A stretch of 64,000 bases of DNA from Halosimplex rubrum (GTDB lineage Archaea > Halobacteriota > Halobacteria > Halobacteriales > Haloarculaceae), in assembly GCF_013415885.1 (NCBI RefSeq), contig NZ_CP058910.1:3534001-3598000 (forward strand), written 5' to 3'. The position numbers and the translations under genes are program-made. Below the pieces are notes generated by a model. The model worked only from the letters and a program-made list of their open reading frames with translations, did no database searches and was not told the origin of the DNA. Numbering within the stretch: position 1 is the stretch's first letter; each line of letters begins with the position of its first letter. Positions 1 through 64,000 of this stretch are shown piece after piece.

Positions 1-577
1 TGAAGCCCGGCGAGTCCTTGCGGACGCGGACGGGTGTCTTGTCGAAGGCCTCGGCGAGTTCCTCGACCGCGTCGAGGGTCTCGTCGGCGGTGTGTTCGCC
101 CGTGATGACCTCGACGAGCGCCATCCGGACGGGCGGATTGAAGAAGTGCATCCCGCAGAACTGCTCGGGGCGCTCGGTCACCTCCGACAGCTCCGTGATC
201 GAGAGGCTCGAAGTGTTGGTGGCGAAGATGGCCTCGTCGGGCGCGTACGACTCCAGCTCGTCGTACACGTCCTTTTTGATGTCCATGCGCTCGGGGACGG
301 CTTCGATGACCACGTCCGCCTCGGCGACGGCGGGCTCGAAGTCGACGAGCGGTTCGACCCGACCCAGGGCGGCGTCGGCCTCCTCGTCGCTGATCTGGCC
401 GCTGTCGGCGAGCTTGCCGAGCGACCACTCGATGTTCTCGTAGCCGTCGTCGACGAACTCCTCCTTTATATCGCGCATCGTCACGTCGTAACCCGCCAGG
501 GCCGCGACCTCGGCGATCCCGTGGCCCATGTTCCCCGCACCGAGTACCGCGACCTGTTCGATATCCTCGAAGTCCAT
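1..577 (-). CDS. 3-hydroxyacyl-CoA dehydrogenase, C-terminus cut by window edge
   Basis: This enzyme oxidises (S)-3-hydroxyacyl-CoA to 3-ketoacyl-CoA with NAD+ in beta-oxidation. The reverse strand reads from an ATG at 577 without a stop to base 1, giving 192 codons of the N-terminal part. The start MDFEDIEQVAVLGAGNMGHG carries the Rossmann GxGxxG motif. Further on, VIEAVPE, TNTSSLSITEL and MHFFNPP are the usual landmarks of the family, including the catalytic-His region. The family is normally about 280-300 residues, so roughly 100 residues lie outside the window. The gene is divergent from the acyl-CoA dehydrogenase at 692, which acts two steps earlier in the same pathway, so a shared control region is plausible. 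Confidence 0.9.
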   Translation of the reverse strand, partial: MDFEDIEQVAVLGAGNMGHGIAEVAALAGYDVTMRDIKEEFVDDGYENIEWSLGKLADSGQISDEEADAALGRVEPLVDFEPAVAEADVVIEAVPERMDIKKDVYDELESYAPDEAIFATNTSSLSITELSEVTERPEQFCGMHFFNPPVRMALVEVITGEHTADETLDAVEELAEAFDKTPVRVRKDSPGF

Positions 578-658
578 GACGTGTGCAACCTGGCTCGGCT
601 CCCGTTTCAAGGTTTCTCTCGGCCGTAAACGCTACGCGAGTTGATCGTTGATTACGAA

Positions 659-668
659 GCGTTATGTG
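659..668 (+). promoter_or_regulatory. TATA-like element of the acyl-CoA dehydrogenase gene
   Basis: The sequence CGTTATGTG is centred about 28 bases before the ATG at 692. That spacing fits a leaderless haloarchaeal transcript. It is one reason for choosing the start at 692 over the upstream in-frame codon at 641. Confidence 0.45.
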
Positions 669-691
669 TGTTAGACGGTGACATTGATCGC

Positions 692-1849
692 ATGGACTTC
701 GCACTCTCAGACGAGCAACGGCAGGTCCGCGACGAAGTCCGTCGCTTCGCCGACAACGAGATCCGGCCGGTCGCCACCGAGTACGACACCGAGGAGACGT
801 TCCCCCACGACCTCGTCGAGGAGGCCGCAGACCTGGGCCTGGTCGGGGCCAACGTGCCCCTCGAATACGGCGGCGTCGGCTACGACTACCTGACCAACAT
901 CGTCATCGTCGAGGAGCTGTTCGCCGCCGACCCGGGGATCGGTCTGTCCATCTCCTCGGCCGCGTTCGGCGCCGACGCCCTCGTCGAGTTCGGCACCGAG
1001 GAGCAAAAAGAGGAGTACCTGCGTCCCGTCGCCGAGGGCGAGGCCATCATGGGCTCGGCCATCAGCGAACCCGACGTGGGCTCGGACGTGTCCTCGGTCT
1101 CCACGAGCGCCGAGAAAGAGGGCGACGAGTGGGTGATCGACGGCGACAAGATGTGGATCACCAACGGCTCGGTCGGTGATTTCTTCGTCGTGCTCTGCGA
1201 GACCGACCCCGACGCCGAGGGCCGGTACAACGGCTTCTCGCAGATCATCGTCGAGTCCGACCGGGACGGCTTCGAGGCCGAGAAGATCACCGGAAAGCTC
1301 GGGATCCGGGCCTCCGACACCGCAGAACTGTTGTTCGACGGCGTGCGCGTCCCCGAGGAGAACCTGCTGGGGACCCGCGGCGCTGGCTTCCTGCAACTGA
1401 TGCAGTTCTTCGACGAGACCCGCACGGCGGTGGCCGCCCAGGGCGTCGGCATCGCCAGGGGCGCCGCCGAGCGCGCCCTCGACTACGCCCAGGAGCGCGA
1501 GCAGTTCGACCGCCCCATCAGCGAGTTCCAGGCCATCCAGCACAAGCTCGCCGACATGCACACCGAGACCGAGGCCGCGCGGATGCTGACCTACAAATCC
1601 GCCTGGAGCGTCGACCACGCCGACGACCAGCTCACCCAGCTCGCCTCGATGGCCAAGGAGTACGCCTCGCGGGTCGCCGTCGACGTCGCCGACGAAGCCG
1701 TCCAGATCCACGGCGGCGCCGGCTACGTCAACGACTTCGACGTCGAGCGGTTCTACCGCGACGCCAAGATCACCCAGATCTACGAGGGCACCACCGAGAT
1801 CCAGAAGAACATCGTCGCTCGGGAACTACTCGGCAAGGGGATGGTCTGA
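692..1849 (+). CDS. Acyl-CoA dehydrogenase
   Basis: This FAD-dependent enzyme introduces the trans-2,3 double bond into acyl-CoA and passes electrons to ETF. The 385-residue protein begins [16 protein letters not shown]. The family signatures are in order: [11 protein letters not shown] and [13 protein letters not shown] in the middle beta domain, then [20 protein letters not shown] and [12 protein letters not shown] in the C-terminal helical domain. The Glu of YEGTTE is the usual position of the catalytic base. An in-frame start at 641 would add 17 residues (ending GDIDR) that do not belong to the fold, and the TATA spacing favours 692. It is divergent from the 3-hydroxyacyl-CoA dehydrogenase. 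The substrate chain length cannot be told from sequence alone. A second paralogue lies at 19863-20999. Confidence 0.95.
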
Positions 1850-2160
1850 CCCCTCGGACGGTTTCCAGATTCCGGTCGATCCGGACAAACTGAGCGGCGC
1901 GCGCTGTCGAGCGTGCCGAACAACAGTGAGGCCGCGAGGCGTAGCCGTGCGAGGGATGAGTGAGCGACCGCAGGGAGCGAACGAATCGGCTGGGGAGGTG
2001 TGTGGGCGGTGCCGTGCGGTCGCGGTGCCGTGCGGTCGCGGTGTGGTCCCTGGAGGGCTTTCATCGCTCACCGTCGAGTGCGGTCGCGGGAACCGTCATC
2101 GAGCAGACGTGAGACGCGCGAATCGGTACGACAACGGCGACCCGTTCCACTCCTAGAGAG
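1850..2160. other. GC-rich intergenic stretch, no gene seen
   Basis: About 310 bases follow the acyl-CoA dehydrogenase stop. They are rich in GAGCGA-type short repeats typical of haloarchaeal spacer DNA. Open frames exist on both strands but show no recognisable protein and have shadow-like Arg/Pro/Ser composition. A tandem 16-base repeat lies inside it. The only convincing signals come at the end, where the cysE promoter and leader begin. Confidence 0.6.
2009..2040. repeat. Tandem 16-bp repeat, two perfect copies
   Basis: GTGCCGTGCGGTCGCG occurs twice head to tail, at 2009-2024 and 2025-2040. A third partial copy (GTGTGGTC) follows. It lies in the spacer and no function is apparent; slippage or a local duplication is the simplest reading. 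Confidence 0.7.
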
Positions 2161-2166
2161 GGTCGG

Positions 2167-2178
2167 ATAATTTAAGCC
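2167..2178 (+). promoter_or_regulatory. Probable TATA box of the cysE leader transcript
   Basis: ATAATTTAAG lies in the only AT-rich patch of this spacer. The TTTAAG core is centred about 27 bases before the ATG at 2201. In haloarchaea this spacing puts transcription start at or next to base 2201, so the transcript would be leaderless with respect to the short Cys-rich ORF and would carry about 157 bases before cysE. Confidence 0.6.
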
Positions 2179-2200
2179 GCTGGCCAATCGACATCGAATC

Positions 2201-2278
2201 ATGCACTGCGGGCGCGAACGCTCGTCCGGTCGCACGGCCACCGACCAGTCGAACACTGTTCGGCGTTGCTGTTGTTGA
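2201..2278 (+). CDS. Candidate cysteine leader peptide (25 codons, ends Cys-Cys-Cys)
   Basis: The ATG at 2201 opens a 25-codon frame that ends TVRRCCC and stops at TGA 2276-2278. It has an additional Cys at codon 3. It sits at the predicted transcription start and ends 79 bases before the ATG of cysE, the first committed enzyme of cysteine biosynthesis. A run of three Cys codons next to the stop is rare by chance in these proteomes, where Cys is scarce. The arrangement matches the logic of amino-acid-sensing leader peptides, in which ribosome stalling at hungry codons changes expression of the downstream gene. It is too short to be a folded enzyme. That it is translated and regulates cysE is inference. 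Confidence 0.55.
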
Positions 2279-2366
2279 GCGCCCGCTCTTTCTCGTCTGC
2301 ATCGACCCGTTCGACACACCCGCGATCCGACGGACCGACGACCCGAGTTCACCCACAATGTTCGAC
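2248..2366 (+). promoter_or_regulatory. Possible alternative RNA pairings between leader ORF and cysE start
   Basis: GTCGAAC at 2248-2254 can pair with GTTCGGC at 2258-2264, forming a tight hairpin just before the Cys codons. It can also pair perfectly with GTTCGAC at 2309-2315 in the spacer, or with GTTCGAC at 2360-2366 overlapping the cysE start codon. The choices are mutually exclusive and one would cover the cysE start. The TTCGA core is common in haloarchaeal DNA, so chance cannot be excluded. Confidence 0.3.
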
Positions 2367-3050
2367 AGACTCCGCGAGGACGTTCGCACAGCCCGGGAGA
2401 CCGACCCCGCCGCCAAAAGCTCCGCTGAAGTACTGCTGTACGCCGGCCTCCACGCCGTCTGGGCCTACCGGCTGGCCCACTGGCTGTGGACCCGCGACTC
2501 GCACTTCGCCGCCCGACTCGTCTCCCAGTTCACCCGCTTTCTGACCGGCGTCGAGATCCACCCCGGTGCGGACCTCGGTCGCCGAGTCTTCGTCGACCAC
2601 GGGATGGGCGTCGTCATCGGCGAGACGGCCGAAGTCGGTGACGACGTGGCGATGTACCACGGCGTGACGCTCGGCGGTGACGACCCGCGACCGGTGAAAC
2701 GCCACCCGACCGTCGGCGACCGGGTGACGCTGGGCGCCAACGCGACGCTCGTGGGCGATATCACGATCGGCGACGACGCGTCCGTGGGTGCGGGGGCCGT
2801 CGTCGTCGACGACGTGCCGCCGGGCGCGACCGTCGTCGGGAACCCCGCCGAGGTCGTCGACGGCGACGAAACCGAAGCCGCCGAGACGGCCGACTCCGTG
2901 GACGAGGGTCGCGAACCCGAGCCGGTGGCGACCGATGTCGACGCGAGTGCGACGGCCGACGACGCGGATGGCGACGCGAACGACGACGACGAGGCGGCGG
3001 CGACGCCGCCCGAGCCGCCGGCCTGTTGTGGCGCTGCGGGCGCGAGCTGA
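2358..3050 (+). CDS. cysE: Serine O-acetyltransferase
   Basis: This enzyme transfers acetyl from acetyl-CoA to L-serine, giving O-acetylserine for cysteine synthesis. The protein has 230 residues. An N-terminal helical part (to about residue 65) contains the [13 protein letters not shown] stretch. A left-handed beta-helix made of hexapeptide repeats follows (about 66-165), with [27 protein letters not shown] and the [12 protein letters not shown] ending typical of CysE. Residues from about 170 form an Asp/Glu/Ala-rich tail ending in a Cys-Cys pair near the C-terminus; this tail is longer than in bacterial short-type enzymes. Upstream is the candidate Cys leader peptide. The next gene is 66 bases downstream on the same strand. 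Confidence 0.95.
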
Positions 3051-3116
3051 TCCGGCGCCACGACGCCACGACGACTTCCGAAACCCCCATGCCGTCCCGT
3101 CCCCGACTCCCGGGCG

Positions 3117-3695
3117 ATGACAGCGGACCCGATCGAGGAACTCGCCGCCGACGAGGTGCTCGGGCCGGTCGTCGACGAGCACGGCCCCGTCTCGATAGAG
3201 CCGGCCGACGACCTCTTCGAGCGGCTGGTCGTCTCGCTGATCCGCCAGCAGGTGTCGATGGACGCCGCCGCGGCCATCCGCGAGCGCCTGTTCGAGACGG
3301 TCGAGGTCACCCCCGAGTCCATCGTCGAGGCCGACCACGCCGACCTCCACGACGCCGGCCTCTCGGAGGCGAAGGCCGACTACGTCGAGAGCGCCGCGAA
3401 CGCCTTTCTCACTCGCGAGTGGGGCCGCGACGCGTTCGCCGGGATGAGCGACGACGCCGTTGAGGCCGAACTGACCGACATCCACGGCGTCGGCCCGTGG
3501 ACCGCCGACATGTTCCTCATGTTCGGGCTCGGACGCGAGGACGTGTTCCCCGTCGGCGACCTGGGCATCCGCAAGGGGATGGACCGGCTGTTCGACGACG
3601 ACATGACTCGCGCCGAGATGACCGACACAGCCGAGCGCTGGCGACCCTACCGCAGCTACGCCAGCCTCTACCTCTGGCGAGCCGTGGAGGGGTGA
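3117..3695 (+). CDS. DNA-3-methyladenine glycosylase II family (HhH-GPD)
   Basis: This DNA repair enzyme excises alkylated bases from DNA. The 192-residue protein lacks the N-terminal TBP-like domain of E. coli AlkA, as is usual for short archaeal versions. The core begins with LIRQQVSMDAAAAI, where QQ is typical of the family. The helix-hairpin-helix reads DIHGVGPWTADMFLMFGLGR and is followed by FPVGD, whose Asp is the conserved catalytic residue. The end, WRPYRSYASLYLWR, is also characteristic. The start at 3117 is the first ATG after the cysE stop. The next small gene follows three bases after the stop, so the two are probably cotranscribed. Confidence 0.92.
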   Translation: MTADPIEELAADEVLGPVVDEHGPVSIEPADDLFERLVVSLIRQQVSMDAAAAIRERLFETVEVTPESIVEADHADLHDAGLSEAKADYVESAANAFLTREWGRDAFAGMSDDAVEAELTDIHGVGPWTADMFLMFGLGREDVFPVGDLGIRKGMDRLFDDDMTRAEMTDTAERWRPYRSYASLYLWRAVEG

Positions 3696-3698
3696 GCC

Positions 3699-4025
3699 GT
3701 GGGTGACGGCGCCACCGACGACGAGGGGTCACTCCGCGAGCGCGTCGAACGGCTCCACGCCGAACTCGAAGCGACCGAGGAACGGCCAGTCGACCGGACG
3801 GCCAGCCGATGGATCGGCGAGGCGCAGGCGGTCGCCGGCGACGCGGCGGATCTGGTCGCCGACGGAGTGGCCGACGAGTCGACCGAGTCGACGGTCCGCG
3901 AACGGGTCGGCCACGTCGCCGACCTGCTCGACAAGGTCGAGGGGACGGGCGACGAGGCGGCCGACGAGCGCGTCGCGGCGGCGCGGTCGCTCGCCGACGG
4001 GATAGCGGACGGCGGCGAACACTGA
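3699..4025 (+). CDS. Small acidic helical protein, unknown function
   Basis: The 108-residue protein starts at a GTG three bases after the stop of the glycosylase gene, suggesting translational coupling. The sequence is Ala/Asp/Glu/Arg-rich with heptad-like spacing (LRERVERLHAELEATEE and RERVGHVADLLDKVEG), predicted to form helices. There is no signal peptide, Cys or metal motif. Similar short helical proteins are common in haloarchaea, but no function can be given. The codon pattern (high third-position GC) and conserved-looking helices support it as a real gene. Confidence 0.7.
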   Translation: MGDGATDDEGSLRERVERLHAELEATEERPVDRTASRWIGEAQAVAGDAADLVADGVADESTESTVRERVGHVADLLDKVEGTGDEAADERVAAARSLADGIADGGEH

Positions 4026-4046
4026 GAGCGACGGCGAGCCGACCGG

Positions 4047-5390
4047 CTACTCCTCGGACTCGATCTCGGGGTCGGACTCGCGGTCGGCCTGGCGAGACAC
4101 GTCGACCTGGTAGTCGCCGAGGATGTCGCGGCCGAGGATGACGGGGTAGTTCATGTGGCTGCGGTCCTCGACGCTGGCGGTGACGGTGTGACGGGTGCCG
4201 CCGACGCCGACGACCACGTCGACGAGCGGTCGGCTCTTGGAGGACTTGTTCGAGCCCGAGCGGACCTTCGTGATCGACTTGATCGGGCCGGCGCCGATGT
4301 CCGCCGCCAGCCGCGTGTCGATGCTCGTCCGCGTCGCGCCGGTGTCGGACTTCGCGACGACCGACTCCGAACCCTTCGTCCCGCTGATCAGCACCTCCTC
4401 CGTGTAGCCGATGACCAGCGAGTCCGCGGCGCCGGAGGAGACCGACGGCGGTTTGCAGGCCGGCACGGAGTCGTCGAGGAAGCCCGACAGCTCCTCGACT
4501 CGCTCGCGGTCGACGCTGCCGCCGGCACGCTCGATGGCCCGCTGGGCGATGTAGGGCGCGGGGCTGGTCCCGGTCGCCTCGAACAGGCCCTTGAAGCCCG
4601 CGGTCGGGTTGACTTCGAGGACGTACCAGCCGTCGGATCCTTCCATCAGGTCGACGCCGGCGTAGTCCAGGCCGACGGCTTCGACGGCCTGTCTGGCGGT
4701 GTCGATGACCGCCTCGTCGACCTCGCCGGCGGCGTCCTCGACGCGACCGCCCAGGGCGACGTTGGTCCGCCACTCGTTGTCGGGCGCGTAGCGGAACATC
4801 GACCCGACGACCTCGCCGCCGACGACGTAGACGCGGAGGTCGCGAGTGGGCACGTCGCCCCGCTCCAGCAGCTTCTGGAGGAACGCGTAGCGGTTGCCGA
4901 CGCGGGCGTTGACCCGCTCGGTCGCGTCGACCTTCCAGGTGCCGCCGCCGTTGGTCCCGATCGCCGTCTTGTACACCGCCTCCTCGCCGAACTGCTCGCG
5001 TTCGAGGTTCAGCCGGTCGGACGACAGCGCCAGCAGCGCGTCGGGGACCTGCACGTCGGCCTCGGAGAGCGCGACCGCCGAGGCCACCTTGTGCATCGAC
5101 GTGAGCGTCTTCGCCGGCTCGTTGAGCATCGGACAGAGCTGTTCGAAGGTGTTTGCCAGCCCCATCTCCTCGCAGGGCTCGGTCGACTTCGACAGGAGGA
5201 GTCGGTTGGCGATCACGTCCACGTCCGGTTCGAGCACCGGCTCGGAGTCCTCCACGCGCAGCGTCGTGTTCTCGCGGCGCAGCCACTCGGGACGGTGGCC
5301 CAGCGCGTCGACGGCGTTGAGGATCGCCTTCGTCTCTTTGCTGTTGTGCAGGCTCAACACCCCCACCGAAACTGAGTCAGAAGTCGTCAT
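4047..5390 (-). CDS. RimK-type ATP-grasp ligase fused to RimK-associated retropepsin-like protease domain
   Basis: The 447-residue protein has two parts. Residues about 1-305 are a RimK/LysX-like ATP-grasp ligase, which forms amide bonds between a carboxylate and an amino acid using ATP. The nucleotide-binding KTAIGTNGGGTWKV and the Mg-binding LEVNPTAGFKG (E259, N261) are seen. Residues about 325-430 match the small 'RimK-associated ATP-dependent zinc protease' family (PF05618 type). That family has a retropepsin-like fold, and the SDTGAT motif places a candidate catalytic Asp at 349; RSHMNYPVILGRDIL is its C-terminal signature. In bacteria these are usually separate genes. The divergent neighbour at 5558 is an M14-type peptidase, pointing to a joint tagging pathway. 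Substrate unknown. Confidence 0.88.
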   Translation of the reverse strand: MTTSDSVSVGVLSLHNSKETKAILNAVDALGHRPEWLRRENTTLRVEDSEPVLEPDVDVIANRLLLSKSTEPCEEMGLANTFEQLCPMLNEPAKTLTSMHKVASAVALSEADVQVPDALLALSSDRLNLEREQFGEEAVYKTAIGTNGGGTWKVDATERVNARVGNRYAFLQKLLERGDVPTRDLRVYVVGGEVVGSMFRYAPDNEWRTNVALGGRVEDAAGEVDEAVIDTARQAVEAVGLDYAGVDLMEGSDGWYVLEVNPTAGFKGLFEATGTSPAPYIAQRAIERAGGSVDRERVEELSGFLDDSVPACKPPSVSSGAADSLVIGYTEEVLISGTKGSESVVAKSDTGATRTSIDTRLAADIGAGPIKSITKVRSGSNKSSKSRPLVDVVVGVGGTRHTVTASVEDRSHMNYPVILGRDILGDYQVDVSRQADRESDPEIESEE

Positions 5391-5557
5391 ATCGCTACGT
5401 CACCGGGCCGGCCGAAAGTACTAACGGTCCCGTATCGGGCCAGTGCGGCGATCTGACGGTGAAACTGAAAACCTCGGGCGGTCGAGGACCACCGCCGACG
5501 CGCGTCCTCGCGCCCCCGGGTCGCCACACGTTTCAACCCCCGGACGCTGGGGACGGT

Positions 5558-6604
5558 ATGGACGAGGCCGAGCCGTTCACCTACGACGGCGGGCGGGTCG
5601 ACCCGGGTGAGCGGGCCAACGTGCGCTACACCGTCAGCGAGACCTATCTCGGTGACCCCGTCAGGATCCCCGTGACGGTCGTCGTCGGCGAGGAGCCGGG
5701 GCCGACCGCCTTCCTCAGCGCCGCCGCCCACGGCGACGAGCTCAACGGCGTCGAGGTCGTCCGCGAGGTGGCCCACGAGTGGGACCTCTCGGACCTCCGG
5801 GGGACGCTCATCTGTCTCCCCGTGCTGAACGTCCCCGGCTTCATCGCCCAGGAACGCTATCTGCCGGTCTACGACCGCGACCTCAACCGCTCGTTCCCCG
5901 GCAAGGCCGGCTCGACCAGCGCCAAGCGGATGGCCCGGCGCATCTTCGACAACTTCGTCGAACCCTGCGACGTGGGACTCGACCTGCACACCTCCACCCG
6001 GGGTCGGACGAACATGCTCCACGCCCGCGCCGACATGGCCGACCCGGCGGTCGCCCGCGTCGCGAAGGCGTTCGCCTCCAACGTCATCATCGACGGCCAG
6101 GGACCGGACGGGACCCTCAGACGAGAAGCCAGCGAGCGCGGTACCGCCACGATCACCGTCGAGATGGGCGAGGCACACCGCTTCCAGCGGGAGTTCATCG
6201 ACCGGGCCCTGGTCGGCGTCGAGAGCGTCCTCGCCGAGTTCGGACTGCTCCCCACCGAACGGGTGCGCTGGCCGGGCTGGCGGACGGTCGTCGAGGGGTC
6301 CGGCGACAAGACGTGGATCCGCGCCGACGCCGGCGGGCTGGTCGACATGCACGCCGCCCGCGGCGGCGTCGTCCGCGAGGGCGATACCATCTGCACCATC
6401 GCCAACCCGTTCAAGACCGAGCGGACCCACGTCGAGGCGCCCTTTACCGGCCTGCTCGTCGGGATCCTCGAGAATCCCGTCGTCTACCCCGGGAATCCGC
6501 TCTGTCACCTCGTCAAACTCGACGGTGACACGCTGGAGGCAATCGACCGCAGCGGCGGGCCGAACTCGCCTCGGGACCCGACCCCGGGGACCGCCGCGGA
6601 GTGA
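5558..6604 (+). CDS. Succinylglutamate desuccinylase/aspartoacylase family (M14-like) enzyme
   Basis: The 348-residue zinc hydrolase belongs to the carboxypeptidase-like family that cleaves N-acyl amino acids or C-terminal residues. The zinc site is visible as HGDE (H58, E61) and a third ligand in GLDLHTSTRG (H144). DRDLNRSFPG is the substrate-carboxylate Arg region, and TVEMGE contains the likely catalytic Glu. The last 100 residues form a barrel-sandwich-like domain (VREGDTICTIANPF). The start at 5558 is the first ATG giving the known N-terminus; the frame is open upstream but Arg/Pro-rich. It is divergent from the RimK fusion gene, with 167 bases between them. The exact substrate cannot be read from sequence. 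Confidence 0.88.
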   Translation: MDEAEPFTYDGGRVDPGERANVRYTVSETYLGDPVRIPVTVVVGEEPGPTAFLSAAAHGDELNGVEVVREVAHEWDLSDLRGTLICLPVLNVPGFIAQERYLPVYDRDLNRSFPGKAGSTSAKRMARRIFDNFVEPCDVGLDLHTSTRGRTNMLHARADMADPAVARVAKAFASNVIIDGQGPDGTLRREASERGTATITVEMGEAHRFQREFIDRALVGVESVLAEFGLLPTERVRWPGWRTVVEGSGDKTWIRADAGGLVDMHAARGGVVREGDTICTIANPFKTERTHVEAPFTGLLVGILENPVVYPGNPLCHLVKLDGDTLEAIDRSGGPNSPRDPTPGTAAE

Positions 6605-6767
6605 CCGTCGCGCGCGAGCGGGCGTCGCCGGCCCGCGAGCGCGACCCCTGACAGCCGAGTGGTACGTCAATCGGTAGTGGCGGCGAAAATCCCCGGAACG
6701 ACCACCGAACCCGACGACCTGTGGACGCGTGTGAACGTGTTCGGCGGCCGAGACGGGGCAGTGTAGA

Positions 6768-6780
6768 AACTACTATAGCC
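6768..6780 (+). promoter_or_regulatory. TATA-like element of the sdh operon
   Basis: AACTACTATAG is centred about 28 bases before the ATG of sdhC at 6804, giving a leaderless or nearly leaderless start for the four-gene operon. The preceding spacer from 6605 has no other visible gene. Confidence 0.5.
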
Positions 6781-6803
6781 CCTGCTACCATTGCGCCCGT
6801 TGT

Positions 6804-7193
6804 ATGAGCGGAACGTACGACCGCGGAGCGGTCGAGGATTTCGGCCGGTGGCGGGAGTTCCAGCCGGGCATGTGGGCCTGGATCTTCCACAAGTTCACCG
6901 GCTGGGTGCTCGTCGGCTACCTCTTTACGCATATCGCCGTGTTGAGCACCGCGACGGGTGGCGAGGTGCTGTACACGAACACGCTCCAGGGACTGGAAGA
7001 ACTGCTGATCGTCCGGGTGCTGGAGGTCGGCCTCCTGTCGGTGGCCGTCTTCCACATCCTCAACGGGGTTCGGCTGCTGTTCGTCGACCTCGGGTTCGGA
7101 CTCGAAAATCAGGACAAGAGCTTCTACGCGTCGCTCGTCGTGACGGCCGCAATCGTCGTCGCGAGCGTGCCGACGTTCCTCGCGGGGGTGTAA
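6804..7193 (+). CDS. sdhC: Succinate dehydrogenase cytochrome b subunit
   Basis: This is the membrane anchor of complex II, which oxidises succinate and reduces menaquinone. The 129-residue protein has three hydrophobic segments: about 35-52 ([17 protein letters not shown]), 75-95 and 108-127. His residues in FHKFTGW, LFTHIAV and [10 protein letters not shown] are at positions expected for heme and quinone contacts, and HILNGVR is a family signature. The stop is followed after three bases by sdhD. Gene order C-D-B-A is standard in haloarchaea. Confidence 0.93.
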
Positions 7194-7196
7194 CGC

Positions 7197-7562
7197 ATGG
7201 CACAGCACTACTCATCGTTCGAGCGCGGCGGCGTCAAGTGGCTCTTCCAGCGACTGACTGCGGTCTTCCTGGTCGGCGTACTCGCCTTCCACTTCTTCCT
7301 CCTGCACTTCGTCAACCACGCCGCGGAGATCACCTTCGCCGGCACCCAGGCGCGGATGAGCCAGGTCGGCTACTTCGCGACGATGTGGCTGTTCCTTGTC
7401 ACCGCGACGTTCCACGGCGTCAACGGCGTCTACAACGCGCTGGTCAACCAGGGGCTGAGCGGCACCCGCAAGAAAGCAGTCGGGGCCGTTTTGGCGCTGG
7501 CGAGCATAGCACTAATCGTTCAGGGAACCCGCGTCGCACTCGCGATGACCAACCTACTATGA
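7197..7562 (+). CDS. sdhD: Succinate dehydrogenase membrane anchor subunit
   Basis: This is the second membrane anchor of complex II. It has 121 residues and three predicted transmembrane segments: about 18-36 (LTAVFLVGVLAFHFFLLHF), 58-75 (YFATMWLFLVTATFHGV) and 94-113. His residues in AFHFFLLHFVNH and TFHGVNGVYN are candidates for heme ligation; FHGVNGVYN mirrors the HILNGVR motif of sdhC. The stop codon TGA overlaps the ATG of sdhB (ATGA), which implies translational coupling. Confidence 0.92.
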   Translation: MAQHYSSFERGGVKWLFQRLTAVFLVGVLAFHFFLLHFVNHAAEITFAGTQARMSQVGYFATMWLFLVTATFHGVNGVYNALVNQGLSGTRKKAVGAVLALASIALIVQGTRVALAMTNLL

Positions 7563-8449
7563 GCACGCAAATCGAACAAGAGCAGACAGAGGAGCAGACC
7601 GAGGCCGAACCGGCCGAGGAGGCCGAACAGTCGCCACAGGACCGGCGACTCTCCGAGAAGAAGGCCCGCGCCGAGGCCCGCGAGCGCGAGGAGCAGGCCC
7701 GCGAGGAGGTCCGCGACGCCGACGACACCGTCCGGATCAAGGTGTTCCGCTACGACCCCGAGGTCGAGGGCAAGTCCGAACCGCGCTTCGACGACTTCTC
7801 GGTCCCCTTCTTCAAGGGGATGACCGTCCTCGACGCGCTGATCTACGCCCGGGACCACTACGACTCGTCGCTGACCTTCCGCCACTCCTGCCGGCAGGCG
7901 GTCTGTGGCTCCGACGCGCTGTTCGTCAACGGCCAGCAGCGACTCGGCTGCAAGACCCAGATGGCCGACCTCGAAGGGCCGGTCCGCATCGAACCGCTCC
8001 CCCACCAGGACGTGGTGAAGGACCTGGTCGTGGACATGGAGCACTTCTACGAGCAGATGGAGGCCGTCGAGCCGTACTTCCAGCCCGACGAGCTACCCGA
8101 GGGCGAACGCGAGGAACAGCGCCAGACCCCCGAAAACCGCGAGAAAGTGAAGATGTCGACGCGGTGTATCTGGTGTGGCGCCTGCATGTCCTCGTGTAAC
8201 ATCGCCGCGGGCGACAACGAGTACCTCGGCCCGGCGGCCATCAACAAGGCCTACCGGTTCGCGATGGACGAGCGCGAGGGCGAGATCCAGAAGGAGGACC
8301 GCCTGGAGATCATCGAGCAGGAACACGGCGTCTGGCGCTGTCAGACCCAGTTCTCCTGCACGGAGGTCTGTCCGAAGGACATCCCGCTGACCGAGCACAT
8401 TCAGGAACTGAAACGCGAAGCGGTGAAGTCGAACCTCAAATTCTGGTAA
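7559..8449 (+). CDS. sdhB: Succinate dehydrogenase iron-sulfur subunit
   Basis: The 296-residue electron-transfer subunit of complex II starts at the ATG overlapping the sdhD stop. The first about 60 residues are a highly charged Glu/Gln/Arg extension not found in bacterial SdhB. The [2Fe-2S] site is C111, C116, D119 and C131; Asp in the third position is also found in some bacterial enzymes such as E. coli SdhB. The [4Fe-4S] site is CIWCGACMSSC (C203, C206, C209) and the [3Fe-4S] ligands include CTEVCP near residue 266. The protein passes electrons from the FAD of SdhA to the membrane anchors. sdhA begins two bases after the stop. Confidence 0.96.
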   Translation: MSTQIEQEQTEEQTEAEPAEEAEQSPQDRRLSEKKARAEAREREEQAREEVRDADDTVRIKVFRYDPEVEGKSEPRFDDFSVPFFKGMTVLDALIYARDHYDSSLTFRHSCRQAVCGSDALFVNGQQRLGCKTQMADLEGPVRIEPLPHQDVVKDLVVDMEHFYEQMEAVEPYFQPDELPEGEREEQRQTPENREKVKMSTRCIWCGACMSSCNIAAGDNEYLGPAAINKAYRFAMDEREGEIQKEDRLEIIEQEHGVWRCQTQFSCTEVCPKDIPLTEHIQELKREAVKSNLKFW

Positions 8450-8451
8450 CA

Positions 8452-10275
8452 ATGCACGAACACGACGTACTCGTCGTCGGCGCGGGCGGCGCAGGCCTGC
8501 GCGCGGCGATCGCGGCACACGAAGCGGGAGCGGACGTGGCGATGGTCACGAAGCTCCACCCCGTCCGGAGCCACACCGGGGCGGCCGAGGGCGGCATCAA
8601 CGCCGCCCTCCACCCCGAGGACTCCTGGGAACTGCACGCCTACGACACGATGAAGGGCTCGGACTACCTCGGGGACGCCCCCGCGGTCGAGACCTTCGCC
8701 CAGGACGCGCCGGACGAGGTCATCCAACTCGAACACTGGGGGATGCCCTTCTCCCGCGAGGAGGACGGCACCGTCTCCCAGCGGCCGTTCGGCGGCCTCA
8801 GCCACCCCCGAACGACCTACGCCGGCGCCGAGACCGGCCACCACCTGCTCCACACGATGTACGAGCAGGTCGTCAAGCGCGGCATCACCGTCTACGAGGA
8901 ACAGCAGGTGCTGGACCTCGCGGTGACCGACCACGACGACGTCGAGGACCGGGAGTGTCACGGCGTCGTCGCCTACGACATCGCCAGCGGCGAGATCCAG
9001 GGGTACCGCGCCACCAACGGCGTCATCCTCGCGACGGGCGGTCCCGGCCAGGTGTTCGACCACACCACCAACGCGGTCGCCAACACCGGCGACGGCTACG
9101 CGATGGCCTACCGCGCCGGCGTCCCGCTGGAGGACATGGAGTTCGTCCAGTTCCACCCCACGACGCTCCCGTCGACCGGCGTCCTCATCTCCGAGGGCGT
9201 CCGCGGCGAGGGCGGCATCCTCTACAACGACAACGAGGAGCGCCTGATGTTCGAGTACGGCTACGCGAACAACGACGGCGAACTCGCCTCCCGCGACGTG
9301 GTCTCGCGGGCGGAACTCACCGAGGTCAACGAGGGTCGCGGCATCGAGGACGAGTACGTCCACCTCGACATGCGCCACCTCGGCGAGGAGCGCATCCTCG
9401 ACCGCCTGGAGAACATCCTCCACCTCGCGGAGGACTTCGAGGGGGTCGACGGCCTCGACGAGCCGATGCCGGTCAAGCCCGGCCAGCACTACCAGATGGG
9501 CGGCGTCGAGGTCGACGAGAACGGCCACACCTGCATCGACGGCCTCTACGCGGCCGGCGAGGTGGCCTGCGTCTCGCTGCACGGCGGCAACCGCCTCGGC
9601 GGCAACGCGCTGCCCGAACTGCTCGTGTTCGGCGCCCGCGCCGGCAAGCACGCCGCCGGCGGCGACATGAAGGAGGCGGAGATCCAGACCGGACCCAGCG
9701 CCGAGAGCGAAGCCGGTGAGATCCCCGACGGCGTCGATGTCGGAGCGGTCGACGCCGGCAGCGAGTCCGTCGCCGCCGACGGCGCCGCGGTCGACGCTGG
9801 GACCGTCGTCGAGAGCGAGGTCCAGCGCCAGCAGGAACGGGTCGACCACCTCCTCGAAGACGAGGGCGTCAACCACGCGCAGGTCCGCGACGACATCCAG
9901 CAGACGATGACGGCCAACGTCAACGTCTTCCGCCGCGAGGAGAACCTCAAGGACGCTCTCGGGGACATCCGCGAGGCCCGAGAGCGTTACCGCCACGTCG
10001 CCGCCTCGGACCCCTCGCGCACGTACAACACCGACCTGATGCACACGATGGAGACCCGCAACATCATCGACATCGCGGAGGCCATCACGGTCGGCGCCCT
10101 CGCTCGCGAGGAGTTCCGCGGCGCCCACTGGCGCGAGCAGTACCAGGAGCGCCGGGACGACGAGTGGCTCAAACACACCATGCTCGCCTGGTCGGACGGC
10201 AACCCCCGGCTGTACTACAAACCCGTCCTCCTCGAAGGCGAGAAAGAGTACGAGCCGAAGGAACGTAGCTACTAG
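8452..10275 (+). CDS. sdhA: Succinate dehydrogenase flavoprotein subunit
   Basis: The 607-residue catalytic subunit of complex II oxidises succinate to fumarate. The FAD-binding GAGGAGLRAA lies at the N-terminus. RSHTGAAEGGINAAL holds H41, the expected covalent FAD attachment site. HPTTLPSTG and GNRLGGNALPELLVFG are substrate and FAD contact motifs. Residues about 405-455 are an Asp/Glu/Ala-rich insertion between the capping and helical domains, as in other haloarchaeal SdhA. It is the last gene of the operon; a 142-base spacer with a GGAGCG/CGCTCC hairpin (10339-10354) follows and may end transcription. Confidence 0.97.
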   Translation: MHEHDVLVVGAGGAGLRAAIAAHEAGADVAMVTKLHPVRSHTGAAEGGINAALHPEDSWELHAYDTMKGSDYLGDAPAVETFAQDAPDEVIQLEHWGMPFSREEDGTVSQRPFGGLSHPRTTYAGAETGHHLLHTMYEQVVKRGITVYEEQQVLDLAVTDHDDVEDRECHGVVAYDIASGEIQGYRATNGVILATGGPGQVFDHTTNAVANTGDGYAMAYRAGVPLEDMEFVQFHPTTLPSTGVLISEGVRGEGGILYNDNEERLMFEYGYANNDGELASRDVVSRAELTEVNEGRGIEDEYVHLDMRHLGEERILDRLENILHLAEDFEGVDGLDEPMPVKPGQHYQMGGVEVDENGHTCIDGLYAAGEVACVSLHGGNRLGGNALPELLVFGARAGKHAAGGDMKEAEIQTGPSAESEAGEIPDGVDVGAVDAGSESVAADGAAVDAGTVVESEVQRQQERVDHLLEDEGVNHAQVRDDIQQTMTANVNVFRREENLKDALGDIREARERYRHVAASDPSRTYNTDLMHTMETRNIIDIAEAITVGALAREEFRGAHWREQYQERRDDEWLKHTMLAWSDGNPRLYYKPVLLEGEKEYEPKERSY

Positions 10276-10417
10276 AGACCGTCTTTCTCGCGGGCGGGTT
10301 TCCTCGTTGGCCTTCGCGAGCGGCGCCGACGAGAGGGCGGAGCGCTCGCGCTCCCGGCGCACTCGCGGCTGCTACGCTACCGTGAGAACCGCCGGAAAAA
10401 CCGCGACCGCTCGCCGT

Positions 10418-11059
10418 TTAGGACTCGTCGCCGTCTGCGTCGGCCTCGTCGGTGGACCCGGATTCGTCCGCTTCGTCGTCGCTCTCGTCGACGACCCAGT
10501 CCTCGCGGACGCGCTTGGTCCCCGAGTCGGTCTCGATGATGAGGACGTTGTAGTCCTCCGTACCGGTCTTGACGCCGGTGACGGTCCCGCTGCTGGTACC
10601 GTAGACCGAGGAGTCGGGACCGGCCACGTGGAAGGTGACCTCCTCGCCGCGCTCGACGGACACGTCGCCGAACCCGACGGGCGAGCGCGGAACCGACTGC
10701 GCACCGCCGCGGTACAGCGGTTGTGTCCGCCCGCCGTCGTCGCTCGCGGCCGTCGCGTCGGCGGCGCCCTCCGCGTCGGCCTCGCCGACGCGACGGCCGA
10801 ACCCGCACCGTTTCGTCTCCTCGACGACCACCTGGTCGATCGTCAGCGTGGGGTGAGACTGCTTCCACTCGCCGAGCGCGGTCTCCATCCGCTCGGCCGT
10901 CAGGTCGTCGCGCGCGGACACGTCGATCTCGAACGACCGCACCGACCGCTCGCCCGTCCGCGACTCGACGACCAGTTGCGCCTCGAAGACGCTCTCCGAT
11001 CTGTTCTTCGCCTGTCGCTCGTACTCAAGTTCTGACCCGTCGACAGTTATCATTGGCAT
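10418..11059 (-). CDS. Conserved haloarchaeal protein, unknown function
   Basis: The 213-residue acidic protein has no signal peptide or membrane segment. The N-terminal half (about 1-90) is a mixed alpha/beta region (SFEIDVSARDDLTAERMETALGEWKQSHPTL, written here in part). A linker rich in Ala/Asp follows. A second region, about 125-190 (RGEEVTFHVAGPDSSVYG to KRVREDWVVDE), reads as a small beta-barrel. The last 25 residues are an Asp/Glu/Ser tail. A TATA-like TATATTG on the reverse strand at 11079-11087 gives a leaderless start at 11059; a second in-frame Met is two codons in. It converges with sdhA. Confidence 0.75.
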   Translation of the reverse strand: MPMITVDGSELEYERQAKNRSESVFEAQLVVESRTGERSVRSFEIDVSARDDLTAERMETALGEWKQSHPTLTIDQVVVEETKRCGFGRRVGEADAEGAADATAASDDGGRTQPLYRGGAQSVPRSPVGFGDVSVERGEEVTFHVAGPDSSVYGTSSGTVTGVKTGTEDYNVLIIETDSGTKRVREDWVVDESDDEADESGSTDEADADGDES

Positions 11060-11260
11060 GTCGATAGCTCGACTGTTTGTATATTGGTGAGAAGTGAGTC
11101 ATATATCTTTTCCAAGCCGTTTGGTAGAACCGAACGGTCGACGGGAGCGAACGCCGGATCGAGCGCGTACTCGCGAATCGATCGCTACCGGACTACACGT
11201 CGATTTCCGGGAAGGAGAGCGACCGAAAGTGGTTTTTGCCCGTTCTCGCTGGGTGATAGC
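11060..11260. promoter_or_regulatory. Divergent promoter region
   Basis: This 201-base spacer is AT-richer than its surroundings. TATATTG at 11079-11087 serves the reverse-strand gene at 11059. GGTTTTTGCC at 11231-11240 is centred 26 bases before the ATG at 11261. ATATATC at 11101-11107 has no obvious assigned start. Confidence 0.45.
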
Positions 11261-12394
11261 ATGACGTACACCGTCGCCGTCGTCGGAACGGGGCCAGACC
11301 CGGAGAACCCGACCGTCGAGGGGTTCGCGATGGGCTACCGCCACGCCGAGTCGTTCGAAAACGACGACCGCTGCGAGGTCGTCGCCTGCGCGGACATCGT
11401 CCCGGAGAACGCCGAGGCGTTCGGCCGGACGTTCGACCTGCCCGACGAGAACGTCTTCGAGGACTACGAGGCGATGCTCGACGCCGTCGAGCCCGACGTC
11501 GTGACCGTCGCGGTCCCGCCGGCGATCCACGAGGACGTGGTCGTCGACTGCGCCCGTAGCGGCGTCGTCTCGGCGATCCACGCCGAGAAGCCGATGGCAC
11601 ACACCTGGGGGTCGGCCCGGCGGATGGCACAGGCCTGCTGGCGTCGCGACGTGCAGCTGACCTTCAACCGTCAGCGACGGTTCGGGAAGCCGTTCAGGGA
11701 GGCGAAACGGCTGGTCGACGGCGGGGAGATCGGCGAGCTCCGCCGGATCGAGACCACGTGGAGCGACCTGTACGACACCGGCGCCCACACGATCGACCTG
11801 ACCGGCATGTTCGCCGGCGAGGCCGAGCCCGAGTGGGTCATCGCCCAGATCGACTACCGCGAGGAAGACGTGCGCTTCGGGATGCACCAGGAGAATCAGG
11901 CGTGGGCGCTCTGGGAGTACGAGACCGGCGTCCAGGGCGTCATCTCGGGCGGGAAGGGCAGCGACTTCGCCGACGCCGCCCACGTGATCCGCGGGACCGA
12001 GGGCGAGATCCGCATCGACAGCGAGACGGGCAACATGCTGGAGATCCGCCGCGCCGGCGACGGGTCGTGGCAGGCCGTCGACGTGGACGGCGAGGACCTC
12101 CACGGCGCCAACGCCGAGGGTCGACAGTACGGCAGCGAGTACATCGACCGCGCGGCGGGCGAGGTCGTCGACGCGCTGGCGGAGGGTCGGGAGTCCGAAC
12201 TCGGCGCGAAGAACGGGCTGAAGACCGCCGAGATCATCTTCGGCGCCTACGAGTCCGCCCGCAAGCGCGGCCGCGTCGAGTTCCCGCTGGACGCGGAGGA
12301 CAACGCCTTCGCGGACCTCGTCGAGCGCGGCGAACTCGAATACGTCCCCGAGCGCGACGACGGTGCGGGGGCCGACGAAGCGACCGACGACTGA
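11261..12394 (+). CDS. Gfo/Idh/MocA family oxidoreductase
   Basis: This NAD(P)-dependent sugar or inositol dehydrogenase-type enzyme has 377 residues. The Rossmann start is MTYTVAVVGTGPDPENPT, and VVACADI follows as the second strand. The family motif EKPMA appears as IHAEKPMAHTWGSARRM, holding the Lys of the catalytic region. FNRQRRFGKPF and TGAHTIDLTGMF provide candidate substrate-contact residues. The C-terminal beta-sheet domain contains the GTEGEIRIDSETG motif. An Asp/Glu-rich tail ends the protein. The substrate is unknown. A T-run in the spacer at 12428-12432 may end transcription before the hydrolase gene at 12459. Confidence 0.92.
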   Translation: MTYTVAVVGTGPDPENPTVEGFAMGYRHAESFENDDRCEVVACADIVPENAEAFGRTFDLPDENVFEDYEAMLDAVEPDVVTVAVPPAIHEDVVVDCARSGVVSAIHAEKPMAHTWGSARRMAQACWRRDVQLTFNRQRRFGKPFREAKRLVDGGEIGELRRIETTWSDLYDTGAHTIDLTGMFAGEAEPEWVIAQIDYREEDVRFGMHQENQAWALWEYETGVQGVISGGKGSDFADAAHVIRGTEGEIRIDSETGNMLEIRRAGDGSWQAVDVDGEDLHGANAEGRQYGSEYIDRAAGEVVDALAEGRESELGAKNGLKTAEIIFGAYESARKRGRVEFPLDAEDNAFADLVERGELEYVPERDDGAGADEATDD

Positions 12395-12458
12395 GTCCGG
12401 CGAAGCGCCCACCCGACCGGGGGCGCCTTTTTGTGGCCCCCTTGCGCAGTCCCCGTCC

Positions 12459-13181
12459 ATGCAGTTCACGGAGTTCGGCGACGGCGACGAGCGCGTCCTG
12501 TTCGTCCTCGGGTGGGGAAACCGCACGCACCACGAGAACGTGCGCTGGCTGGTCGACGAACTGGTCGACGCCGGCTACACCGTCGACGTGGGGCAGATCC
12601 CCGACCACGGCAGCGACTTCGACGCCGAGTACGTCCGCCCGACCCGGCGACACCACGACGCGACCGAGCCCGACCGGATACTCTCGCACAGCACCGGCGG
12701 CCTGGTCGCCGCACACCTCGACTCGCCGGCGCCGCGGACCTATCTGAGCCCCTGGTGGGGGATGGCCGACGCGGGGCTCCTCGGGCGCCTCGTCGCCGCG
12801 CTGCCCACCGACCGCCCGGTCGTCCCGGTCCCCTTCGAGGAGGGTGCCCTCGGCGACCTCGCGACGGAACGCCAGCGCCGGGAGGGGCCCGACCGGATCG
12901 CCCCGGCGTTCCTGCGGACGGTCGCCGACGCGCAGTCGCGACTGCCCCCGTTCCGAGCGGACAGCGTGGTCTTCTGCTCGCTCCGCGATAGCGTGGTCGG
13001 CGTCGACGCCATCGGCGAACACGCCCCAGCCGAGCGGACGGTCCTCTACGACGGCGGCCACGAGTGTTTTTCGTCGTCGTCGCGCGACCGGGCCGTCGAG
13101 TGGATCCTGGCCGTGCTCGAGGAGGGGCCCGACGCCCTGGCGGGACCGGTTCGAGTCGGTCCCGAGTCGACCGCCGAGTGA
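12459..13181 (+). CDS. Alpha/beta hydrolase-like protein
   Basis: The 240-residue protein begins MQFTEFGDGDERVLFVLGWGN. The nucleophile elbow reads SHSTGGLVAAHL, matching G/S-x-S-x-G with Ser as candidate nucleophile. VVFCSLRDSVV offers the acid region and DGGHECFSS the catalytic His. No signal peptide is present, so it probably acts in the cytoplasm. The start at 12459 follows a 64-base spacer after the oxidoreductase. The substrate is unknown. It converges with the membrane protein gene at 13183, only one base separating the two stops. Confidence 0.75.
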   Translation: MQFTEFGDGDERVLFVLGWGNRTHHENVRWLVDELVDAGYTVDVGQIPDHGSDFDAEYVRPTRRHHDATEPDRILSHSTGGLVAAHLDSPAPRTYLSPWWGMADAGLLGRLVAALPTDRPVVPVPFEEGALGDLATERQRREGPDRIAPAFLRTVADAQSRLPPFRADSVVFCSLRDSVVGVDAIGEHAPAERTVLYDGGHECFSSSSRDRAVEWILAVLEEGPDALAGPVRVGPESTAE

Positions 13182-13182
13182 C

Positions 13183-13737
13183 TCAGAACAGCACGTACAG
13201 CATGAGGTAGACGACGATGCCCAGGGTAAAGGAGATCAGCCACAGCGCCGCCGCGACGCGGCCGACGGTCGGGTGGCGCGTCTCCCGTAGCTCCGGGACC
13301 GAACGCGTGAGCGCCAGCAGGAGGACGTAGATGACCAGCGGGACGCAGACGACGGCGAGGACGATGTGGACGGCGAGGATCCCCGGATAGATCACGCCTT
13401 CGACCAGCGGCGGTCCGGAGAAGTCGCTCGGTCCCAGCAGGGCGACGCGGTAGAGGTACGCGACGAGGAAGAGGGCGAACAGGCCGGTCGTCGACAGCAT
13501 CGCCGCGCGGTGGCGCGCCACGTCGCCGCGGCGGATCGCCCGGACGCCGACGACGATGGTCCCGATCGCCGTCGCGCTCACGACGGCGTTGACGTGCGGG
13601 ATGGCCGCCAACACGGCGTCGGGCGCTCGCGGCAGGAGGCTCTGGGGGATGGCCTGCAGCGCCGCCGCGAACACGAGCGCGAGCGCGACGACCGAGAGGA
13701 CACCCGAGACCGCAGGGACGTGCTCGCTGACGTTCAT
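13183..13737 (-). CDS. DUF420-type integral membrane protein
   Basis: The 184-residue protein has five predicted membrane segments: about 10-28, 41-63, 80-102, 117-142 and 158-182. Conserved His in IPHVNAV, RHRAAML and ILAVHIVLAV resemble the DUF420 family, which in other prokaryotes lies near cytochrome oxidase and heme genes. That link is family knowledge; no oxidase genes are in this window. The start ATG at 13737 is supported by the first membrane segment following directly. Confidence 0.85.
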   Translation of the reverse strand: MNVSEHVPAVSGVLSVVALALVFAAALQAIPQSLLPRAPDAVLAAIPHVNAVVSATAIGTIVVGVRAIRRGDVARHRAAMLSTTGLFALFLVAYLYRVALLGPSDFSGPPLVEGVIYPGILAVHIVLAVVCVPLVIYVLLLALTRSVPELRETRHPTVGRVAAALWLISFTLGIVVYLMLYVLF

Positions 13738-13846
13738 CGGTCGAGGCTCGGGACCGGAGCGTCAATGCAGTTGCGCTTCGCGGCCGCCGGCGCCGCGACC
13801 CGCGACCGCGGGAACGCCGACCGCCGGCGCCGGCGACCGCAGGCGG

Positions 13847-15145
13847 TCAGGGCCAGAGCCCGCGGGCCTCGTGGGCCTCGGCGATCCGCGAGAGCGCGAC
13901 CGCGTAGGCGGCGTCGCGCCAGGTGCCGTCGCTCGACTCGAACTCCTCGGCGACGGCCTCGAACGCGGCGAGCATCTCGGTCTCCAGTTCCTCGTTGACG
14001 CGCTCGGCGGACCACGAGCGGCGGTTGATGTCCTGCAGCCACTCGAAGTAGCTGACCGTGACGCCGCCGGCGTTCGCGAGGATGTCCGGGATCACCGGGA
14101 CGCCCCGGTCGGCGAGGACCTCGTCCGCGGCGAACGACACCGGGCCGTTCGCGCCCTCGACGACGACGTCGGCGCGGACCTCGGAGACGTTGGCCTCGGT
14201 GATCGCGTTGCCGACCGCCGCGGGGACGAGCACGTCCACGTCGAGCCCCAGCAGTTCGTCGTTCGTGACGGTGCGGTCGGCGTGGGCCGCGACCGCCTCC
14301 GGCTGCTCCTCGTGAGAGGGGATCGAGCGGGTGTCGAGGCCGTCGGGGTCGTAGGCGGCGCCGGTCACGTCGCTGACGGCGACGACGGTCGCGCCCCAGT
14401 CGTCGAGCAGACGCGCGGCGTTCGCGCCGACGCTCCCGAACCCCTGAACGGCGACGGTCGCCTCCGAGAGCGGCGTGTCGTAGTACTCGGCGACCTCGCG
14501 GGTCACGATGGCGACGCTCCGCCCGGGCGCTTCCGCGCGGCCCTCGCTCCCGCCGATGACCGGCGGCTTCCCGGTGACGACGCCCGGGATGGTCTCGGCC
14601 TCCTGCATGCTGTAGGCGTCCATCATCCACGACATGGTCTCGGCGTCGGTCCCCATGTCCGGCGCGGGGATGTCCGCCGTCGGCCCGATGACGTCGCGGA
14701 TCTCGTCGGTGAATCGGCGGGTGAGCCGCTCGCGTTCGTCGTCGCTCAGGTCCTTGGGGTCGACGACGACGCCGCCTTTCGCACCGCCGAAAGGGATGTC
14801 CATCACCGCGCACTTCCAGGTCATCCACATGGCGAGGCCGATCGACTCCTCGCGGGAGACCTCCGGGTGGAACCGTATCCCGCCCTTGTACGGCCCGCGG
14901 ACGCTGTCGTGCTGGGCGCGGTAGCCGCGGAACACCTCGACGCTCCCGTCGTCGCGCTCGATCGGGACGGTCACCTCGTGGACCGCGTCCGGGTGGAGAA
15001 AGCGCGTGACGACGTTCGGGTCCACGTCGACCAGCGAGGCCGCTCTCCGTAGCTGGCGGCGGGCCGTCGCCAGCGCCGACTCCGGTTCGTCTTCGGGCGC
15101 CTCGATACTGTCGACTGTCGGCTGGTCGGTTGTGTCGGAAGACAT
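13847..15145 (-). CDS. gdhB: Glutamate dehydrogenase
   Basis: The 432-residue enzyme interconverts glutamate with 2-oxoglutarate and ammonium using NAD(P)(H). The signature [14 protein letters not shown] and the catalytic-Lys motif [14 protein letters not shown] are present, followed by [14 protein letters not shown]. The Rossmann domain starts at [14 protein letters not shown]. The ending GDGTWRD-type region is conserved. The start at 15145 ([10 protein letters not shown]) was chosen over the open upstream frame because the small zinc-ribbon gene occupies that DNA, its stop lying 11 bases upstream. Both genes are therefore one operon. The cofactor preference is not determined; the symbol follows haloarchaeal usage and is tentative. 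Confidence 0.95.
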
Positions 15146-15156
15146 GGGGGGACCGC

Positions 15157-15309
15157 TCACTCCAGCGACATCGCGCGGTTCTGGAACTCGCCGTCGCAGT
15201 CCGGGCAGTCGCCCGGATGGGTCTCGGCTTTCACGATCTTCCCGCAGACGAGACACTCGTAGGTCGACCTCGACGCCGCGTCGTCGGCGATGTCCTGATG
15301 GTGGGGCAC
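15157..15309 (-). CDS. Rubrerythrin-like/rubredoxin-type zinc-ribbon protein (50 aa)
   Basis: This short gene starts at a GTG (15309). The 50-residue product has two CxxC knuckles, C19/C22 (YECLVCGK) and C35/C38 (GDCPDCDG), spaced like a rubredoxin or zinc ribbon. The ending FQNRAMSLE is typical of the haloarchaeal 'rubrerythrin-like domain' small proteins. The start is supported by a TATA element centred 26 bases upstream. It directly precedes gdh in the same operon, so a role in redox or metal-dependent regulation of that enzyme is possible but unproven. Confidence 0.82.
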
Positions 15310-15330
15310 GTTAGGGACCACGGCGCGGAC

Positions 15331-15340
15331 TAATATAGTA
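15331..15340 (-). promoter_or_regulatory. TATA box of the zinc-ribbon/gdh operon
   Basis: On the reverse strand this reads ACTATATTAG, centred about 26 bases before the GTG at 15309. It predicts a leaderless transcript starting at the zinc-ribbon gene. Confidence 0.6.
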
Positions 15341-15356
15341 TTAAGTATTTAGAGTA

Positions 15357-15374
15357 TATTAACACATATTAATA
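15357..15374. promoter_or_regulatory. Inverted repeat TATTAA-N6-TTAATA upstream of the gdh operon TATA box
   Basis: A perfect 6-base inverted repeat with a 6-base spacer lies about 20 bases upstream of the TATA box, in a very AT-rich 45-base patch. The position fits an activator or Lrp-type regulator binding site. The AT-richness of the patch makes chance palindromes more likely. Confidence 0.4.
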
Positions 15375-15461
15375 CGCATAGCGCACGGTGCCGTCGCTCG
15401 CTGCCGGCGAGTGCGCGAAAAAATGCCGCCGCGAACGCGAGCGGTCAGTTCGTCCGCGGTT

Positions 15462-17732
15462 TCACTGGAAGGTGCGTCCGAGTTCGTCGGTGCCGGTCTC
15501 GGCCTCGGCGGTGTCGAAGCGCTCTTCGATCTCCTCGTACTGCTCGCGAGTGTCCGCGTCGACGCTGGGGCCGACCTCGCCGAGCGCGTGCTCGAAGTGC
15601 TCCATCGTGACCTTCACGTTGCCGACGGAGTCACCGATGTCCTCGGGGTCGACGCTCGCGAGGAACTCGCGGGTCGCGGCCATCGACGCCTCGCGGGTGA
15701 CCGCCTCGATGTCGGCGCCGACGTAGCCGTCCGTGCGGGCCGCCAGGTCGTCCAGGTCGACGCCCTCGGCGAGCGGCTTGTCGCGGGTGTGGACCTCGAA
15801 GATCTTCCGGCGGGCCTCCTCGTCCGGGACGGGCACGTGGACGTGCCTGTCGAGGCGACCCGGTCGCAGCAGCGCGCTGTCGATGAGGTCCGGACGGTTC
15901 GTCGTCGCGATGACGACCACGTCCTCCAGCTCCTCCAGCCCGTCCAGCTCGGTCAGCAGCTGGGAGACGACCCGTTCGCCGACGCCCGAATCGGTGGTGT
16001 TGCCGCCGCGTTCGCCGGCGATAGAGTCGATCTCGTCGAAGAAGACGACGGTCGGTGCGTTCGAGCGAGCCTTCTCGAAGACCTCGCGGACGCCCTTCTC
16101 CGATTCGCCGACGAACTTGTTCAGCAGTTCGGGGCCCTTGATCGAGATGAAGTTCGACTGGGCCTCGTTGGCGATGGCCTTGGCGAGCAAGGTCTTCCCC
16201 GTGCCGGGCGGACCGTACATCAGCACGCCCTTGGCGGCCTGCATGTCCATGGCCTCGAACACCTCGGGGTAGTCCAGCGGCCACTGGATCGTCTCACGCA
16301 AGCGCTCTTTGGTGTCTTCGAGCCCGCCGACCTGGTCCCAGGTCACGTCGGGCACCTCGACGAACACCTCGCGCAGGGCCGAGGGTTCGATCCCCTTCAG
16401 CGCCTGCTTGAAGTCGTCTTCCGTGACTTCCAGGTGTTCGAGCACCTCGGCGTCGATCTCGTCCGATTCGAGGTCGAGTTCGGGGCGGATGCGCCGCAGC
16501 GCGTTCATCGCCGACTCCTTGGCGAGCGACTCCAGATCCGCGCCGACGAAGCCGTGCGTGCTCTCGGCGTACTGCTCCAGGTCGATGCCGTCGACGAGGG
16601 GCATCCCGCGGGTGTGGACCTGCAGGATCTCCTTGCGACCGTTCTTGTCCGGGACGCCGATCTCGATCTCGCGGTCGAAGCGACCGCCCCTGCGCAGCGC
16701 CGGGTCGACCGCGTCGACGCGGTTCGTGGCGCCGATGACGATGACCTGCCCGCGCGATTCGAGGCCGTCCATCAGCGAGAGCAGTTGCGCGACGACGCGG
16801 CGCTCCACGTCGCCCTGGGTCTCGCCCCGCTTGGGCGCGATGGAGTCGATCTCGTCGATGAAGACGATGGCGGGGGAGTTCTCCTCGGCCTCGTCGAAGA
16901 TCTCGCGGAGCTGCTCTTCGGACTCCCCGTAGTACTTCGACATGATCTCCGGGCCGGAGATGTCGGTGAAGTACGCGTCGATCTCGTTGGCGACGGCCTT
17001 CGCCATGAGCGTCTTCCCGGTGCCGGGCGGGCCGTGCAGGAGCACGCCCTTCGGCGGCTCGATGCCGAGCGTCTCGAACAGCTCGGGGTGGCGCATCGGC
17101 AACTCGATCATCTCGCGGACCTGTTCGAGCTCGTCGTCCAGGCCCCCGATGTCCTCGTAGGTGATGTCGGGCGCGCCGCCTTCGGGCGCGCCGGGGGTTT
17201 CGCCGGTGATCTGCTCGGCGGGCTTCTCGGCCACGTCGACCTCCGTGGAGTCCGTCACGACGACGGTCCCGGTGGGTTCGGTGCCGGCGATCTTCAGCGG
17301 GATCTTCTGGCCGCTCATCGACGAGAGCGGGCCGAGCCCGAAGCTGACGGGCACGGTCTGGCCCTCGGTGATGGCCTGGCCGCTGAGGTTGTTGCGGATC
17401 ATCGGGCCGACGTTGCCGCGAACCCGGAGGTTCTGCGGGAGGGCGACGCTGACGCTGGTCGCCGGCTTCACGTCGGCCTTCTCGACGTCGACGTTGTCGT
17501 CGATGCCCACGTCGGCCTCCTGGCGGAGCCGCCCGTCGATGCGGATGACGCCGCGGCCCTCGTCCTCGGGGTAGCCCGGCCAGACCCGCGCGACCGCGCG
17601 GGTACTCTCGCCGCCCTCGATGACGATGTAGTCGCCGTTCTCCAGGTCGAGCTCCGACATCGCCGCACGGTCGATCGCGGCGAGTCCGCGCCCCGCGTCC
17701 TTCTGCTTGAGGGGTTTGACAGTGAGTCTCAT
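15462..17732 (-). CDS. Cdc48/VAT-type AAA+ ATPase
   Basis: The 756-residue tandem AAA+ unfoldase feeds substrates to the proteasome and remodels protein complexes. Residues 1-about 190 form the N-domain (double-psi barrel start [15 protein letters not shown]). The first AAA module carries [14 protein letters not shown] near residue 235 and [13 protein letters not shown]. The second carries [14 protein letters not shown] near 506 and [13 protein letters not shown]. Arg fingers are in RRVVAQLL-type helices. The C-terminus ends [10 protein letters not shown]. Its ATG overlaps the stop of the small upstream gene (ATGA), so the two are translationally coupled. The coupled promoter carries palindromes suggesting stress control. 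Confidence 0.96.
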
Positions 17733-17959
17733 GCGTCCACCTCGATGGTGAGGACGCCGTTGCGGATAAACGCTCGCGCGTCATCCGAAAGCTCCAGGTC
17801 GTACTGCTCGCCGTCGACGACGACGATGACCGCGTCGTCGAGCACGTCGACCGACGCGTCCCGGCCCGGACCGAAGTCCGCCGCCAGCACCGTCTCCTCG
17901 TCGTCGTACTCGTAGCGCCGCAGGCCGACGTCGTCGGCCAGCTGTTGGGTTCCGGTCAT
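17729..17959 (-). CDS. Small Hsp20-like protein coupled to Cdc48
   Basis: The 76-residue protein has the pattern of the end of an alpha-crystallin domain: strands at [30 protein letters not shown] and the closing [12 protein letters not shown], which resembles the 'NGVLTI' motif of small heat-shock proteins. It lacks the flanking regions of a full Hsp20. A very similar short gene next to a Cdc48 gene is known in haloarchaea (I recall it as DUF7127; from memory). It overlaps the Cdc48 start by four bases and is the first gene of the operon, so a substrate-delivery or chaperone adaptor role is a fair inference. Confidence 0.8.
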
Positions 17960-17960
17960 A

Positions 17961-17975
17961 CTAACTCATAGTTAG
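17961..17975. promoter_or_regulatory. Palindrome CTAACT-CAT-AGTTAG at the cdc48 operon start site
   Basis: A perfect 6-base inverted repeat lies between the TATA box and the start codon at 17959. It would overlap the transcription start and the -1 to -15 region. A protein bound here would block initiation, as expected for a repressor operator. Confidence 0.5.
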
Positions 17976-17984
17976 CGCGATAAG

Positions 17985-17992
17985 TATATAAA
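17985..17992 (-). promoter_or_regulatory. TATA box of the Hsp20-like/cdc48 operon
   Basis: The reverse strand reads TTTATATA, one of the best TATA matches in the window. It is centred 26-29 bases before the start codon and is preceded by a purine-rich BRE-like stretch (CGATAGA). Confidence 0.75.
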
Positions 17993-18006
17993 TCTATCGG
18001 TGAATT

Positions 18007-18021
18007 ACCCCCATACGGGGT
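18007..18021. promoter_or_regulatory. Inverted repeat ACCCC-N5-GGGGT upstream of the cdc48 TATA box
   Basis: A 5-base perfect inverted repeat lies about 15 bases upstream of the TATA box, where an activator could contact TFB or TBP. It is short, so it may be fortuitous. Confidence 0.3.
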
Positions 18022-18139
18022 GGGTTTCCCCCCGATCGGTGGAATTGCGGTTCACACTGACAGCGCTCTAGGAGGTCGGCCCGGCGCACGACCGTCAGGC
18101 GGCCACCGGGGCTTTGGTGAGGGCGGCCCAACGGTCGGT

Positions 18140-18925
18140 ATGGAGACGGTTCGCCACCACGGCCGGGAGACGGCCTATCGGACCGCCGGCGATCCGAGTT
18201 CGGAGGCCGGCGCGGCGGTACTGTACGTCCACGGTAGCGGTGCGACCCATCGTCTGTGGGCCGCCCAGTACGGACCCGACGGCCCCGCTCGCCCCGCCGC
18301 CGCCCTCGATCTGAGCGGCCACGGCGACTCGGCGGACGTGGCCACCGACCCCGGCCCCGAGACCCTCGACGCGTACGCACGAGACGTGATCGCCGTCGCC
18401 GAGGAGACCGGCGCGGACGCGCTGGTCGGCAACTCCCTGGGCGGTGCCGTCGCCCTCCGCGTCGCGCTCGACACGGAGTTCGACCCCGGAGCGCTCGTGC
18501 TGGCCGGTACCGGCGCGAAACTCGCAGTCGACGGGGGCCTGCGGGAGTGGCTCGCCGGGGACTTCGACCGCGCCGTCGACTTCCTCCACGGGGAGAACCG
18601 ACTGTTCCACGACGCCGACGAGCGGACGCTCGACCGGTCGAGGTCCCAGATGCGGGCCACCGGCCGGGCGGTCACCCGCCGGGACTTCCTGACCTGCCAC
18701 GCCTTCGACGTTCGCGAGCGCCTCGGCGAGGTCGACGCCCCCGCGCTGGCCGTCGTCGGCGAGCGCGACTCGTTGACCCCACCCTCGTACCACGAGTTCC
18801 TCGCCGAGGAACTGCCGGACTGCGAGTACGTCGAAATTCCCGACGCCGCCCACCTCGCGATGGTCGAACGACCGGAAGCGTTCGGCCGCGCGGTCGGTCG
18901 GTTCCTCGACGGGCTCGGCGGCTGA
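18140..18925 (+). CDS. Alpha/beta hydrolase
   Basis: The 261-residue protein begins METVRHHGRETAYRTAG. The oxyanion motif is LYVHGSGATHRLW. The nucleophile elbow GNSLGGAVAL gives the catalytic Ser (G-x-S-x-G). VVGERDSLTPPSYHE supplies the acid Asp, and IPDAAHLAMVERPEAF the catalytic His. The layout matches small cytoplasmic esterases or haloalkane-type hydrolases of the MhpC class. The start at 18140 is the first ATG with a plausible N-terminus; the open frame upstream is Gly/Arg-rich. The substrate is unknown. It is divergent from the cdc48 operon. Confidence 0.9.
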   Translation: METVRHHGRETAYRTAGDPSSEAGAAVLYVHGSGATHRLWAAQYGPDGPARPAAALDLSGHGDSADVATDPGPETLDAYARDVIAVAEETGADALVGNSLGGAVALRVALDTEFDPGALVLAGTGAKLAVDGGLREWLAGDFDRAVDFLHGENRLFHDADERTLDRSRSQMRATGRAVTRRDFLTCHAFDVRERLGEVDAPALAVVGERDSLTPPSYHEFLAEELPDCEYVEIPDAAHLAMVERPEAFGRAVGRFLDGLGG

Positions 18926-19002
18926 GGCGCCGGGTCGAAGGCCGGGAGCCGACCCCGGGCGAAAACAGGGGACTCAAGACGGCGTCGCCGAAAGGCTCGT
19001 AC

Positions 19003-19236
19003 ATGCCGGCGCGCGTCGAGCGAACGGACCCGGACGGCGTCGACTACGGACGGGTCATGCAGCTCACCTTCGTCGCCACGATCGTCGCGGGAGCGCCGCT
19101 GGTGGCGATGCTCTCGCTCGCCGTCGAGCTGACGACGTGGACCGAACGCGCGCTGTTCGCCGTCCGCGTGGGCGCCGTCGTCTGGATCGTCACTGCCCTG
19201 TCCGTCTATCTCTACGAGCGCCGGGCCAACGGGTGA
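19003..19236 (+). CDS. Small two-helix membrane protein
   Basis: The 77-residue protein begins MPARVERTDPDGVDYGRVMQ, then has two membrane helices at about 21-44 (LTFVATIVAGAPLVAMLSLA) and 51-72. It ends in a short basic tail, YERRANG. The positive residues at the C-terminus suggest both ends face the cytoplasm. It resembles a small family widespread in haloarchaea (DUF5822, from memory). It starts 77 bases after the hydrolase stop. No function can be assigned. Confidence 0.78.
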   Translation: MPARVERTDPDGVDYGRVMQLTFVATIVAGAPLVAMLSLAVELTTWTERALFAVRVGAVVWIVTALSVYLYERRANG

Positions 19237-19243
19237 GAACGAC

Positions 19244-19771
19244 TCAGACGCGGTCCTCGACCCACTGGAAGTCGAGCCCGGCGGCGCGGGCGGCTTCCCT
19301 GTCCGAGTCCGAGTCACCGACGAACAGCGCCGCGTCGGGCTCGGCCCCCAGCAGGTCCACGGCGTGGGCCAGCGGTTCGGGGTCGGGCTTGACCGTCTCG
19401 TGGGAGTCGCGGCCGACGACCGCGTCGATATGCCGGTCGATGCCGTGGAGTTCCAACGCGATCCGACAGGCCGCCGCGCAGTTGAGCGAACAGACGCCCA
19501 CCGGGACCGAGTGGGGTAGCTCGTCGGCGAGGGCGAGCCGCCGGGCGCTCCGGGCGCCGTCGCGCTCGAACTCCGAGATGGCGTCGTCGACGCGGTCGAG
19601 CAGGCCGTCGGCCGCCGCGAGTTCGCGCATCTCCCAGATGTCCGCGTCCGACACGTCGTGGCCGCGCGCTCGCAGGATCGCCGCGCACCGCTCGGCGACC
19701 GCCCCCCAGTCCACGTCGAGGCGGACCAGCGTCCCGTCCAGGTCGTAGACGATGGCGTCGTACTCCGTCAC
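19244..19771 (-). CDS. HAD-superfamily phosphatase
   Basis: The 175-residue protein starts at a GTG (19771) so that the catalytic motif YDLDGTLVRLDVDWG follows almost at once; both Asp of DxD are present. Motif II is SLNCAAA, with the Ser/Thr role filled by Ser. The Lys of motif III is in ETVKPDPEPL, and motif IV is FVGDSDSDREAA. The helical cap between motifs I and II is short. It probably acts on a small phosphorylated metabolite. Its stop faces the small membrane gene with seven bases between. Confidence 0.88.
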   Translation of the reverse strand: MTEYDAIVYDLDGTLVRLDVDWGAVAERCAAILRARGHDVSDADIWEMRELAAADGLLDRVDDAISEFERDGARSARRLALADELPHSVPVGVCSLNCAAACRIALELHGIDRHIDAVVGRDSHETVKPDPEPLAHAVDLLGAEPDAALFVGDSDSDREAARAAGLDFQWVEDRV

Positions 19772-19862
19772 GATCCACGGTAGGGATCGAGCCAGCAAAT
19801 GCGTGTCGACCGGGGACCGGCCGTCGCGGTACCTCCGACGGGCGGGATACGGACGGCGGCGG

Positions 19863-20999
19863 CTACCCCCCAAGCAGGTCCCGGGCCACGATGTTCTGCT
19901 GGATCTGGCTGGTCCCCTCGTAGATAGTCGTCACCTTCGCGTCGCGGTAGAGCCGCTCGACCGGGAACTCCGACGTGTAGCCGTAGCCGCCGTGGATCTG
20001 GACGGCCTCGTTCGTCACGTCCACCGCCGCCTCGCTCGCGAAGTACTTCGCGACGCTCGCGGCCGTGCGGGCGCGCTCCCCGCGGTCCTGGGCGGCCGCG
20101 GCCTCGTGCGTCAGCGCCCGCGCGGCCCGTACGTCCGTCTCCATGTCCGCCAGCTTGTGGCGGATCGACTGGATGTCGGCGATCGGCCGGTCGAACTGCT
20201 CGCGCTCGCCGGCGTACGCGACCGCCTCGTCCAGGGCGGCTTGGGCCAGCCCGACCGACTGGGCCGCGATGCCGATCCGCCCGCCGGTCAGGATCGAGAA
20301 CGCCGCCGCCAGCCCGCGACCGGGCTCGGTCAGCCGGTAGCGCGCCGGGACCTCGACGCCGTCGAAGACCAGGCCCGTCGTGTCGCTCGCTCGTAGGCCG
20401 AGTTTGTCCTCCTTCGGACCGACCGCCAGCCCGTCGGCCTCGGTCGGGACGAGGAACTGCGTCACCGACTCGGGGTCCTCGGCGTCGGTCTTGGCGAAGA
20501 CGACGTAGACGCCGGCGCGCTCGCCGTTGGTGATCCACTGTTTCTCGCCGTCGAGGACGTACGCGTCGCCGCCGTCGACCGCCCGGGCGACCGTCGACAT
20601 CTCGGCGGGGTTCGAGCCGGCCTCCGGTTCCGAGAGCGCGAACGCGCCGACGGGGCGGCCGTCGACCATCTCCGGCAGCCACTCCTCGCGGACCGACTCG
20701 TCGCCGAACTCCGCGATGCAAGAGGTGGCGAGGCAGTGGACCGACAGCGCCGTCGCGACGGCCAGCGACCCGTAGGCGACCGCTTCGTTGACGACCGCGT
20801 AGGTCAGCCGGTCGGCGTCGAACCCGTCGTACGCCTCGGGCACGGTCAACCCCGTCAGGTCCAGGTCGGCCAGCCCGTCCCACACGTCCTCGGGGAACTC
20901 GCTCTCGCGGTCCGCCTCGGCCGCGACCGGCCGGATCTCCGACTCGGCGAACTCCCGAACCGCCTCGCGGATCGCCGTCTGCGTCGCCGATAGTTCCAT
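19863..20999 (-). CDS. Acyl-CoA dehydrogenase (second copy)
   Basis: The 378-residue FAD enzyme is a paralogue of the one at 692. Motifs are [64 protein letters not shown] and [15 protein letters not shown], with the Glu in YEGTS as candidate catalytic base. The N-terminal helical domain starts [17 protein letters not shown]. It is less similar to the 692 protein at its N-terminus than in its motifs, suggesting different substrate range. It stands alone here, between a HAD gene and aMBF1, with no other beta-oxidation gene adjacent. Confidence 0.94.
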
Positions 21000-21102
21000 G
21001 GGACGCTATTGGAACAGCGGCGGCAAAAATTGCGCGGCCGGCGGAGCCCCGCTCCGACCGACCGACGTAGTGCCCCGAAGGGACCGGTGGTGTGGAGCGA
21101 CC

Positions 21103-21600
21103 TTACTCCCCGTCGACCAGCCGAACGTCCAGCTCCGCTTCCAGAGCGCCGATGAGCGAGCCGCCGACGTTCGCCTGGGTCGCTCGGCCCTGTTCGACGG
21201 CCAGCACGTCCGACTCGTCGGCGCCGACGGCCTCGGCGAGCTCGGCCGTCTGTAGCCCGGCGTCCTGGCGGGCTTCGACGAGGACCTCCCCGTAGTCGCC
21301 GACGAGGTACGGGAGCTGGTCGTCGTCGTAGTCGGCGCCGTCCTCCCAGTGAGAGGCGTCGGCCTGCGCGGCGTCCTGCATGCGCGCCGCGTTCTGTGCC
21401 GCCTGTCGCTTCCGGTCGCTGCCATCGTCGCCGTCGTCGGACCCCCGGCTCGGCGTCTCGTCGTGCTGGGCGCACTCCGAGCAGACGCTGAGCGTCGCCC
21501 CCGCAACGCTCGCGGTCTGCAGATCCACGTTCTCCGCGCCGCAGAGTTCGCAACTGTCGCTGGCGCTGGAGCCGGCGCCACCGGTCGAGTACTTGGCCAT
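21103..21600 (-). CDS. Archaeal multiprotein bridging factor 1-like transcription factor
   Basis: The 165-residue protein has an N-terminal zinc ribbon (C17/C20 in CELCGAEN and C40/C43 in VCSECAQ), a linker of about 60 acidic residues, and a C-terminal helix-turn-helix of the Cro/MBF1 type (LVEARQDAGLQTAELAEAVG and ADESDVLAVEQGR). This order is characteristic of archaeal MBF1, which bridges or modulates the basal transcription machinery. The start ATG at 21600 immediately precedes MAKYSTGGAG. The upstream open frame runs into the spacer before the tRNA and has no TATA support. Confidence 0.92.
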   Translation of the reverse strand: MAKYSTGGAGSSASDSCELCGAENVDLQTASVAGATLSVCSECAQHDETPSRGSDDGDDGSDRKRQAAQNAARMQDAAQADASHWEDGADYDDDQLPYLVGDYGEVLVEARQDAGLQTAELAEAVGADESDVLAVEQGRATQANVGGSLIGALEAELDVRLVDGE

Positions 21601-21767
21601 GCTGGGGGGTAGTGGAGCCCCCCTATTTGAATGGCCCGTTTTCCCTCGTCGGGATGACCTGACAGACCGCCCGAAGCGTCGCGCCGGACCGCCCCCGGTC
21701 GAGCCCGGTCGGCCGGATCCCAGCGGCCCGTGCGGTCGACCCCCACTGAGCGGCGAAACCGACAGTG

Positions 21768-21778
21768 ATTTTAATGCC
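21768..21778 (+). promoter_or_regulatory. TATA-like element upstream of tRNA-Leu
   Basis: GATTTTAATG is the only AT-rich patch before the tRNA, about 50 bases upstream of its 5' end. It would give a 5' leader of about 25 bases removed by RNase P. Confidence 0.45.
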
Positions 21779-21822
21779 CCTCGGGAATGAACGAATGCGG
21801 AAAACCGCAAGAGCAGACGAGT

Positions 21823-21907
<85 letters not shown>

Positions 21908-21913
21908 CTACCA

Positions 21914-21930
21914 GTCCGCCCACGGCGGAC
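21914..21930 (+). other. Short perfect hairpin just after tRNA-Leu
   Basis: GTCCGCC-CAC-GGCGGAC forms a 7-bp stem with a 3-base loop, beginning seven bases after the tRNA 3' end. It could aid 3' processing or termination. No T-run follows. Confidence 0.5.
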
Positions 21931-21953
21931 GACAGTGCAGGTGCATCCCTCAG
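21927..21953 (+). repeat. Direct repeat copy 1 (27 bp)
   Basis: This 27-base stretch beginning GGACGACAGTGCAGG recurs at 22027-22053 with two mismatches, exactly 100 bases downstream. It contains GGTGCA, which pairs with TGCACC at 21957-21962 through an interrupted stem (CCCT/AGGG inside). Confidence 0.7.
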
Positions 21954-22026
21954 GGACTGCACCCACGCAAACTTCCGACCGAAGCAAACCGACGAGCCGC
22001 AGTTCTCGCGATAGTTCGTACGCTGT

Positions 22027-22053
22027 GGACGACAGTGTAGGTGCATCCCGCAG
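22027..22053 (+). repeat. Direct repeat copy 2 (27 bp)
   Basis: This is the second copy of the repeat at 21927-21953, differing at two bases (C to T and T to G). The surrounding hairpin partner of copy 1 is not conserved here, so the duplicated unit is the 27 bases only. Confidence 0.7.
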
Positions 22054-22065
22054 CGAGCGTGACGT

Positions 22066-22101
22066 CGATGGGCCGGTGAGCGAAGCGAATCCGGCCCATC
22101 G
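22066..22101 (+). repeat. Perfect 11-bp inverted repeat with 14-base loop
   Basis: CGATGGGCCGG at 22066-22076 pairs with CCGGCCCATCG at 22091-22101. It is GC-rich and would form a stable RNA hairpin if transcribed. No T-run follows on either side. Confidence 0.75.
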
Positions 22102-22122
22102 GAACTGCGCCCGCGGGAGCGT

Positions 22123-22206
22123 TATAGTAGAATTTGAAAGCCATCGCTCGGATGACCGCACGCTGTCGTGCGGTCGACCGTGCAAACGCTTTCAAATTCT
22201 ACTATA
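22123..22206. mobile_element. Nested palindrome, MITE-like element (84 bp)
   Basis: The outer arms TATAGTAGAATTTGAAAGC (22123-22141) and its exact reverse complement (22188-22206) are 19 bp and AT-rich against a GC-rich background. Inside lies a second perfect 9-bp stem, GACCGCACG-CTGT-CGTGCGGTC (22154-22175). The whole element could fold into one long hairpin. No transposase and no clear target duplication are seen. It is best read as a miniature inverted-repeat element, but a regulatory hairpin is an alternative. Confidence 0.5.
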
Positions 22207-22268
22207 GGCCGAAGCGCTCACCGAGCGACGGCTGGTTTCATCGCGGCGGAACCGGCGACGCGAGCCGG

Positions 22269-23747
22269 TCAGTAACTCGCGTCCTCGACGACGTTGAGAT
22301 CGAAACTCTCGTCGGCGGGCTCGTCGTCGGGCGTGAGGTAGCCCTGGGCGAAGGCGGTGTAGACGGTCCCGCCGTCGAGGGACACGTCGTAGTCGGCGAC
22401 GACGTCGCCGTCGTTGCTCTCGGTGTCGCCGCGGATCTGGACGGTGTAGTCGTTGGCCTCGACGGCGGTGTAGCCGGACTCGCCGAAGGCGACGCCGTCG
22501 AACAGCACCGCGTCGCCGCCGGCGGCCGTCACGTCGACCGCGGGCGCGTCGGGCGACCCGTGGACGACGCGCAGTCGCGCCGTGTTCCCGCCGGGGTCGC
22601 TGTTGTCGTCTTCGAGGACGAGCGGCTGGAACTCGGTGTCTTCGCCCGTCAGTTCACCGGCGGCGACGATGGTGTAGTCGCCCGTACCGACCGTGACGGG
22701 GCCTTCGAAGGCCACCGTGTCCGCGTCGCCCGCGGCGGTGATGGTGACAGTCCGCTCACCCGTGGGTACCGAGAGATAATCGCTGACGGCGCCGAAGGGC
22801 ACGTCCGAGAGGGTCTCGCTGTCGTCGACGTACACGTCGACGTTCGGCGCGTCCGGGGACATGTGGGCGACCCGGACCGAGCCGGTCTCGACCAGGCCAC
22901 CGCCGCCGGCGCCCGAGTCGACGGCGAACGTCAGGTCGAACGGCGCCTCGGCGTCCTCGTCGCCGGGCGTGAGGTAGCCGCCGGCGAAGCCGGTGTAGAC
23001 GGTGCCGCCGGTGAGTTCGACGGTGTACTCCGCGACCACGTCGCCGTCGTTGGAGTCGGTGTCGCCGCGGACCCCGAGCGTGTAGGTCCCGGCGGGCACC
23101 TCGACGTAGCCGGACTCGCCGAAGGGCACGCCGTCGAACAGGACGGTCTCGCCGTCGCCGGCGGTCACGTCGACCGCGGGCGCGTCGGGTGACGCGTGGA
23201 CGAGGCGGACCCGCGCCGTGTCCGAGCCGACCTCGCTGTTGTCGTCTTCGAGGATCAGCGGCCGGAACTCGCTGTCCTCGCTGGACAGCTCGCCGACCGC
23301 GGCGACCGTGTAGTCGGTGTCGGCCGCGACGGTCACCTCGCCCTCGAAGGCGACCGTATCGGCGTCGCCTGCGGCGGTGATCGTGACCGTGTGCGTGCCC
23401 GCTGGCAGTTCCATGTAGTCGCTGATCGCGCAGAACGGCACGTCCGAGAGGGTCTCGCTGTCGTTCACGTACACGTCGACGTTCGGCGCGTCCGGCGAGA
23501 AGTGGGCCACGCGGACGTTCGCGGTGCCTCCCATCCCCGAGTCGGTGGCGGTCTCCGTGTCGGTGTCCATCCCGCCGTCCATCGCGTCCGTCTCGGTGTC
23601 CATCCCGCCGTCCATCGCGTCCGTCTCGTCGGCGCCGTCGTCGGCTTCGGTGTCGGTGGATCCCCCGTCGGAGCCACAGCCTGCGAGACCGACCGCGGCC
23701 GATGCGCCGAGCGCTGCGAGCAGGTCGCGTCGCGTCTTGCGTGTCAT
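22269..23747 (-). CDS. Secreted lipoprotein with four DUF4397 domains
   Basis: The 492-residue protein starts with a Tat signal (RKTRRDLLAALG) and a lipobox LAGC (C24), so it is probably exported folded and lipid-anchored outside the cell. Residues about 28-77 are an Asp/Met/Gly/Thr-rich stalk with an almost exact tandem repeat (TDAMDGGMDTE). Four beta-rich DUF4397 domains follow, starting near residue 78. Domains 1 and 3 open with SPDAPNVDVYV and domains 2 and 4 with SPDAPAVDVTA, so a two-domain unit was duplicated. The function of DUF4397 is not established. The start at 23747 gives the signal peptide directly. Confidence 0.9.
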   Translation of the reverse strand: MTRKTRRDLLAALGASAAVGLAGCGSDGGSTDTEADDGADETDAMDGGMDTETDAMDGGMDTDTETATDSGMGGTANVRVAHFSPDAPNVDVYVNDSETLSDVPFCAISDYMELPAGTHTVTITAAGDADTVAFEGEVTVAADTDYTVAAVGELSSEDSEFRPLILEDDNSEVGSDTARVRLVHASPDAPAVDVTAGDGETVLFDGVPFGESGYVEVPAGTYTLGVRGDTDSNDGDVVAEYTVELTGGTVYTGFAGGYLTPGDEDAEAPFDLTFAVDSGAGGGGLVETGSVRVAHMSPDAPNVDVYVDDSETLSDVPFGAVSDYLSVPTGERTVTITAAGDADTVAFEGPVTVGTGDYTIVAAGELTGEDTEFQPLVLEDDNSDPGGNTARLRVVHGSPDAPAVDVTAAGGDAVLFDGVAFGESGYTAVEANDYTVQIRGDTESNDGDVVADYDVSLDGGTVYTAFAQGYLTPDDEPADESFDLNVVEDASY

Positions 23748-23885
23748 CGCTAGGGTCGCAGGAAACGAGCGACGTGAAGGTTGTCCGACGTGACACCGTA
23801 GCCGGGCCCCGGACTCACCCAATTTCGTTCGGAGTCCGTGTCGAATCGCTGTCTGGGGAGGCGGCGGCCGGCGGTCCAGAGGGCG

Positions 23886-24188
23886 TCAGTCCCAGGTGAC
23901 CCAGGCGAGAAAGAGGATAGCGGCGAGTTCGAGGATCTGGACGAACGTCATGGCGCGGCCGGCGACGGGGGCGGCCGAGCGCAACAGCGTCGCCACCTGC
24001 GGGTCGATCACGTAGTAGTAGACCGACAGGCAGTTCTCGGCGAGCAACAGGAGGCCGAAGACGAGCAGCCCCAGCGGATGCTTCGACCGGAACTCCAGAT
24101 AGTTACGGGCCCAGATGCCGACGAGCGCGACCAGCAGGACGACGTTCAGGGTCGCGGCCGCGCTCGCGGCGTCCAGCCAGAGACTCAT
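23886..24188 (-). CDS. Three-helix membrane protein paired with a winged-helix regulator
   Basis: The 100-residue protein has hydrophobic segments at about 9-28 (AAATLNVVLLVALVGIWARN), 38-60 (PLGLLVFGLLLLAENCLSVYYY) and 77-98 (GRAMTFVQILELAAILFLAW). It resembles a haloarchaeal family (DUF7521, from memory) that often follows a small winged-helix gene, as here. The gap to that gene is 55 bases on the same strand. A role as the regulator's sensor or target is only suggested by the pairing. Confidence 0.78.
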   Translation of the reverse strand: MSLWLDAASAAATLNVVLLVALVGIWARNYLEFRSKHPLGLLVFGLLLLAENCLSVYYYVIDPQVATLLRSAAPVAGRAMTFVQILELAAILFLAWVTWD

Positions 24189-24243
24189 CCGTTCCTCCCT
24201 TGTCCGCGCCGCCGAATATACGTGTTCCTAATTTCGACCATAC

Positions 24244-24519
24244 TCACTCGACCCGTTCGAAGATCCGCTCGACTGTCTCCCAGTTGGCCCGAACCCGGTC
24301 GGTCGGCAGGTAGACGGCCCCGTAGTCGTCGCCGCTCTTGTCGACGATGTCGTTGTCCAGCAACACGTCGAGGTGGTGCCTGACGGTCTTGTAGTCCAGA
24401 TCGAGGTCGTCCGCCAGCTGGTGGGCGTTGCGGGGCCGCTCGTCGATCGCCTGGAGGATCCTGATCCGGTTTCGCCCCCCGCGCGTCCCGGTGAGCACGT
24501 ACCACAGGGTCCCCTCCAT
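24244..24519 (-). CDS. ArsR-type winged-helix transcriptional regulator
   Basis: The 91-residue DNA-binding protein begins MEGTLWYVLTGTRGGRNRIRI. The helix-turn-helix reads RNAHQLADDLDLDYKTVRHHLDVLLDND, in the pattern of haloarchaeal small winged-helix proteins. No metal-binding Cys are present, so it is not a classical ArsR metal sensor. The frame is open to 24624, but the start at 24519 matches the family N-terminus (WYVLTGTRGG). The membrane gene at 23886 lies downstream in the same transcript. Confidence 0.85.
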   Translation of the reverse strand: MEGTLWYVLTGTRGGRNRIRILQAIDERPRNAHQLADDLDLDYKTVRHHLDVLLDNDIVDKSGDDYGAVYLPTDRVRANWETVERIFERVE

Positions 24520-24620
24520 TACCAGTCCGCTACGGAGCGGACGCCGTAAGCGTACCGGAGTCGGCGACGCTCGGGCGGTCCCGTCGCCGGTGTCGACGCG
24601 GACGGCACCCCGGTCGTCGC

Positions 24621-25208
24621 TCACTTCGGAACCGCGTCCGTCCCGCCGCTCTCGACGATGTCCGGCGTCTCGCCCCTGACGATCCCCTCCAGTCGCTCCG
24701 TCTCGATCCCGATCGACTCGCGCTCCGCCGCGAGGCGCTCCTCGACGCGACGGTAGGCCTCGCTGTCGGCGAGTTCCGCCTCGCCGTGGTTGGCCTCGAG
24801 CGTCGCCTTCTTCGAGGCGAGCGCGAGGAACCGCCTGAGCGCGTCGTCGTAGGTTGCCCGACGCCGCATCTCCTCGACGACGGCGACCAGCTCCGGCCGA
24901 CCGACCGGCTTGACGACGTACTCGTCGAACGGCAGGTCGACGACGTCGACCGTCGGGTCGACCGCCGTCACCATCACGACCCGGCAGTCGAGGGCCCGCT
25001 CCTCGATCCGGGCGAGCACCTCGTCGCCGGACAGTCCGGGCATCCGCCGGTCGAGCAGGACCACCTCGACCGCGGGTCCGAGCGCGTCCAGCGCCGCCTC
25101 GCCGTCGTAGACGGCCTCGACCGCGTACTCGTCGGCCAGGAACGCCGCGTACGTGTCCGCGATGACCCGGTTGTCGTCGACGACCAGTACCGTCGGCTCC
25201 CCCGTCAT
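24621..25208 (-). CDS. HalX-type response regulator
   Basis: The 195-residue protein has an N-terminal receiver domain (about 5-120): VLVVDDNRVIAD with the acidic pair, LLDRRMPGLSG with the phosphoacceptor Asp, MVTAVDP and VVKPVGRPEL with the conserved Lys. The C-terminal helical region (RRATYDDALRRFLALASKKATLEA) matches the HalX domain. No DNA-binding domain is seen. No histidine kinase is adjacent; one lies at 59420. The open frame runs upstream to 25412, but no other Met or family-like sequence supports a longer start. Confidence 0.92.
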   Translation of the reverse strand: MTGEPTVLVVDDNRVIADTYAAFLADEYAVEAVYDGEAALDALGPAVEVVLLDRRMPGLSGDEVLARIEERALDCRVVMVTAVDPTVDVVDLPFDEYVVKPVGRPELVAVVEEMRRRATYDDALRRFLALASKKATLEANHGEAELADSEAYRRVEERLAAERESIGIETERLEGIVRGETPDIVESGGTDAVPK

Positions 25209-25671
25209 CGCCGACTCCGCTCCCCGACCCCCATCGCTCCGCCCTCGCGCGGCTTCTCGGGTCTCATCGAGCGATCTTTCGCCAGTTCTCGCAAATAGGT
25301 TGTCCCCCCGTTCACAGAACTGATATCCGAAGCCGAGACCGAGACTCCGCCTAGAACGACCAGTGCCGGAACATCTGCGACCGCCCGGGAAATATATAAT
25401 ATTAAAAACCAACCAAAATCAATTTCGATATTTGCTGCGCAATCTTTATCATGCACCGGGGGCTATCAATAGGTGCGGCACCAGTTCGGTGCCAACCCAC
25501 CCACCCACCCCCACACCCACCCCACCTTTCTGCGGGAGTTACCGGCCGAGCGACGGCACTGTCGACCTGTAACGACGGCACCGACGAGCGACGGCGCCTC
25601 GACGAGCGTCGCGCGCGGCCGCTCGGTGTTGTGTCGAAACCCCTGAGTAGCGAGTCGCTGTACGGGACGAT
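25209..25671. other. Intergenic region with AT-rich promoter patch
   Basis: These 463 bases hold no supported gene. An AT-rich patch at 25388-25450 (ATATATAATATTAAAAACC and following) is the strongest promoter-like DNA here and could serve the HalX gene with a leader of about 150 bases, or a forward transcript. A CCACCCACCC-type C-rich run lies at 25494-25528. An open frame from 25451 is Pro/Arg-rich and not credible. Confidence 0.5.
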
Positions 25672-25863
25672 ATGGTATCGGCAGCCACCGCCGTTCTCGC
25701 CCTGCTGACCGGTTTTCTGACCGGTGCAGTCTTTCGATTTCTGAACGTCCCGATCCCCGCGCCCCCGAACGTGGCCGGTATCCTCGGGATCGTCGGGATC
25801 TACCTGGGGTACGTCGTCCTCGGCCACTTCGACGTGGGCGTCGACCTGCTCAGTTACATCTAA
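25672..25863 (+). CDS. XapX-type small membrane protein
   Basis: The 63-residue protein has two membrane helices, about 5-22 (ATAVLALLTGFLTGAVFRF) and 35-52 (VAGILGIVGIYLGYVVLG). The motif FRFLNVPIPAPPNVAGILGIVGIYLGY, given here by its key parts FLNVPIPAPP and GIVGIYLG, is the XapX signature. Family members lie near xanthosine transport genes in some bacteria, but none are present here, so the role is unknown. Confidence 0.85.
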   Translation: MVSAATAVLALLTGFLTGAVFRFLNVPIPAPPNVAGILGIVGIYLGYVVLGHFDVGVDLLSYI

Positions 25864-25905
25864 CCGGAGCGAACGCGCGGCGACGAACGGAGACGGGGCG
25901 AGCGG

Positions 25906-27333
25906 TCAGTCGTCGGCCGAGGAGTGGCCGACCGCCGGCCGCTCGACCTCCCGGTCGGTCTGCTCGCCCTCGATGTCGTAGGGGTACTCCCCGGTGACAC
26001 AGCCGAGACAGAGGTCGGAATCGGACTTGCCGAGCGCGGCGGCGACCGCCTCGATAGAGAGATACGACAGCGAGTCGGCCTGGATCTCCTCGCGGATATC
26101 GTCGACGGACCTGTCCGCCGCGATGAGCTCCTCGCGGCTCGCCATGTCGATGCCCATGTAGCAGGGCGCGACGATCGGCGGCGCGCCGATGCGGACGTGG
26201 ACCTCCTCGGCGCCGGCCTCGTAGAGCAACTCGACCAGTTGCGAGGAGGTCGTCCCGCGGACGATGGAGTCGTCGATGACGGTGACGGTCTTGCCCTCGA
26301 CGGTGGACTTGATCGGGTTGAGCTTCAGGCGGACGGCGCGCTCGCGCTCGTCCTGGGTCGGCATGATGAACGTTCGACCGACGTACCGATTCTTCATCAG
26401 CCCCTCGGCGAAGTCGACGCCCTCGGGAGCCGCGTCGGCGTAGCCCGAGGCGAACGCCCGCCCCGAGTCGGGAACGGGCATCACTACGTCGGTCTCGATG
26501 CCCGACTCCTCCCACAGCGCGCCGCCCAGGTCCCGCCGGACCTCGTAGACGAGTTCGTCGTCGATGACGGAATCCGGGCGGGCGAAGTAGACGTGCTCGA
26601 AGAAGCAGTGGGCGGTCTGCTCGGTCTCGACGAGCTGGTAGGTGTCGAAGCCGCTGCCGTCGTCGTGGAGGACGACCAGTTCGCCCGGTCGCACGTCGCG
26701 GACGAGTTCGCCGTCCAGCGTGTCGATGGCGGCGCTCTCCGAGGCGAGGACGTAGCCGTCGTCGAGTTCGCCGATACACAACGGCCGGTTCCCCTGTGGG
26801 TCGCGGACGCCCAGCACCGTCTCGTCGTGGGTGATCGTCAGCGAGTAGGAGCCGTGGATGCGGCTCATCGTTCGCTTGACCGCCCGGACCAGGTCCTCTT
26901 CGAGGAGGTTCCGGGCCAGATCGTGAGCGATGACCTCCGTGTCCCCGTCGGAGGTGAAGGCGTGACCCAGCGCGGCGAGTTCCTCGCGGATCTCGTCGGT
27001 GTTGATCAGGTTCCCGTTGTGCGCGAGCCCGAGCGACCCGCTCTTGAATGAGACCGAAAACGGCTGGGCACAGCAGTTGTTGACCGACCCCGACGTGGGG
27101 TAGCGGACGTGGCCGATGCCGTTGGAGCCGTTCAGCGAGTCTAAGTCGTCCTCGTCGAACGCGTCGCCCACCAGTCCCATCTCGACGTGCTCGTACTGCT
27201 GGAAGCCGTCGTGGGTGACGATCCCGGCCGACTCCTGGCCGCGGTGCTGGAGGGCGTAGAGCGAATAGTAGAGGGGGCGGGCGACGTCTCGGTCGGCGGT
27301 GGAGATGCCGACAACGCCGCACTTCTCGTGCAT
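25906..27333 (-). CDS. purF: Amidophosphoribosyltransferase
   Basis: This enzyme catalyses the first committed step of purine synthesis, transferring ammonia from glutamine to PRPP. The 475-residue protein begins MHEKCGVVGIS; C5 would be the N-terminal nucleophile after removal of a four-residue propeptide, as in other PurF. The glutaminase domain includes LQHRGQESAGI and GNRPLC. The phosphoribosyltransferase domain carries the PRPP loop VIDDSIVRGTTS. Cys residues in PCYMGIDM and CLGCVTGEYP are compatible with the Fe-S cluster of this class. It is the last gene of the LSm-L37e-purF operon. Confidence 0.95.
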   Translation of the reverse strand: MHEKCGVVGISTADRDVARPLYYSLYALQHRGQESAGIVTHDGFQQYEHVEMGLVGDAFDEDDLDSLNGSNGIGHVRYPTSGSVNNCCAQPFSVSFKSGSLGLAHNGNLINTDEIREELAALGHAFTSDGDTEVIAHDLARNLLEEDLVRAVKRTMSRIHGSYSLTITHDETVLGVRDPQGNRPLCIGELDDGYVLASESAAIDTLDGELVRDVRPGELVVLHDDGSGFDTYQLVETEQTAHCFFEHVYFARPDSVIDDELVYEVRRDLGGALWEESGIETDVVMPVPDSGRAFASGYADAAPEGVDFAEGLMKNRYVGRTFIMPTQDERERAVRLKLNPIKSTVEGKTVTVIDDSIVRGTTSSQLVELLYEAGAEEVHVRIGAPPIVAPCYMGIDMASREELIAADRSVDDIREEIQADSLSYLSIEAVAAALGKSDSDLCLGCVTGEYPYDIEGEQTDREVERPAVGHSSADD

Positions 27334-27336
27334 TCC

Positions 27337-27510
27337 TTACTCGCCCGCTTTGTCCTGCCAGGCGTAGTCCCGTCGCTTGGCCGACTTGCCGAACCCGCAG
27401 GACGCACAGACTTTGTTCTTCGAGTGATACGATTTCTCACCGCACCGGCGACACTTGACGTGTGTCGTGGTGTTTTTCTTCCCCTGACTCGGGGTTCCTG
27501 CACCAGTCAT
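27337..27510 (-). CDS. rpl37e: 50S ribosomal protein L37e
   Basis: The 57-residue basic zinc protein of the large ribosomal subunit has knuckles C20/C23 ([10 protein letters not shown]) and C35/C38 ([13 protein letters not shown]). The N-terminus [19 protein letters not shown] and the end DYAWQ are typical of archaeal and eukaryotic L37e. Its ATG overlaps the stop of the LSm gene (ATGA), and purF starts three bases after its stop. Confidence 0.96.
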
Positions 27511-27692
27511 GGGTTGATCGAGACGACGTTGTCGCCGCGTATAATCGTTGTGTCTTGGTCGTCTTCGAGGACCAGATTCATGTGCTGGTCGTATCCCGAG
27601 AGGTCGCCGACGTACTCCTCGCCGCCCTTCAGACGAACCGTGACCTCCTCGCCGAGCGACGCCTCCAGCACGTCCAGCGGTCGTCCACTCAT
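27507..27692 (-). CDS. LSm (Sm-like) RNA-binding protein
   Basis: The 61-residue protein is a minimal archaeal Sm protein forming a ring that binds U-rich RNA. Sm1 is visible as [28 protein letters not shown], whose key part is DQHMNLVL, and Sm2 as [10 protein letters not shown]. The Asn in HMNLVL is the RNA-contact residue. The start at 27692 is supported by a TATA-like element 27 bases upstream and excludes the open frame running to 27845. It is the first gene of the operon with rpl37e, a conserved archaeal pairing. Confidence 0.95.
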
Positions 27693-27714
27693 ACCCGAAC
27701 TGCCTGTCGTCGCG

Positions 27715-27724
27715 TGCATAAACG
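27715..27724 (-). promoter_or_regulatory. TATA-like element of the LSm-L37e-purF operon
   Basis: The reverse strand reads CGTTTATGC, centred 27 bases before the LSm start codon, predicting a leaderless transcript. Confidence 0.5.
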
Positions 27725-27801
27725 TACCGCTTGCCCAATCGCCCCACAGACCGGCCCACTCCGCAGTGCTGACCCGGCCCGCTCGGAGCGACACGCCCCC
27801 T

Positions 27802-28866
27802 TCAGAGCCCCACGTCGAACGGCGCGTGCGAGTCGGCCACGGCACCGACCGCGCCCAGGAGGTCCGCCATCGCGTCCAGGTCCTCGGCGTCGATCACCTC
27901 GACCGGCGTGTGCATGTACCGGTTGGGCAGCCCGAGGTTCAGCGCCGGCGTCCCGCCTCTGGCGGTGTAGAAGGCGTCCGCGTCGGTGCCCGTTCGGGAC
28001 CCGGTCGCCTGAAGCTGCACGTCGATCCCCTCTCCGTCGGCCACTTCGCGCACGGCCGTGACCAGCGCCGGATGGTTCGCGCTCCCGCGTGCCACTACGG
28101 GACCCTCGCCGAGTTCGACGCCGGTCGACTTCTTCCCCGGGACGCCCGGCGAGTCCGTCGCGTGGGTCACGTCGCAGGCGATCACCGCGTCGGGGTCGAG
28201 ATCGAACCCGACCATCTCCGCGCCCCGGAGCCCGACCTCCTCCTGGACCGTGCTGACCGCGTACACCGTCGCGTCGGCCCCCGCCTCGACCGCTCGCCGC
28301 AGCCCCTCGGCGGCCGCCCAGATCCCGACCCGATTGTCCATCCCGCGGGCGGTCAGCCGGCCGTCTTCTAACTCCCGGACCCGCTGTGCGAAGGTGACCG
28401 GGTCGCCCACCTCGACCAGTTCCTCGGCGTCTTCGCCCTCGGCGACCCCGATGTCGACGGACTGCTCGACGATGTCCGGCGCTTCGCCGTCGTCGCCGTC
28501 CCGGAGGTGGATCGCGGTCTGGCCGACGACGCCCTCGACCGGACCGTCGTCGGTGTGGACCGTGACGTGCTGGCCCTGGGTGACCGTCTTGTCCGACCCA
28601 CCGACCCGGCCGATCGTCAGGAAGCCGTCGTCGGTGACCTCGCGGACGATGAACCCGATCTCGTCGCCGTGGCCCGCGAACGCGATCGACGCGTCGGCGT
28701 CGCCGCCCTCGTGGACCGCGACCGCGTTGCCGTACTCGTCGACGCGCACGTCGTCGGCGAACGATTCGACGTAGTCGACCCACACGCGCTGGCCCGGCAC
28801 CTCGTAGCCCGACGGGCTCGCCGTCGCGAGCAGGTCGTCCAGGAACTGCCTGCGTTCGTGCTCCAT
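27802..28866 (-). CDS. M42 family metallopeptidase (TET-like aminopeptidase)
   Basis: The 354-residue dinuclear-metal aminopeptidase belongs to the family that forms tetrahedral dodecamers degrading peptides released by the proteasome. Metal and catalytic motifs are AGHGDEIGF, RGMDNRVG, VQEEVGLRGA (catalytic Glu) and ACDVTHATD, with a last His in NRYMHTPVEV. The N-terminus FLDDLLATASPSGYE is typical. The start at 28866 is the first Met of the fold. An inverted repeat lies between its probable TATA box and the start codon. Confidence 0.94.
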   Translation of the reverse strand: MEHERRQFLDDLLATASPSGYEVPGQRVWVDYVESFADDVRVDEYGNAVAVHEGGDADASIAFAGHGDEIGFIVREVTDDGFLTIGRVGGSDKTVTQGQHVTVHTDDGPVEGVVGQTAIHLRDGDDGEAPDIVEQSVDIGVAEGEDAEELVEVGDPVTFAQRVRELEDGRLTARGMDNRVGIWAAAEGLRRAVEAGADATVYAVSTVQEEVGLRGAEMVGFDLDPDAVIACDVTHATDSPGVPGKKSTGVELGEGPVVARGSANHPALVTAVREVADGEGIDVQLQATGSRTGTDADAFYTARGGTPALNLGLPNRYMHTPVEVIDAEDLDAMADLLGAVGAVADSHAPFDVGL

Positions 28867-28873
28867 GCGGAGG

Positions 28874-28887
28874 CGTTCGTGCGAACG
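28874..28887. promoter_or_regulatory. Inverted repeat CGTTCG-TG-CGAACG before the M42 gene
   Basis: A perfect 6-bp palindrome lies 8-21 bases upstream of the start codon. A TATA-like GATTCAAGC on the reverse strand is further upstream. The site is where a repressor would act. Confidence 0.35.
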
Positions 28888-28935
28888 TGCTTGAATCGTG
28901 CGCCTGACGACCGGACGGGCGAAACCTTTTCCCGC

Positions 28936-28956
28936 ATAAATTCACTATAAATTCAC
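28936..28956 (+). promoter_or_regulatory. Two 10-bp direct repeats abutting the vapB start codon
   Basis: ATAAATTCAC occurs at 28936-28945 and 28947-28956, 11 bases apart, with the second copy ending at the base before the ATG. The spacing is one DNA turn. Type II antitoxins usually bind repeats in their own promoter, so this is a candidate autoregulatory operator. Confidence 0.5.
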
Positions 28957-29157
28957 ATGAGCAGAACGTCGATCCCCGTCGATTCCGAGACGAAGGAACG
29001 GCTGGACGGGCTGAAGCGGGACGACGAGACCTGGGACGAGTTCCTCACGCGAGTCACGAGCGACGAGGAACCGATGACACCGGGAGTGTGGACGGACGAG
29101 CAGGCCGACGAGGCGATGGAGCGCCTCCGAGACGGACGGGACCGGACGGCCGAATGA
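28957..29157 (+). CDS. VapB-like antitoxin, ribbon-helix-helix type
   Basis: The 66-residue acidic protein starts MSRTSIPVDSETKERLDGLK, with a short strand followed by two helices as in ribbon-helix-helix DNA-binding antitoxins. The C-terminal half (GVWTDEQADEAMERLRDG) would wrap the toxin. Its stop overlaps the toxin start codon (ATGA). The paired PIN toxin and the operator-like repeats upstream support the assignment. Confidence 0.82.
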   Translation: MSRTSIPVDSETKERLDGLKRDDETWDEFLTRVTSDEEPMTPGVWTDEQADEAMERLRDGRDRTAE

Positions 29158-29543
29158 CGTTTCTCGACACCTCGGCGATCATCCAGTATCTGCGCGGCGA
29201 CACGGCGGTTCGCGAGCACATCGAGGGGCGTGAACCGTGGCTCACCTCGACGATCTGTGTCTTCGAAGTCATCGACGGGCGCCTCGGGAGCGGATCCAGC
29301 GACATCGTCGACATCCGTCAGGACTTCGCGGGCGTTCAGGCGCTCGATCTGAACGAATCGATCGCGATCGAAGCGGCGCGACTGCAGGACGAACTGCTGA
29401 ACGACGGCGACCGGCTCGCGACGGCCGACCTGTTGATCGCAGCGACAGCTCGTTCGACCGGTGACGAACTGGTGGTTGCCGACGGCGACTTCGAAACCGA
29501 CGCCCTCGAAGACGTGATGCAGGTGACCAATCTGCGCCGCTGA
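29154..29543 (+). CDS. VapC-like toxin, PIN-domain ribonuclease
   Basis: The 129-residue protein starts MTFLDTSAIIQYLRGD, with D5 as the first metal-binding acid of the PIN domain. CVFEVIDGRL provides the conserved Glu. The LATADLLIAATARSTGDELV segment holds the later Asp, and VVADGDFE the last acids. VapC toxins cleave tRNA or rRNA. All active-site acids seem present, so it is probably functional. Confidence 0.9.
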   Translation: MTFLDTSAIIQYLRGDTAVREHIEGREPWLTSTICVFEVIDGRLGSGSSDIVDIRQDFAGVQALDLNESIAIEAARLQDELLNDGDRLATADLLIAATARSTGDELVVADGDFETDALEDVMQVTNLRR

Positions 29544-29572
29544 CGGGCCGAAATCAGCCGTCTCCTCCGCCC

Positions 29573-30700
29573 CTACCACGACGTGATCTCGGCGTCCCGC
29601 AGCGGGCGGTCGAGCGGGACCGACACCTGCCCGCCGGTGTAGTGCGAGAGGTAGAACCCGACGATGATCTCTAGCGAGCGAGTCGCCTCGCGCCCGGTCG
29701 AGCGGTTCTCGGCCGTCCCATCGAGCAGTTCTTCGACGTGGCGGGCGGCGTTGGGGAACGCCCGCTCGTAGTCGTCGTCCCAGGTCCAGGCGCCCTCGAT
29801 GCCGTACTCGGCCAGGTTTGCCTCGACGTGGTCGCCACCTTCGAGCCGCCAGTAGCGCCACTCCCCGTCGTCGTTGTTGAGGTAGAGCTTCCCCTCGGTC
29901 CCGACGAACTGCATCGTCATCGACGAGTCGGCACGCGGGATCGTGCAGTCGACCGTGGCGAACGTGCCGTCGTCCAGCACGACGAAGCCGCCGCCGCCGG
30001 CGTCGTCGACGGCCGGGGGGCCGCCGCCGCTCCCGTCGTCCGCCTCCAGCGAGTCGACGGCCTCGTTCTCGCCGGTGATGTACCCCGAGACGCGTTCGGC
30101 GCGGGCGTCCAGCAGCGAGACGAGCATGTCCAGCAGGTGCGTCGAGTTCCGCAACAGCTCCATCCGGAACTGCATCGACACCGAGTGTACGTCCCCGAGG
30201 ATCCCCTCCTCGGCCACGAGTTCGCGCAGCCGCTCCTGTTTTTCGGTGAACCGGAACGAGTGGTTGACGAGCAGTTCGGTGTCGCGCTCCTCGCACACCT
30301 CGACCATCTCCTCGGCGTCGGTCACCGAGGCGGCGACGGGTTTCTCGCACCAGATCACGTCCGGATCCGCCGCCGAGCGGGCCGCGTCGACGACGTGGTC
30401 GCGGTGGAGAAAGGAGGGCGTACACACCGAGACGGCGTCCAGGTCCTCGGCGTCGAGCATCGCCTCGTGGCCGACGTAGCGGCGCTCGGGGGGGATCTCC
30501 CAGGCGTCGCCGAACCGGTCAAGTTTGGCCTCGTCAACGTCGGCGACCGCGACGAGTTCGATATCGTCGGTCGCCGCGTAGCCGCCGGCGTGACTGGCCG
30601 TGAACTTCTTCTCACCGATGTCTTCCTCGTCGTGCATCCCGAGGATGCCGAGGCCGGCGATGCCCCCGGCCCCGACGATGCCAGCGCGATATGTCGCCAT
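29573..30700 (-). CDS. Gfo/Idh/MocA family oxidoreductase (second copy)
   Basis: The 375-residue NAD(P)-dependent oxidoreductase begins MATYRAGIVGAGGIAGLGIL with the Rossmann GxGGIAG. LVAVADVDEAKL is the second strand, and WCEKPVAASVTDAEEM carries the EKP motif. HSFRFTEKQE follows. A Gly/Asp-rich insertion (DDGSGGGPPAVDDAGGGG) interrupts the C-terminal domain around residues 220-240. GTEGKLYLNNDDGEW is the usual beta-strand motif. It is only distantly like the copy at 11261. The substrate is unknown; the window also holds an enolase-superfamily sugar-acid dehydratase, but not adjacent. Confidence 0.92.
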   Translation of the reverse strand: MATYRAGIVGAGGIAGLGILGMHDEEDIGEKKFTASHAGGYAATDDIELVAVADVDEAKLDRFGDAWEIPPERRYVGHEAMLDAEDLDAVSVCTPSFLHRDHVVDAARSAADPDVIWCEKPVAASVTDAEEMVEVCEERDTELLVNHSFRFTEKQERLRELVAEEGILGDVHSVSMQFRMELLRNSTHLLDMLVSLLDARAERVSGYITGENEAVDSLEADDGSGGGPPAVDDAGGGGFVVLDDGTFATVDCTIPRADSSMTMQFVGTEGKLYLNNDDGEWRYWRLEGGDHVEANLAEYGIEGAWTWDDDYERAFPNAARHVEELLDGTAENRSTGREATRSLEIIVGFYLSHYTGGQVSVPLDRPLRDAEITSW

Positions 30701-30763
30701 ACCTACCGCATGAAGCGGGGGGGTCTTGGCTGTTGCCCGGCGACCCGTCGGCTCGACGCGCTG

Positions 30764-31216
30764 TCAACAGGAGTCGTCGTGGTCGGTCAGGTCCGACAGG
30801 GTCGTCGCGGCGTCGAGATCCCCGAGCGTACAGTACCACGCGCCGCGCAGCCCGCGCAGGTCGTTCTCGATCGGGTTCGCCAGCCGTTCGAGTTCCCCCA
30901 GTTCGAAGACGACGACTGCGTCGGTGTCGACGAACGGGTCGATCGTCGCCGTCCAGTCGCGGTCGGACAGCGGTCCGGGTTCACCCCGGCGCTGGTCGAC
31001 CCGCTCGACCACGCCGGCGACGTGGGTCACCGCCGAGACGGGCGCGGTACGGTAGAAGGCCATGTAGTCGAACGGCTCGTCGGTCCGGTCGTACGACGCC
31101 GGTGCCGGGTAGAACCCCTCGCGACAGCGCTCGAACGTCGCCGGCCGCGTCGCGACGACGCAGACGCGGGCCTCGGGGTCGGCCCCCGCGAACACCGACC
31201 CCTCACCGTCGGTCAT
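30764..31216 (-). CDS. Unknown protein coupled to photolyase
   Basis: The 150-residue protein starts at an ATG overlapping the stop codon of the photolyase gene (ATGA), so it is translationally coupled. Strands such as EARVCVVATRPATFERC and FDYMAFYRTAPVSAVTHVAGVVE give a mixed alpha/beta, possibly PUA/EVE-like look, but I do not recognise a family with confidence. The C-terminus reads LTDHDDSC. No signal or membrane segment is present. Coupling suggests a role in DNA repair or light response. Confidence 0.75.
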   Translation of the reverse strand: MTDGEGSVFAGADPEARVCVVATRPATFERCREGFYPAPASYDRTDEPFDYMAFYRTAPVSAVTHVAGVVERVDQRRGEPGPLSDRDWTATIDPFVDTDAVVVFELGELERLANPIENDLRGLRGAWYCTLGDLDAATTLSDLTDHDDSC

Positions 31217-32607
31217 CGCTTCCCCAGCGCCCGCTCGAAGACCCGCTGGGCGCGCTCGTACCCCTCGTCCCGGTCGACGATCGGGTCGGGGTACTCGGCG
31301 GCGAGTCGCTCGCGTTCGTCGGCGGGCAGTGTCGGCCACTCGACGACCGTCCCGGCCGGCACGTCCCGCAGTTCCGGGACGTACCGCTTCACGAAGGTCG
31401 CTCCCTCGTCGTACTTGTCCATCTGTGCCACCGGGTCGAAGATGCGCACGTCCACCGAGTCGGTGCCCGTCGAGGCGATCCACTGCCAGTTGCCGGCGTT
31501 CGAGGCGGGGTCGTGGTCGACCAGTTGCTCGGCGAAGTGTCGTCGGCCCCGCCGCCAGTCGACCAGCAGGTGCTTCGTGAGGAAGGAAGCGACGACCTGG
31601 CGCGGCCGATTGTGGATGTACCCCTCCTCGCGGAGCTGGCGCATCCCCGCGTCGACCAGCGGATACCCCGTCTCGCCTCGTTTCCAGGCGTCGAAGTCGT
31701 CGGGATCGGTCCGCCACTCGATCCCGTTGGGGAACGACTTGTAGTTCGTCGATGGCAGGTCGGGCTGGTAGTACAGCAGGTGATAATTTCGCTCCCGCCA
31801 GGTGAGTTCGTCGAGGTACTTCCAGGCGTTGTCTCGCGTGTCGCCGGACGCGGACTCGTGGCGCTTGCTCGCGTCGCGGTACACCTCGCGGATCCCGATC
31901 ATCCCGGCGGCGAGGTAGGGCGACATCCGCGAGACGGCGAGGGTCGGGTCGGCGACCGCCGCCGGGAGGTCGTCGCGGGTGTCGCGATAGCTGTCGATCC
32001 CCCCGTCGAGAAAGCCGTCGAACCGGTCGCGGCCGGCATCGTAGCCGGCCGCCGGGAGGTCGATGTCGACGACGGGGTCGTCCGGGATCGGTCCGGGGTC
32101 GACCCCGTCGAGGGCCGCGAGGTCGTCGGCGTCGAGTGCGGGCGCCGGCGGCTCCTTCGGGACTTCCTCCCAGGCGTCGCGGAACCGACCGTGGTTCGGG
32201 TACCGCTCGTCGAGACGGGCGGGGTCGACGAGCACGAGGTCAGTCTCGCTTGCCGTCTCGACACCGGCGTCGGCACAGGCAGCCTCGACGCGGTCCTCCC
32301 GCTCGCGCCGTTCCGGCCGGTAGTGGTCGTTGTAGACGACGGCGTCGGCGCCGACAGCGTCCGCCAGGGCCGGCAGCACCTCGCTCGGTCGCCCCTCGCG
32401 GACGATCAGGTCGCTCCCGCGCTCGCGATAGCCCTCGCGCAGCCGACGGACCCCGCGCAGGAAAAACGCCCGCTGTCGGTCCCCCACCCGGTCGAGCAGG
32501 TCGGGGTCGTGGACGAAGACGGGGACGACCGGACCGTCGGTGGCGGCGGTCGCCAGGCCCCGGTTGTCGCGAAGGCGCAGATCCCGCCGGTGCCACAACA
32601 GGCGCAT
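31213..32607 (-). CDS. phr: Deoxyribodipyrimidine photolyase
   Basis: The 464-residue light-driven repair enzyme splits UV-induced pyrimidine dimers. The N-terminal antenna domain starts MRLLWHRRDLRLRDNRGLATA. The C-terminal FAD domain has ELTWRERNYHLLYY, RQVVASFLTKHLLVDWRRG and the WQWIASTGTDSVDVRIFDP motif, a hallmark of photolyases. Residues contacting FAD and the Trp relay seem intact, so it is a CPD photolyase rather than a degenerate cryptochrome; the exact class cannot be settled by eye. It is followed by an overlapping gene of unknown function. Confidence 0.94.
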   Translation of the reverse strand: MRLLWHRRDLRLRDNRGLATAATDGPVVPVFVHDPDLLDRVGDRQRAFFLRGVRRLREGYRERGSDLIVREGRPSEVLPALADAVGADAVVYNDHYRPERREREDRVEAACADAGVETASETDLVLVDPARLDERYPNHGRFRDAWEEVPKEPPAPALDADDLAALDGVDPGPIPDDPVVDIDLPAAGYDAGRDRFDGFLDGGIDSYRDTRDDLPAAVADPTLAVSRMSPYLAAGMIGIREVYRDASKRHESASGDTRDNAWKYLDELTWRERNYHLLYYQPDLPSTNYKSFPNGIEWRTDPDDFDAWKRGETGYPLVDAGMRQLREEGYIHNRPRQVVASFLTKHLLVDWRRGRRHFAEQLVDHDPASNAGNWQWIASTGTDSVDVRIFDPVAQMDKYDEGATFVKRYVPELRDVPAGTVVEWPTLPADERERLAAEYPDPIVDRDEGYERAQRVFERALGKR

Positions 32608-32720
32608 AGCACCCGTTCAGGACGACGGCGGCTTAGTGGCTTCGACGGGAGCGCCGCGGGCGGGATCGGTCGAGTCCCGAGCGGGCAAAGCATTTGTCCG
32701 GTCGACGGAACGATCGGGGT

Positions 32721-33224
32721 GTGATCCGCGCGCTCGGGAGACGCGGTGCGCTCGCGGTGGCGCTCGTGGTCGTTGCGTCCGTCCTGCTCGGGTTCTGGCC
32801 GACGACCGTCCAGCCGGTCGACGACACCCTGAAGATCGACCACGCGCCCGACGACTTCGGCCCCGCCCACTACTACCCCGAGAACGACAGCGTCAGCTTC
32901 TGGACGAGCGCGAGCGGGAGCGAGCGCGCAGTCGAGCCGTTCGAAGAGTACGCCTGCCGGTACGGCGAGGACGCGGCGCTGGACCGACTGCGGGACCTCC
33001 TCGACAGCCGCTTCCGGACGGGCGACAGCGGCGTCCGGTGGGACACCTGGTCCGACCGGGTCGTCGTCCGCGACGCCCCGCTCCAGGGACCGACCCGGCG
33101 GGCGCTCCGACACAGCCTGCCCGGGCGTGTGAACGTCTCGGTCGAGATGTTCGACCGGACGGCTCACTGTTCGTTCCCCGTCGAGATCAGACGGCCGACG
33201 GGCGATCAACCACAGCCGGGCTAG
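32721..33224 (+). CDS. Secreted or membrane-anchored protein, unknown
   Basis: The 167-residue protein starts at a GTG (32721). Residues about 4-24 (ALGRRGALAVALVVVASVLLG) form one hydrophobic helix, a signal anchor. The rest (VDDTLKIDHAPDDFGPAHYY onward) would lie outside the cell. It has two Cys (YACRYG and AHCSF) that could form a disulfide. A TTG at 32694 could add nine residues. I do not recognise the family. Confidence 0.7.
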   Translation: MIRALGRRGALAVALVVVASVLLGFWPTTVQPVDDTLKIDHAPDDFGPAHYYPENDSVSFWTSASGSERAVEPFEEYACRYGEDAALDRLRDLLDSRFRTGDSGVRWDTWSDRVVVRDAPLQGPTRRALRHSLPGRVNVSVEMFDRTAHCSFPVEIRRPTGDQPQPG

Positions 33225-33236
33225 CGACCTGCCGGA

Positions 33237-33280
33237 CTACTCGTAGACGTGGACGCTCCCGGTCGCGTTGGCCTCGATGT
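33237..33280. repeat. 44-bp direct repeat, left copy (fragment of the dehydratase 3' end)
   Basis: These 44 bases are identical to 33972-34015, the last codons and stop of the enolase-superfamily gene. Similarity fades just after, with scattered matches to about 33308. The copy starts exactly at the stop codon. With the right copy it brackets the toxin-antitoxin pair at 33365-33927. Confidence 0.9.
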
Positions 33281-33364
33281 CGTCCCGGTCGTCGATACCG
33301 GGAGCGGGGTCGCGAACTGTTCGGTGGAGTAACTGTTTTGTCCCTGTGTCGAACACTCTAAGAC

Positions 33365-33532
33365 ATGGGTAGCTCTATCAATTCGTCCTCTCCGTCTGGT
33401 CCTGCTGAGGAGGGGACATCGGATGAATCAGACGGGGAGGGATCGGAACTCGGTGATCTGCTGGCGGGGCGTCTGTCGGATATCGACGTCGACTCGGTCG
33501 CAGCGGTCCGCGATGAACGAGAGCGGCGATGA
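33365..33532 (+). CDS. Putative antitoxin of a PIN-domain pair (55 aa)
   Basis: The 55-residue acidic protein is Ser/Gly/Glu-rich in its first half and ends DVDSVAAVRDERERR. Its stop overlaps the start of the PIN toxin (ATGA). The family is not recognised; position, size and overlap identify it as the antitoxin. A weak TATA-like AACTGTTTTG lies about 30 bases upstream. Confidence 0.7.
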   Translation: MGSSINSSSPSGPAEEGTSDESDGEGSELGDLLAGRLSDIDVDSVAAVRDERERR

Positions 33533-33927
33533 AGGTGTTCGTCGACTCGAACGTCTTCGTCGCCAGTGTAACGGACGAACCGCCTCGTGGCGATGTCGCG
33601 ACAGCGCTGCTCAATCGTGACTTCGAGTTCTGTACGTCGATTCTGAACCTGATGGAGATCAGGTCGGTACTGACGAAGAAGAAACGAACGGAGCAGTCGG
33701 AAGTCGAAGACGTGCTGGAGGACATTTACGGAACGATAGACATCTACGCACCCGAGATCAGCGACCAGATCAGCGCGTACAGTATCCAGCGCGACTCGCT
33801 TCTCTATACGATGGACTGTGTATTACTCGCACTCGCCGACGATATCGAGGCGACGCTCGTCACGTTCGACGGCGAACTACTCGACAACGGCGCGGTCAGT
33901 CCTGACGAGTTACTCGAACAGGCCTGA
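33529..33927 (+). CDS. PIN-domain toxin (VapC-like)
   Basis: The 132-residue protein begins MKVFVDSNVFVASVTDEPPR with D6 as first metal ligand. LNLMEIRSVL supplies the conserved Glu and MDCVLLALADD the next Asp; LVTFDGELL provides the last. It is AT-richer than its neighbours, and codon use (for example CGT, TCT, ATT) differs from the GC-rich genes around, suggesting transfer. It sits between two copies of a 44-bp repeat. Confidence 0.87.
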   Translation: MKVFVDSNVFVASVTDEPPRGDVATALLNRDFEFCTSILNLMEIRSVLTKKKRTEQSEVEDVLEDIYGTIDIYAPEISDQISAYSIQRDSLLYTMDCVLLALADDIEATLVTFDGELLDNGAVSPDELLEQA

Positions 33928-33971
33928 TTCGCGGTATAGACATCCGGAAGCCCTGAAAACTACTGTCTCTG

Positions 33972-34015
33972 CTACTCGTAGACGTGGACGCTCCCGGTCG
34001 CGTTGGCCTCGATGT
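33972..34015. repeat. 44-bp direct repeat, right copy
   Basis: This is the 3' end of the enolase-superfamily gene, from the stop codon inward (about 14 codons). It is identical to 33237-33280. Confidence 0.9.
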
Positions 34016-35147
34016 AGTCCCAGTCGTAGTCGACGCCGAGACCGGGGCCGTCGGGGACGGGGACGGTCCCCTCGTCGTCGACGGTGTCGAGCTGGTCCTC
34101 GTAGTCGCCGGTGTACACCGGCGGGGTGGTGTTGGGCGCGTCGGGGTGGACCAGCGCCATCTCGTAGTAGTTGCTGTTGCGGACGGCGGCCATGCAGTGT
34201 CGCTGGGCGGGCCCGGGCGCGTGGAACTCCACGTCGAGGCCGTGGCCCTCTGCGACGCGGGCGCGTTTGATGGCGCCGGTGATCCCGCCGTCGTACTCGG
34301 GGTCTGCGCGGACGAAGTCGGTCGATTCGGCGTCGATGAAGTCCGTGAACGGCTCCAGCCCGCGGACGTGTTCGGTCTGGAGGATCGGCGTGTCGAGCTG
34401 CTGGCGGAGCTTGCGGTGGGCGTGCTGGGAGACGCCCCCGTCGCGGTAGGGGTCCTCGTACCAGAAGAACTCCTGCTCGTCGAGGGCGCGGCCGAGCTTC
34501 AGCGCGTCGGCCAGCGTCTCCAGTTCGCAAGCGGGGTCGTGCATCAGGTCCATCTCGTCGCCGACGCGGTCGCCGACGGCATGGACGGCGTCGAGTTCCC
34601 GCTCCAGGTCCCGCGAGCCGTCGCTGCCGCCCCAGCCGTGGATCTTGAAGCCGGGGTAGCCCAGGTCGAGACAGTGCTCGGCGAAGTCGGCGAAGTCCTC
34701 GGGGGTTTCGAGGCCGCCGTTCTCGTCACCGTGGTACGTCGAGGCGTATGCGGGGAGCCGCTCGCGGTAGGTCCCGAGCAGTTCGTGGATCGGCGCGTCG
34801 TGGTACTTGCCGGCGAAGTCCCACAGCGCGATGTCGACGGGGCCGATGCCCATGCGGTCGTACTTGCGCAGGGCGCGTTTGATCTCCGACCAGTGTTTCT
34901 CCCGTTCCAGGGGGTTCTTGCCGACGAGGTAGTCGGCGAAGGTGTTGATCTGGGCGGCGCCCGGGGAGTTGCCGCCGACGTACTCGCCGGTGATCCCCTC
35001 GTCGGTGTGGACGGTGACGGCGAACAGCTTGCGCTCGACGCTCTCGCCGGGCTCGTAGACGAGGTTGAACCCGTGCTGGTCGGTCCCCATCTCGGGGATC
35101 TCGTAGGCGAACTCGACGCTCTCTATCTTCGTGATCTCCGGGGCCAT
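33972..35147 (-). CDS. Enolase-superfamily sugar-acid dehydratase or racemase (mandelate racemase type)
   Basis: The 391-residue protein has an N-terminal capping domain (to about 125, with ITGEYVGGNSPG) and a TIM barrel. Barrel motifs are YPGFKIHGWGG with a Lys-x-His pattern, LMHDPACELE (first metal Asp), WYEDPYRDGG (Glu) and FVRADPEYDGGITG. EFHAPGPAQRH near the C-terminus holds a likely catalytic His. In haloarchaea, enzymes of this superfamily serve as xylonate or gluconate dehydratases; the exact substrate here is unknown. The last codons are duplicated at 33237. Confidence 0.9.
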   Translation of the reverse strand: MAPEITKIESVEFAYEIPEMGTDQHGFNLVYEPGESVERKLFAVTVHTDEGITGEYVGGNSPGAAQINTFADYLVGKNPLEREKHWSEIKRALRKYDRMGIGPVDIALWDFAGKYHDAPIHELLGTYRERLPAYASTYHGDENGGLETPEDFADFAEHCLDLGYPGFKIHGWGGSDGSRDLERELDAVHAVGDRVGDEMDLMHDPACELETLADALKLGRALDEQEFFWYEDPYRDGGVSQHAHRKLRQQLDTPILQTEHVRGLEPFTDFIDAESTDFVRADPEYDGGITGAIKRARVAEGHGLDVEFHAPGPAQRHCMAAVRNSNYYEMALVHPDAPNTTPPVYTGDYEDQLDTVDDEGTVPVPDGPGLGVDYDWDYIEANATGSVHVYE

Positions 35148-35163
35148 ACGCTCGCCTCGGCGG

Positions 35164-35183
35164 CCGCCCCAATGAAGGGGCGG
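35164..35183. promoter_or_regulatory. Hairpin CCGCCCC-AATGAA-GGGGCGG upstream of the dehydratase
   Basis: A perfect 7-bp inverted repeat lies 17-36 bases before the start codon at 35147, where the TATA box would be expected. It may be an operator or a terminator-like hairpin. Confidence 0.35.
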
Positions 35184-35290
35184 GATGCGGCGGGACGCAC
35201 CGGGAGTCGGCGGCCGGGCGACCGCGGGTCGGCCCAGGGGCCGCAGTCGCCGGGGAAACTCCTTTCCGGTCGGTCGTCGAATCGTCGCCC

Positions 35291-35602
35291 ATGGCGAAGT
35301 TCACTCTTCTGGAAGTCCACCTCGACGGCGCCGAGTTCACCGCGAACGCACCGTACAGCAGCGAGTCCGACGAGGACACCGACGGGCTCGGCGGCCTCCC
35401 GTTCGGCGAGGACGAGAGCGACCAAGCGACCGAGACGACCGACGACGGCGGGGCCAACCCTTTCGCTATCGTCCTCACCTTCGCGGGAATGATCCTCGGC
35501 GTCGTCGCGCTCCGCCGGATCCTCGGCGGGTCGGGCGAGCCGGTCCTCGACGAGCCGGCGACCGAGGAGGCCGACAGCGGCGGGCTGCGAGCGCGGTTCT
35601 GA
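35291..35602 (+). CDS. Small tail-anchored membrane protein
   Basis: The 103-residue protein starts MAKFTLLEVHLDGAEFTANAPY, a beta-rich patch. A long acidic linker (SSESDEDTDGLGGLPFGEDE) follows. One membrane helix (PFAIVLTFAGMILGVVALR, about 61-79) and a short acidic tail end the protein. The layout is common among small haloarchaeal conserved proteins. No function is recognised. Confidence 0.78.
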   Translation: MAKFTLLEVHLDGAEFTANAPYSSESDEDTDGLGGLPFGEDESDQATETTDDGGANPFAIVLTFAGMILGVVALRRILGGSGEPVLDEPATEEADSGGLRARF

Positions 35603-35653
35603 CCGCACCGGGGCGGGGAGAAGGCCTATCCCGTCGGCTGCCGTGGGTCAGGT

Positions 35654-36604
35654 ATGGGAATCTACGAGAGCGTCCGGGCGGTCACGACGGCCTCCGGTGA
35701 CGGCCCCGTCGACTGGGGCGCCGTCGCCGACGCCGCGAAGGCCTCGACCGACCCCGGGTCGATCGCGCTCACGCCCGAGGAGGAGGCCGCCTACGCCGCG
35801 GACGTGCGCGACGCTCGCGACCGCGTGCGGTCGGTCGGCGACGTGGCGTTCGACCTGCCGGAGGTCGTCGAGATCCAGACCCGCCACCACTGGATCGACG
35901 CCAACGTCGCCACCTTCGAGCGCGTCATGCGCCCGCTCGAGGAGCAGGTGACGATGTTCCCCGGCGCCAGCCGGGTCGTCAACACCGGGACGATGAGCGT
36001 CGCGCTCGCCTTCCTCGGCAACAACGTCCTCGGCCAGTACGACCCCCTCTTGCTCGCCGAGGGCGACGACCACGCGCTGTATTTCGTCCACCCGAACATC
36101 GAGAAAGTGGCCGACGCGCTGGAGGTCGACTTCGACCGCTTCCGCCGCTGGATCGCCTTCCACGAGGTCGCCCACGCCGCCGAGTTCGGCGCCGCTCCCT
36201 GGCTCTCCGACCACCTCGAATCGACGATGGAGGGCGCCGTCGCGGCGCTCGGCGAGGGGAGCCTCGACCGCGACGCCCTGCAGGACCTGGACACCACGAT
36301 GACCGCCGTCGAGGGCTACGCCGAACTCGTCATGGACCGGGCGTTCGACGACGAGTACGCCGACCTCCGCGAGAAGGTCGAGGCCCGGCGCCGCGGCCGC
36401 GGCCCCGTCTCACAGCTGATGCGGCGCCTGCTCGGCCTCGGTATGAAACGGCGCCAGTACGAGCGCGGCAAGGCCTTCTTCGACGCCGTCGCCGACGAGC
36501 GCGGCGTCGCCGGCGCCTCGGCGGTCTGGGAGTCACCCGAGACTCTCCCCGCCGACGCCGAACTCGACGACCCGACGCTGTGGCTCGCTCGCGTGGCCGA
36601 GTGA
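35654..36604 (+). CDS. DUF2342-type zincin (zinc metalloprotease-like)
   Basis: The 316-residue protein contains the zinc motif HEVAHAAEFG (H170, H174) with the catalytic Glu, inside IAFHEVAHAAEFGAAPWL. DLPEVVEIQTRHHWIDANVATFE and AYGYAELVMDRAF-type helices flank it; the Glu of VEGYAELVMDRAF is the candidate third ligand. The family is annotated in genomes as 'coenzyme F420 biosynthesis associated' from genomic context, which is weak evidence of function. There is no signal peptide, so it acts inside the cell. The start at 35654 gives MGIYESVRAV. Confidence 0.88.
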   Translation: MGIYESVRAVTTASGDGPVDWGAVADAAKASTDPGSIALTPEEEAAYAADVRDARDRVRSVGDVAFDLPEVVEIQTRHHWIDANVATFERVMRPLEEQVTMFPGASRVVNTGTMSVALAFLGNNVLGQYDPLLLAEGDDHALYFVHPNIEKVADALEVDFDRFRRWIAFHEVAHAAEFGAAPWLSDHLESTMEGAVAALGEGSLDRDALQDLDTTMTAVEGYAELVMDRAFDDEYADLREKVEARRRGRGPVSQLMRRLLGLGMKRRQYERGKAFFDAVADERGVAGASAVWESPETLPADAELDDPTLWLARVAE

Positions 36605-36641
36605 CCCCGCAGAACCGGTTTCCTCGCCGAGCGGCGAGCCG

Positions 36642-36998
36642 TCAGCGCCGGCCGTAGTCGCCGGAGCGCCGCGAGCCGTCTCCGTGTCCCGAGCCGTCTC
36701 CGTGTCCCGAGTCGTCCGGGTCAGTGTCGTCCGAACCGTCGCCGCCGTCGGTGAAGGGGTTCTCGCGGTCGATCCGCTCGCGCTGGCGGTCGGCCGGCGC
36801 CGGGCCGGTCGGGACGACGTACTTCGCGAGGGGGTAGCCGACGAGCAGTCCGAGGACGACCGCGCCGGCCGTCTGGACCGCCGTCGTCTCGATCTGCAGG
36901 GTAATCAACCCCGCCGAGAGGCCGACAAGCAGCGTCGTCCCGTAGACGACCCGGCGGTTGAACGCCGAGCGCTCCGCCGCGGAGACGGGGTCGACCAT
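36642..36998 (-). CDS. Two-helix membrane protein with acidic tail
   Basis: The 118-residue protein has helices at about 19-35 (VVYGTTLLVGLSAGLITLQ) and 43-60 (AGAVVLGLLVGYPLAKYVV), then a hydrophilic Asp/Gly/Ser/His-rich tail with the short repeat GHGDGS twice. It is the third gene of a reverse-strand operon. No function is recognised. Confidence 0.75.
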   Translation of the reverse strand: MVDPVSAAERSAFNRRVVYGTTLLVGLSAGLITLQIETTAVQTAGAVVLGLLVGYPLAKYVVPTGPAPADRQRERIDRENPFTDGGDGSDDTDPDDSGHGDGSGHGDGSRRSGDYGRR

Positions 36999-37035
36999 CA
37001 GCGCTCGCCCTCCGAACGCGGAGTCGTCCGGGCCA

Positions 37036-37473
37036 TCAGAGATCCCTCGCGGTACTGACGTGCATCGCGACGAACTGCCAGCGGTCGCCGCGTCCGTCCG
37101 TCGCCGTCCCGTCGCCGTCGCGCCCGTCCTCGACCGGCGACTCGGGCTCCTCGCACAGTTCGAGCGTGCCGGTCCAGCGGGTGTCGAACTCGTAGCGGAT
37201 GCGCCGCTCGGTGTTGGTCCACGACAGCGAGACGCGGTCGCCGAACCAGGCGTGGCGGTCGCGTTCGGTGACCCGCAGGTCGCGGCTCCCGACGCTCCAG
37301 TCGGTCGTCCGCTCGGTCTGGTCCGCCAATCCGTCGGCGACCGTCTCGCCGCCGACGAGCCGCTCGGAGATGCCGACCTTGACCGCGCCGTCGACCGGGG
37401 CGAAGAAGGGGGCCAGCGGCTCCCCGCCGCGGAGCGCATCGTAGTAAGCCCGGACCCGGTCGGCGGCGCCCAT
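37036..37473 (-). CDS. NTF2/SnoaL-like domain protein
   Basis: The 145-residue protein starts at the ATG overlapping the upstream gene's stop (TGATG). MGAADRVRAYYDALRGGEPLAPFFAPVDG is the usual start of a cone-shaped NTF2-like fold; later strands are DRVSLSWTNTERRIRYEFDTRW and RWQFVAMHVSTA. Members are ligand-binding or small hydrolases; no active-site residues can be named with confidence. It lies between two haloarchaeal conserved genes. Confidence 0.78.
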   Translation of the reverse strand: MGAADRVRAYYDALRGGEPLAPFFAPVDGAVKVGISERLVGGETVADGLADQTERTTDWSVGSRDLRVTERDRHAWFGDRVSLSWTNTERRIRYEFDTRWTGTLELCEEPESPVEDGRDGDGTATDGRGDRWQFVAMHVSTARDL

Positions 37474-38024
37474 CACTGGAACCCTCTGTCGACGTTCTCG
37501 TCGATCAGGTCGTCCAGCTCGGAGTCGAGCAGCTGTTCGGCCTCCTCGAAAGTGTCCGCCAGATCCTCGACCCGGTCGGGGCGGCCGTACTGGTCGTACT
37601 CCATCGGCCCGTAGGCCGGCGAGTCGAGCGTGTCCATCACGTCCTCGAACAGCGCGTCGGGCGTCGTCGGCGCGTCGGCGTGGGCCTGCACGACCTCTTC
37701 CAGTTCGGTCGCAGCGTCCTCGGCCGCCGACTCGTCCTGCATCGGCTGCTGGACGCCGAACATCCCGCCGTCGCCCGGCTCTTCGGGGAACAGCGGGTCG
37801 AGGTCGTCGTCGATCTTGCGTGCGACCTCGGCGCCGACCCCCTGGACCTCGTAGGGGTTTCTCGCGTAGGTCTTGAGGTGGAACACCCCGACCGACGGGT
37901 GTCCGAAGTACAGGTCCTCCCCGATGCCGCTCGCGCGGTCGCCGCCGGCCGCGCGCCAGCCGCCGGGGTCGGCGTCGCTCTCCACGACGTCCTCCAGGAT
38001 GTCCTGCCAGTCGCGCACGCGCAT
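37473..38024 (-). CDS. Conserved haloarchaeal acidic protein, unknown function
   Basis: The 183-residue protein begins MRVRDWQDILEDVVESDADPGG. The middle has FGHPSVGVFHLKTYARNPYEVQGVGAEVARK, a well-conserved looking patch (LKTYARNPYEVQGVG is the key part). The C-terminal half is Asp/Glu-rich helical sequence. Its stop overlaps the next start codon, making it the first gene of a three-gene operon. It is divergent from the DUF4129 gene at 38151. Confidence 0.78.
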   Translation of the reverse strand: MRVRDWQDILEDVVESDADPGGWRAAGGDRASGIGEDLYFGHPSVGVFHLKTYARNPYEVQGVGAEVARKIDDDLDPLFPEEPGDGGMFGVQQPMQDESAAEDAATELEEVVQAHADAPTTPDALFEDVMDTLDSPAYGPMEYDQYGRPDRVEDLADTFEEAEQLLDSELDDLIDENVDRGFQ

Positions 38025-38150
38025 GTCGGTCGCGGGTAGGCGCCCCCCGTGAATGAAGGCATCGGTCGCGACCGTCGTTCCGCTCGGCGACCCTCCGACC
38101 CCGCGGTGACTCCGACGACCGGACGATTCATAATCGGGGGAACCTGACAG

Positions 38151-40439
38151 GTGTACGACTACCCGGCGACCGCGCCGACGGCGGCCGCGGAGCCGACCGA
38201 GGGGGCCACGACCGTGTCAGAGACCGAACCGACGGGCGAGACGGGCGAGACGGGCGGGGGAGCCGCGGGTGTCGACCGCCGGCAGGCCGCGCTCGTCGCG
38301 CTCTGTCTGCTCGGGCTCGTCGTCGCCGCGTTCGTCGCGCCGATCGCGCCCGACGCCGGCGGGTTCGGACCGGAGAGCGGTTCGGGCAGCGGCGACGGTG
38401 CCAGCGGTGAGGGCGGCGGTGGATCCGGCGACGACGGGTCCGGATCGGGCGGTGGCGGCGGTGAATCCGGGGAACGAGGCGGCGACGGTGCCGGAGGCGG
38501 CGGTGGGGGTGCGGGCGGTGCCGGGGACGGGCCGGGCGACGGCGGAGACGGCGTCATCGCCGAGGACGGCGACCCGATCCCGGTGCCCGGCGACGACGCG
38601 CCGCCGACCGAGCGGGGCTGCGGCGTCGTCGTCGAGAACGAACCGGTTCCGGGCGGGACCGTGCGGATCAGCGTCTACGACGACCTGAAACCGGCCGAGG
38701 CGGTCCCGGTCTGGTTCGGCGACCGCTTCGTCGGCCGGACCGACGCGACCGGCCGCGTCAGCGGCCGCGCGCCCTACACCCGAAACCTGAACGTCACCGT
38801 CCGGGTACCCGGCGAGGACTGCGAGTTCTTCCGGCGGCCGTACGACACCGGCGAGGGCGGCGACCGGAGCGAGCGGTCGAGCGTCCGCGACGCGGCGCTC
38901 GCGGGCGTCGGCCCCGATGCGGGAGCCGTCGGGACGAATCCGCGGACGCTCGACGGCGGACCGGCGGCGGCCGCGGGTTCGCAGGAGCGCGACGGGAACG
39001 ACACCGCCACCTACGCGGTCGGCGGGGCCGTCGACCTCTCGGTCGTCGGCGACCCCTACCCCGGGACCGACGTGACGCTCCTCGCGGAGGTCGAGGACGT
39101 ACCGATGCGCGAGGCGGCCGTCAGCGTCGACGGCGAGCGCGTCGGCCGAACGACCGCGAACGGGCGCTACGAACTCGCGGTCCCGACCGACGCGGCGGAA
39201 CTGTCGGTGACGGTCGAGCGCGGCGACTTCTCGGGGTCGACGACGGTCGACGTGTGGGACCTCGACGCCGCGCTCGTCCCCCAGGAGGGGTTGCCCGTCC
39301 CCGGCGAGCCGGCGCTGGTGACCGCCGCCGCCGGGCCCGAGCCCGCGGCCGACGCCCGCGTCACCCTCGACGGATCGCGGCTGGGGCGCGCCGACGGGAA
39401 CGGGACGGTCGGCTTCGCGCTCCCGGCGGACCCGCGCGGGACGGTCGCGGTCGAGACCGACCGGCAGTCGACGACGGTCCCGCTGTGGACCGCCTACGCG
39501 TCGACGATGGTCGCGAGCGCGCTCCTGCTGGTCGCCGGCGTCGTCGGGACCGGCGTCGCCGCGCGCCGCCGCGGTCGGAGCGCCGCCCGCCGGGTCGCGA
39601 CGTGGTGGGCCGCGGTCGCCGTCCTGTTCGTCGGCCTCGCCGTCGGCGAGGGACTCGGACTGCTCGCGTCGGGCGCACTCCTGGCCGTCGTCGCGGCGGT
39701 CCGCCACCGACGGGCCGTCGCCTCCGGCGGTCGGACGGCCGCCGAACAGTCCCGCGGGTTCGTCGCCTGGATCCGCGGAACGGCGCTCGCGGTCGCCGAC
39801 GGCGCGGCGGCCGGGATCGACCGGTTGGCGGCGCTGCTGGGCCGGCTCGCGAGCCGTATCGCCGCGCTCCCGCTGTCGGTCCGTGGGCTGGCGGCCCGAC
39901 TGTGGGGCTGGCTCCGCGCGCTCCCCGGTCGAGCGCGACGGGCGCTCGCGGCTCGCCTCACCCTCCGCCGCGTCGCGGCCGCCGTCCTCGCGACCGCGGT
40001 GCTCGCGGCCCTCACCTATCGGTTCGGTGCGCTCGGGTTCCTCGGCGGTCTGGTCGGTCTCTGGGTCGCCGTCGTCGCCTACCGCCGGTGGACCCGCGAC
40101 GACCTCGACACCGACGACGGGAGCGCGCGGGAGGACCGCTCGGCGGTCGCGACCGGTTCCGGGGCGACCGGGAGCGACGAGGACGGCCGAGAGCGGCGCA
40201 CGATCCGGGCGCTGTGGCGGCGGTTCGCGAAGCGGGTCCGACCCCGGAGGTGGCGCCAGTCGACGCCGGGCGAGGTGTCGCGGGCGGCCGTCGAGCGCGG
40301 GCTACCCGAGCGGCCGGTGCGCGCGCTGACCGACGCCTTCCGCGAGGTCGAGTACGGCGACCGGGCGGCCGACGACCGGAGCGACCGCGCCCGTGAGGCC
40401 TTCGACTCCATCGAGCGCGAGCGGGAGGACGAGCCGTGA
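38151..40439 (+). CDS. DUF4129-domain membrane protein with Gly-rich ectodomain
   Basis: The 762-residue protein starts at a GTG (38151); a GTG at 38214 is an alternative start. One membrane helix (about 44-66) leads to an extracellular Gly/Ser/Asp-rich segment of about 60 residues (75-137), then several beta-sandwich repeats (VPVWFGDRFVGRTDATGRVSG and two similar). A membrane cluster follows from about 445 (VASALLLVAGVVGTGVAA and others). The C-terminal cytoplasmic part RAAVERGLPERPVRALTDAFREVEYG, key part VRALTDAFREVEYG, matches DUF4129. It leads a five-gene cluster with DUF58 and MoxR proteins; the next gene overlaps its stop. Confidence 0.85.
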   Translation: MYDYPATAPTAAAEPTEGATTVSETEPTGETGETGGGAAGVDRRQAALVALCLLGLVVAAFVAPIAPDAGGFGPESGSGSGDGASGEGGGGSGDDGSGSGGGGGESGERGGDGAGGGGGGAGGAGDGPGDGGDGVIAEDGDPIPVPGDDAPPTERGCGVVVENEPVPGGTVRISVYDDLKPAEAVPVWFGDRFVGRTDATGRVSGRAPYTRNLNVTVRVPGEDCEFFRRPYDTGEGGDRSERSSVRDAALAGVGPDAGAVGTNPRTLDGGPAAAAGSQERDGNDTATYAVGGAVDLSVVGDPYPGTDVTLLAEVEDVPMREAAVSVDGERVGRTTANGRYELAVPTDAAELSVTVERGDFSGSTTVDVWDLDAALVPQEGLPVPGEPALVTAAAGPEPAADARVTLDGSRLGRADGNGTVGFALPADPRGTVAVETDRQSTTVPLWTAYASTMVASALLLVAGVVGTGVAARRRGRSAARRVATWWAAVAVLFVGLAVGEGLGLLASGALLAVVAAVRHRRAVASGGRTAAEQSRGFVAWIRGTALAVADGAAAGIDRLAALLGRLASRIAALPLSVRGLAARLWGWLRALPGRARRALAARLTLRRVAAAVLATAVLAALTYRFGALGFLGGLVGLWVAVVAYRRWTRDDLDTDDGSAREDRSAVATGSGATGSDEDGRERRTIRALWRRFAKRVRPRRWRQSTPGEVSRAAVERGLPERPVRALTDAFREVEYGDRAADDRSDRAREAFDSIEREREDEP

Positions 40440-41338
40440 ACCGCTGGCTCGCGGGGCTGGTCGGCGTCGCGGGGACGGTCGCCATCGGCGCGGGACTGCT
40501 GCTGGCGGTCGCGCTCACGCCGGTGACGGCCTCGGCGGCCGGATCCGGCGCGCTGTTCGTCGTCCTGACCGGACTGGCCGTCGCGGCGGTCAAGCTCTAC
40601 CGGTCGGGCGCCGACGGGGAGGCGGTCGCGCCGCCGCCCTGGGACGAGGGCGGCGGGCTGGTCGACGGGACACCAGAGGAGACGGCCGACCCGGCGGACG
40701 TGACCGGTGACGAACTCGCGGCGCTCGTCGGCGACGCCCGCGAGCGCGCCAGGGACGCCGAGACCGTCGAGGAGGGGGTCGCGGTCGTCCGGCCGCCGCT
40801 CCGGGAGGCGCTGAATCGGGTGCTCGCGGCCGGCGGGGCCGACACCGACGACGTGGACGAGGCGCTGGCAACCGGCGCGTGGACCGACGACCGCGTCGCC
40901 GCGGCGGTCGTCGACGAGCGGGTCGACCTGCCGCGGGTGTCGCTCCGGGCGCGTCTGCGCGCCTGGCTGTTCCCCGAGCGGGTCGTCCGCCGAGGGACCG
41001 CTCGCGCGGTCGCGGCCATCGACGCCGCGGCCGAGCGTGAACTCCCGCCCGTGGTCGGGCAGGACGCCCCGCGGACGGCCCCGTCCCTCGCGCCCGCGCT
41101 CGGGAGCCTCCAGTGGGCCGCCGACGGACGGCTCCAGCGGGCGGGCGCGCCCGGACGACGCCGGGCCGACGAGGGGAGAGGGACGACCGACGGCGACGCG
41201 AACGGAGCACCGGACCGAGGGACCCCGGCTCCCGGGGCGGACGAGGGCGACGACGTCGGGACCGAGGACGACCCCACTCCCGCACCGGACACGGAGGACG
41301 GCGAGGACCTGATCGGGGAGGTGTGGGACGATGCGTAG
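40436..41338 (+). CDS. Membrane protein of the MoxR/DUF58 cluster
   Basis: The 300-residue protein starts at a GTG overlapping the previous stop. Two helices at about 5-27 and 32-51 anchor it. The soluble part (about 80-205) is helical, including TVEEGVAVVRPPLREALNRVL. A disordered Asp/Gly/Pro tail follows. I recall a family name DUF7269 for this position in haloarchaeal clusters, from memory only. It overlaps the DUF58 gene by eight bases, implying coupled translation. Confidence 0.8.
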   Translation: MNRWLAGLVGVAGTVAIGAGLLLAVALTPVTASAAGSGALFVVLTGLAVAAVKLYRSGADGEAVAPPPWDEGGGLVDGTPEETADPADVTGDELAALVGDARERARDAETVEEGVAVVRPPLREALNRVLAAGGADTDDVDEALATGAWTDDRVAAAVVDERVDLPRVSLRARLRAWLFPERVVRRGTARAVAAIDAAAERELPPVVGQDAPRTAPSLAPALGSLQWAADGRLQRAGAPGRRRADEGRGTTDGDANGAPDRGTPAPGADEGDDVGTEDDPTPAPDTEDGEDLIGEVWDDA

Positions 41339-42635
41339 GCGGCGGGTCCGCTGGCGCGGGGCGGTCGCGGCGGCGCTCGTCCTCGCCGTCGCGGGCGTCT
41401 GGAACCGCAGCGCCGCGCTCGTCCTCGGCGCCGCCATCCCGCTGGTGTTCGTCGCCTACGGCACGCTGTCGACGGTCGACTCCCCAGCGGACCTGGCCGT
41501 CTCCCGGACCGTCGAGCCGACGCCGGCGCCGCCGGGGCGACCGGTTACGGTCACGCTCACCGCGACCAACGAGGGCGACCGGACGCTGTCGGACCTGCGA
41601 CTGGTCGACGGGGTGCCCGACGACCTGCAGGTCGTCGACGGGTCGCCGCGGGCGGGGACGACGCTCGACCCCGGCGAGTCGCGTACGGTCGAGTACACCG
41701 TCGTCGCCCGTCGCGGCGAGTACGACTTCGCGCCGCCCCGAGCCCGCCTGCGGTCGGGCGGCGTCGGGATGGTCGCGACCGCCGATCCCCGGCCGTCGGG
41801 CGACGAGCGGCTGGTCTGTCGGCTGGACGCCGACGCGCCGCCGCTGGCCGAGCGCGGCGACGACTTCGTCGGCCGGCTCACCGCCGACCGGCCGGGCCGG
41901 GGCGTGCAGTTCCACTCCACCCGGGAGTACCGCCACGGCGACGCCGCCGACCGCATCGACTGGCGCGGCTACGCCCAGCGGGGCGAACTCGCCACCGTCG
42001 AGTACGAACGCCGCGTCTCGACGACGGTCGTCGTCGTCCTCGACGCCCGCGAGCGCAACCGCGTCGCCGCCGGCCCCGGCCGTCCCACGGCCGTCGAGCG
42101 GTCGGCCTACGCGGCCGTGCGGACCGTCACCGCGCTCGTGCGCGCCGGCCACGACGTGGGGCTGGCCGTCGTCGGCCGGTCGGCGAGCGGCCCGGGCGGA
42201 CTGGACTGGATCGAGCCCGGCGCGGGCTCGGACCACCGCTCGCGGCTGACGGCGGCCGTCGAGCGCGCCGTCGAGGTCGACGCGGACACACCGGTCGACG
42301 CGACCTACCAGTTCCGGAAGGTCGCGGAGCTGGCGGGGCCGCGAGCCCAGCTGCTGCTCGTCTCGCCGCTGCTGGACGGGCTGCCGGTCGAGGCCGTCGA
42401 GACGTGGGGGTCGCTGGGGCGGGCGCGGACCGTCGTCTCGCCGGACGTGGTGTCCGCGACGACCGTCGGCGGGCGACTCGACGGCGTCCGGCGGCGGACG
42501 CGGCTGGCGCGCTGTCAGTCGACCGGCGCGCGGACCGTCGACTGGCGCCGCGGCACGCCGCTGGCGCTCGCGCTCGAGTACGCCCTGGCGGTCGAGGCCA
42601 GGCGCTCGGCGGGCACCGCCGGAGGTGGCGCCTGA
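41331..42635 (+). CDS. DUF58 family protein (VWA-like)
   Basis: The 434-residue protein has two N-terminal helices (about 9-45), then a beta-sandwich (SRTVEPTPAPPGRPVTVTLTATNEG region). The DUF58 signature FHSTREYRHGDAADRIDWRGYAQRGELATVEYE, key part YRHGDAADRIDWRGYA, is clear. The C-terminal part, VVVVLDARERN onwards, resembles a von Willebrand A fold. DUF58 proteins act with MoxR ATPases, probably as client or adaptor; the MoxR gene lies two genes downstream. Its stop overlaps the next start (TGATG). Confidence 0.93.
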   Translation: MRRRRVRWRGAVAAALVLAVAGVWNRSAALVLGAAIPLVFVAYGTLSTVDSPADLAVSRTVEPTPAPPGRPVTVTLTATNEGDRTLSDLRLVDGVPDDLQVVDGSPRAGTTLDPGESRTVEYTVVARRGEYDFAPPRARLRSGGVGMVATADPRPSGDERLVCRLDADAPPLAERGDDFVGRLTADRPGRGVQFHSTREYRHGDAADRIDWRGYAQRGELATVEYERRVSTTVVVVLDARERNRVAAGPGRPTAVERSAYAAVRTVTALVRAGHDVGLAVVGRSASGPGGLDWIEPGAGSDHRSRLTAAVERAVEVDADTPVDATYQFRKVAELAGPRAQLLLVSPLLDGLPVEAVETWGSLGRARTVVSPDVVSATTVGGRLDGVRRRTRLARCQSTGARTVDWRRGTPLALALEYALAVEARRSAGTAGGGA

Positions 42636-44056
42636 TGCCGTTCGGTCCGCGCCTCGACCGGCCCACGGCGGTCGGCGACGAGGGACGCCCCCGCGAGACG
42701 AGCCTCGGCCTCGTCGCCGCGACGGTCGTCGCGCTCGCGCTGGCGACCGGGTTCGTCGTCGGCGAGCCCACGTTCCTGACGAGCCTGGGACTCGTCGCCG
42801 GGCTGGCGACCGCCGGGGTCGCGCTGCTCGACCGCGACACGCTCGGCGAGCGGGTCGTCGGGCACCTCCTCTTTCTCCCGGGCGCGACGCTCCTGGGACT
42901 GCTCGTCGCGCTGACTCCCGGGAACGCCTATCTCGTCGGCGGCTACGCGCTCGCCCTGCTCGGGACGGCGGCCGCCTGGGCGGACGTGGCCGACGACGAG
43001 GCGCTGGAGGGCGCGCTCTCGCAGGGCATCCTCTCGTACGTCTTCGGCCTGTGCTGGCTGTTCGGCGCCGCGATCGCGGCCGCCGCGGGGTTCCTCGGCT
43101 GGCGGCTCGTCGCCGGCACCGTCGCCGCGGCGGACCCGACGGTCGCCGCCATCGGCTTCCTGTTCGTCGTCGGCGCCGTCCTCGGGGCGGTCCGGCTCTC
43201 GCTGGGGCGGCTCCCGGTCGTCCAACTGACCGCCCGCACGCGACGCGACGCCGTCCGAGAGCGCCTCGAACGCGGCAAGCGGGCGCTCTCGCTGGCGGCC
43301 GCCGCCGCCGCCGGCGTCGGGCTCGTCTCGCTGGTCTTCACCGCGACCGACTCGCCCGCGCTGGCGCTCGTGCCCGGGGCGACGCCGGTCGTCGGAGCGC
43401 TCACGTCGGTGTTCGTCGTGGGGCCGCTGCTGGCCGTCGGCGGGCTCGCGCTGCTTTCGGCCGGCGTCGCCGCGGCCGCGCGGCAGGTGACCCAGCGCTA
43501 CGACGAGCACAAGACGAAGACGGTCGCGGCCGGCGCGGCCGGCGGCGGCTACCTGGTCGTGGTGCTGTTCGGCGTCGTCCCGCAGGCGGCCGGGCTCTTC
43601 GTCTTCAGCCCGTTCCTGTTCCTCGCCGGCGTGTTGCTCGCGCCCCTCGGGGTGCTCGTCGGCGTCGGGCTCGCTCTCGTCGCCGTCCGGATCGACCTGT
43701 TCCCCGAACGCGCCGGCGGACCCGCGCTCGCCGCCGCCGGCCTGGTCCTGGCGGCGGTCGGCGCCGACTCGATGGGGCTGCCCGCGCCGCTCGTGTTCGC
43801 CACCGTCGCCGGCGCGCTGGTCGTCTGGGACGCCGGATCCTTCGGCCTCGGGCTGACCGCCGAACTCGGTCACCGGCCCGACACCAGACGCCTCGAACTG
43901 TATCACGGCGTCTTCGCCGTCGGGATCGGAGCGGTCGCCGTCCTCGGCGCGACCGCGCTGTACGCGGTTCGGACGACCACCGGCGGCGGCCACACCCTCG
44001 CGATGACCGCCGCCGTCGTCGGGACGCTGCTGCTCGGCGCGCTGTTGCGAGGGTGA
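42635..44056 (+). CDS. Polytopic membrane protein of the MoxR/DUF58 cluster
   Basis: The 473-residue protein has about 11-12 membrane helices, for example TSLGLVAATVVALALATGFV, GVALLDRDTLGERVVGHLL and VVLFGVVPQAAGLFVF, with Ala/Val/Gly-rich composition. No transporter motif is recognised. It occupies the place of the family I recall as DUF7519 in haloarchaeal clusters (from memory). The start at 42635 overlaps the DUF58 stop. Confidence 0.85.
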   Translation: MPFGPRLDRPTAVGDEGRPRETSLGLVAATVVALALATGFVVGEPTFLTSLGLVAGLATAGVALLDRDTLGERVVGHLLFLPGATLLGLLVALTPGNAYLVGGYALALLGTAAAWADVADDEALEGALSQGILSYVFGLCWLFGAAIAAAAGFLGWRLVAGTVAAADPTVAAIGFLFVVGAVLGAVRLSLGRLPVVQLTARTRRDAVRERLERGKRALSLAAAAAAGVGLVSLVFTATDSPALALVPGATPVVGALTSVFVVGPLLAVGGLALLSAGVAAAARQVTQRYDEHKTKTVAAGAAGGGYLVVVLFGVVPQAAGLFVFSPFLFLAGVLLAPLGVLVGVGLALVAVRIDLFPERAGGPALAAAGLVLAAVGADSMGLPAPLVFATVAGALVVWDAGSFGLGLTAELGHRPDTRRLELYHGVFAVGIGAVAVLGATALYAVRTTTGGGHTLAMTAAVVGTLLLGALLRG

Positions 44057-44112
44057 ACCGGAGACGGCGGCGGAACGCATAGCTTCTTGTCGGTGGGGTC
44101 ACAGGCGTCGGT

Positions 44113-45252
44113 ATGGCCGATCAGGAGCTGACCGTCGACGAGGCGACCGAGGTGTGTCTCGACGTGGTCGAGCGGGTCGAGGAGGCCGTCGTCGTCGAGC
44201 GGTCGGTGCTGTTCGAGACGCTCTCGGCCGTCGTCGCCAGGGGCCACGTCCTCGTCGAGGACGTACCGGGGACGGGGAAGACGGTCCTCGCGCGGGTGCT
44301 CGCCGAGTCGCTCGGGCTCGGGTTCACCCGCCTGCAGTTCACGCCGGATCTGCTCCCCGCGGACGTGACGGGCTCGAACGTCTACAACGAGCACGACCGG
44401 GAGTTCGAGTTCGCCGAGGGGCCGGTGTTCACGAACGTCGTCCTCGCCGACGAGATCAACCGCGCGCCGCCGAAGACCCAGGCCGCCCTCCTCGAATCGA
44501 TGGAGGAGGGGCAGGTCAGCGTCGACGGGACGACCCACGACCTCCCCGAGCCGTTCGTCGTGATCGCGACCCAGAACCCCGTCGAGCAGGAGGGGACCTT
44601 CCGCCTGCCGGAGGCCCAGCGCGACCGCTTCGCGGTGAAGACCTCGATGGGCTATCCCGACGTGGACGGCGAGATGGACCTGCTGGACAAACGCGCCAGT
44701 CGCCGGTCGCTCGCGCCGAGCGTCGACCCCGTGGTCGAGCCCGACACCGTCCTCGCGCTGCAGGACCTCGCCGAGGACGTGCGCGTCGACGACAAGGTCA
44801 GGCGGTACATCATCGACATCGCGCGGGAGACACGCGAGGACGGCCGTACCGACATCGGCGTCTCCCCGAGAGGCGTCCAGCGCGTGTTCGAGGCCGTGCG
44901 GGCGGGCGCCGTGGTCGCCGGTCGCGACTACGCGACGCCCGACGACGTGAAGCGGCTCGCTCGCGCGACGATGGCCCACCGGCTCGTCATGACGACCGAG
45001 GCGACCGTCGAGGGCGTCGACCCCGAACGGGTGGTCGCCGACGCCCTCTCGGCGGTCGACGTGCCCGCCGTCTCGCCCGACGCGCCCGACCCCGGAGCGA
45101 GCGCGCCGCGAGGCCGGGACGGCGATGGCGACGCCGGCGAGCCGGACGAGCGGCCCGAACCGTCCCGCGTCGACGGCGGTGACGACGGTCGCGACCGCCG
45201 GGGCGGCGAAGCCGGCGACCGTCGCGACTCGGACCCCGGTGACCCCCTGTAA
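44113..45252 (+). CDS. MoxR-type AAA+ ATPase
   Basis: The 379-residue chaperone-like ATPase has the Walker A motif DVPGTGKTVLARVLAE and the MoxR-specific FTPDLLPADVTGSNVYN. Walker B is VLADEINRAPPKTQAALLESM, and VIATQNPVEQEGTFRLPEAQRDRF is the sensor/Arg-finger region. The lid follows, then an Asp/Gly/Arg tail after residue 330. Such ATPases assemble or activate complexes with VWA/DUF58 partners, which fits the four genes upstream. A TATA-like CATAGCTTCTTG is about 28 bases before its start, so it may also be transcribed alone. Confidence 0.95.
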   Translation: MADQELTVDEATEVCLDVVERVEEAVVVERSVLFETLSAVVARGHVLVEDVPGTGKTVLARVLAESLGLGFTRLQFTPDLLPADVTGSNVYNEHDREFEFAEGPVFTNVVLADEINRAPPKTQAALLESMEEGQVSVDGTTHDLPEPFVVIATQNPVEQEGTFRLPEAQRDRFAVKTSMGYPDVDGEMDLLDKRASRRSLAPSVDPVVEPDTVLALQDLAEDVRVDDKVRRYIIDIARETREDGRTDIGVSPRGVQRVFEAVRAGAVVAGRDYATPDDVKRLARATMAHRLVMTTEATVEGVDPERVVADALSAVDVPAVSPDAPDPGASAPRGRDGDGDAGEPDERPEPSRVDGGDDGRDRRGGEAGDRRDSDPGDPL

Positions 45253-45291
45253 CCGACAGCGTTTTTCCCGCGGCCCGCCCCAGAAGCGAGC

Positions 45292-48000
45292 GTGACTATC
45301 CGCGGCGTCGTCGTCGACGTGAGCGAGCCGAAGACCGTCTCGACGCAGTACGGCGAGAGCGAACTCGTCGAGGTGGACCTCCGGCCGGATCGGGGACGGG
45401 GCGAACCGACGACGGTGACGCTGTGGGACAAGTGGACCGAGACGGCGACGTACCTCGAACCCGGGATGGAACTCGCCGTCACGAACCCCGAGGAACGCGA
45501 GTACCGCGGGGAACAGCAGTTCTCGACGACCGGCGACTCGATGGTCGTCGTCGAGCCCGACTTCCTCGTGGACGTGACCGACGTGCGCTCGTGGGTGCAG
45601 TGCCCGCGGATGTACTACCTCAACAAGATCGGCGGCACGCCAAACGCCTACCCGGTCGTCAAGGGGACCATCGTCCACGAGGTGTTCGGCGACCTCCTCC
45701 GCGGGCGGGATCTCGACGAGTCCATCGACGAGCGCGTCGAGGAGGCCGGCCTCGAACTCGGGATGCTCGGCCGGAGCGCCGACGAAGTGCGGGAAGAGGT
45801 GCGCCAGAACGCCTCGGCCATCGAGGGGTGGCTCCAGCAGGGGACGCTCACCGAGGGCGACGAGTGGCGTTCGGAGATGACCCTGGTCAGCGAGACTTAC
45901 GGACTGAAGGGGCGGGCCGACGCGGTGCGGCGCGGGATGCCCGTCGAGCTGAAGACGGGCAAGAACACCAAGCGCGAGCCGCGGTTCCACGACAAGGTGC
46001 AGGCGACCTGCTACGCGCTCATCCTCGGCGAACGCCGCGGCGAGCCGCCCGACACGGGCACCCTGCTGTACACCAAGAACGCGGCCGTCGAGCGCAACGA
46101 GGAGAGCGGCGACCTCTCGCCGGCCAAGGAGTTCTCCATCGGCTCGGGCTTCCTGAAGTTCGTCCTCCGCACGCGGAACGCCCTGGCGGCGATGGAACAC
46201 GACGCCGACGTGCCGACGGGCTACGAGGCCGACGCCAAGTGCGAGTACTGCTTCGAGCAGGACACCTGCATGGCCGTCTCCGGCCGGCTCGGCCAGGAGT
46301 CGAAGGCCGGGGTGGTCGGCTCACCCGTCCCCGAGGAGGAGCGCGACTACTTCGACCGCGTCTACGAGTCGATCGAGCGCGAACGGCGGGCCGTCCACCG
46401 CGAGTACGCCAAGCTCTGGGAGCAGAGCCCCGCCGAGCGGGCCGACGACGACCGCGCGCTGGTGAACCTCGAACCGACCGAGCGGACCGAACTCGACGGC
46501 GGCCGCTGGGAGCTGCGCGCCCGCGGGACCGGCGCCGTCTCGAAGATCCGCGAGGGCGACCTCGTGCTGGCCAGCGACGGCGACCCAATCGCTGGCGAGG
46601 CCGAACTCGCCCGTGTGGAGCGATTAGGACCCGAAGTCGTCGTCACCGCCGACGAACCGGTCGAACTGCACCGCCTCGACGTGTACCCCTCCGAACTCTC
46701 CACCGATCGGATGCTCACCGCGTTGCACGACGCCGTCCTCACCCAGTCGCCCGAGGAGAAGGACGTGCTCTTCGGCCGGCGGGAGCCCGACTTTTCGGCC
46801 GTCGAGGAGACGTTCGTCCCGAACAACGACGCCCAGGACGAGGCCGTTTCCCTCGCCGTCGGCTGCGAGGACTGCGCGCTGATCCACGGGCCGCCCGGCA
46901 CCGGCAAGACGTATACGCTGGCACACATCGTGCAAGCGCTGGTCAAGGACGGCGAGCGCGTCCTGCTGTCGGCCTTCACGAACCGCGCCGTGGACAACGC
47001 GCTCGAAGCGCTCGTCGACCAGGGGTTCGACGACTTCGTCCGCGTCGGCACCGAGAGCGGCGTCCGCGACGACATGCAGGAGTACCGGCTGGAGCGGGCG
47101 GGCGACCCCGACGAGCGCGTGGCGGAACTGCGGGACGCGCAGGTCGTCGCGGCCACGACCGCGACCTGCGGCTCGCGGATCATGCGCGAGCAGGCGTTCG
47201 ACGCGGCCGTCGTCGACGAGGCGGGCCAGCTCACCGAACCCGGGACGCTGGCGGCGACGAACCTCGCCGAGCGGTTCGTCCTCGTCGGCGACCACCAGCA
47301 GCTCCCGCCGGTCGTCCAGGCCGACGAACCCGAGCCGTCGGACCTCCCGACCGACGAGGACGGGAATCCCGCGCCGGGCGCGACGCTCTCCCGGTCGCTG
47401 TTCCAGCGGCTCATCGAGCGCTACCCCGACGCCTCGGTGATGCTCGACCGCCAGTACCGGATGGCCCAGCGCATCCAGGCGTTCGCCTCGCGGGAGTTCT
47501 ACGGCGGGCAGTTGCGCCCGGCGACCGGCGAGGTCGCCGGCCAGCACCTCCGCCAGCTCGACGTCGTCGACGTCGATGCACTGCCCGAGCGCCTCAGCGA
47601 TCAGGTGGCGTTCGTCGACCCCGACGGCCGCGCCGAGGGCAACACCAATCCCATCGAGGCCGAAACGATCGCCGAGACGGTGGCGGCCTACCGCGAGGCC
47701 GGCGTCCCGGCCGAAGAGATCGGCGTCATCGCGCCGTTCCGGGCCCAGGTCGCCGAGATCGGCAAGCACGTCCCCGACGCGGTGGCCGTCGACACGGTCG
47801 ACCGCTTCCAGGGGTCCAGCAAGGAGGTCATCGTCATCTCCTTCGTCGCCACAGGCTCGCTCGACTCCCCCATCTTCGAGGACTACCGCCGCATCAACGT
47901 CGCGCTGACCCGGGCGAAGAAAGCGCTCGTTCTCGTCGGCGACGCCGACGCGCTGGGTACCGACGACACCTACGGTCGCATGGTCGAGTGGGCGCGCTGA
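45292..48000 (+). CDS. Dna2-like nuclease-helicase
   Basis: The 902-residue protein combines a PD-(D/E)XK nuclease and an SF1 helicase and acts in replication and recombination (flap and end processing). It starts at a GTG (45292) with a beta-rich OB-like domain. The nuclease carries four Fe-S Cys: C104 (WVQCPRM), C317, C320 and C326 (CEYCFEQDTC). VPVELKTGKNTK-type sequence (PVELKTGKN) gives the nuclease Lys. The helicase motifs are [14 protein letters not shown] (about residue 533), VVDEAGQLTEP, VGDHQQLPPV and TVDRFQGSSKEVI. The T-run at 45261-45265 is placed as its promoter or as the terminator of the MoxR gene. Confidence 0.94.
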   Translation: MTIRGVVVDVSEPKTVSTQYGESELVEVDLRPDRGRGEPTTVTLWDKWTETATYLEPGMELAVTNPEEREYRGEQQFSTTGDSMVVVEPDFLVDVTDVRSWVQCPRMYYLNKIGGTPNAYPVVKGTIVHEVFGDLLRGRDLDESIDERVEEAGLELGMLGRSADEVREEVRQNASAIEGWLQQGTLTEGDEWRSEMTLVSETYGLKGRADAVRRGMPVELKTGKNTKREPRFHDKVQATCYALILGERRGEPPDTGTLLYTKNAAVERNEESGDLSPAKEFSIGSGFLKFVLRTRNALAAMEHDADVPTGYEADAKCEYCFEQDTCMAVSGRLGQESKAGVVGSPVPEEERDYFDRVYESIERERRAVHREYAKLWEQSPAERADDDRALVNLEPTERTELDGGRWELRARGTGAVSKIREGDLVLASDGDPIAGEAELARVERLGPEVVVTADEPVELHRLDVYPSELSTDRMLTALHDAVLTQSPEEKDVLFGRREPDFSAVEETFVPNNDAQDEAVSLAVGCEDCALIHGPPGTGKTYTLAHIVQALVKDGERVLLSAFTNRAVDNALEALVDQGFDDFVRVGTESGVRDDMQEYRLERAGDPDERVAELRDAQVVAATTATCGSRIMREQAFDAAVVDEAGQLTEPGTLAATNLAERFVLVGDHQQLPPVVQADEPEPSDLPTDEDGNPAPGATLSRSLFQRLIERYPDASVMLDRQYRMAQRIQAFASREFYGGQLRPATGEVAGQHLRQLDVVDVDALPERLSDQVAFVDPDGRAEGNTNPIEAETIAETVAAYREAGVPAEEIGVIAPFRAQVAEIGKHVPDAVAVDTVDRFQGSSKEVIVISFVATGSLDSPIFEDYRRINVALTRAKKALVLVGDADALGTDDTYGRMVEWAR

Positions 48001-48045
48001 CCGCCGGACCCCGATCTCACCGCTAGCGCCGCCCCATCGCCGATT

Positions 48046-48183
48046 TCCACTTCCGCCCCGTGGCTATCACTTTTGACTAGTGAATCGTCGCTCCACTTTC
48101 ACCGTGTGGCCAGAATTTATATCTAGTTCCGTACCGTTTCAGTTTCACTCCGTGGCGAGGTTTTATTACTAGGGATCGGCGCT
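48046..48183. repeat. Three tandem repeats with exact 46-bp period
   Basis: Conserved 35-base units start at 48046, 48092 and 48138. Each has the pattern C-rich start, CGTGGC near its middle, a T-rich run and CTAG at the end; the 11-base joins between them are not conserved. The units are AT-richer than the flanks. They lie between dna2 and the PAP2 gene. Each could be a protein-binding site; the second holds a TATA-like TTTATAT. Confidence 0.8.
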
Positions 48184-48209
48184 CGTCGCCCGCCACCGCC
48201 GGAGGGAAG

Positions 48210-48217
48210 CTATAAGC
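48210..48217 (+). promoter_or_regulatory. TATA-like element of the PAP2 gene
   Basis: CTATAAGC is centred about 27 bases before the ATG at 48241, giving a leaderless transcript. It lies 27 bases after the last 46-bp repeat, so the repeats occupy the upstream activator position. Confidence 0.55.
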
Positions 48218-48240
48218 GGGCGGCGGGCCGCGGGTCGGGT

Positions 48241-49107
48241 ATGTTCCGGCTGGTCGCGGCGAGCGAGGCGATCCGGGGCGCGATCCCGCCCGGGTTGGTG
48301 CCGCTGTTCGGGCTGCTCACGGTGCTGGGGAGCGCGAAGTTCCTGATGGTGGCGCTGTCGCTGGCGTACTGGAACGACCAGTCCCGGCGGCGGGAACTGC
48401 TGACGGTGGTCGGCGTCGCCTTCGTCGCGGTGTCGGTGACGCTGGCGCTGAAGTACTGGTTCGGACTGCCGAGGCCGCCGGCGGCCGTCCGACGGGTCGC
48501 GGTCGATCCCAGCCCCGTCGGGTTCCCGAGCGGCCACGCCATCGCGGCGACGACCGTCTACGGAGGCACGTTGGTCGCGCTCGACCGCTATCGAGACCCG
48601 AAACTCCTGGTAGGGACGGGCGCGCTGGTCGCGCTCGTGGGCCTCTCGCGGGTCGTCATCGGCGTCCACTACCTCGGCGACGTGCTGGCCGGCGTCGCCG
48701 TGGGGCTGGTGATGGTCGGCGTCGTCGCCGTCGCCGTCGATTACGGGCCGGCCGTCGACCGCGGTCCGGCCGTCGTCTTCGGCCTCGCGGTCGTCTGTTC
48801 GGTGCCCGCGGTGATTCTGACGACCGCGCCCGGCGACGCGGCGCTCGCCGCGGGCGGGAGCGTCGGCGGATTCGTGGGCGCGGCCTGGCGAACACGCGCC
48901 GAGCGGTTCCGCTCCCGGGTCGAGCGGGTCGCGGTCACCGTCGGTGGCGTCGCGTTCGTCGGCGTGGCCATCGCCGTCGTCGAGACGGTCGAACCGCTGC
49001 TTGTCCCTACCGCGGCCGTCAACGCCGCGCTGGTGTTCGGAATCGTCTCGCTCCCGTCGCTGGTCGGCCGGTTCGACGGGTTCGGCAGTTCGACGCCCGC
49101 CGACTGA
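48241..49107 (+). CDS. PAP2-family membrane phosphatase
   Basis: The 288-residue protein has about eight membrane helices. The acid phosphatase signature is in three parts: KYWFGLPRPP, GFPSGHAIAATT and SRVVIGVHYLGDVLAG, carrying the Lys, Arg, Ser-Gly-His and Arg-His-Asp residues. Members remove phosphate from isoprenoid or lipid phosphates at the membrane surface, so a role in recycling dolichol or archaeal lipid phosphates is likely. The last 120 residues are extra helices. It follows the three 46-bp repeats. Confidence 0.93.
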   Translation: MFRLVAASEAIRGAIPPGLVPLFGLLTVLGSAKFLMVALSLAYWNDQSRRRELLTVVGVAFVAVSVTLALKYWFGLPRPPAAVRRVAVDPSPVGFPSGHAIAATTVYGGTLVALDRYRDPKLLVGTGALVALVGLSRVVIGVHYLGDVLAGVAVGLVMVGVVAVAVDYGPAVDRGPAVVFGLAVVCSVPAVILTTAPGDAALAAGGSVGGFVGAAWRTRAERFRSRVERVAVTVGGVAFVGVAIAVVETVEPLLVPTAAVNAALVFGIVSLPSLVGRFDGFGSSTPAD

Positions 49108-49172
49108 GGCCGATCGGGGATCGTCGGGATCCGACCGGTAGGCTCTCGGCGGCGGCGATACTACGGGCGACC

Positions 49173-50453
49173 GTGCCAGTCGAACTCCCGCTGGGCGAGG
49201 GGACCGTCTCCGTCTCGCTCCCCGACTGCGACGTGACCGTCTGCCGGCCGCCGGGCGGCGAGGCCGTCGACCCGCGAGCGGCCGCCGAAGCCGCCGTCGA
49301 CGACCCGCACGGCCCGTCGCTCGCCCGCCGCGTCGACCCCGACGACACGGTCGGGATCGTCGTCACCGACGTGACCCGAGCCACGCCCGACGACGCCCTG
49401 CTGGACGTGTTGCTCGACGAACTCCGAGCGGCGGGCGTCGCCCGCGAGCAGGTGACCGTGATCATCGGGCTCGGCCTGCACCGACCGATGGACGAGGCGG
49501 AGATCGAGGCCGCGCTCGGCGACCACGCCGACCTCGCGGTGAACCACGACCCCGAGGCGACCGTCGAAGTCGGCGCCGTCGACGGCGTCCCCATCGAGAT
49601 CAACGAGCGACTCACTCGGGTCGACACCGTGCTCGCGACGGGGATGGTCGAGCCCCACCAGTACGCCGGTTTCTCCGGCGGCGCGAAGACCGTCGTCGTC
49701 GGCGCCGGCGGCGAGTCACAGATCGGCTACTCGCACGGCACGGAACTGCTCGCCCGCGAGGGCGTCAGGCTGGGACGGGTCGACGACAACCCCTTCCGCG
49801 CGTTCCTCGACGAGGCGGGCGACCTGGCGGGCGTCGAGTTCTCCCTGAACGTCACCCACGGCCCGAGCGGCATCCTCGGCGCCGCCGCGGGCGACCCGCG
49901 AGCGGTGGTCCGCGACCTCGCCGGGACAGCCCGCGACGCGCTCGCAGCGCCCGTCGCGGACGGCTACGACGCCGTCGTCGCCGGCGTCGGCGCGCCCAAA
50001 GACGCCAACCTCTACCAGACGACGCGGGCAGCGACGTACGTGACGCTGGGGGCGCACAATCCGCTGCGCGAGGTGCGAAGCACCTCGGAACGGCCGAGCG
50101 GGGAGCGGAGCGACCCGCGAGAGAGCGAGGGCGGCCGGGTCGTGATCCCGGCGGCGCTCCCCGAAGGCGCCGGCGACGGGACCGGCGAGCGGCGGTTCTA
50201 CGACCGGCTCTCCGCCGCCGAGAGCCCCGAGGCGCTCTACGAGGAGATGCGCGAGGGCTACGAGCCCGGCGCCCAGCGCGCGTTCGTCGTCGCGCGGGCC
50301 CTGCGGGACCACGACATCTACGTCACGGACAGCGAACATCCCGAGGTCGTCGACGACTGTCTGATGCACGCTCGCGACTCCGTCGCCGACGCGGTCGACC
50401 CGGGCAGCGACGTGCTGGTCGTGCCCGACGCGCTCGACACGCTGCTGGTCTGA
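49173..50453 (+). CDS. LarA-like nickel-pincer racemase/epimerase family protein
   Basis: The 426-residue protein starts at a GTG (49173). It has the LarA landmarks HRPMDEAEIEAALG, GMVEPHQYAGFSGGAKTVV (cofactor region, including the Lys that binds the pincer cofactor) and SHGTELLAREGV. LarA needs the larB, larC and larE products to make the cofactor; none is in the window. A short hydrophilic segment, residues about 299-320 (REVRSTSERPSGERSDPRE), interrupts the GAHNPL to VVIPAALPEG motif; its DNA looks like spacer repeat sequence. It may be inactive or recently altered. Confidence 0.88.
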   Translation: MPVELPLGEGTVSVSLPDCDVTVCRPPGGEAVDPRAAAEAAVDDPHGPSLARRVDPDDTVGIVVTDVTRATPDDALLDVLLDELRAAGVAREQVTVIIGLGLHRPMDEAEIEAALGDHADLAVNHDPEATVEVGAVDGVPIEINERLTRVDTVLATGMVEPHQYAGFSGGAKTVVVGAGGESQIGYSHGTELLAREGVRLGRVDDNPFRAFLDEAGDLAGVEFSLNVTHGPSGILGAAAGDPRAVVRDLAGTARDALAAPVADGYDAVVAGVGAPKDANLYQTTRAATYVTLGAHNPLREVRSTSERPSGERSDPRESEGGRVVIPAALPEGAGDGTGERRFYDRLSAAESPEALYEEMREGYEPGAQRAFVVARALRDHDIYVTDSEHPEVVDDCLMHARDSVADAVDPGSDVLVVPDALDTLLV

Positions 50454-50499
50454 CCGACCGCGTCCGCCGCTGGTCTCGCGGCGGAGGCCCCCGAATGTT

Positions 50500-50544
50500 G
50501 AACGGAGTTTGAACCCATTCCGACCGCGGACCGAACGGAGTTTG
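50500..50544 (+). repeat. Direct repeat GAACGGAGTTTG upstream of the Met-rich lipoprotein
   Basis: The 12-base word occurs at 50500-50511 and 50533-50544, 33 bases apart (about three turns), between the LarA gene and the lipoprotein at 50609. It may be a regulator site. Confidence 0.35.
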
Positions 50545-50608
50545 TCGGCCTTTCGATGGGAATTCGAAAATACCTTATCCGGCGTCCGGGCGCGGTCGCT
50601 GACGGAGC

Positions 50609-50992
50609 ATGACAGAGCACACTCGACGCACGTTCGTTCGCGGAGCGCTCGCGACCGCCGCGGTCGGCGCGCTCGCCGGCTGCTCGAATCAGGGCGACGG
50701 GACGCCGACCGACGACTCCGGCGACTCGATGGACGACGGGTCCACCGACGCCATGGACGGGTCGATGGACGATACCCAGGGCATGGACGACGGCATGGGA
50801 ACGACCGACACCGAGAGCGGCATGGGCGACGGGATGGGTATGTCCGAGACCGACGACGGCATGGGTGGAATGACCGAAACCGATAGCGGTATCGACGGGA
50901 CGAGCGGAATGGCGGAGACGGACACCGGGACGGGCGCCATGGGCGGCAACGAGACGATGGGCGGCGGAACCGAGGCCGACGGCGGGATGTAA
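50609..50992 (+). CDS. Tat lipoprotein consisting of a Met/Asp/Gly-rich stalk only
   Basis: The 127-residue protein has a Tat signal (EHTRRTFVRGALATAA) and lipobox GALAGCSN (C25). The mature part is almost entirely Asp, Gly, Met, Thr, Ser and Glu in short repeats such as DDGMGTTDTESGMGDGMGM. No folded domain follows. The composition resembles the stalk of the DUF4397 lipoprotein at 22269, so this could be a stalk whose domain was lost, or a metal-binding surface peptide. Met/Asp density would suit soft metal binding, which is speculation. Confidence 0.8.
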   Translation: MTEHTRRTFVRGALATAAVGALAGCSNQGDGTPTDDSGDSMDDGSTDAMDGSMDDTQGMDDGMGTTDTESGMGDGMGMSETDDGMGGMTETDSGIDGTSGMAETDTGTGAMGGNETMGGGTEADGGM

Positions 50993-51024
50993 CCGACCCC
51001 GGTAGTCACGCGAGTCCCCGTCGG

Positions 51025-53769
51025 TCAGTTCGCGCCGAGGCCGGGTTCGGCGCCCTCGTCGCCGATCTCCTCCATGACCCGCTCGTGAAACCGCTGGAGC
51101 ACCTCGCTCTCGTCCTCGGCGAGCACCACGTCCGAGGCCATCAGCGTCGCGAGGCCGAAGGCGCGGGGCGACGGCGACCGGACGCGGCAGTGCTCGACGG
51201 CGACCTCGTCGCGGTCGATGGCCGCCAGCACGTCCTCGATGGCCCCGACGTTGAGCTTGTCTTCGAGGATCTCGCGGTAGGTCTCCTCGATCACGGCAAA
51301 CCCCTCCAGGTCCTCTGCGAACCCGAGCAGCATCTCGGAGTTCATCTGCTGTTCGGCCGCGGACTTCTCGTAGCCCTTGTAGCGTTTGAGGATCATCAGC
51401 GCCCGCGTCGCGTCGATCCGGAAATAGCGCTGGAGCAGGTCGGTCCCCTCCAGGCTGGCGCGCAGGTCCGCGCGCACGTCGGCGGGGTGGATGTCGTCGA
51501 CGACGCCGAGCACGTCGACCTTCCGGTTGAGCGGCATCGACAGGGAGAAGCCGTTGTCGGCGACGGCGACCTGGACGTTGGCGTTGGCCTCCTGTGCGAT
51601 CCGGTAGGCCAGCAGCCGCGAGAGCCCGTCGTTGAACCGCCGGCCGTAGTTCGAGTGGACGTAGTACCGGCGCTCGTACTCCTCGCGGTCGAGTTCCTCC
51701 TCGACGACCAGCCGCTCGTCGGTGCTGACGCTCTCGAAACCGGCGTACTTCACCTGCTCCTCGAACATCCGCGCGACCGCGCGGACGCTGTTCTCGTCGA
51801 GCGGGTACTCCCGCAGCCAGTGGCGCACGGCGCCGACGCTCCCCCGTTCCATCTTGTCCAGCAGTTCCCGCTGGAAGGTCAGGATCTCGCGACCGAGGTC
51901 GTAGGAGAGGGGCAGCCGTTCGGAGAACCACGACGGGACGGTCGGGCGAGCGCTCGTCGGGTCGACGTACACCTTCGACCCGCGGCGGTAGCGGTACTCG
52001 AAGTTCTGGCCGCCGAGGACGAACACGTCGCCGGATTCGAGGGTGTCGAGGTACGACTCGTCCAGTTGCCCGACCCACTCGTCGCCCGAGCGGGTGAACA
52101 CGTCGCAGGTAAACGAATCGGGGATGGTGCCGATGTTGGTCATGTAGATGACCCGCGCGAGCCGGCCGCGCTTGCCCATCAGGCGCTCGCCGACGGGGTA
52201 CTCCTCGTAGTGGTGCTCGCCGTCGGGCGCGTCGTTGGTGTCGCGCCACACCTTCGCGTAGACGTTCTTGTCCGCCATCCCCTCGTAATCGGCGGTGAGA
52301 TAGCGCATGAGCGACTCCCACTCCTCGTCGGTATACGTCCGATAGGGGTACGCTCGTTCGAGGATCCCGCGGATCTCCGCTTCGGGGCGGATCTCGGCGA
52401 TGGCCATGCCGTAGACGTGCTGGGCGGCCACGTCCTGGGCCCGCTCGGGGACGAACACCCGGTCGACGAACCCCTCCTCGGCCTTCTTGAGCATCACCGC
52501 GCACTCGACGAGTTCGTCCCGGTCCAGGGCGACGACCCGTCCCGTCACCGTCTCGCCGAGCTGGTGGCCCGCCCGCCCCACCCGCTGGAGGAGGGACGCG
52601 ACGGACTTCGGGGATCCGACCTGTACGACGAGGTCGATGTGGGGCATGTCGATCCCCAGCTCCAGGCTCGTCGAGGTCGTCACGACGTCGAGCTCGCCCG
52701 ATTTGAGGGCGCGTTCGATCTCCTGGCGGCGCTCCTTCGAGAGGCTGCCGTGGTGACAGCCCGAGTTGTCCTCGTCGTAGTCGTCCGTTCGCTCGCGGAG
52801 GTTCTGCAGGACGCGCTCGGCGCCCGACCGGGTGTTGGTGAACACCAGCGTGTTGGTGTGGTCGCCGATCAGGTCGTGGAGGTCCCGATAGAAGCGGTCG
52901 TTGACGACGCCCGGCGGCGTGTTCACCAGATCGTCGGTCGGACACGTCAGTTCCACGTCGAACTCCCGGGCGAAGCGGGCGTCGACGAGTTCGTAGTCGC
53001 GCGGGTCGCCGCCGGGCGTCTCCTGTCCCACGAGGAACTCCGCCATCGCGTCGAGCGGTTCGACCGTCGCCGAGCAGCCGATGCGGGTCGGCGACCCGTC
53101 GGCGAGCGCCTCCAGCCGCTCCAGCGATACCGAGAGGTGGGTCCCGCGCTTGTTCTCGGCGAGGCTGTGGATCTCGTCGACGACGACGTACTCCACCGTC
53201 CGCAGTTTCTCCCGGAATTTGGGGCTGTTCAGGAGGATGGCGAGGGTCTCGGGCGTCGTATTGAGGATGTGGGGCGTCTCCCGAAGCATCTTCTGGCGTT
53301 CGCTGTCGCTCGTGTCGCCGTGACGGATCGCGTGGCGGATCTCGGCGTCCTCGCCGCGGTCGTCCAACTTCTCGGTGATCCCGTCGAGGGGCACTTCGAG
53401 GTTGCGGTGGATGTCGTTGGCGAGCGACTTCAGCGGGGAGACGTACAGGCAGTAGACGGAGTTTTCCAGCCCGTCGGCGCGCTCGCGGCGGAACAGCTCG
53501 TTGATCACCGCCGAGAAACTCGCCAGCGTCTTCCCCGAACCTGTCGGAGCGGCGATAAGTGCGTTCTCGCCCTCGTGGATGAGCGGGACGGCCTCCTTCT
53601 GGGGCGGCGTGAAGAAGCCGCCGTTCTCGGGGACGAACGCGCCGAACTGCTCGACCCACCACTCCCGGACCGGCGGTTCCAGCAGGTCGAGTACGTGGCC
53701 GTCGTCGATCTCGACACCGGCGGCGTCGACACCCACGTCTGCCGCGTCCAACAGCTCGCGTCCTCCCAT
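51025..53769 (-). CDS. lhr: Lhr-type superfamily 2 helicase
   Basis: The 914-residue ATP-dependent helicase begins MGGRELLDAADVGVDAAG. Motif I is AAPTGSGKTLASF (about residue 73), motif II DEIHSLAENKRGTHL (about 198), motif III GCSATV and motif VI in VQRVGRAGHQLGE-type sequence (QRVGRAGH). The C-terminal half has the winged-helix and beta-barrel Lhr-CTD-like domains (GFSLSMPLNRKVDV and others). Lhr proteins act in DNA repair and replication-linked unwinding in archaea. The start at 53769 is the Met giving the known N-terminus; the frame is open upstream. An array of short repeats lies upstream. Confidence 0.94.
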   Translation of the reverse strand: MGGRELLDAADVGVDAAGVEIDDGHVLDLLEPPVREWWVEQFGAFVPENGGFFTPPQKEAVPLIHEGENALIAAPTGSGKTLASFSAVINELFRRERADGLENSVYCLYVSPLKSLANDIHRNLEVPLDGITEKLDDRGEDAEIRHAIRHGDTSDSERQKMLRETPHILNTTPETLAILLNSPKFREKLRTVEYVVVDEIHSLAENKRGTHLSVSLERLEALADGSPTRIGCSATVEPLDAMAEFLVGQETPGGDPRDYELVDARFAREFDVELTCPTDDLVNTPPGVVNDRFYRDLHDLIGDHTNTLVFTNTRSGAERVLQNLRERTDDYDEDNSGCHHGSLSKERRQEIERALKSGELDVVTTSTSLELGIDMPHIDLVVQVGSPKSVASLLQRVGRAGHQLGETVTGRVVALDRDELVECAVMLKKAEEGFVDRVFVPERAQDVAAQHVYGMAIAEIRPEAEIRGILERAYPYRTYTDEEWESLMRYLTADYEGMADKNVYAKVWRDTNDAPDGEHHYEEYPVGERLMGKRGRLARVIYMTNIGTIPDSFTCDVFTRSGDEWVGQLDESYLDTLESGDVFVLGGQNFEYRYRRGSKVYVDPTSARPTVPSWFSERLPLSYDLGREILTFQRELLDKMERGSVGAVRHWLREYPLDENSVRAVARMFEEQVKYAGFESVSTDERLVVEEELDREEYERRYYVHSNYGRRFNDGLSRLLAYRIAQEANANVQVAVADNGFSLSMPLNRKVDVLGVVDDIHPADVRADLRASLEGTDLLQRYFRIDATRALMILKRYKGYEKSAAEQQMNSEMLLGFAEDLEGFAVIEETYREILEDKLNVGAIEDVLAAIDRDEVAVEHCRVRSPSPRAFGLATLMASDVVLAEDESEVLQRFHERVMEEIGDEGAEPGLGAN

Positions 53770-53875
53770 CTCGTCGGCCGGTTAGGCCCGTGTCGGCAAG
53801 TGGGTTCCGACCGGAGGGCGGAAGTGAAAACGGCCGTCGAGAGCGTTCGAACAGGCGTTTCCGGGTTCGGTGTTC

Positions 53876-53920
53876 GCTCTGCGACGCCACGCTCTGCGAC
53901 GCCGCGCTCTGCGAGCGAGC
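53876..53920. repeat. 15-bp tandem repeat, three copies
   Basis: GCTCTGCGACGCCAC (53876-53890) is followed by a near-identical copy (53891-53905) and a diverged third (53906-53920). The array ends right at the stop codon of the PKD hydrolase and lies between two reverse-strand genes. It is probably replication slippage. Confidence 0.7.
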
Positions 53921-53921
53921 G

Positions 53922-55883
53922 CTAGCGCTCCTCGGTGTCTCTGCCGAATCGACATCGGAACGCGTGGACAGCGCCGCCGATCCCGGCGAGCGCGCCGACC
54001 ACGCCGAATCCGGGACCGCTCCCGGCAGTCCCGTCGTCGGCGTCCGAGGCTGTGGGTCCGTCGCTCGCGGCGTCGGTTTCGGTTTCCGGGGCGGTCGCAG
54101 TTGCCGCTCCGCCGGTCGGTGTGTCGGGTCTGCCGGTGGCGGAGGCGGTGGTCGCTGCGCCGTCCGCAGTGGCGGTCCCGTCCGGAGTGGCGGAAGCGGT
54201 GGTGCCGTGGTCCGTCTCGGCGGTCCCGTCCTCGCGGACGCTCACGTCGCCGTCGCGGCCGACCGAGACGACCGTTTCAGCGCTGGACTCGGTCCCGTCG
54301 TCGGCGATCGCGACGAGCGCGACGCGGTACTCGCCGGGCTCCGCGAACTCGTGGGTGACCGTCTCCCCGAACGCCGTGTGGCCGTCGCCGAAGTCCCAGA
54401 GGAATCTGGTCAGTTCGGTGATGCCGCCGTCGCTCTGGCCGGCGTCGAACTCGACGGCGCCGCCCTCCGCGGACCCGACATCGAAGCCGATAGTGGCCAC
54501 GAGCGTGTCGCCCACGTCGTCGATGTCCTCCCCTCGGACGCTCCGCCGGTGGACCTCGACGATGTCGTCCGTCGCGGGACGGGGCGTGTGTCCGACGCCC
54601 TCGTACACCCGAAACGCGGCGTCGATGCCGGCCTCGCGGTAGACCTCCTGGCAGGTCGGGAACCGCTCGGCGACCATGTCCTCGCCGTACACGTCGAGCG
54701 CCAGTTCGCGCAGGTCCTCGTCGGTCCACGCGTCGTCGTAGGGGATGGTGTCGTTGTCGTCTTCGGCCCCCATGTAGAGGAACTGGTTCACCTCGTCGAG
54801 CGCGTCGGGGTCGAACGGCTCGCCGGTAAGCGATTCGACGTTCGCGACGCCGACGTGATACGGGAGCTCGCGGCCCTCACGCTCGGCAGCGGGGAGGATC
54901 GCCATACCGTTCAGCCCGCCGGCGGTCACCGAGACGACCTCCCGGGGGTGGAGCACGGCGAACCGGTCGGCGAAGTTGCCCGACGCCGAGAAGCCGTTGA
55001 GCATGATCCCGTCGGCGACGGGGTAGTCCGCCGCCGCGAGTTCCGCTCGCGCGTCTTCGACCATCCGGAGGAGCTGCCGGTCGACCCGTTCGAGCGGGCC
55101 GCCGTCGATCCCCATCGTCGTGTCGTCGAGCTGGTGGACGTAGTGGGTCCAGTCGACCGGCTCCGCCTGCGGGCGCGGGAACACCGGGACCACCAGCGGC
55201 GCGTCGATCCGGTCGGCGAGCACCCCGGCGCCGCCCTCCGCGCGACCCCGGGCGCGTTCCAGGTGCCGATCGAAGTCGTCGGTCGACGTTCCCGTGTTGT
55301 TCGGCTCCACCAGGACCGGCGCGTCGGGCGCCGAACTCACGTGGTCCGGAGCGTACAGGAAATACGGATAGCTGAACCCCGCCTCCGGATCGGCCTCGAC
55401 GAGTCGCGCGTCGAATCCCTCCGTTATCTCCGGGGCGTCCTCGACCCGTACCGTCGCGTCGTCGGTGGCGAGCGTGCCGCCGTTGGACTCCTGTAAGCGG
55501 GCCGTGAGCTCGTGGGTTCCCTCCGAGAGCACCCCGCTGTCGGGGTGGAGTTGCACGTCTTCGACGGTGTCGCCGGCGCCGAGTTCGATGCGGTTCGACG
55601 GGTCGCCGACGACGTCCGCGAACCCCTCTCGCCCGACGACCACGAACGCGTCCGCGTCGGTCGCGGCGTACGCGAGGATGAACGACGTCCCGTCCGACTC
55701 CTGGTCGTCGAAGCGGATCTCCGGCTCCGGGTCGGACGCGGCCGCGTGAGACGCGCCGAACAGGCTCACGCCGGCGACAGCGCCGCCGGCCAGCTTGAGT
55801 GTCGACCGGCGGTCGGTCGACGCCGGTTCCGAAGGCTCGCTCTCCTCGGCGGTCTCCTCGCCTGATATCACGCGACTACTCAT
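53922..55883 (-). CDS. Secreted Tat hydrolase with PKD domain and PGF-CTERM anchor
   Basis: The 653-residue protein has a Tat signal (TDRRSTLKLAGGAVAGVSLFG) near residue 25. Residues about 180-470 form an alpha/beta-hydrolase domain; NGFSASGNFADRF is the nucleophile elbow, and VGHTPRP could hold the His. A PKD domain follows (LWDFGDGHTAFGETVTHEF). A long Thr/Ala/Asp-rich region and SGPGFGVVGALAGIGGAVHAF, the PGF-CTERM signal, end it: this is the sorting signal for archaeosortase A. The protein should be anchored on the cell surface. A start five codons upstream (55898) is also possible. Confidence 0.88.
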   Translation of the reverse strand: MSSRVISGEETAEESEPSEPASTDRRSTLKLAGGAVAGVSLFGASHAAASDPEPEIRFDDQESDGTSFILAYAATDADAFVVVGREGFADVVGDPSNRIELGAGDTVEDVQLHPDSGVLSEGTHELTARLQESNGGTLATDDATVRVEDAPEITEGFDARLVEADPEAGFSYPYFLYAPDHVSSAPDAPVLVEPNNTGTSTDDFDRHLERARGRAEGGAGVLADRIDAPLVVPVFPRPQAEPVDWTHYVHQLDDTTMGIDGGPLERVDRQLLRMVEDARAELAAADYPVADGIMLNGFSASGNFADRFAVLHPREVVSVTAGGLNGMAILPAAEREGRELPYHVGVANVESLTGEPFDPDALDEVNQFLYMGAEDDNDTIPYDDAWTDEDLRELALDVYGEDMVAERFPTCQEVYREAGIDAAFRVYEGVGHTPRPATDDIVEVHRRSVRGEDIDDVGDTLVATIGFDVGSAEGGAVEFDAGQSDGGITELTRFLWDFGDGHTAFGETVTHEFAEPGEYRVALVAIADDGTESSAETVVSVGRDGDVSVREDGTAETDHGTTASATPDGTATADGAATTASATGRPDTPTGGAATATAPETETDAASDGPTASDADDGTAGSGPGFGVVGALAGIGGAVHAFRCRFGRDTEER

Positions 55884-56000
55884 CGCAGCAGGTAGCATAA
55901 GTTCACCGGTGACAGCGCACTCGAAACGGACAGCTGACAGTTATCCGGCGGCGTGACACAGTCTCGCGGGGTCGGTGGGCGACGGCCGGAGTCTGCCGCC

Positions 56001-56210
56001 TCACGACGACTGGTACCGCGCGACGGTCACCGCTATCGCGGCGACCGCGACCACGGCTCCGACCGCGAACAGGAGCGTACTATCGGTGTCGTAGCCGTAT
56101 GGAACGGCCAGATCCGTCGTCCGGTCGAGGACGAACAGCGCGACGGCGAGGAGGGCGGCGCCGACGCCGACGGCTCGACCGATCGGGGACGAACTCGCTT
56201 TCCCGGGCAT
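56001..56210 (-). CDS. Small two-helix membrane protein
   Basis: The 69-residue protein has helices at about 11-27 (AVGVGAALLAVALFVLD) and 44-64 (LLFAVGAVVAVAAIAVTVAR), joined by a short polar loop. No family is recognised. It is upstream of the PKD hydrolase on the same strand, with a 117-base gap. Confidence 0.65.
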   Translation of the reverse strand: MPGKASSSPIGRAVGVGAALLAVALFVLDRTTDLAVPYGYDTDSTLLFAVGAVVAVAAIAVTVARYQSS

Positions 56211-56326
56211 ACTCGACCGTTCGGCCGGCCGAGGAAAAGCCGTTTCGGCGGCGGCCGCGTCGTCGGCAGTGAGCCGGTCTCGGCGCGGCCGCCGAGGTTT
56301 TGAGGCGCGCGCTCGTCCGGCCGAGT

Positions 56327-57109
56327 ATGCGCGTGACCTTCCTCGGGACCGGGAGCGCCATGCCGACCGGCGACCGGTTCCAGACCGGCCTCCTGCTGGA
56401 GTCCGCCGGTGGGAATCTGCTCGTCGACTGCGGCGGCGGCGCCCTCCACGGTCTCCAGCGGACCGACGCGGGCTACGAGGGCGTCGACGCCGTCCTGTTG
56501 ACCCACCACCACCTCGACCACGTCTCGGACCTCATGGCGCTGCTGAAGGCCCGATGGCTCGCTGGCGCGACCGAACTGACGATCGCCGGTCCGGCGGGCA
56601 CCGAGGGTCTCGTGACCGACCTGCTCGACGTTCACGAGTATCTGCAGGACCGGCTGGATCTGTCCTTCCGGGAAGTGGGGCCGGAGTCGTTCTCGCTGGC
56701 CGGCTTCGACATCGCTGGGATGGAGGTCCGCCACTCGATGTACTGTCTGGCCTACCGGTTCGCGGAGGCGGAACCGACGGTGTCGGAGCCGCCGGCCGGC
56801 GACCGCCCGGCGTTCGTCTTCAGCGGCGACACCGAGGCGTTCCGCGGACTGATCGACTTCGCCGACGGCGCCGCCGTGCTCGCCCACGACTGCTCGTTCC
56901 CGGACAGCGTCGACGTGGACAACCATCCCACCCCGAGCGAGCTGGGTGCGGTGCTGGCCGAGGCCGACGGGGAAGTGGGCCGAGTGTACCTGACCCACCT
57001 CTACCCCCACACCGACGGCCACCACGACGAGATGCTGGATTCGATCGGCGACCACTACGACGGCGACGTTCGCTTCGCCTCCGACGGGCTCTCGGTCGAC
57101 ATAGAGTGA
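56327..57109 (+). CDS. RNase Z-like metallo-beta-lactamase-fold hydrolase
   Basis: The 260-residue protein begins MRVTFLGTGSAMPTGDRFQT, and VLLTHHHLDHVSDLM carries the zinc motif (H60, H61/62, D64, H65). GLLLESAGGNLLVDCGG is also typical. DCSFPD and LTHLYPH hold further metal ligands. The ribonuclease Z family matures tRNA 3' ends, but this protein could also be a related MBL hydrolase such as an arylsulfatase-type enzyme; a decision needs comparison of the exosite arm. The start at 56327 gives the family N-terminus. Confidence 0.85.
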   Translation: MRVTFLGTGSAMPTGDRFQTGLLLESAGGNLLVDCGGGALHGLQRTDAGYEGVDAVLLTHHHLDHVSDLMALLKARWLAGATELTIAGPAGTEGLVTDLLDVHEYLQDRLDLSFREVGPESFSLAGFDIAGMEVRHSMYCLAYRFAEAEPTVSEPPAGDRPAFVFSGDTEAFRGLIDFADGAAVLAHDCSFPDSVDVDNHPTPSELGAVLAEADGEVGRVYLTHLYPHTDGHHDEMLDSIGDHYDGDVRFASDGLSVDIE

Positions 57110-57131
57110 CCCGTTCCGGGCCCGCGGTGGT

Positions 57132-57581
57132 TCACTCCCCCTCGCCCATCCGGTCGGAGAAGTCCCAGGTGTAGGCGCGGTCGACGTCGACGCGGATCCG
57201 GACCTCGTCGCGGTCGGGCGAGAGGAGTCTCCGGGCGAGTTTCGAGTCGGTGTCGCCGAGGTACCGCTCGACGAGGTCCCGGAGGACGGTCTTGTCCTCG
57301 TCGGGGGCGATATCGGCGGTGCCCGCGCCGCGGACGCCGCGGTAGGGCACGTCGTTGGTCGATATCTCGAAGGCGACCGCGGGGTTCTCCCGGAGGTACC
57401 GGACGACTTTGGCGTTCGCACCGGTGGCGCACTCCAGGTGGCCGTCGCGGTAGCGGTACCACAGCGAGAGCATCCAGAGGCCGCCTCCCGGTGTGTGGGT
57501 CGCGAGGCGCACCGGGATGGTCCGCTCGTCGAGGAACTGTTCGGTCCGGTCGCGGTCCCAGTCGCCGGTGACGGTCTCCAT
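57132..57581 (-). CDS. Pyridoxamine 5'-phosphate oxidase-like flavin-binding split-barrel protein
   Basis: The 149-residue protein has the split-barrel pattern: RTIPVRLATHTPGGGLWMLSLWYRYRDGHLECATG, key part LWMLSLWYRYRDG, followed by KVVRYLRENPAVAFEIST and RGVRGAGTADIAPD. These bind FMN or F420. Family members reduce small molecules or bind F420H2; the substrate is unknown. It converges with the RNase Z-like gene. Confidence 0.87.
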   Translation of the reverse strand: METVTGDWDRDRTEQFLDERTIPVRLATHTPGGGLWMLSLWYRYRDGHLECATGANAKVVRYLRENPAVAFEISTNDVPYRGVRGAGTADIAPDEDKTVLRDLVERYLGDTDSKLARRLLSPDRDEVRIRVDVDRAYTWDFSDRMGEGE

Positions 57582-57826
57582 GCGGGTGTGCGATCATCCG
57601 GCCGCCAGCGGCATAAACCCGGGTCCGGGCGCCGGTCGGCCGGACCGCGGTGACGCGGCGACCGGCGGTCTCGTCGTCCGTCGAGCGCCGCTCCCCGCGC
57701 GGAGCTCCCGTGCGTCCGAGGTGGTGCGATTTCACCGTCGTAGTGATCCCCTTCTCGGAGACAGTCACCAGCTACGTGGGGCGTATTCTGGGCATAACGA
57801 AGGTTCACAGCACGTATCTCGGGCGT

Positions 57827-59374
57827 ATGACGAACGACGACTCGGGCACCGGGATCGACAGACGAGGAGTGCTGAAGATGATCGGCGGGACGACGGCCGG
57901 AATCGGTCTCCTGTCGGGCACGGCCAGCGCCCACAGGTGGACGTTCGACGGCTGCGAGTCGGTCTGTACCGACACCGACGGCAACTACGCGGTCGTCGAA
58001 GCGGGCGTGAGATACGAGGGCCGGAAGCCCCAGGCCGCTCCCGAACGCGACGCGCCGTGGGGTCACGACAACACGTTCTGCTACACCGCGGCGGACGACG
58101 AGCGGGTCGTCGGCTTCATCGAGGAGGACGAGTACGGGAAAGGCGAGGGCTGCACCCTCCACGTGAACCCGAACGACTGCGTCAGCGTCGGGGCCGACGA
58201 GATACTGAGTCTGATAGACGGGACCACCATCGGCGCGTGCGACGACGTGCTCTATCCGGCCTGCGATCCGACGCTCCCCGAGGCCGACTGGGTCGACTTC
58301 GCCGGGACGTTCGAATCCGAACGGGACGCCAGCGCGCAGTCGCTGATCCGGACGACCGACGGCGGGTTCGCCCTCGTCGGGCGGCGGCTGACTGGGGACG
58401 GAGACATCGACGCTTCCCTGCTGGTGACGGACGGCGACGGGGACGTCGAGTTCGACCGGACCTACGGCGGCGACGAGACGGAGGTGACGTACGACGTCGT
58501 CGAGACGAGCGACGGGGGATTCGCCATGGCGGGGCTCACGGAGTCGTACGGGGACGGTTCTTCCAGCGGCTGGCTCGTGAAGACCGACGGCGAGGGGAAC
58601 GTCGAGTTCACCGAGGCGTACGGCGACGGCCGGCGGGACAGAGCGTACGGCCTCGTCCAGACTGCGGACGGGGGCTTCGTGCTGGGCGGCGACACGACAC
58701 CGCCCGATAGCCTCGACAGCGACTTCTGGCTCGTGAAGACCGACGAAGCGGGGACCGAGGAGTTCACCCGGACGTACGACGGTGGGACGGTGGAGGCGAT
58801 GATACGGACGAGCGACGGCGGGTTCGCGCTGGCCGGGACGACGCGCTCGGACGACTCCTTCGAGAACTCCCCCCGGCTCCTCAAGACGGACGAGGAAGGC
58901 AACGAAGAGCTCTCGACGGTGATCGATAGCGAGGGAGTCGATCAGGCGAACGCGCTCGCACAGACCGCGGACGGCGGGTTCGCTCTCGCCGGCTCCGGCG
59001 TGGCCGAGGGCCGGGCCGGGGAGTGCTGGCTCGTGAAGACCGACGAAGCGGGGAACGAGGAGTTCACGAGGAGCTACGGCGGCGAGGCGCTCGACCTGGC
59101 GGACGGGGTCGTCCAGACCGACGACGGGGGGTTCGCGCTGGCGGGACTCACCGAGTCGTTCGACGCCGAGGGCTCGGACATCTACTTCGTCAGGACCGAC
59201 GAAGCCGGCGAGGTGACGAGCGAGCGGGTCTACGGAAGCTGCGGGCACGACCGAGCGAGAGACCTCGTTCGGACGGCGGACGGGGGCTTCGCCCTCGCCG
59301 GCGACGTGGCCGGCTCGGAACGCATCCGTCCCACCGAGATGGCGCTCGTGAAGACCACGACCGACCTCGAGTGA
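57827..59374 (+). CDS. Tat-exported protein with probable seven-bladed beta-propeller
   Basis: The 515-residue protein has a Tat signal (GIDRRGVLKMIGGTTAGIGLLS). A Cys-containing N-terminal region of about 110 residues follows (CESVCTDTDGN, and more Cys to about residue 145). The rest is seven repeats of about 50 residues, each ending DGGFALAG or a close variant and containing LVKTDEAGNEEF-type strands. Seven repeats suggest a closed seven-bladed propeller. The start at 57827 is supported by a TATA-like GCATAACG about 30 bases upstream. The role is unknown; binding or scaffolding on the cell surface is likely. Confidence 0.85.
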   Translation: MTNDDSGTGIDRRGVLKMIGGTTAGIGLLSGTASAHRWTFDGCESVCTDTDGNYAVVEAGVRYEGRKPQAAPERDAPWGHDNTFCYTAADDERVVGFIEEDEYGKGEGCTLHVNPNDCVSVGADEILSLIDGTTIGACDDVLYPACDPTLPEADWVDFAGTFESERDASAQSLIRTTDGGFALVGRRLTGDGDIDASLLVTDGDGDVEFDRTYGGDETEVTYDVVETSDGGFAMAGLTESYGDGSSSGWLVKTDGEGNVEFTEAYGDGRRDRAYGLVQTADGGFVLGGDTTPPDSLDSDFWLVKTDEAGTEEFTRTYDGGTVEAMIRTSDGGFALAGTTRSDDSFENSPRLLKTDEEGNEELSTVIDSEGVDQANALAQTADGGFALAGSGVAEGRAGECWLVKTDEAGNEEFTRSYGGEALDLADGVVQTDDGGFALAGLTESFDAEGSDIYFVRTDEAGEVTSERVYGSCGHDRARDLVRTADGGFALAGDVAGSERIRPTEMALVKTTTDLE

Positions 59375-59419
59375 CGCCGGCGCCCGGGAGCGGGTCCCCG
59401 ACCGGACCCGGAGGCGGTC

Positions 59420-60580
59420 TCAGACCCGTTCGAGGGTCACCCGGAAGTCCGCGCCGCCGGCGTCGCTCCCGCGGACGGCGACGGTCCCGCCGTAGGACTC
59501 TGTGAGCGCGCGGACGAACCCGAGCCCGAACCCGGTCCCCTCGCTGTCGGGGCCCTTGACGCCCATCTCGAAGATCTCCCCGCGCAGGTCGGGGTCGATA
59601 CCGACCCCGTCGTCGGCCATTCCGACGACGAGGCGGTCGGGCGCGGGCGCCTCGGCGTACAGGTCGACGGTCACGTCGCCCTCGTTGTGGACGGCGGCGT
59701 TGGTGAGGACGTTGGTGAACACCGAATCGAGCAGGTCGCCGGCGTAGACGCGATAGTCGAAGTCGTCGGGGTCGAATTCGGCGGAGAGCGACTCGTACTG
59801 GTCGGTCACGTCGTCGACGGTGGCCTCGAGCAGCGGGCGCAGGTCCCGCGGTTCGGGCTCGCGCTGGGCTTCGAGCGTCGACATCAGGTCGCCCACCCGC
59901 TCGATGAGGTCCGCGGAGTTACTCGCGGCGCGTTCGATCTTGCTGACGTACTCGCCGGCCTGTTCGTCCTCGACCTTCTCCGCGACGGCGTCGGCGAACC
60001 CGGCGATGATCTGCAGGTCGTTGCCGATGTCGTGGCGCAGGAGCCGGTCGTACATCTCGATCATCTCCTTGCGGGTCTCGAGGTCCTGCCGGGCGCGTTC
60101 GAGGCGCTCGCGCGACCGGATGTTGCTGATCGCCGTCGCGGCGTGAGTGGCGAGGATCTCCATGGGTCGGACCACCTCGTCGCCGAACTCGTCGGGGCTC
60201 GACGAGCGGACGACGAGCACGCAGATCGGCTCGTCGACGATCCCCTCGGGGACGGCCAGCGTCGCCGCGGTGTCGGCGTCGTCGGCGATCCCCGCCGCCT
60301 CACCGGTGACGGTGACGGTCTCGCCGGTCTCGTGGGCGCGCCGGGCCACATCGCCGGGCGCCCCGCCGGCTGAGACCTCGGGGTTCGTGCTCCCGACGAC
60401 GTGGAGGTCGCCGTCGCGGACCTCGACGACGGTCACGTCGGTCAGCTCGAAGAGGATGGTGACCGCCTCCAGCGTCAGCGAGACGACCTCGTCGACGGAC
60501 TCGCACTGGTTCAGCGCCTGCCCGTACTTGTTGAGGTCGGCGACCTGCCGCGCGAAGTCCTGGCGTTGTTCGAATCCCAT
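59420..60580 (-). CDS. GAF-domain histidine kinase
   Basis: The 386-residue cytoplasmic sensor kinase has an N-terminal GAF-like domain (about 15-165, SVDEVVSLTLEAVTILF). The dimerisation helix follows with DRLLRHDIGNDLQIIAGF, H about 183 being the phosphorylated His in the haloarchaeal pattern. The ATPase domain includes VFTNVLTNAAVHN (N box), ADDGVGIDPDLRGEIFE and GTGFGLGFVRALTESYGG. No membrane segment is present, so it senses an internal signal. Its response regulator is not next to it; HalX at 24621 is far away. Confidence 0.93.
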   Translation of the reverse strand: MGFEQRQDFARQVADLNKYGQALNQCESVDEVVSLTLEAVTILFELTDVTVVEVRDGDLHVVGSTNPEVSAGGAPGDVARRAHETGETVTVTGEAAGIADDADTAATLAVPEGIVDEPICVLVVRSSSPDEFGDEVVRPMEILATHAATAISNIRSRERLERARQDLETRKEMIEMYDRLLRHDIGNDLQIIAGFADAVAEKVEDEQAGEYVSKIERAASNSADLIERVGDLMSTLEAQREPEPRDLRPLLEATVDDVTDQYESLSAEFDPDDFDYRVYAGDLLDSVFTNVLTNAAVHNEGDVTVDLYAEAPAPDRLVVGMADDGVGIDPDLRGEIFEMGVKGPDSEGTGFGLGFVRALTESYGGTVAVRGSDAGGADFRVTLERV

Positions 60581-60717
60581 GACGGTCTCCGAGTGATTAC
60601 GATGCCTTCGGAAACTCGCCGGTAAATCCTTTCGGCGCCGTTATCAGCTGTGAGACGGACGACGATCCGTGACACGGTCGCGACTCAGGCCCGGGCAAGG
60701 CGGGCTCGGACCGGTAG

Positions 60718-61794
60718 TCAGTCGATCCGGTAGCGCAGCAGCGCGGCGATGCCACCGAGGTTGCGCAGTTGCTGGCCGGGGTCGAACTCGCCGGAGAAGA
60801 CGGTCACCTCGCCGCCCTTCTGCTCGGTGGTCTCGATGACGGCGTCGACGTCGATGTCCCACTCGCCCTCGTCGCCGCGCTCGGCGCGCAGCCGCTCGTC
60901 GAGGACGAGCAACTGCTCGATGGCGCCGAAGTCGGCCGCCTCGGCGACCTGCTCGGGCCCGTAGGCGACCTCCGATCCCGTGGCGATGCGCTCGGTCAGC
61001 TCGTCGACCAGGTCGGCCTCCGCGGAGATGCGCGTCTGGGTCTGGACCTCGTCGACGGCCCCCCGTTTGAGCACCTCGTGGACGCCGCGGTCGCCGACGC
61101 CGGTGGTGTCGACGGTCGTGATCCGGTCGGCCAGGTCCCGCTCGTTCTCCTGGATGTAGTCGAGCGCGTCCTGCTTCGTGAAGCCGGGACCGGCGAGGAT
61201 GATCGCTTCCACGTCCATCCGGGCGAGGACCGTCCCCAGTTCCTCGAACAGCTCCTCGCGGGGCCGCGAGCCGTCGCCCCACGCGGCCTTGCCGGTCGGG
61301 CCGGTGATCGAGGCGCGCTCCTCGGTCCCGTACTGGGCGACGGTGTGGACGTGGGCCTCGCCCTCCTCGACGGTCGCGATCGCCACGTCCGGGTTCTCGG
61401 TCGCCTCGACCGCTTCGGAGAGCCGGTCGTCCTGGTCGGGCTTCCAGACCTTCTCGACCTCCAGCTCCTCGAACGGTTCGACGTTGAGCGTGTGGTGGAA
61501 ATCGAGCTGGTCCTCCCGCGAACAGTCGACGATGACGCCGCCGACGCGCAGGCGGTTGGCGAACTTGGCGAACTCCACGTCGTCGACCTCCAGTTCGGCC
61601 CACATGTGTTCGCGCTCGCCGCCGGTGTCGCGCATGTCGTCGTCGTTGCGCTGGATGCGCCGCGTCGTGTCGCCGGAGACGAGATCGCCCGGCTCGACGA
61701 TGTAGGTGAGGTGCCAGAGGTCGTCCAGGCTCTCCGGGACGAGGGTGACCCGCTCCCGACCCTCCGTCGTCGGGTGGCGGTCGTTGACCTGCAT
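60718..61794 (-). CDS. pelA: Pelota (Dom34), mRNA surveillance factor
   Basis: The 358-residue factor recognises stalled ribosomes and with an Hbs1/EF1A-like partner splits them. It shows three domains: N-terminal ([24 protein letters not shown], key part [14 protein letters not shown]) to about 130; a middle release factor-like domain without the GGQ motif ([15 protein letters not shown]); and a C-terminal domain ([25 protein letters not shown] region). The missing GGQ distinguishes it from aRF1. The last segment, [23 protein letters not shown], is highly conserved. It is divergent from the small zinc-ribbon gene at 61905. Confidence 0.95.
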
Positions 61795-61904
61795 ACTCGC
61801 ATCTCTGCCTCCGGCGGCAAGTGTGCTGTTATTCCGCGGCGACGGCCGCCGACGTGGGGTCGCCCGCTACGTTCTTTGCCGTGGGCGCCCAACTATCACG
61901 GACC

Positions 61905-62087
61905 GTGACAGAACCTCCCTCCCCCACTGGCGGCGCGTCGCTCGGCCCGAACGACCCCGTCGAGGAAGCGGACGGCTACTCCCGGACGGTCTATCGGGAG
62001 TGTGACCTCTGCGAGTCGCTGACCGACCTCACGGAATCGCACGGCCTGTTCGTCTGCGGCGCCTGCGAAGAGCAACTGCTCCCCTGA
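61905..62087 (+). CDS. Small zinc-ribbon protein (60 aa)
   Basis: The 60-residue protein starts at a GTG (61905), shortly after the pelota start on the other strand. Two CxxC knuckles are C33/C36 (RECDLCESL) and C51/C54 (FVCGACEEQ). It resembles a haloarchaeal family (DUF7571, from memory). No function can be given. The start choice is supported by distance to pelota; no ATG exists upstream in frame within the spacer. Confidence 0.7.
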   Translation: MTEPPSPTGGASLGPNDPVEEADGYSRTVYRECDLCESLTDLTESHGLFVCGACEEQLLP

Positions 62088-62199
62088 CCGGCCCGGTGCC
62101 CGCGAGCGAGGGGGAGTCGCCCGCGACTGTGTCGACTGTGTCGTCTGTCCCGGCCCTGTTTCCGGGACCTTCTTGCCTCCGGGTCGCGCCCGTTCGGGT

Positions 62200-63090
62200 A
62201 TGACCGAGATCATCGACGGCAACGCGGTCGCCGAGGACGTGCGCGCCGACGTGAGCGACGCGGTGGACGATCTGGCCGAGTCGGACGTGACGCCCACGCT
62301 CGCGACGGTGCTGATGAGCGACGACCCCGCCAGCGAGACCTACGTCTCGATGAAGCAGAACGACTGCGAGGAGGTCGGCATCGACACCGTCGACGTGGAA
62401 CTGGACTCCGACGCCGACGCCGCGGAGCTGTACGACACCATCGACGAACTCAACGCCGACGACGACGTGAACGGTATCCTCGTCCAGATGCCCGTTCCCG
62501 ACCACGTCGACGACCGGCGCGTCCTCCGCAGCATCGACCCCGAGAAGGACGTGGACGGCCTCCACCCGGAGAACATCGGCCGGCTCGTCGCCGGTGACGC
62601 CCGCTACAAGCCCTGCACGCCCCACGGCATCCAGCGCCTGCTCGCGGCGGCCGAGGTCGAGACCGAGGGCAAGGAGGCCGTCGTCGTCGGTCGCTCGCGG
62701 CTGGTCGGCAAGCCGATGGCGAACCTGTTCATCCAGTACGGCGACGGCGGCAACGCGACCACCACCGTCTGCCACTCCCGGACGGAGGACCTCGCCGAGA
62801 AGACCCGGAGCGCGGACATCCTCGTCGCCGCCGCCGGCGTCCCGGAGATGATCGACGGCTCGATGGTCGGCGAGGGCGCGGTCGTGATCGACGTGGGCAT
62901 CAATCAGGTCGACGCCGACACCGAGAAGGGCTACGAGCTGGTGGGTGACGTGGACTTCGAGAGCGCCGAGGAGAAGGCGTCGGCCATCACCCCCGTTCCG
63001 GGCGGCGTCGGTCCGATGACCCGCGCGATGCTCCTGTACAACACCGTCAACGCCGCCGCGCTGCAGTCCGGCGTCGACAGCACGCTGTAG
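62200..63090 (+). CDS. folD: Methylenetetrahydrofolate dehydrogenase/cyclohydrolase
   Basis: The 296-residue bifunctional enzyme interconverts methylene-, methenyl- and formyl-tetrahydrofolate with NADP. K52 in the YVSMKQNDC motif is the catalytic Lys. VNGILVQMPVPDHVDDRRVL and DGLHPENIGRL are the usual substrate motifs, and VVGRSRLVGKPMANLF and DVGINQVD the nucleotide-binding ones. TPVPGGVGPMTRAMLLYNTV is the C-terminal signature. The start at 62200 is the Met giving the family N-terminus. It provides one-carbon units to purine synthesis, the pathway of purF at 25906. Confidence 0.96.
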   Translation: MTEIIDGNAVAEDVRADVSDAVDDLAESDVTPTLATVLMSDDPASETYVSMKQNDCEEVGIDTVDVELDSDADAAELYDTIDELNADDDVNGILVQMPVPDHVDDRRVLRSIDPEKDVDGLHPENIGRLVAGDARYKPCTPHGIQRLLAAAEVETEGKEAVVVGRSRLVGKPMANLFIQYGDGGNATTTVCHSRTEDLAEKTRSADILVAAAGVPEMIDGSMVGEGAVVIDVGINQVDADTEKGYELVGDVDFESAEEKASAITPVPGGVGPMTRAMLLYNTVNAAALQSGVDSTL

Positions 63091-63114
63091 CCGGTCTCGT
63101 CCGTTCGTTTCCGG

Positions 63115-63834
63115 TCAGAGGTCGATCTCGAACCCCTCGAGTCGGTTCTGGGCCTCGGCGAGAGCGGTCTCGTCGCCGTCGGCGAGCGCGCGGCCGACGG
63201 CGCGGACGACGTAGACGAGTTCGCCCGCGGTGCGCGGGGACACGTCGCCGTCGAGCGCCTCGATCCGCTTCTGGTGGTCCCGCAGGGTCGTCAGCAGCGA
63301 CCGGACGGTCGCGTCGGGGTGGTCGTCGAGGTACCGGCGCAGGTCCGAGCGGTAGGCGTCGACCGCGCGGGCGTAGGCGAGGCCGCGGACCGCGCGCATC
63401 GACTCGGGCACCTCGTCGGCGGGCGGGCGTTCGCCCTCGTCGGCGCCCCGCAGCAGTTCGAGGAAGTAGTACTCCTCGTCGTCGGAGAGCCGCATCGCCC
63501 GGGCGACTTCCTCCCCGGCCAGGCGGAGTTCGACCGCCGCGAGGTAGGTGTCGTCGAGCGGGCGCAACTCGCCGCCGCTGACGAATCCGCACTGGCGGAC
63601 GTACTCCCGACAGCGCTCGGCGGCCGCCTCGGCCACGTCCGCGAGCGACTGGTCGTCGACGAGGGCGCGGATCTCCGTCAGGTCCAGTCGGGCGTTGCCG
63701 GCGGTGTGCTCGGTGGGGTCGTCGAGCCCGACGCTCCGGATGCTGCCGCAGTCCGGGCAGACGACGCTCCCCGTCTCGTAGTACGACCAGCGAGCCCCGC
63801 ACTCCTGACACTCGCGCTCGCCGCGGATCTTCAT
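63115..63834 (-). CDS. Zinc-ribbon conserved haloarchaeal protein
   Basis: The 239-residue protein has an N-terminal zinc ribbon (C9/C12 in ECQECGARW and C26/C29 in VVCPDCGSIR), like TFIIB-type ribbons. The rest is helical with heptads (LADVAEAAAERCREYVRQ and others). The family is, I believe, DUF7117 (from memory). The start at 63834 puts the ribbon at the N-terminus. It converges with folD. No function is known. Confidence 0.75.
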   Translation of the reverse strand: MKIRGERECQECGARWSYYETGSVVCPDCGSIRSVGLDDPTEHTAGNARLDLTEIRALVDDQSLADVAEAAAERCREYVRQCGFVSGGELRPLDDTYLAAVELRLAGEEVARAMRLSDDEEYYFLELLRGADEGERPPADEVPESMRAVRGLAYARAVDAYRSDLRRYLDDHPDATVRSLLTTLRDHQKRIEALDGDVSPRTAGELVYVVRAVGRALADGDETALAEAQNRLEGFEIDL

Positions 63835-63965
63835 ACGACGGTCTTGCGCCCGAACGCCTAAAGTCGACGCGGTCGAACCACCGAACCGACGCCCGTGACA
63901 CCGCCCGACGCCACCCCCGGAAGACACCTTACTCGATCGTCAGACGGCGAAAGGCCCCTTGGTCG

Positions 63966-63980
63966 GTACTTTTAAGTTGT
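63966..63980 (+). promoter_or_regulatory. TATA-like element near the window edge
   Basis: TACTTTTAAGTTG is a good haloarchaeal TATA match centred near 63973, predicting a transcription start at about 64000. A forward gene or RNA probably begins at or just beyond the edge. The ATG at 63991 is closer to the box than usual. Confidence 0.5.
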
Positions 63981-64000
63981 TCCCGGTCGGATGTACAGGT

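Follow-up and report, generated by a model that had tools for sequence, protein, structure and literature searches.

We suggest that in the window, i.e., the whole stretch of 64,000 nucleotides analyzed in this work, a short toxin-antitoxin (TA) cassette probably entered the chromosome by recombination where an enolase-type gene has its 3' end, leaving the native gene end behind, and that it was then spread by homologous recombination. The comparison of the window genome (G000, 4.48 Mb) with seven other species of its genus (G001 to G007) demonstrates, at the level of sequence, an insertion, empty sites, a left repeat copy lying in the native position, and the transfer of the pair, together with the 3' part of the gene, into another species. 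The features on which the argument is built are the following:

32694-33224, plus strand: upstream gene (ORF), 176 aa, no family assigned; in empty sites it converges on the enolase-type gene
33237-33292, minus strand: left copy of the repeat (3' end of the enolase-type gene, displaced), which continues the left flank exactly as in the empty sites
33293-33364, plus strand: spacer in which the promoter of the TA pair is presumed to lie; AACTGTTTTGWCCCTG is kept in G003 and G006 (sequence inspection)
33365-33532, plus strand: presumed antitoxin, 55 aa, conserved in relatives
33529-33927, plus strand: PIN-domain toxin, VapC-like, 132 aa (PF01850 match exceeding the gathering score, E 1e-14)
33928-33971, no strand: spacer from the toxin stop to the stop codon of the enolase-type gene, ending in ACTGTCTCTG (inspection only)
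33972-34027, minus strand: right copy of the repeat, serving as the functional 3' end for the enolase-type gene
33972-34465, minus strand: 3' block sharing its history with the TA pair (windowed identity, trees, mosaic test; G006 groups with G000/G003 only here)
33972-35147, minus strand: enolase-superfamily gene, mandelate racemase/galactonate dehydratase-like, 391 aa (PF13378 and PF02746)

The two repeat copies share an exact identity of 44 bases (33237-33280 and 33972-34015, by sequence comparison within the window), as reported in the preliminary description; the repeat can be extended to positions 33292/34027 with 54 out of 56 bases identical (two mismatches), and the homology reaches about 33312/34050 (~76 bases) with one 3-nt gap. 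The right copy starts with the stop codon (CTA on the minus strand) of the ORF 33972-35147, and the sequences lying to the left of the two copies are unrelated to each other; thus, the repeat starts exactly at the stop codon, as had been claimed. The assignment of this ORF to the enolase superfamily, which had also been proposed, is borne out by its match with MR_MLE_C (E 2e-42), while NCBIfam models for sugar-acid dehydratases match below their cut-off only. The repeat score was 50, vs a maximum of 15 over 60 shuffles of the flanks. In 341 background placements over the window and seven 20-kb congeneric stretches, with this insertion in G003 excluded, a bracketing repeat with a score of 18 or more was found in 13 cases, mostly internal protein repeats. 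A chance repeat is ruled out by the shuffled flanks and by the background placements, and a tRNA target was discarded since the only tRNA of the window sits at 21823. The window also harbors, at positions 22278-23516, tandem copies of about 640 bp that are 77% identical.

The G+C content between the copies is 0.57-0.58, vs about 0.70 in the surroundings, and the two ORFs found there overlap through an ATGA, with the start of the PIN gene lying inside the stop codon of the 55-aa ORF. The latter, whose C-terminus (LGDLLxGRLxDxDxDSVxAVRxERER) is kept in relatives, was matched by no Pfam, NCBIfam or PADLOC model, and we presume that it encodes the antitoxin on the basis of its position, its overlap, and its conservation beside the toxin in relatives. 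The toxin scored below the cut-off of TIGR00305, and a PDB sequence search gave no match to it. The G+C content and the PF01850 match are in agreement with the AT-richer antitoxin-PIN toxin pair that had been read between the repeats, the antitoxin being a presumed one that belongs to no matched family. Similarly, ORFs and domain searches revealed no integrase gene between the copies, as had been stated. The sequence ACTGTCTCTG also lies behind the toxin in chorismate-mutase-linked relatives (inspection only). A second VapBC-like pair is located at 28957-29543, 30 nt past the 3' end of a sugar-dehydrogenase-type gene; it occupies the same place in G005 and is absent from the other six congeners compared. 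It was not retained as a second case of insertion, as no displaced end of the neighbor gene was found.

The comparison with congeners supports, on the sequence evidence, the idea that the TA pair was inserted where the enolase-type gene has its 3' end. Indeed, three congeners (G004, G005, and G007) possess one copy of the gene end only, located immediately after the upstream convergent gene, so that the left flank leads directly into it; these are the one-copy empty sites expected from the earlier proposal of an element inserted at a gene 3' end. The left copy of G000 sits exactly at the gene-end position of the empty site, behind the same 12-nt spacer (cgacccgtcgga in G004, cgacctgccgga in G000); therefore, it is the left copy that represents the native gene end, with the TA pair and a complete end lying inside it. 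The same module with the same flank is found in G003, which harbors an orthologous TA pair and both repeat copies. The left copies of G000 and G003 share 52 out of 56 bases and also a 3-nt deletion that is found in no right copy, so that the two insertions trace back to a single event. In G006, the TA pair adjoins the enolase-type gene without a left copy, and the photolyase and the upstream gene are missing, a sugar-dehydrogenase-type gene being found in their stead. This gene (L075) is split into two overlapping frames, because of a frameshift or a sequencing error, beside the transferred TA block. G001 and G002 do not possess the TA pair. Since direct repeats would allow loss by recombination, empty sites may be either ancestral or secondary, and G004 and G007 could have had a filled site and lost the cassette across the repeat.

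The enolase-type gene of G006 is a mosaic. According to the neighboring genes, G006 is an outgroup species; yet about 490 bases of its gene beside the TA pair group with G000/G003, and the rest groups with G005 and G001. The 59 informative sites are divided 26:2 in the part next to the TA pair and 11:20 in the remainder (p = 0.0007 with 20,000 permutations); the breakpoint falls at about base 493 counted from the stop codon, and the synonymous distance between G006 and G000 is 0.25 in the 3' part of the gene and 0.44 in the 5' part. It follows that the gene end was transferred jointly with the TA pair, through homologous recombination inside the gene itself, and the mosaic gene is the trace of such recombination on one side of the cassette. 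As G006 lacks the left copy, homologous recombination accounts there for the gene side only; in G000 and G003, the left border falls within the gene end. The tree places the three enolase-linked toxins in one monophyletic group (support 0.92). The synonymous divergence of the TA pair is 0.82, vs 0.21-0.51 for the neighbors, and this might reflect either a faster change or separate arrivals.

These data are probably explained by a scenario in which the gene beside the incoming cassette retained or acquired an intact 3' end, and the last ~76 bases of the resident gene became the remnant on the far side. The first joining at the enolase-type gene might have occurred via a long target duplication, via homology-facilitated illegitimate recombination, with a homologous join on one side and an illegitimate one on the other, or through a trans-acting recombinase. 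Once joined to the gene end, the cassette would be able to spread without a recombinase of its own because the gene and the remnant would provide homology to the gene of any relative, and it might be lost through recombination between the repeats; the addiction exerted by the TA pair may help to keep it. The definition of the locus as a "minimal integrating island" is only partly retained: the geometry fits, but no integrase was found, and the evidence on movement favors homologous recombination by way of the gene.

The same geometry was also found at other genes. Relatives of the toxin (E<=1e-15) are present in 103 of the 392 genomes of the order, and direct repeats (score 18 or more) bracket the TA pair in about 26 out of 100 toxin-family loci examined, vs the 13 of 341 background placements given above. 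Over half of the bracketed loci involve gene 3' ends, most of them bounded at the stop codon, and the targets include enolase (2), chorismate mutase (8 loci), aminotransferase (G003, G147), glutamate dehydrogenase (G063), and others, with repeats of 22 to 287 bp depending on the target. Some bracketing repeats are not gene ends (L131, for example, spans a gene start), and the pattern, even though strong, is not universal. A further PIN pair of G003 (L067:2624-3619), whose toxin is broken by a stop codon, is bracketed by an aminotransferase gene 3' end; the copy is 142 bp long with two mismatches, both synonymous. The idea of a cassette-end motif common to all targets was abandoned: by inspection, the motif is present at chorismate mutase, but not at the enolase, aminotransferase, and glutamate dehydrogenase borders.

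In many haloarchaea, one to four tandem cassettes lie behind the chorismate mutase gene (C-terminus LNKVEQRESR-stop), and each of them ends in a further copy of the gene end. The carriers include Halorientalis salina, Natrialba chahannaoensis, and Halorubrum species, and congeners with empty sites exist. The displaced-end pattern was found in 86 of the 392 genomes and the reversed control pattern in none. Arrays of up to four cassettes (L258, L262, L269, L266, L261) are closed by copies corresponding to the last 33 bases of the gene, which still code for its C-terminus. The cargo is rich in TA pairs (PIN, PemK, VapB, MntA-HepT) and embeds other genes too; in G146 (L217:2168-3052), the cassette is an MntA-HepT type VII pair. 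The inner border is fixed, with TAC or GAC before CTGAACAAGGT, and a motif of ~24 nt near GAATCCATNATGGATTTCAGCTAC precedes the border in many cassettes with unrelated cargo. The displaced ends continue into native downstream DNA and differ from the host gene at 279 synonymous codons and at 89 other codons; the prevalence of synonymous differences indicates that they were working gene ends until they were displaced. A TA pair of G434 (L226:1900-2700) has a short chorismate mutase end on either side and is separated from the intact gene by about 2 kb containing other genes; it may belong to an array or may have moved as a cassette together with its two ends.

As for the force(s) that might move these cassettes, no integrase was detected in the cargo among the 25 of 52 Pfam families listed, and the PF00589 matches listed, which are the stronger ones, include none in the arrays or within about 15 kb, while tyrosine recombinases are encoded elsewhere in each genome checked. 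No attP-like sequence for the chorismate mutase site was found in viral contigs or phages, and a phage or virus origin of this site was set aside on the same absence of matches; the plasmid matches to the site are chorismate mutase copies or are unannotated. The plasmid chorismate mutase genes that match the cassette site include that of Haloterrigena turkmenica (NC_013747.1) and others, one of them at two places in its record. At the enolase site, the chorismate mutase cassette-end motif is absent and the TA orientation is opposite; therefore, the two sites need not share one enzyme. It is tempting, even though doubtful, to imagine a haloarchaeal cassette system, possibly recombinase-driven, in which TA pairs or other genes enter the 3' ends of housekeeping genes and each incoming cassette carries a substitute gene end that displaces the one before it, with the chorismate mutase arrays recording successive insertions and the window being an instance with a single cassette.

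Different explanations might be proposed for the repeats of the window. If they were attL and attR sites bounding a very small element that depends on an integrase encoded elsewhere in the cell, then the gene 3'-end repeat and the empty site would be the classic geometry, and the fixed inner border and the ~24-nt motif shared by unrelated cargo, as well as the tyrosine recombinases present in each genome checked, would point in the same direction; on the other hand, the lack of integrases, of nearby PF00589 matches, and of attP-like sequences within the scopes given above and the differences between the two sites speak against it, so that we regard site-specific integration as a serious candidate that is nevertheless less probable than the reading proposed here. 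Slightly less credit, as a tentative possibility, is given to a long target duplication, in which the last ~76 bp of the target would have been copied as the cassette entered. It would explain the two near-identical copies of the window vs the single one of the empty site and the repeat length varying across targets, and it has a precedent in another addiction module (PMC3031569). At the enolase-type gene it fits as well as the displacement of a gene end by a donor one does. Indeed, the two copies differ solely in the inner part of the remnant, by non-synonymous changes and the deletion, which fits a true duplication and does not require a diverged donor; a single informative site bears on concerted evolution of the two. 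The chorismate mutase copies, however, differ mostly synonymously, unlike fresh copies, and a repeat starting at the stop codon is far more exact than expected of a random duplication.

Two further explanations appear much weaker. It is improbable that the left copy was retained for a function, such as the 3' UTR or the terminator of the upstream gene: the bases shared by the left copies of G000 and G003 might be read in this sense, but the inner part decays in both and the adjoining 12-nt spacer is about equally conserved. The preliminary description had raised a gene-duplication remnant as an alternative; in the form of a tandem duplication, with a TA pair landed in or beside its debris, this idea is now hardly tenable. 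Some relatives, G002 and G007 among them, do carry paralogues of the enolase-type gene (about 81% identical), but none of the relatives compared has a complete second gene where the left copy lies, which is the finding that had been named beforehand as a refutation of the insertion, and in G004, G005, and G007 this position holds the sole gene end; these empty sites rule the debris out. The recombination of a TA cassette into the gene 3' end is still the reading that we prefer.

The way in which small, recombinase-less TA pairs enter chromosomes is a long-standing question. Culturable haloarchaea offer filled and empty sites, a mosaic gene, and displaced ends together, which makes the rival mechanisms testable, and the chorismate mutase arrays represent an apparently undescribed site of cassette accretion across an archaeal order. 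Among the open-access papers searched, nothing pertinent was found on chorismate mutase as an integration site or on haloarchaeal TA cassettes with direct repeats; given this scope, such an absence is weak evidence of novelty.

Some of these features are shared with known systems. Like VapBC type II TA systems, the pair of the window consists of a small ORF overlapping a PIN-domain toxin gene, although its predicted antitoxin belongs to no described family and its toxin falls below NCBIfam cut-offs. Cis-mobilizable elements (CIMEs) are flanked by attL and attR and do not possess an integrase. They resemble the cassettes in being integrase-less DNA between att-like repeats and in their tandem accretion at one gene, but no full-size parent element was found for the sites analyzed here. 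The likeness to integron cassette arrays concerns the chorismate mutase hot spot only and not the window locus; it includes tandem cassettes, a similar closing sequence, and a TA-rich cargo, whereas no IntI is found, the PF00589 matches listed including none near the arrays, any attC function of the cassette ends would be hypothetical, and the anchor is a housekeeping gene. The archaeal elements moved by tyrosine recombinases (PMC8371274) also restore the gene 3' end, leave a displaced end on the far side, and exhibit repeats of tens of bases; their integrase sites, however, are mostly tRNA genes, while the genes used here are protein-coding ones, and the element of the window spans 0.7 kb and is integrase-free. 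The closest known process is the insertion, with long and variable target duplications, of bacterial restriction-modification genes, as reported for Helicobacter pylori by Nobusato (2000) and Furuta (2010), both cited in PMC3031569. In both cases an addiction module without a recombinase is bordered by long, variable direct repeats, one copy of which is found in the empty site; the window case differs in being archaeal, in embedding a TA pair instead of restriction-modification genes, and in having a repeat that starts at a stop codon, and the chorismate mutase copies differ in that their changes are mostly synonymous.

Follow-up and report, generated by a model that had tools for sequence, protein, structure and literature searches.

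The window, by which we mean the whole 64,000-nucleotide stretch of Halosimplex rubrum DNA that was analysed, contains an array of three units located between a dna2-like gene and a gene encoding a PAP2-superfamily phosphatase (Table 1); the domain matches agree with the flanking genes named in an earlier note on this sequence. That note had also described a regular layout, which stands: the unit starts are spaced by exactly 46 bp, the core spans 48045-48172, and 20 of 35 columns are identical across all three units, whereas 1000 dinucleotide-preserving shuffles of the local sequence (241 bp), scored at every period between 35 and 90, gave no more than 12. The array is the best triple anywhere in the 64 kb window and, according to a genome search, the sole copy in H. 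rubrum. Within this genome the units are only 54-59% identical to each other, with a consensus of approximately TTYCACTTTCRC-YNYGTGGC-N5-TTTAT-NN-CTAG. The note had listed CGTGGC, a T-rich run, and CTAG as shared; a word is indeed invariant, but it is GTGGC (unit 2 reads TGTGGC), and the T-rich run is not uniform, the TATA-like position being occupied by TTTATA/TTTTAT in units 2 and 3 and by CACTTTTGA in unit 1, an atypical form that is nevertheless conserved within Halosimplex.

Table 1. Features of the array, its flanking genes, and the PAP2 core promoter (positions in the window).
Feature	Position	Strand	Description
dna2-like nuclease/helicase gene, upstream neighbour of the array	45292..48000	+	Dna2 domain, PF08696
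Unit 1, 46 bp	48042..48087	+	TTCCACTTCCGC box, CCCGTGGC, CACTTTTGACTAG
UV-B/DNA-damage-type box, unit 1	48045..48056	+	1 mismatch to TTYCACTTTCRC
Unit 2, 46 bp	48088..48133	+	CTCCACTTTCAC box, 13 bp, TTTATA, CTAG
UV-B/DNA-damage-type box, unit 2	48091..48102	+	1 mismatch to TTYCACTTTCRC
Unit 3, 46 bp	48134..48179	+	TTTCAGTTTCAC box, CCGTGGC, TTTTATTACTAG
UV-B/DNA-damage-type box, unit 3	48137..48148	+	1 mismatch to TTYCACTTTCRC
TATA-like CTATAAGC, PAP2 core promoter	48210..48217	+	~30 nt before ATG (48241)
PAP2-superfamily phosphatase gene, probable target of the array	48241..49107	+	PF01569

The TATA box that had been proposed for a leaderless PAP2 gene was recovered in relatives: a TATA-like sequence is kept at the core-promoter position in all seven species having the gene. 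In H. rubrum it lies ~60 bp downstream of the unit 3 box; depending on the species, 59 to 73 bp separate the last unit from the PAP2 start. No bacterial-type promoter or terminator was found at the array, and no Orc1/Cdc6 gene (TIGR02928) was located within ~320 kb of it, consistent with the earlier remark that none is nearby.

The array directly follows dna2 in all eight Halosimplex genomes, with 3-5 units in each (one extra unit in G004; five in G001, at spacings of 46, 45, 46, and 43), and dna2-PAP2 synteny with the array extends over seven species. Unit number and spacing in relatives, on which the earlier note had placed weight, thus fared differently: the 46-bp spacing is not random, but the number varies. 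Among 84,980 species genomes scanned for the exact pattern, a set from which records very close to the H. rubrum genome had possibly been left out, only H. aquaticum, H. pelagicum, H. carlsbadense, and H. salinum contained it. When 146 genomes of the family were searched with a sequence model of the unit, other genera yielded single sites and no arrays, and a strict two-box pattern, which misses the H. rubrum array itself, detected no array of this type outside Halosimplex in the class. Stacking of the element into an array looks special to the genus. In an outgroup genus (g20; L107, L120), PAP2 directly follows dna2 without an array, and in the other neighbours checked genes other than PAP2 follow dna2. 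Given its presence in all Halosimplex and its absence from the dna2-PAP2 junction of g20, the array was probably gained between these genes in the Halosimplex ancestor. In one fragmented, 71%-complete genome (G007; L104), the most divergent member of the genus, PAP2 is missing and array units 3 and 4 have decayed; dna2 and the decaying array are followed by a small gene that is lipoprotein-like and has no Pfam match, and then by a lactate-racemase-like gene, the one that also follows PAP2 in H. rubrum.

Across six Halosimplex species, the 138 bp of the three shared units aligned with zero indels. Pairwise identity in unit columns 4-39 was 83-94%, as compared to 59-74% at four-fold degenerate sites of the dna2 end; in the linkers it was 53-83%. 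Orthologous units were 84% alike and neighbouring units 59%, unit 1 of one species resembling unit 1 of the others. The units therefore diverged before the species did and each has been maintained on its own, a pattern that speaks against slippage or homogenisation still being at work. On the evidence of these alignments, each unit is under purifying selection and the 46-bp spacing is fixed, as had been suggested; the same three features (conservation above four-fold sites, no indels, and unit-specific conservation) argue for the proposed reading of the units as regulator sites.

The nature of the unit's left box was overlooked in the earlier note, the interpretation of which is partly supported overall. 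In Halobacterium sp. NRC-1, TTTCACTTTCA lies upstream of the TATA box in the UV-B-induced genes radA1, top6B, vng17, and vng280, and it also precedes radA of other haloarchaea (PMC2556686). The left box, TTYCACTTTCRC, matches this published radA1/top6B UV-B motif. As TTTCACTTTCA(C), 11-12 bp in length, it carries one mismatch in each H. rubrum unit, whereas G001, G004, and G006 have units with an exact match. Exact TTYCACTTTCRC sites numbered 97 in the eight Halosimplex genomes, as compared to 18 for a reversed-pattern control. Downstream of exact boxes we found radA and top6B (eight genomes each), an Orc1/Cdc6 paralogue (seven), and a gene that we take from its sequence to be RPA (five); threonine dehydratase (four) and what is presumably a Hef-type helicase (two) also followed the box. 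The Halosimplex comparison thereby adds RPA and a conserved Orc1/Cdc6 paralogue to the genes preceded by the box. In the radA, top6B, RPA, and orc promoters the box is oriented towards the gene, with 15-17 bp between it and TATA. Units 2 and 3 of the array show the same order and polarity, directed towards PAP2, but with a gap of 13 bp from box to TTTAT; unit 1 keeps the box and lacks the TATA. Box sequence, position upstream of TATA, and polarity are thus common to the NRC-1 motif and the array. The NRC-1 motif, however, was described as one box per promoter near the start codon, whereas the Halosimplex array has 3-5 boxes at 46-bp steps, additional GTGGC and CTAG blocks, and a separate core promoter downstream of it.

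Our favoured explanation is that the array is probably a cis-regulatory region composed of tandem haloarchaeal DNA-damage (UV-B) promoter elements acting on PAP2. At the level of sequence, the comparisons establish the identity of the box with the published motif, its recurrence at repair and replication genes, the conservation of units and spacing, and the common polarity. Each unit would repeat the element's order and polarity: a YTYCACTTTCRC box, ~13 bp containing GTGGC, a TATA-like TTTAT, and CTAG. A damage-responsive DNA-binding protein would occupy the boxes and, once bound, would raise or time PAP2 transcription. Since PAP2 has its own conserved TATA, the array may serve as an upstream activating region for that core promoter; alternatively, units 2 and 3 may add starts, an inducible transcript then beginning at their TATA-like sequences with a leader of ~50 nt from unit 3. 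Against the damage-element reading stand the one mismatch per box, the 13-bp gap, and the separate PAP2 TATA. A counterpoint to PAP2 as the target is that G007 keeps an array before another gene, in a fragmented and divergent genome; the decay of units where PAP2 is missing in that incomplete genome nonetheless fits a role tied to PAP2. The UV-B box was already known, and no fixed-step conserved array of it, with GTGGC and CTAG, before PAP2 was found in the literature searched; what appears to be new is its multiplication into such an array. The question raised is why a membrane phosphatase would be placed under damage-type control.

The absence of TATA from unit 1, together with the absence of the GTGGC and CTAG blocks from the radA, top6B, and RPA promoters, means that the array may have a regulator of its own. 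Taken further, this leads to a less probable though still appreciable alternative, that of an array of operators serving a PAP2 regulator specific to Halosimplex and with no damage link, the likeness of the box arising from basal-promoter features or convergence. Restriction of the array to one genus and the lack of an obvious repair link for PAP2 are in keeping with such an operator; however, the array agrees with the damage-type promoters of the same genomes in the 12-bp box, in the spacing of box and TATA, and in polarity, and single CACTTTCACYNYGTGGC sites occur elsewhere in the family.

Under the preferred reading, of damage-type elements acting on PAP2, a binding protein would be required, and none was named for the haloarchaeal UV response in the literature searched, in which one 2008 paper gives the motif and assigns no protein to it. 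As a naturally occurring, conserved array of the UV-B box, the Halosimplex sequence makes an ideal bait for such a protein. Orc1-2 of Saccharolobus islandicus, which is not an initiator, recognises ANTTTC in promoters that respond to damage, among them the promoter of its own gene (PMC9738581). Columns 8-13 of the array mostly read A[C/G]TTTC, the second base differing between units (28 Halosimplex units); ANTTTC fits unit 2 (ACTTTC) and unit 3 (AGTTTC) but not unit 1 (ACTTCC), and most of the 28 units fit. The A[C/G]TTTC core and the logic of a damage regulon are thus shared with the Sulfolobus/Saccharolobus DDRE (PMC9738581), as is an orc1/cdc6 gene with the box in its own promoter, although those organisms belong to a different phylum, and it is in them that Orc1-2 binding was shown. 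The Halosimplex gene concerned (L095/L244, G000:C1:4166683-4167865; orthologues L245-L273) has a close orthologue, with ~69-100% identity, in almost every one of the 146 genomes of the family. All Halosimplex have the box in front of this gene (seven exact, one with a mismatch), as do 8 of 22 loci from other genera when up to one mismatch is allowed. A PDB search with its first 119 residues returned Cdc6/Orc chains 2v1u and 2qby as best matches. By analogy, this paralogue is our leading guess for the regulator of the array and a candidate haloarchaeal counterpart of Sulfolobus Orc1-2; because the box lies before it, the link to the Orc1-2 system can be tested directly. A more speculative version, which we think rather unlikely, makes the array a platform on which an Orc1-2-like Orc1/Cdc6 damage regulator binds cooperatively at fixed intervals of 46 bp, so that membrane-lipid metabolism would join the damage regulon in a single genus. 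With 10.5 bp per turn, however, a step of 46 bp makes 4.4 helical turns; consecutive sites would thus face differently on straight B-DNA, a point against simple side-by-side cooperativity. CdrS was also considered as regulator and set aside: ChIP in Haloferax places it at ftsZ1, dacZ, cdc48d, panA, and other genes, but not at radA. Since a threonine ammonia-lyase gene is a CdrS target in Haloferax and has the box upstream in Halosimplex, CdrS is only partly ruled out.

An Orc1/Cdc6-family protein might also occupy several boxes to organise or mark the chromosome rather than to control a gene, as at a nucleoprotein or origin-like site. The fit of columns 8-13 to the S. islandicus Orc1-2 hexamer and the single locus per genome would accord with this, but we judge it improbable: the Orc1/Cdc6 genes are distant, the boxes without exception point to the gene that follows, those at other loci are in promoters, and inspection by eye revealed no origin recognition box. 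Functionless tandem duplication by slippage is very improbable, for although duplication surely gave rise to the array and the extra units (3-5 in all) were added mostly in steps of 46 bp, change is slower in the unit cores than at four-fold sites, indels are absent, and orthologous units are distinct. We give equally little credence to a structured non-coding RNA or processed repeat RNA. Unit 1 does contain TCACT-N7-AGTGA, and units 1 and 2 contain CCAC...GTGG, but unit 3 has an uncompensated TCAG...GTGG, one doubly changed pair was found among 28 predicted, the helices are not repeated per unit, and the array has no Rfam match.

The iteron-like array of the earlier note, or a replication origin, is not supported: the units are not near-identical and have no adjacent initiator gene, the nearest TIGR02928 gene being at least ~320 kb away. 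Nor is a CRISPR array, for the units are diverged rather than identical repeats and the flanks are dna2 and PAP2, not cas. A viral or mobile origin was rejected on the absence of the strict pattern from IMG/VR, where a looser pattern gave two matches, in contigs of 53-55% GC, that look like chance.

Boxes of this type were also observed at other loci. In the window, an Lhr-type helicase gene (51025-53769, - strand) has a near-match, TTTCACTTCCGC, ~50 bp upstream of it (53818-53829, - strand), but a clear TATA is not seen at the expected spacing. XerC-like integrase genes of Halosimplex (L093, L141, L162; G000:C1:4062554-4062623 and G001 copies) have in front of them a pair of TTTCACTTTCAC boxes with a spacing of exactly 58 bp, which suggests that expression of these integrases may be damage-responsive; their promoters resemble the array in having tandem boxes ahead of the gene, but differ in having only two, at 58 bp, and an integrase as target. 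At another locus (L090, G000:C1:1960147), a damage-type box and TATA lie directly upstream of a Cas6-like gene, suggesting that a CRISPR locus may be under damage-type control in that strain. The sequence CACTTTCACCGTGTGGCAACCTGTTTTTA or a variant recurs several times in incomplete genomes of the genera g13 and g16 (L070, L072, L083 and L064, L082), sometimes by masked stretches, and is possibly carried by a mobile element. Finally, the box is present in promoters of HNH-endonuclease and other probable mobile-element genes (L155, L198, L169, L178); some of these promoters add GTGGC or TTTTACTAG and, among single-copy sites, resemble the array unit most closely.
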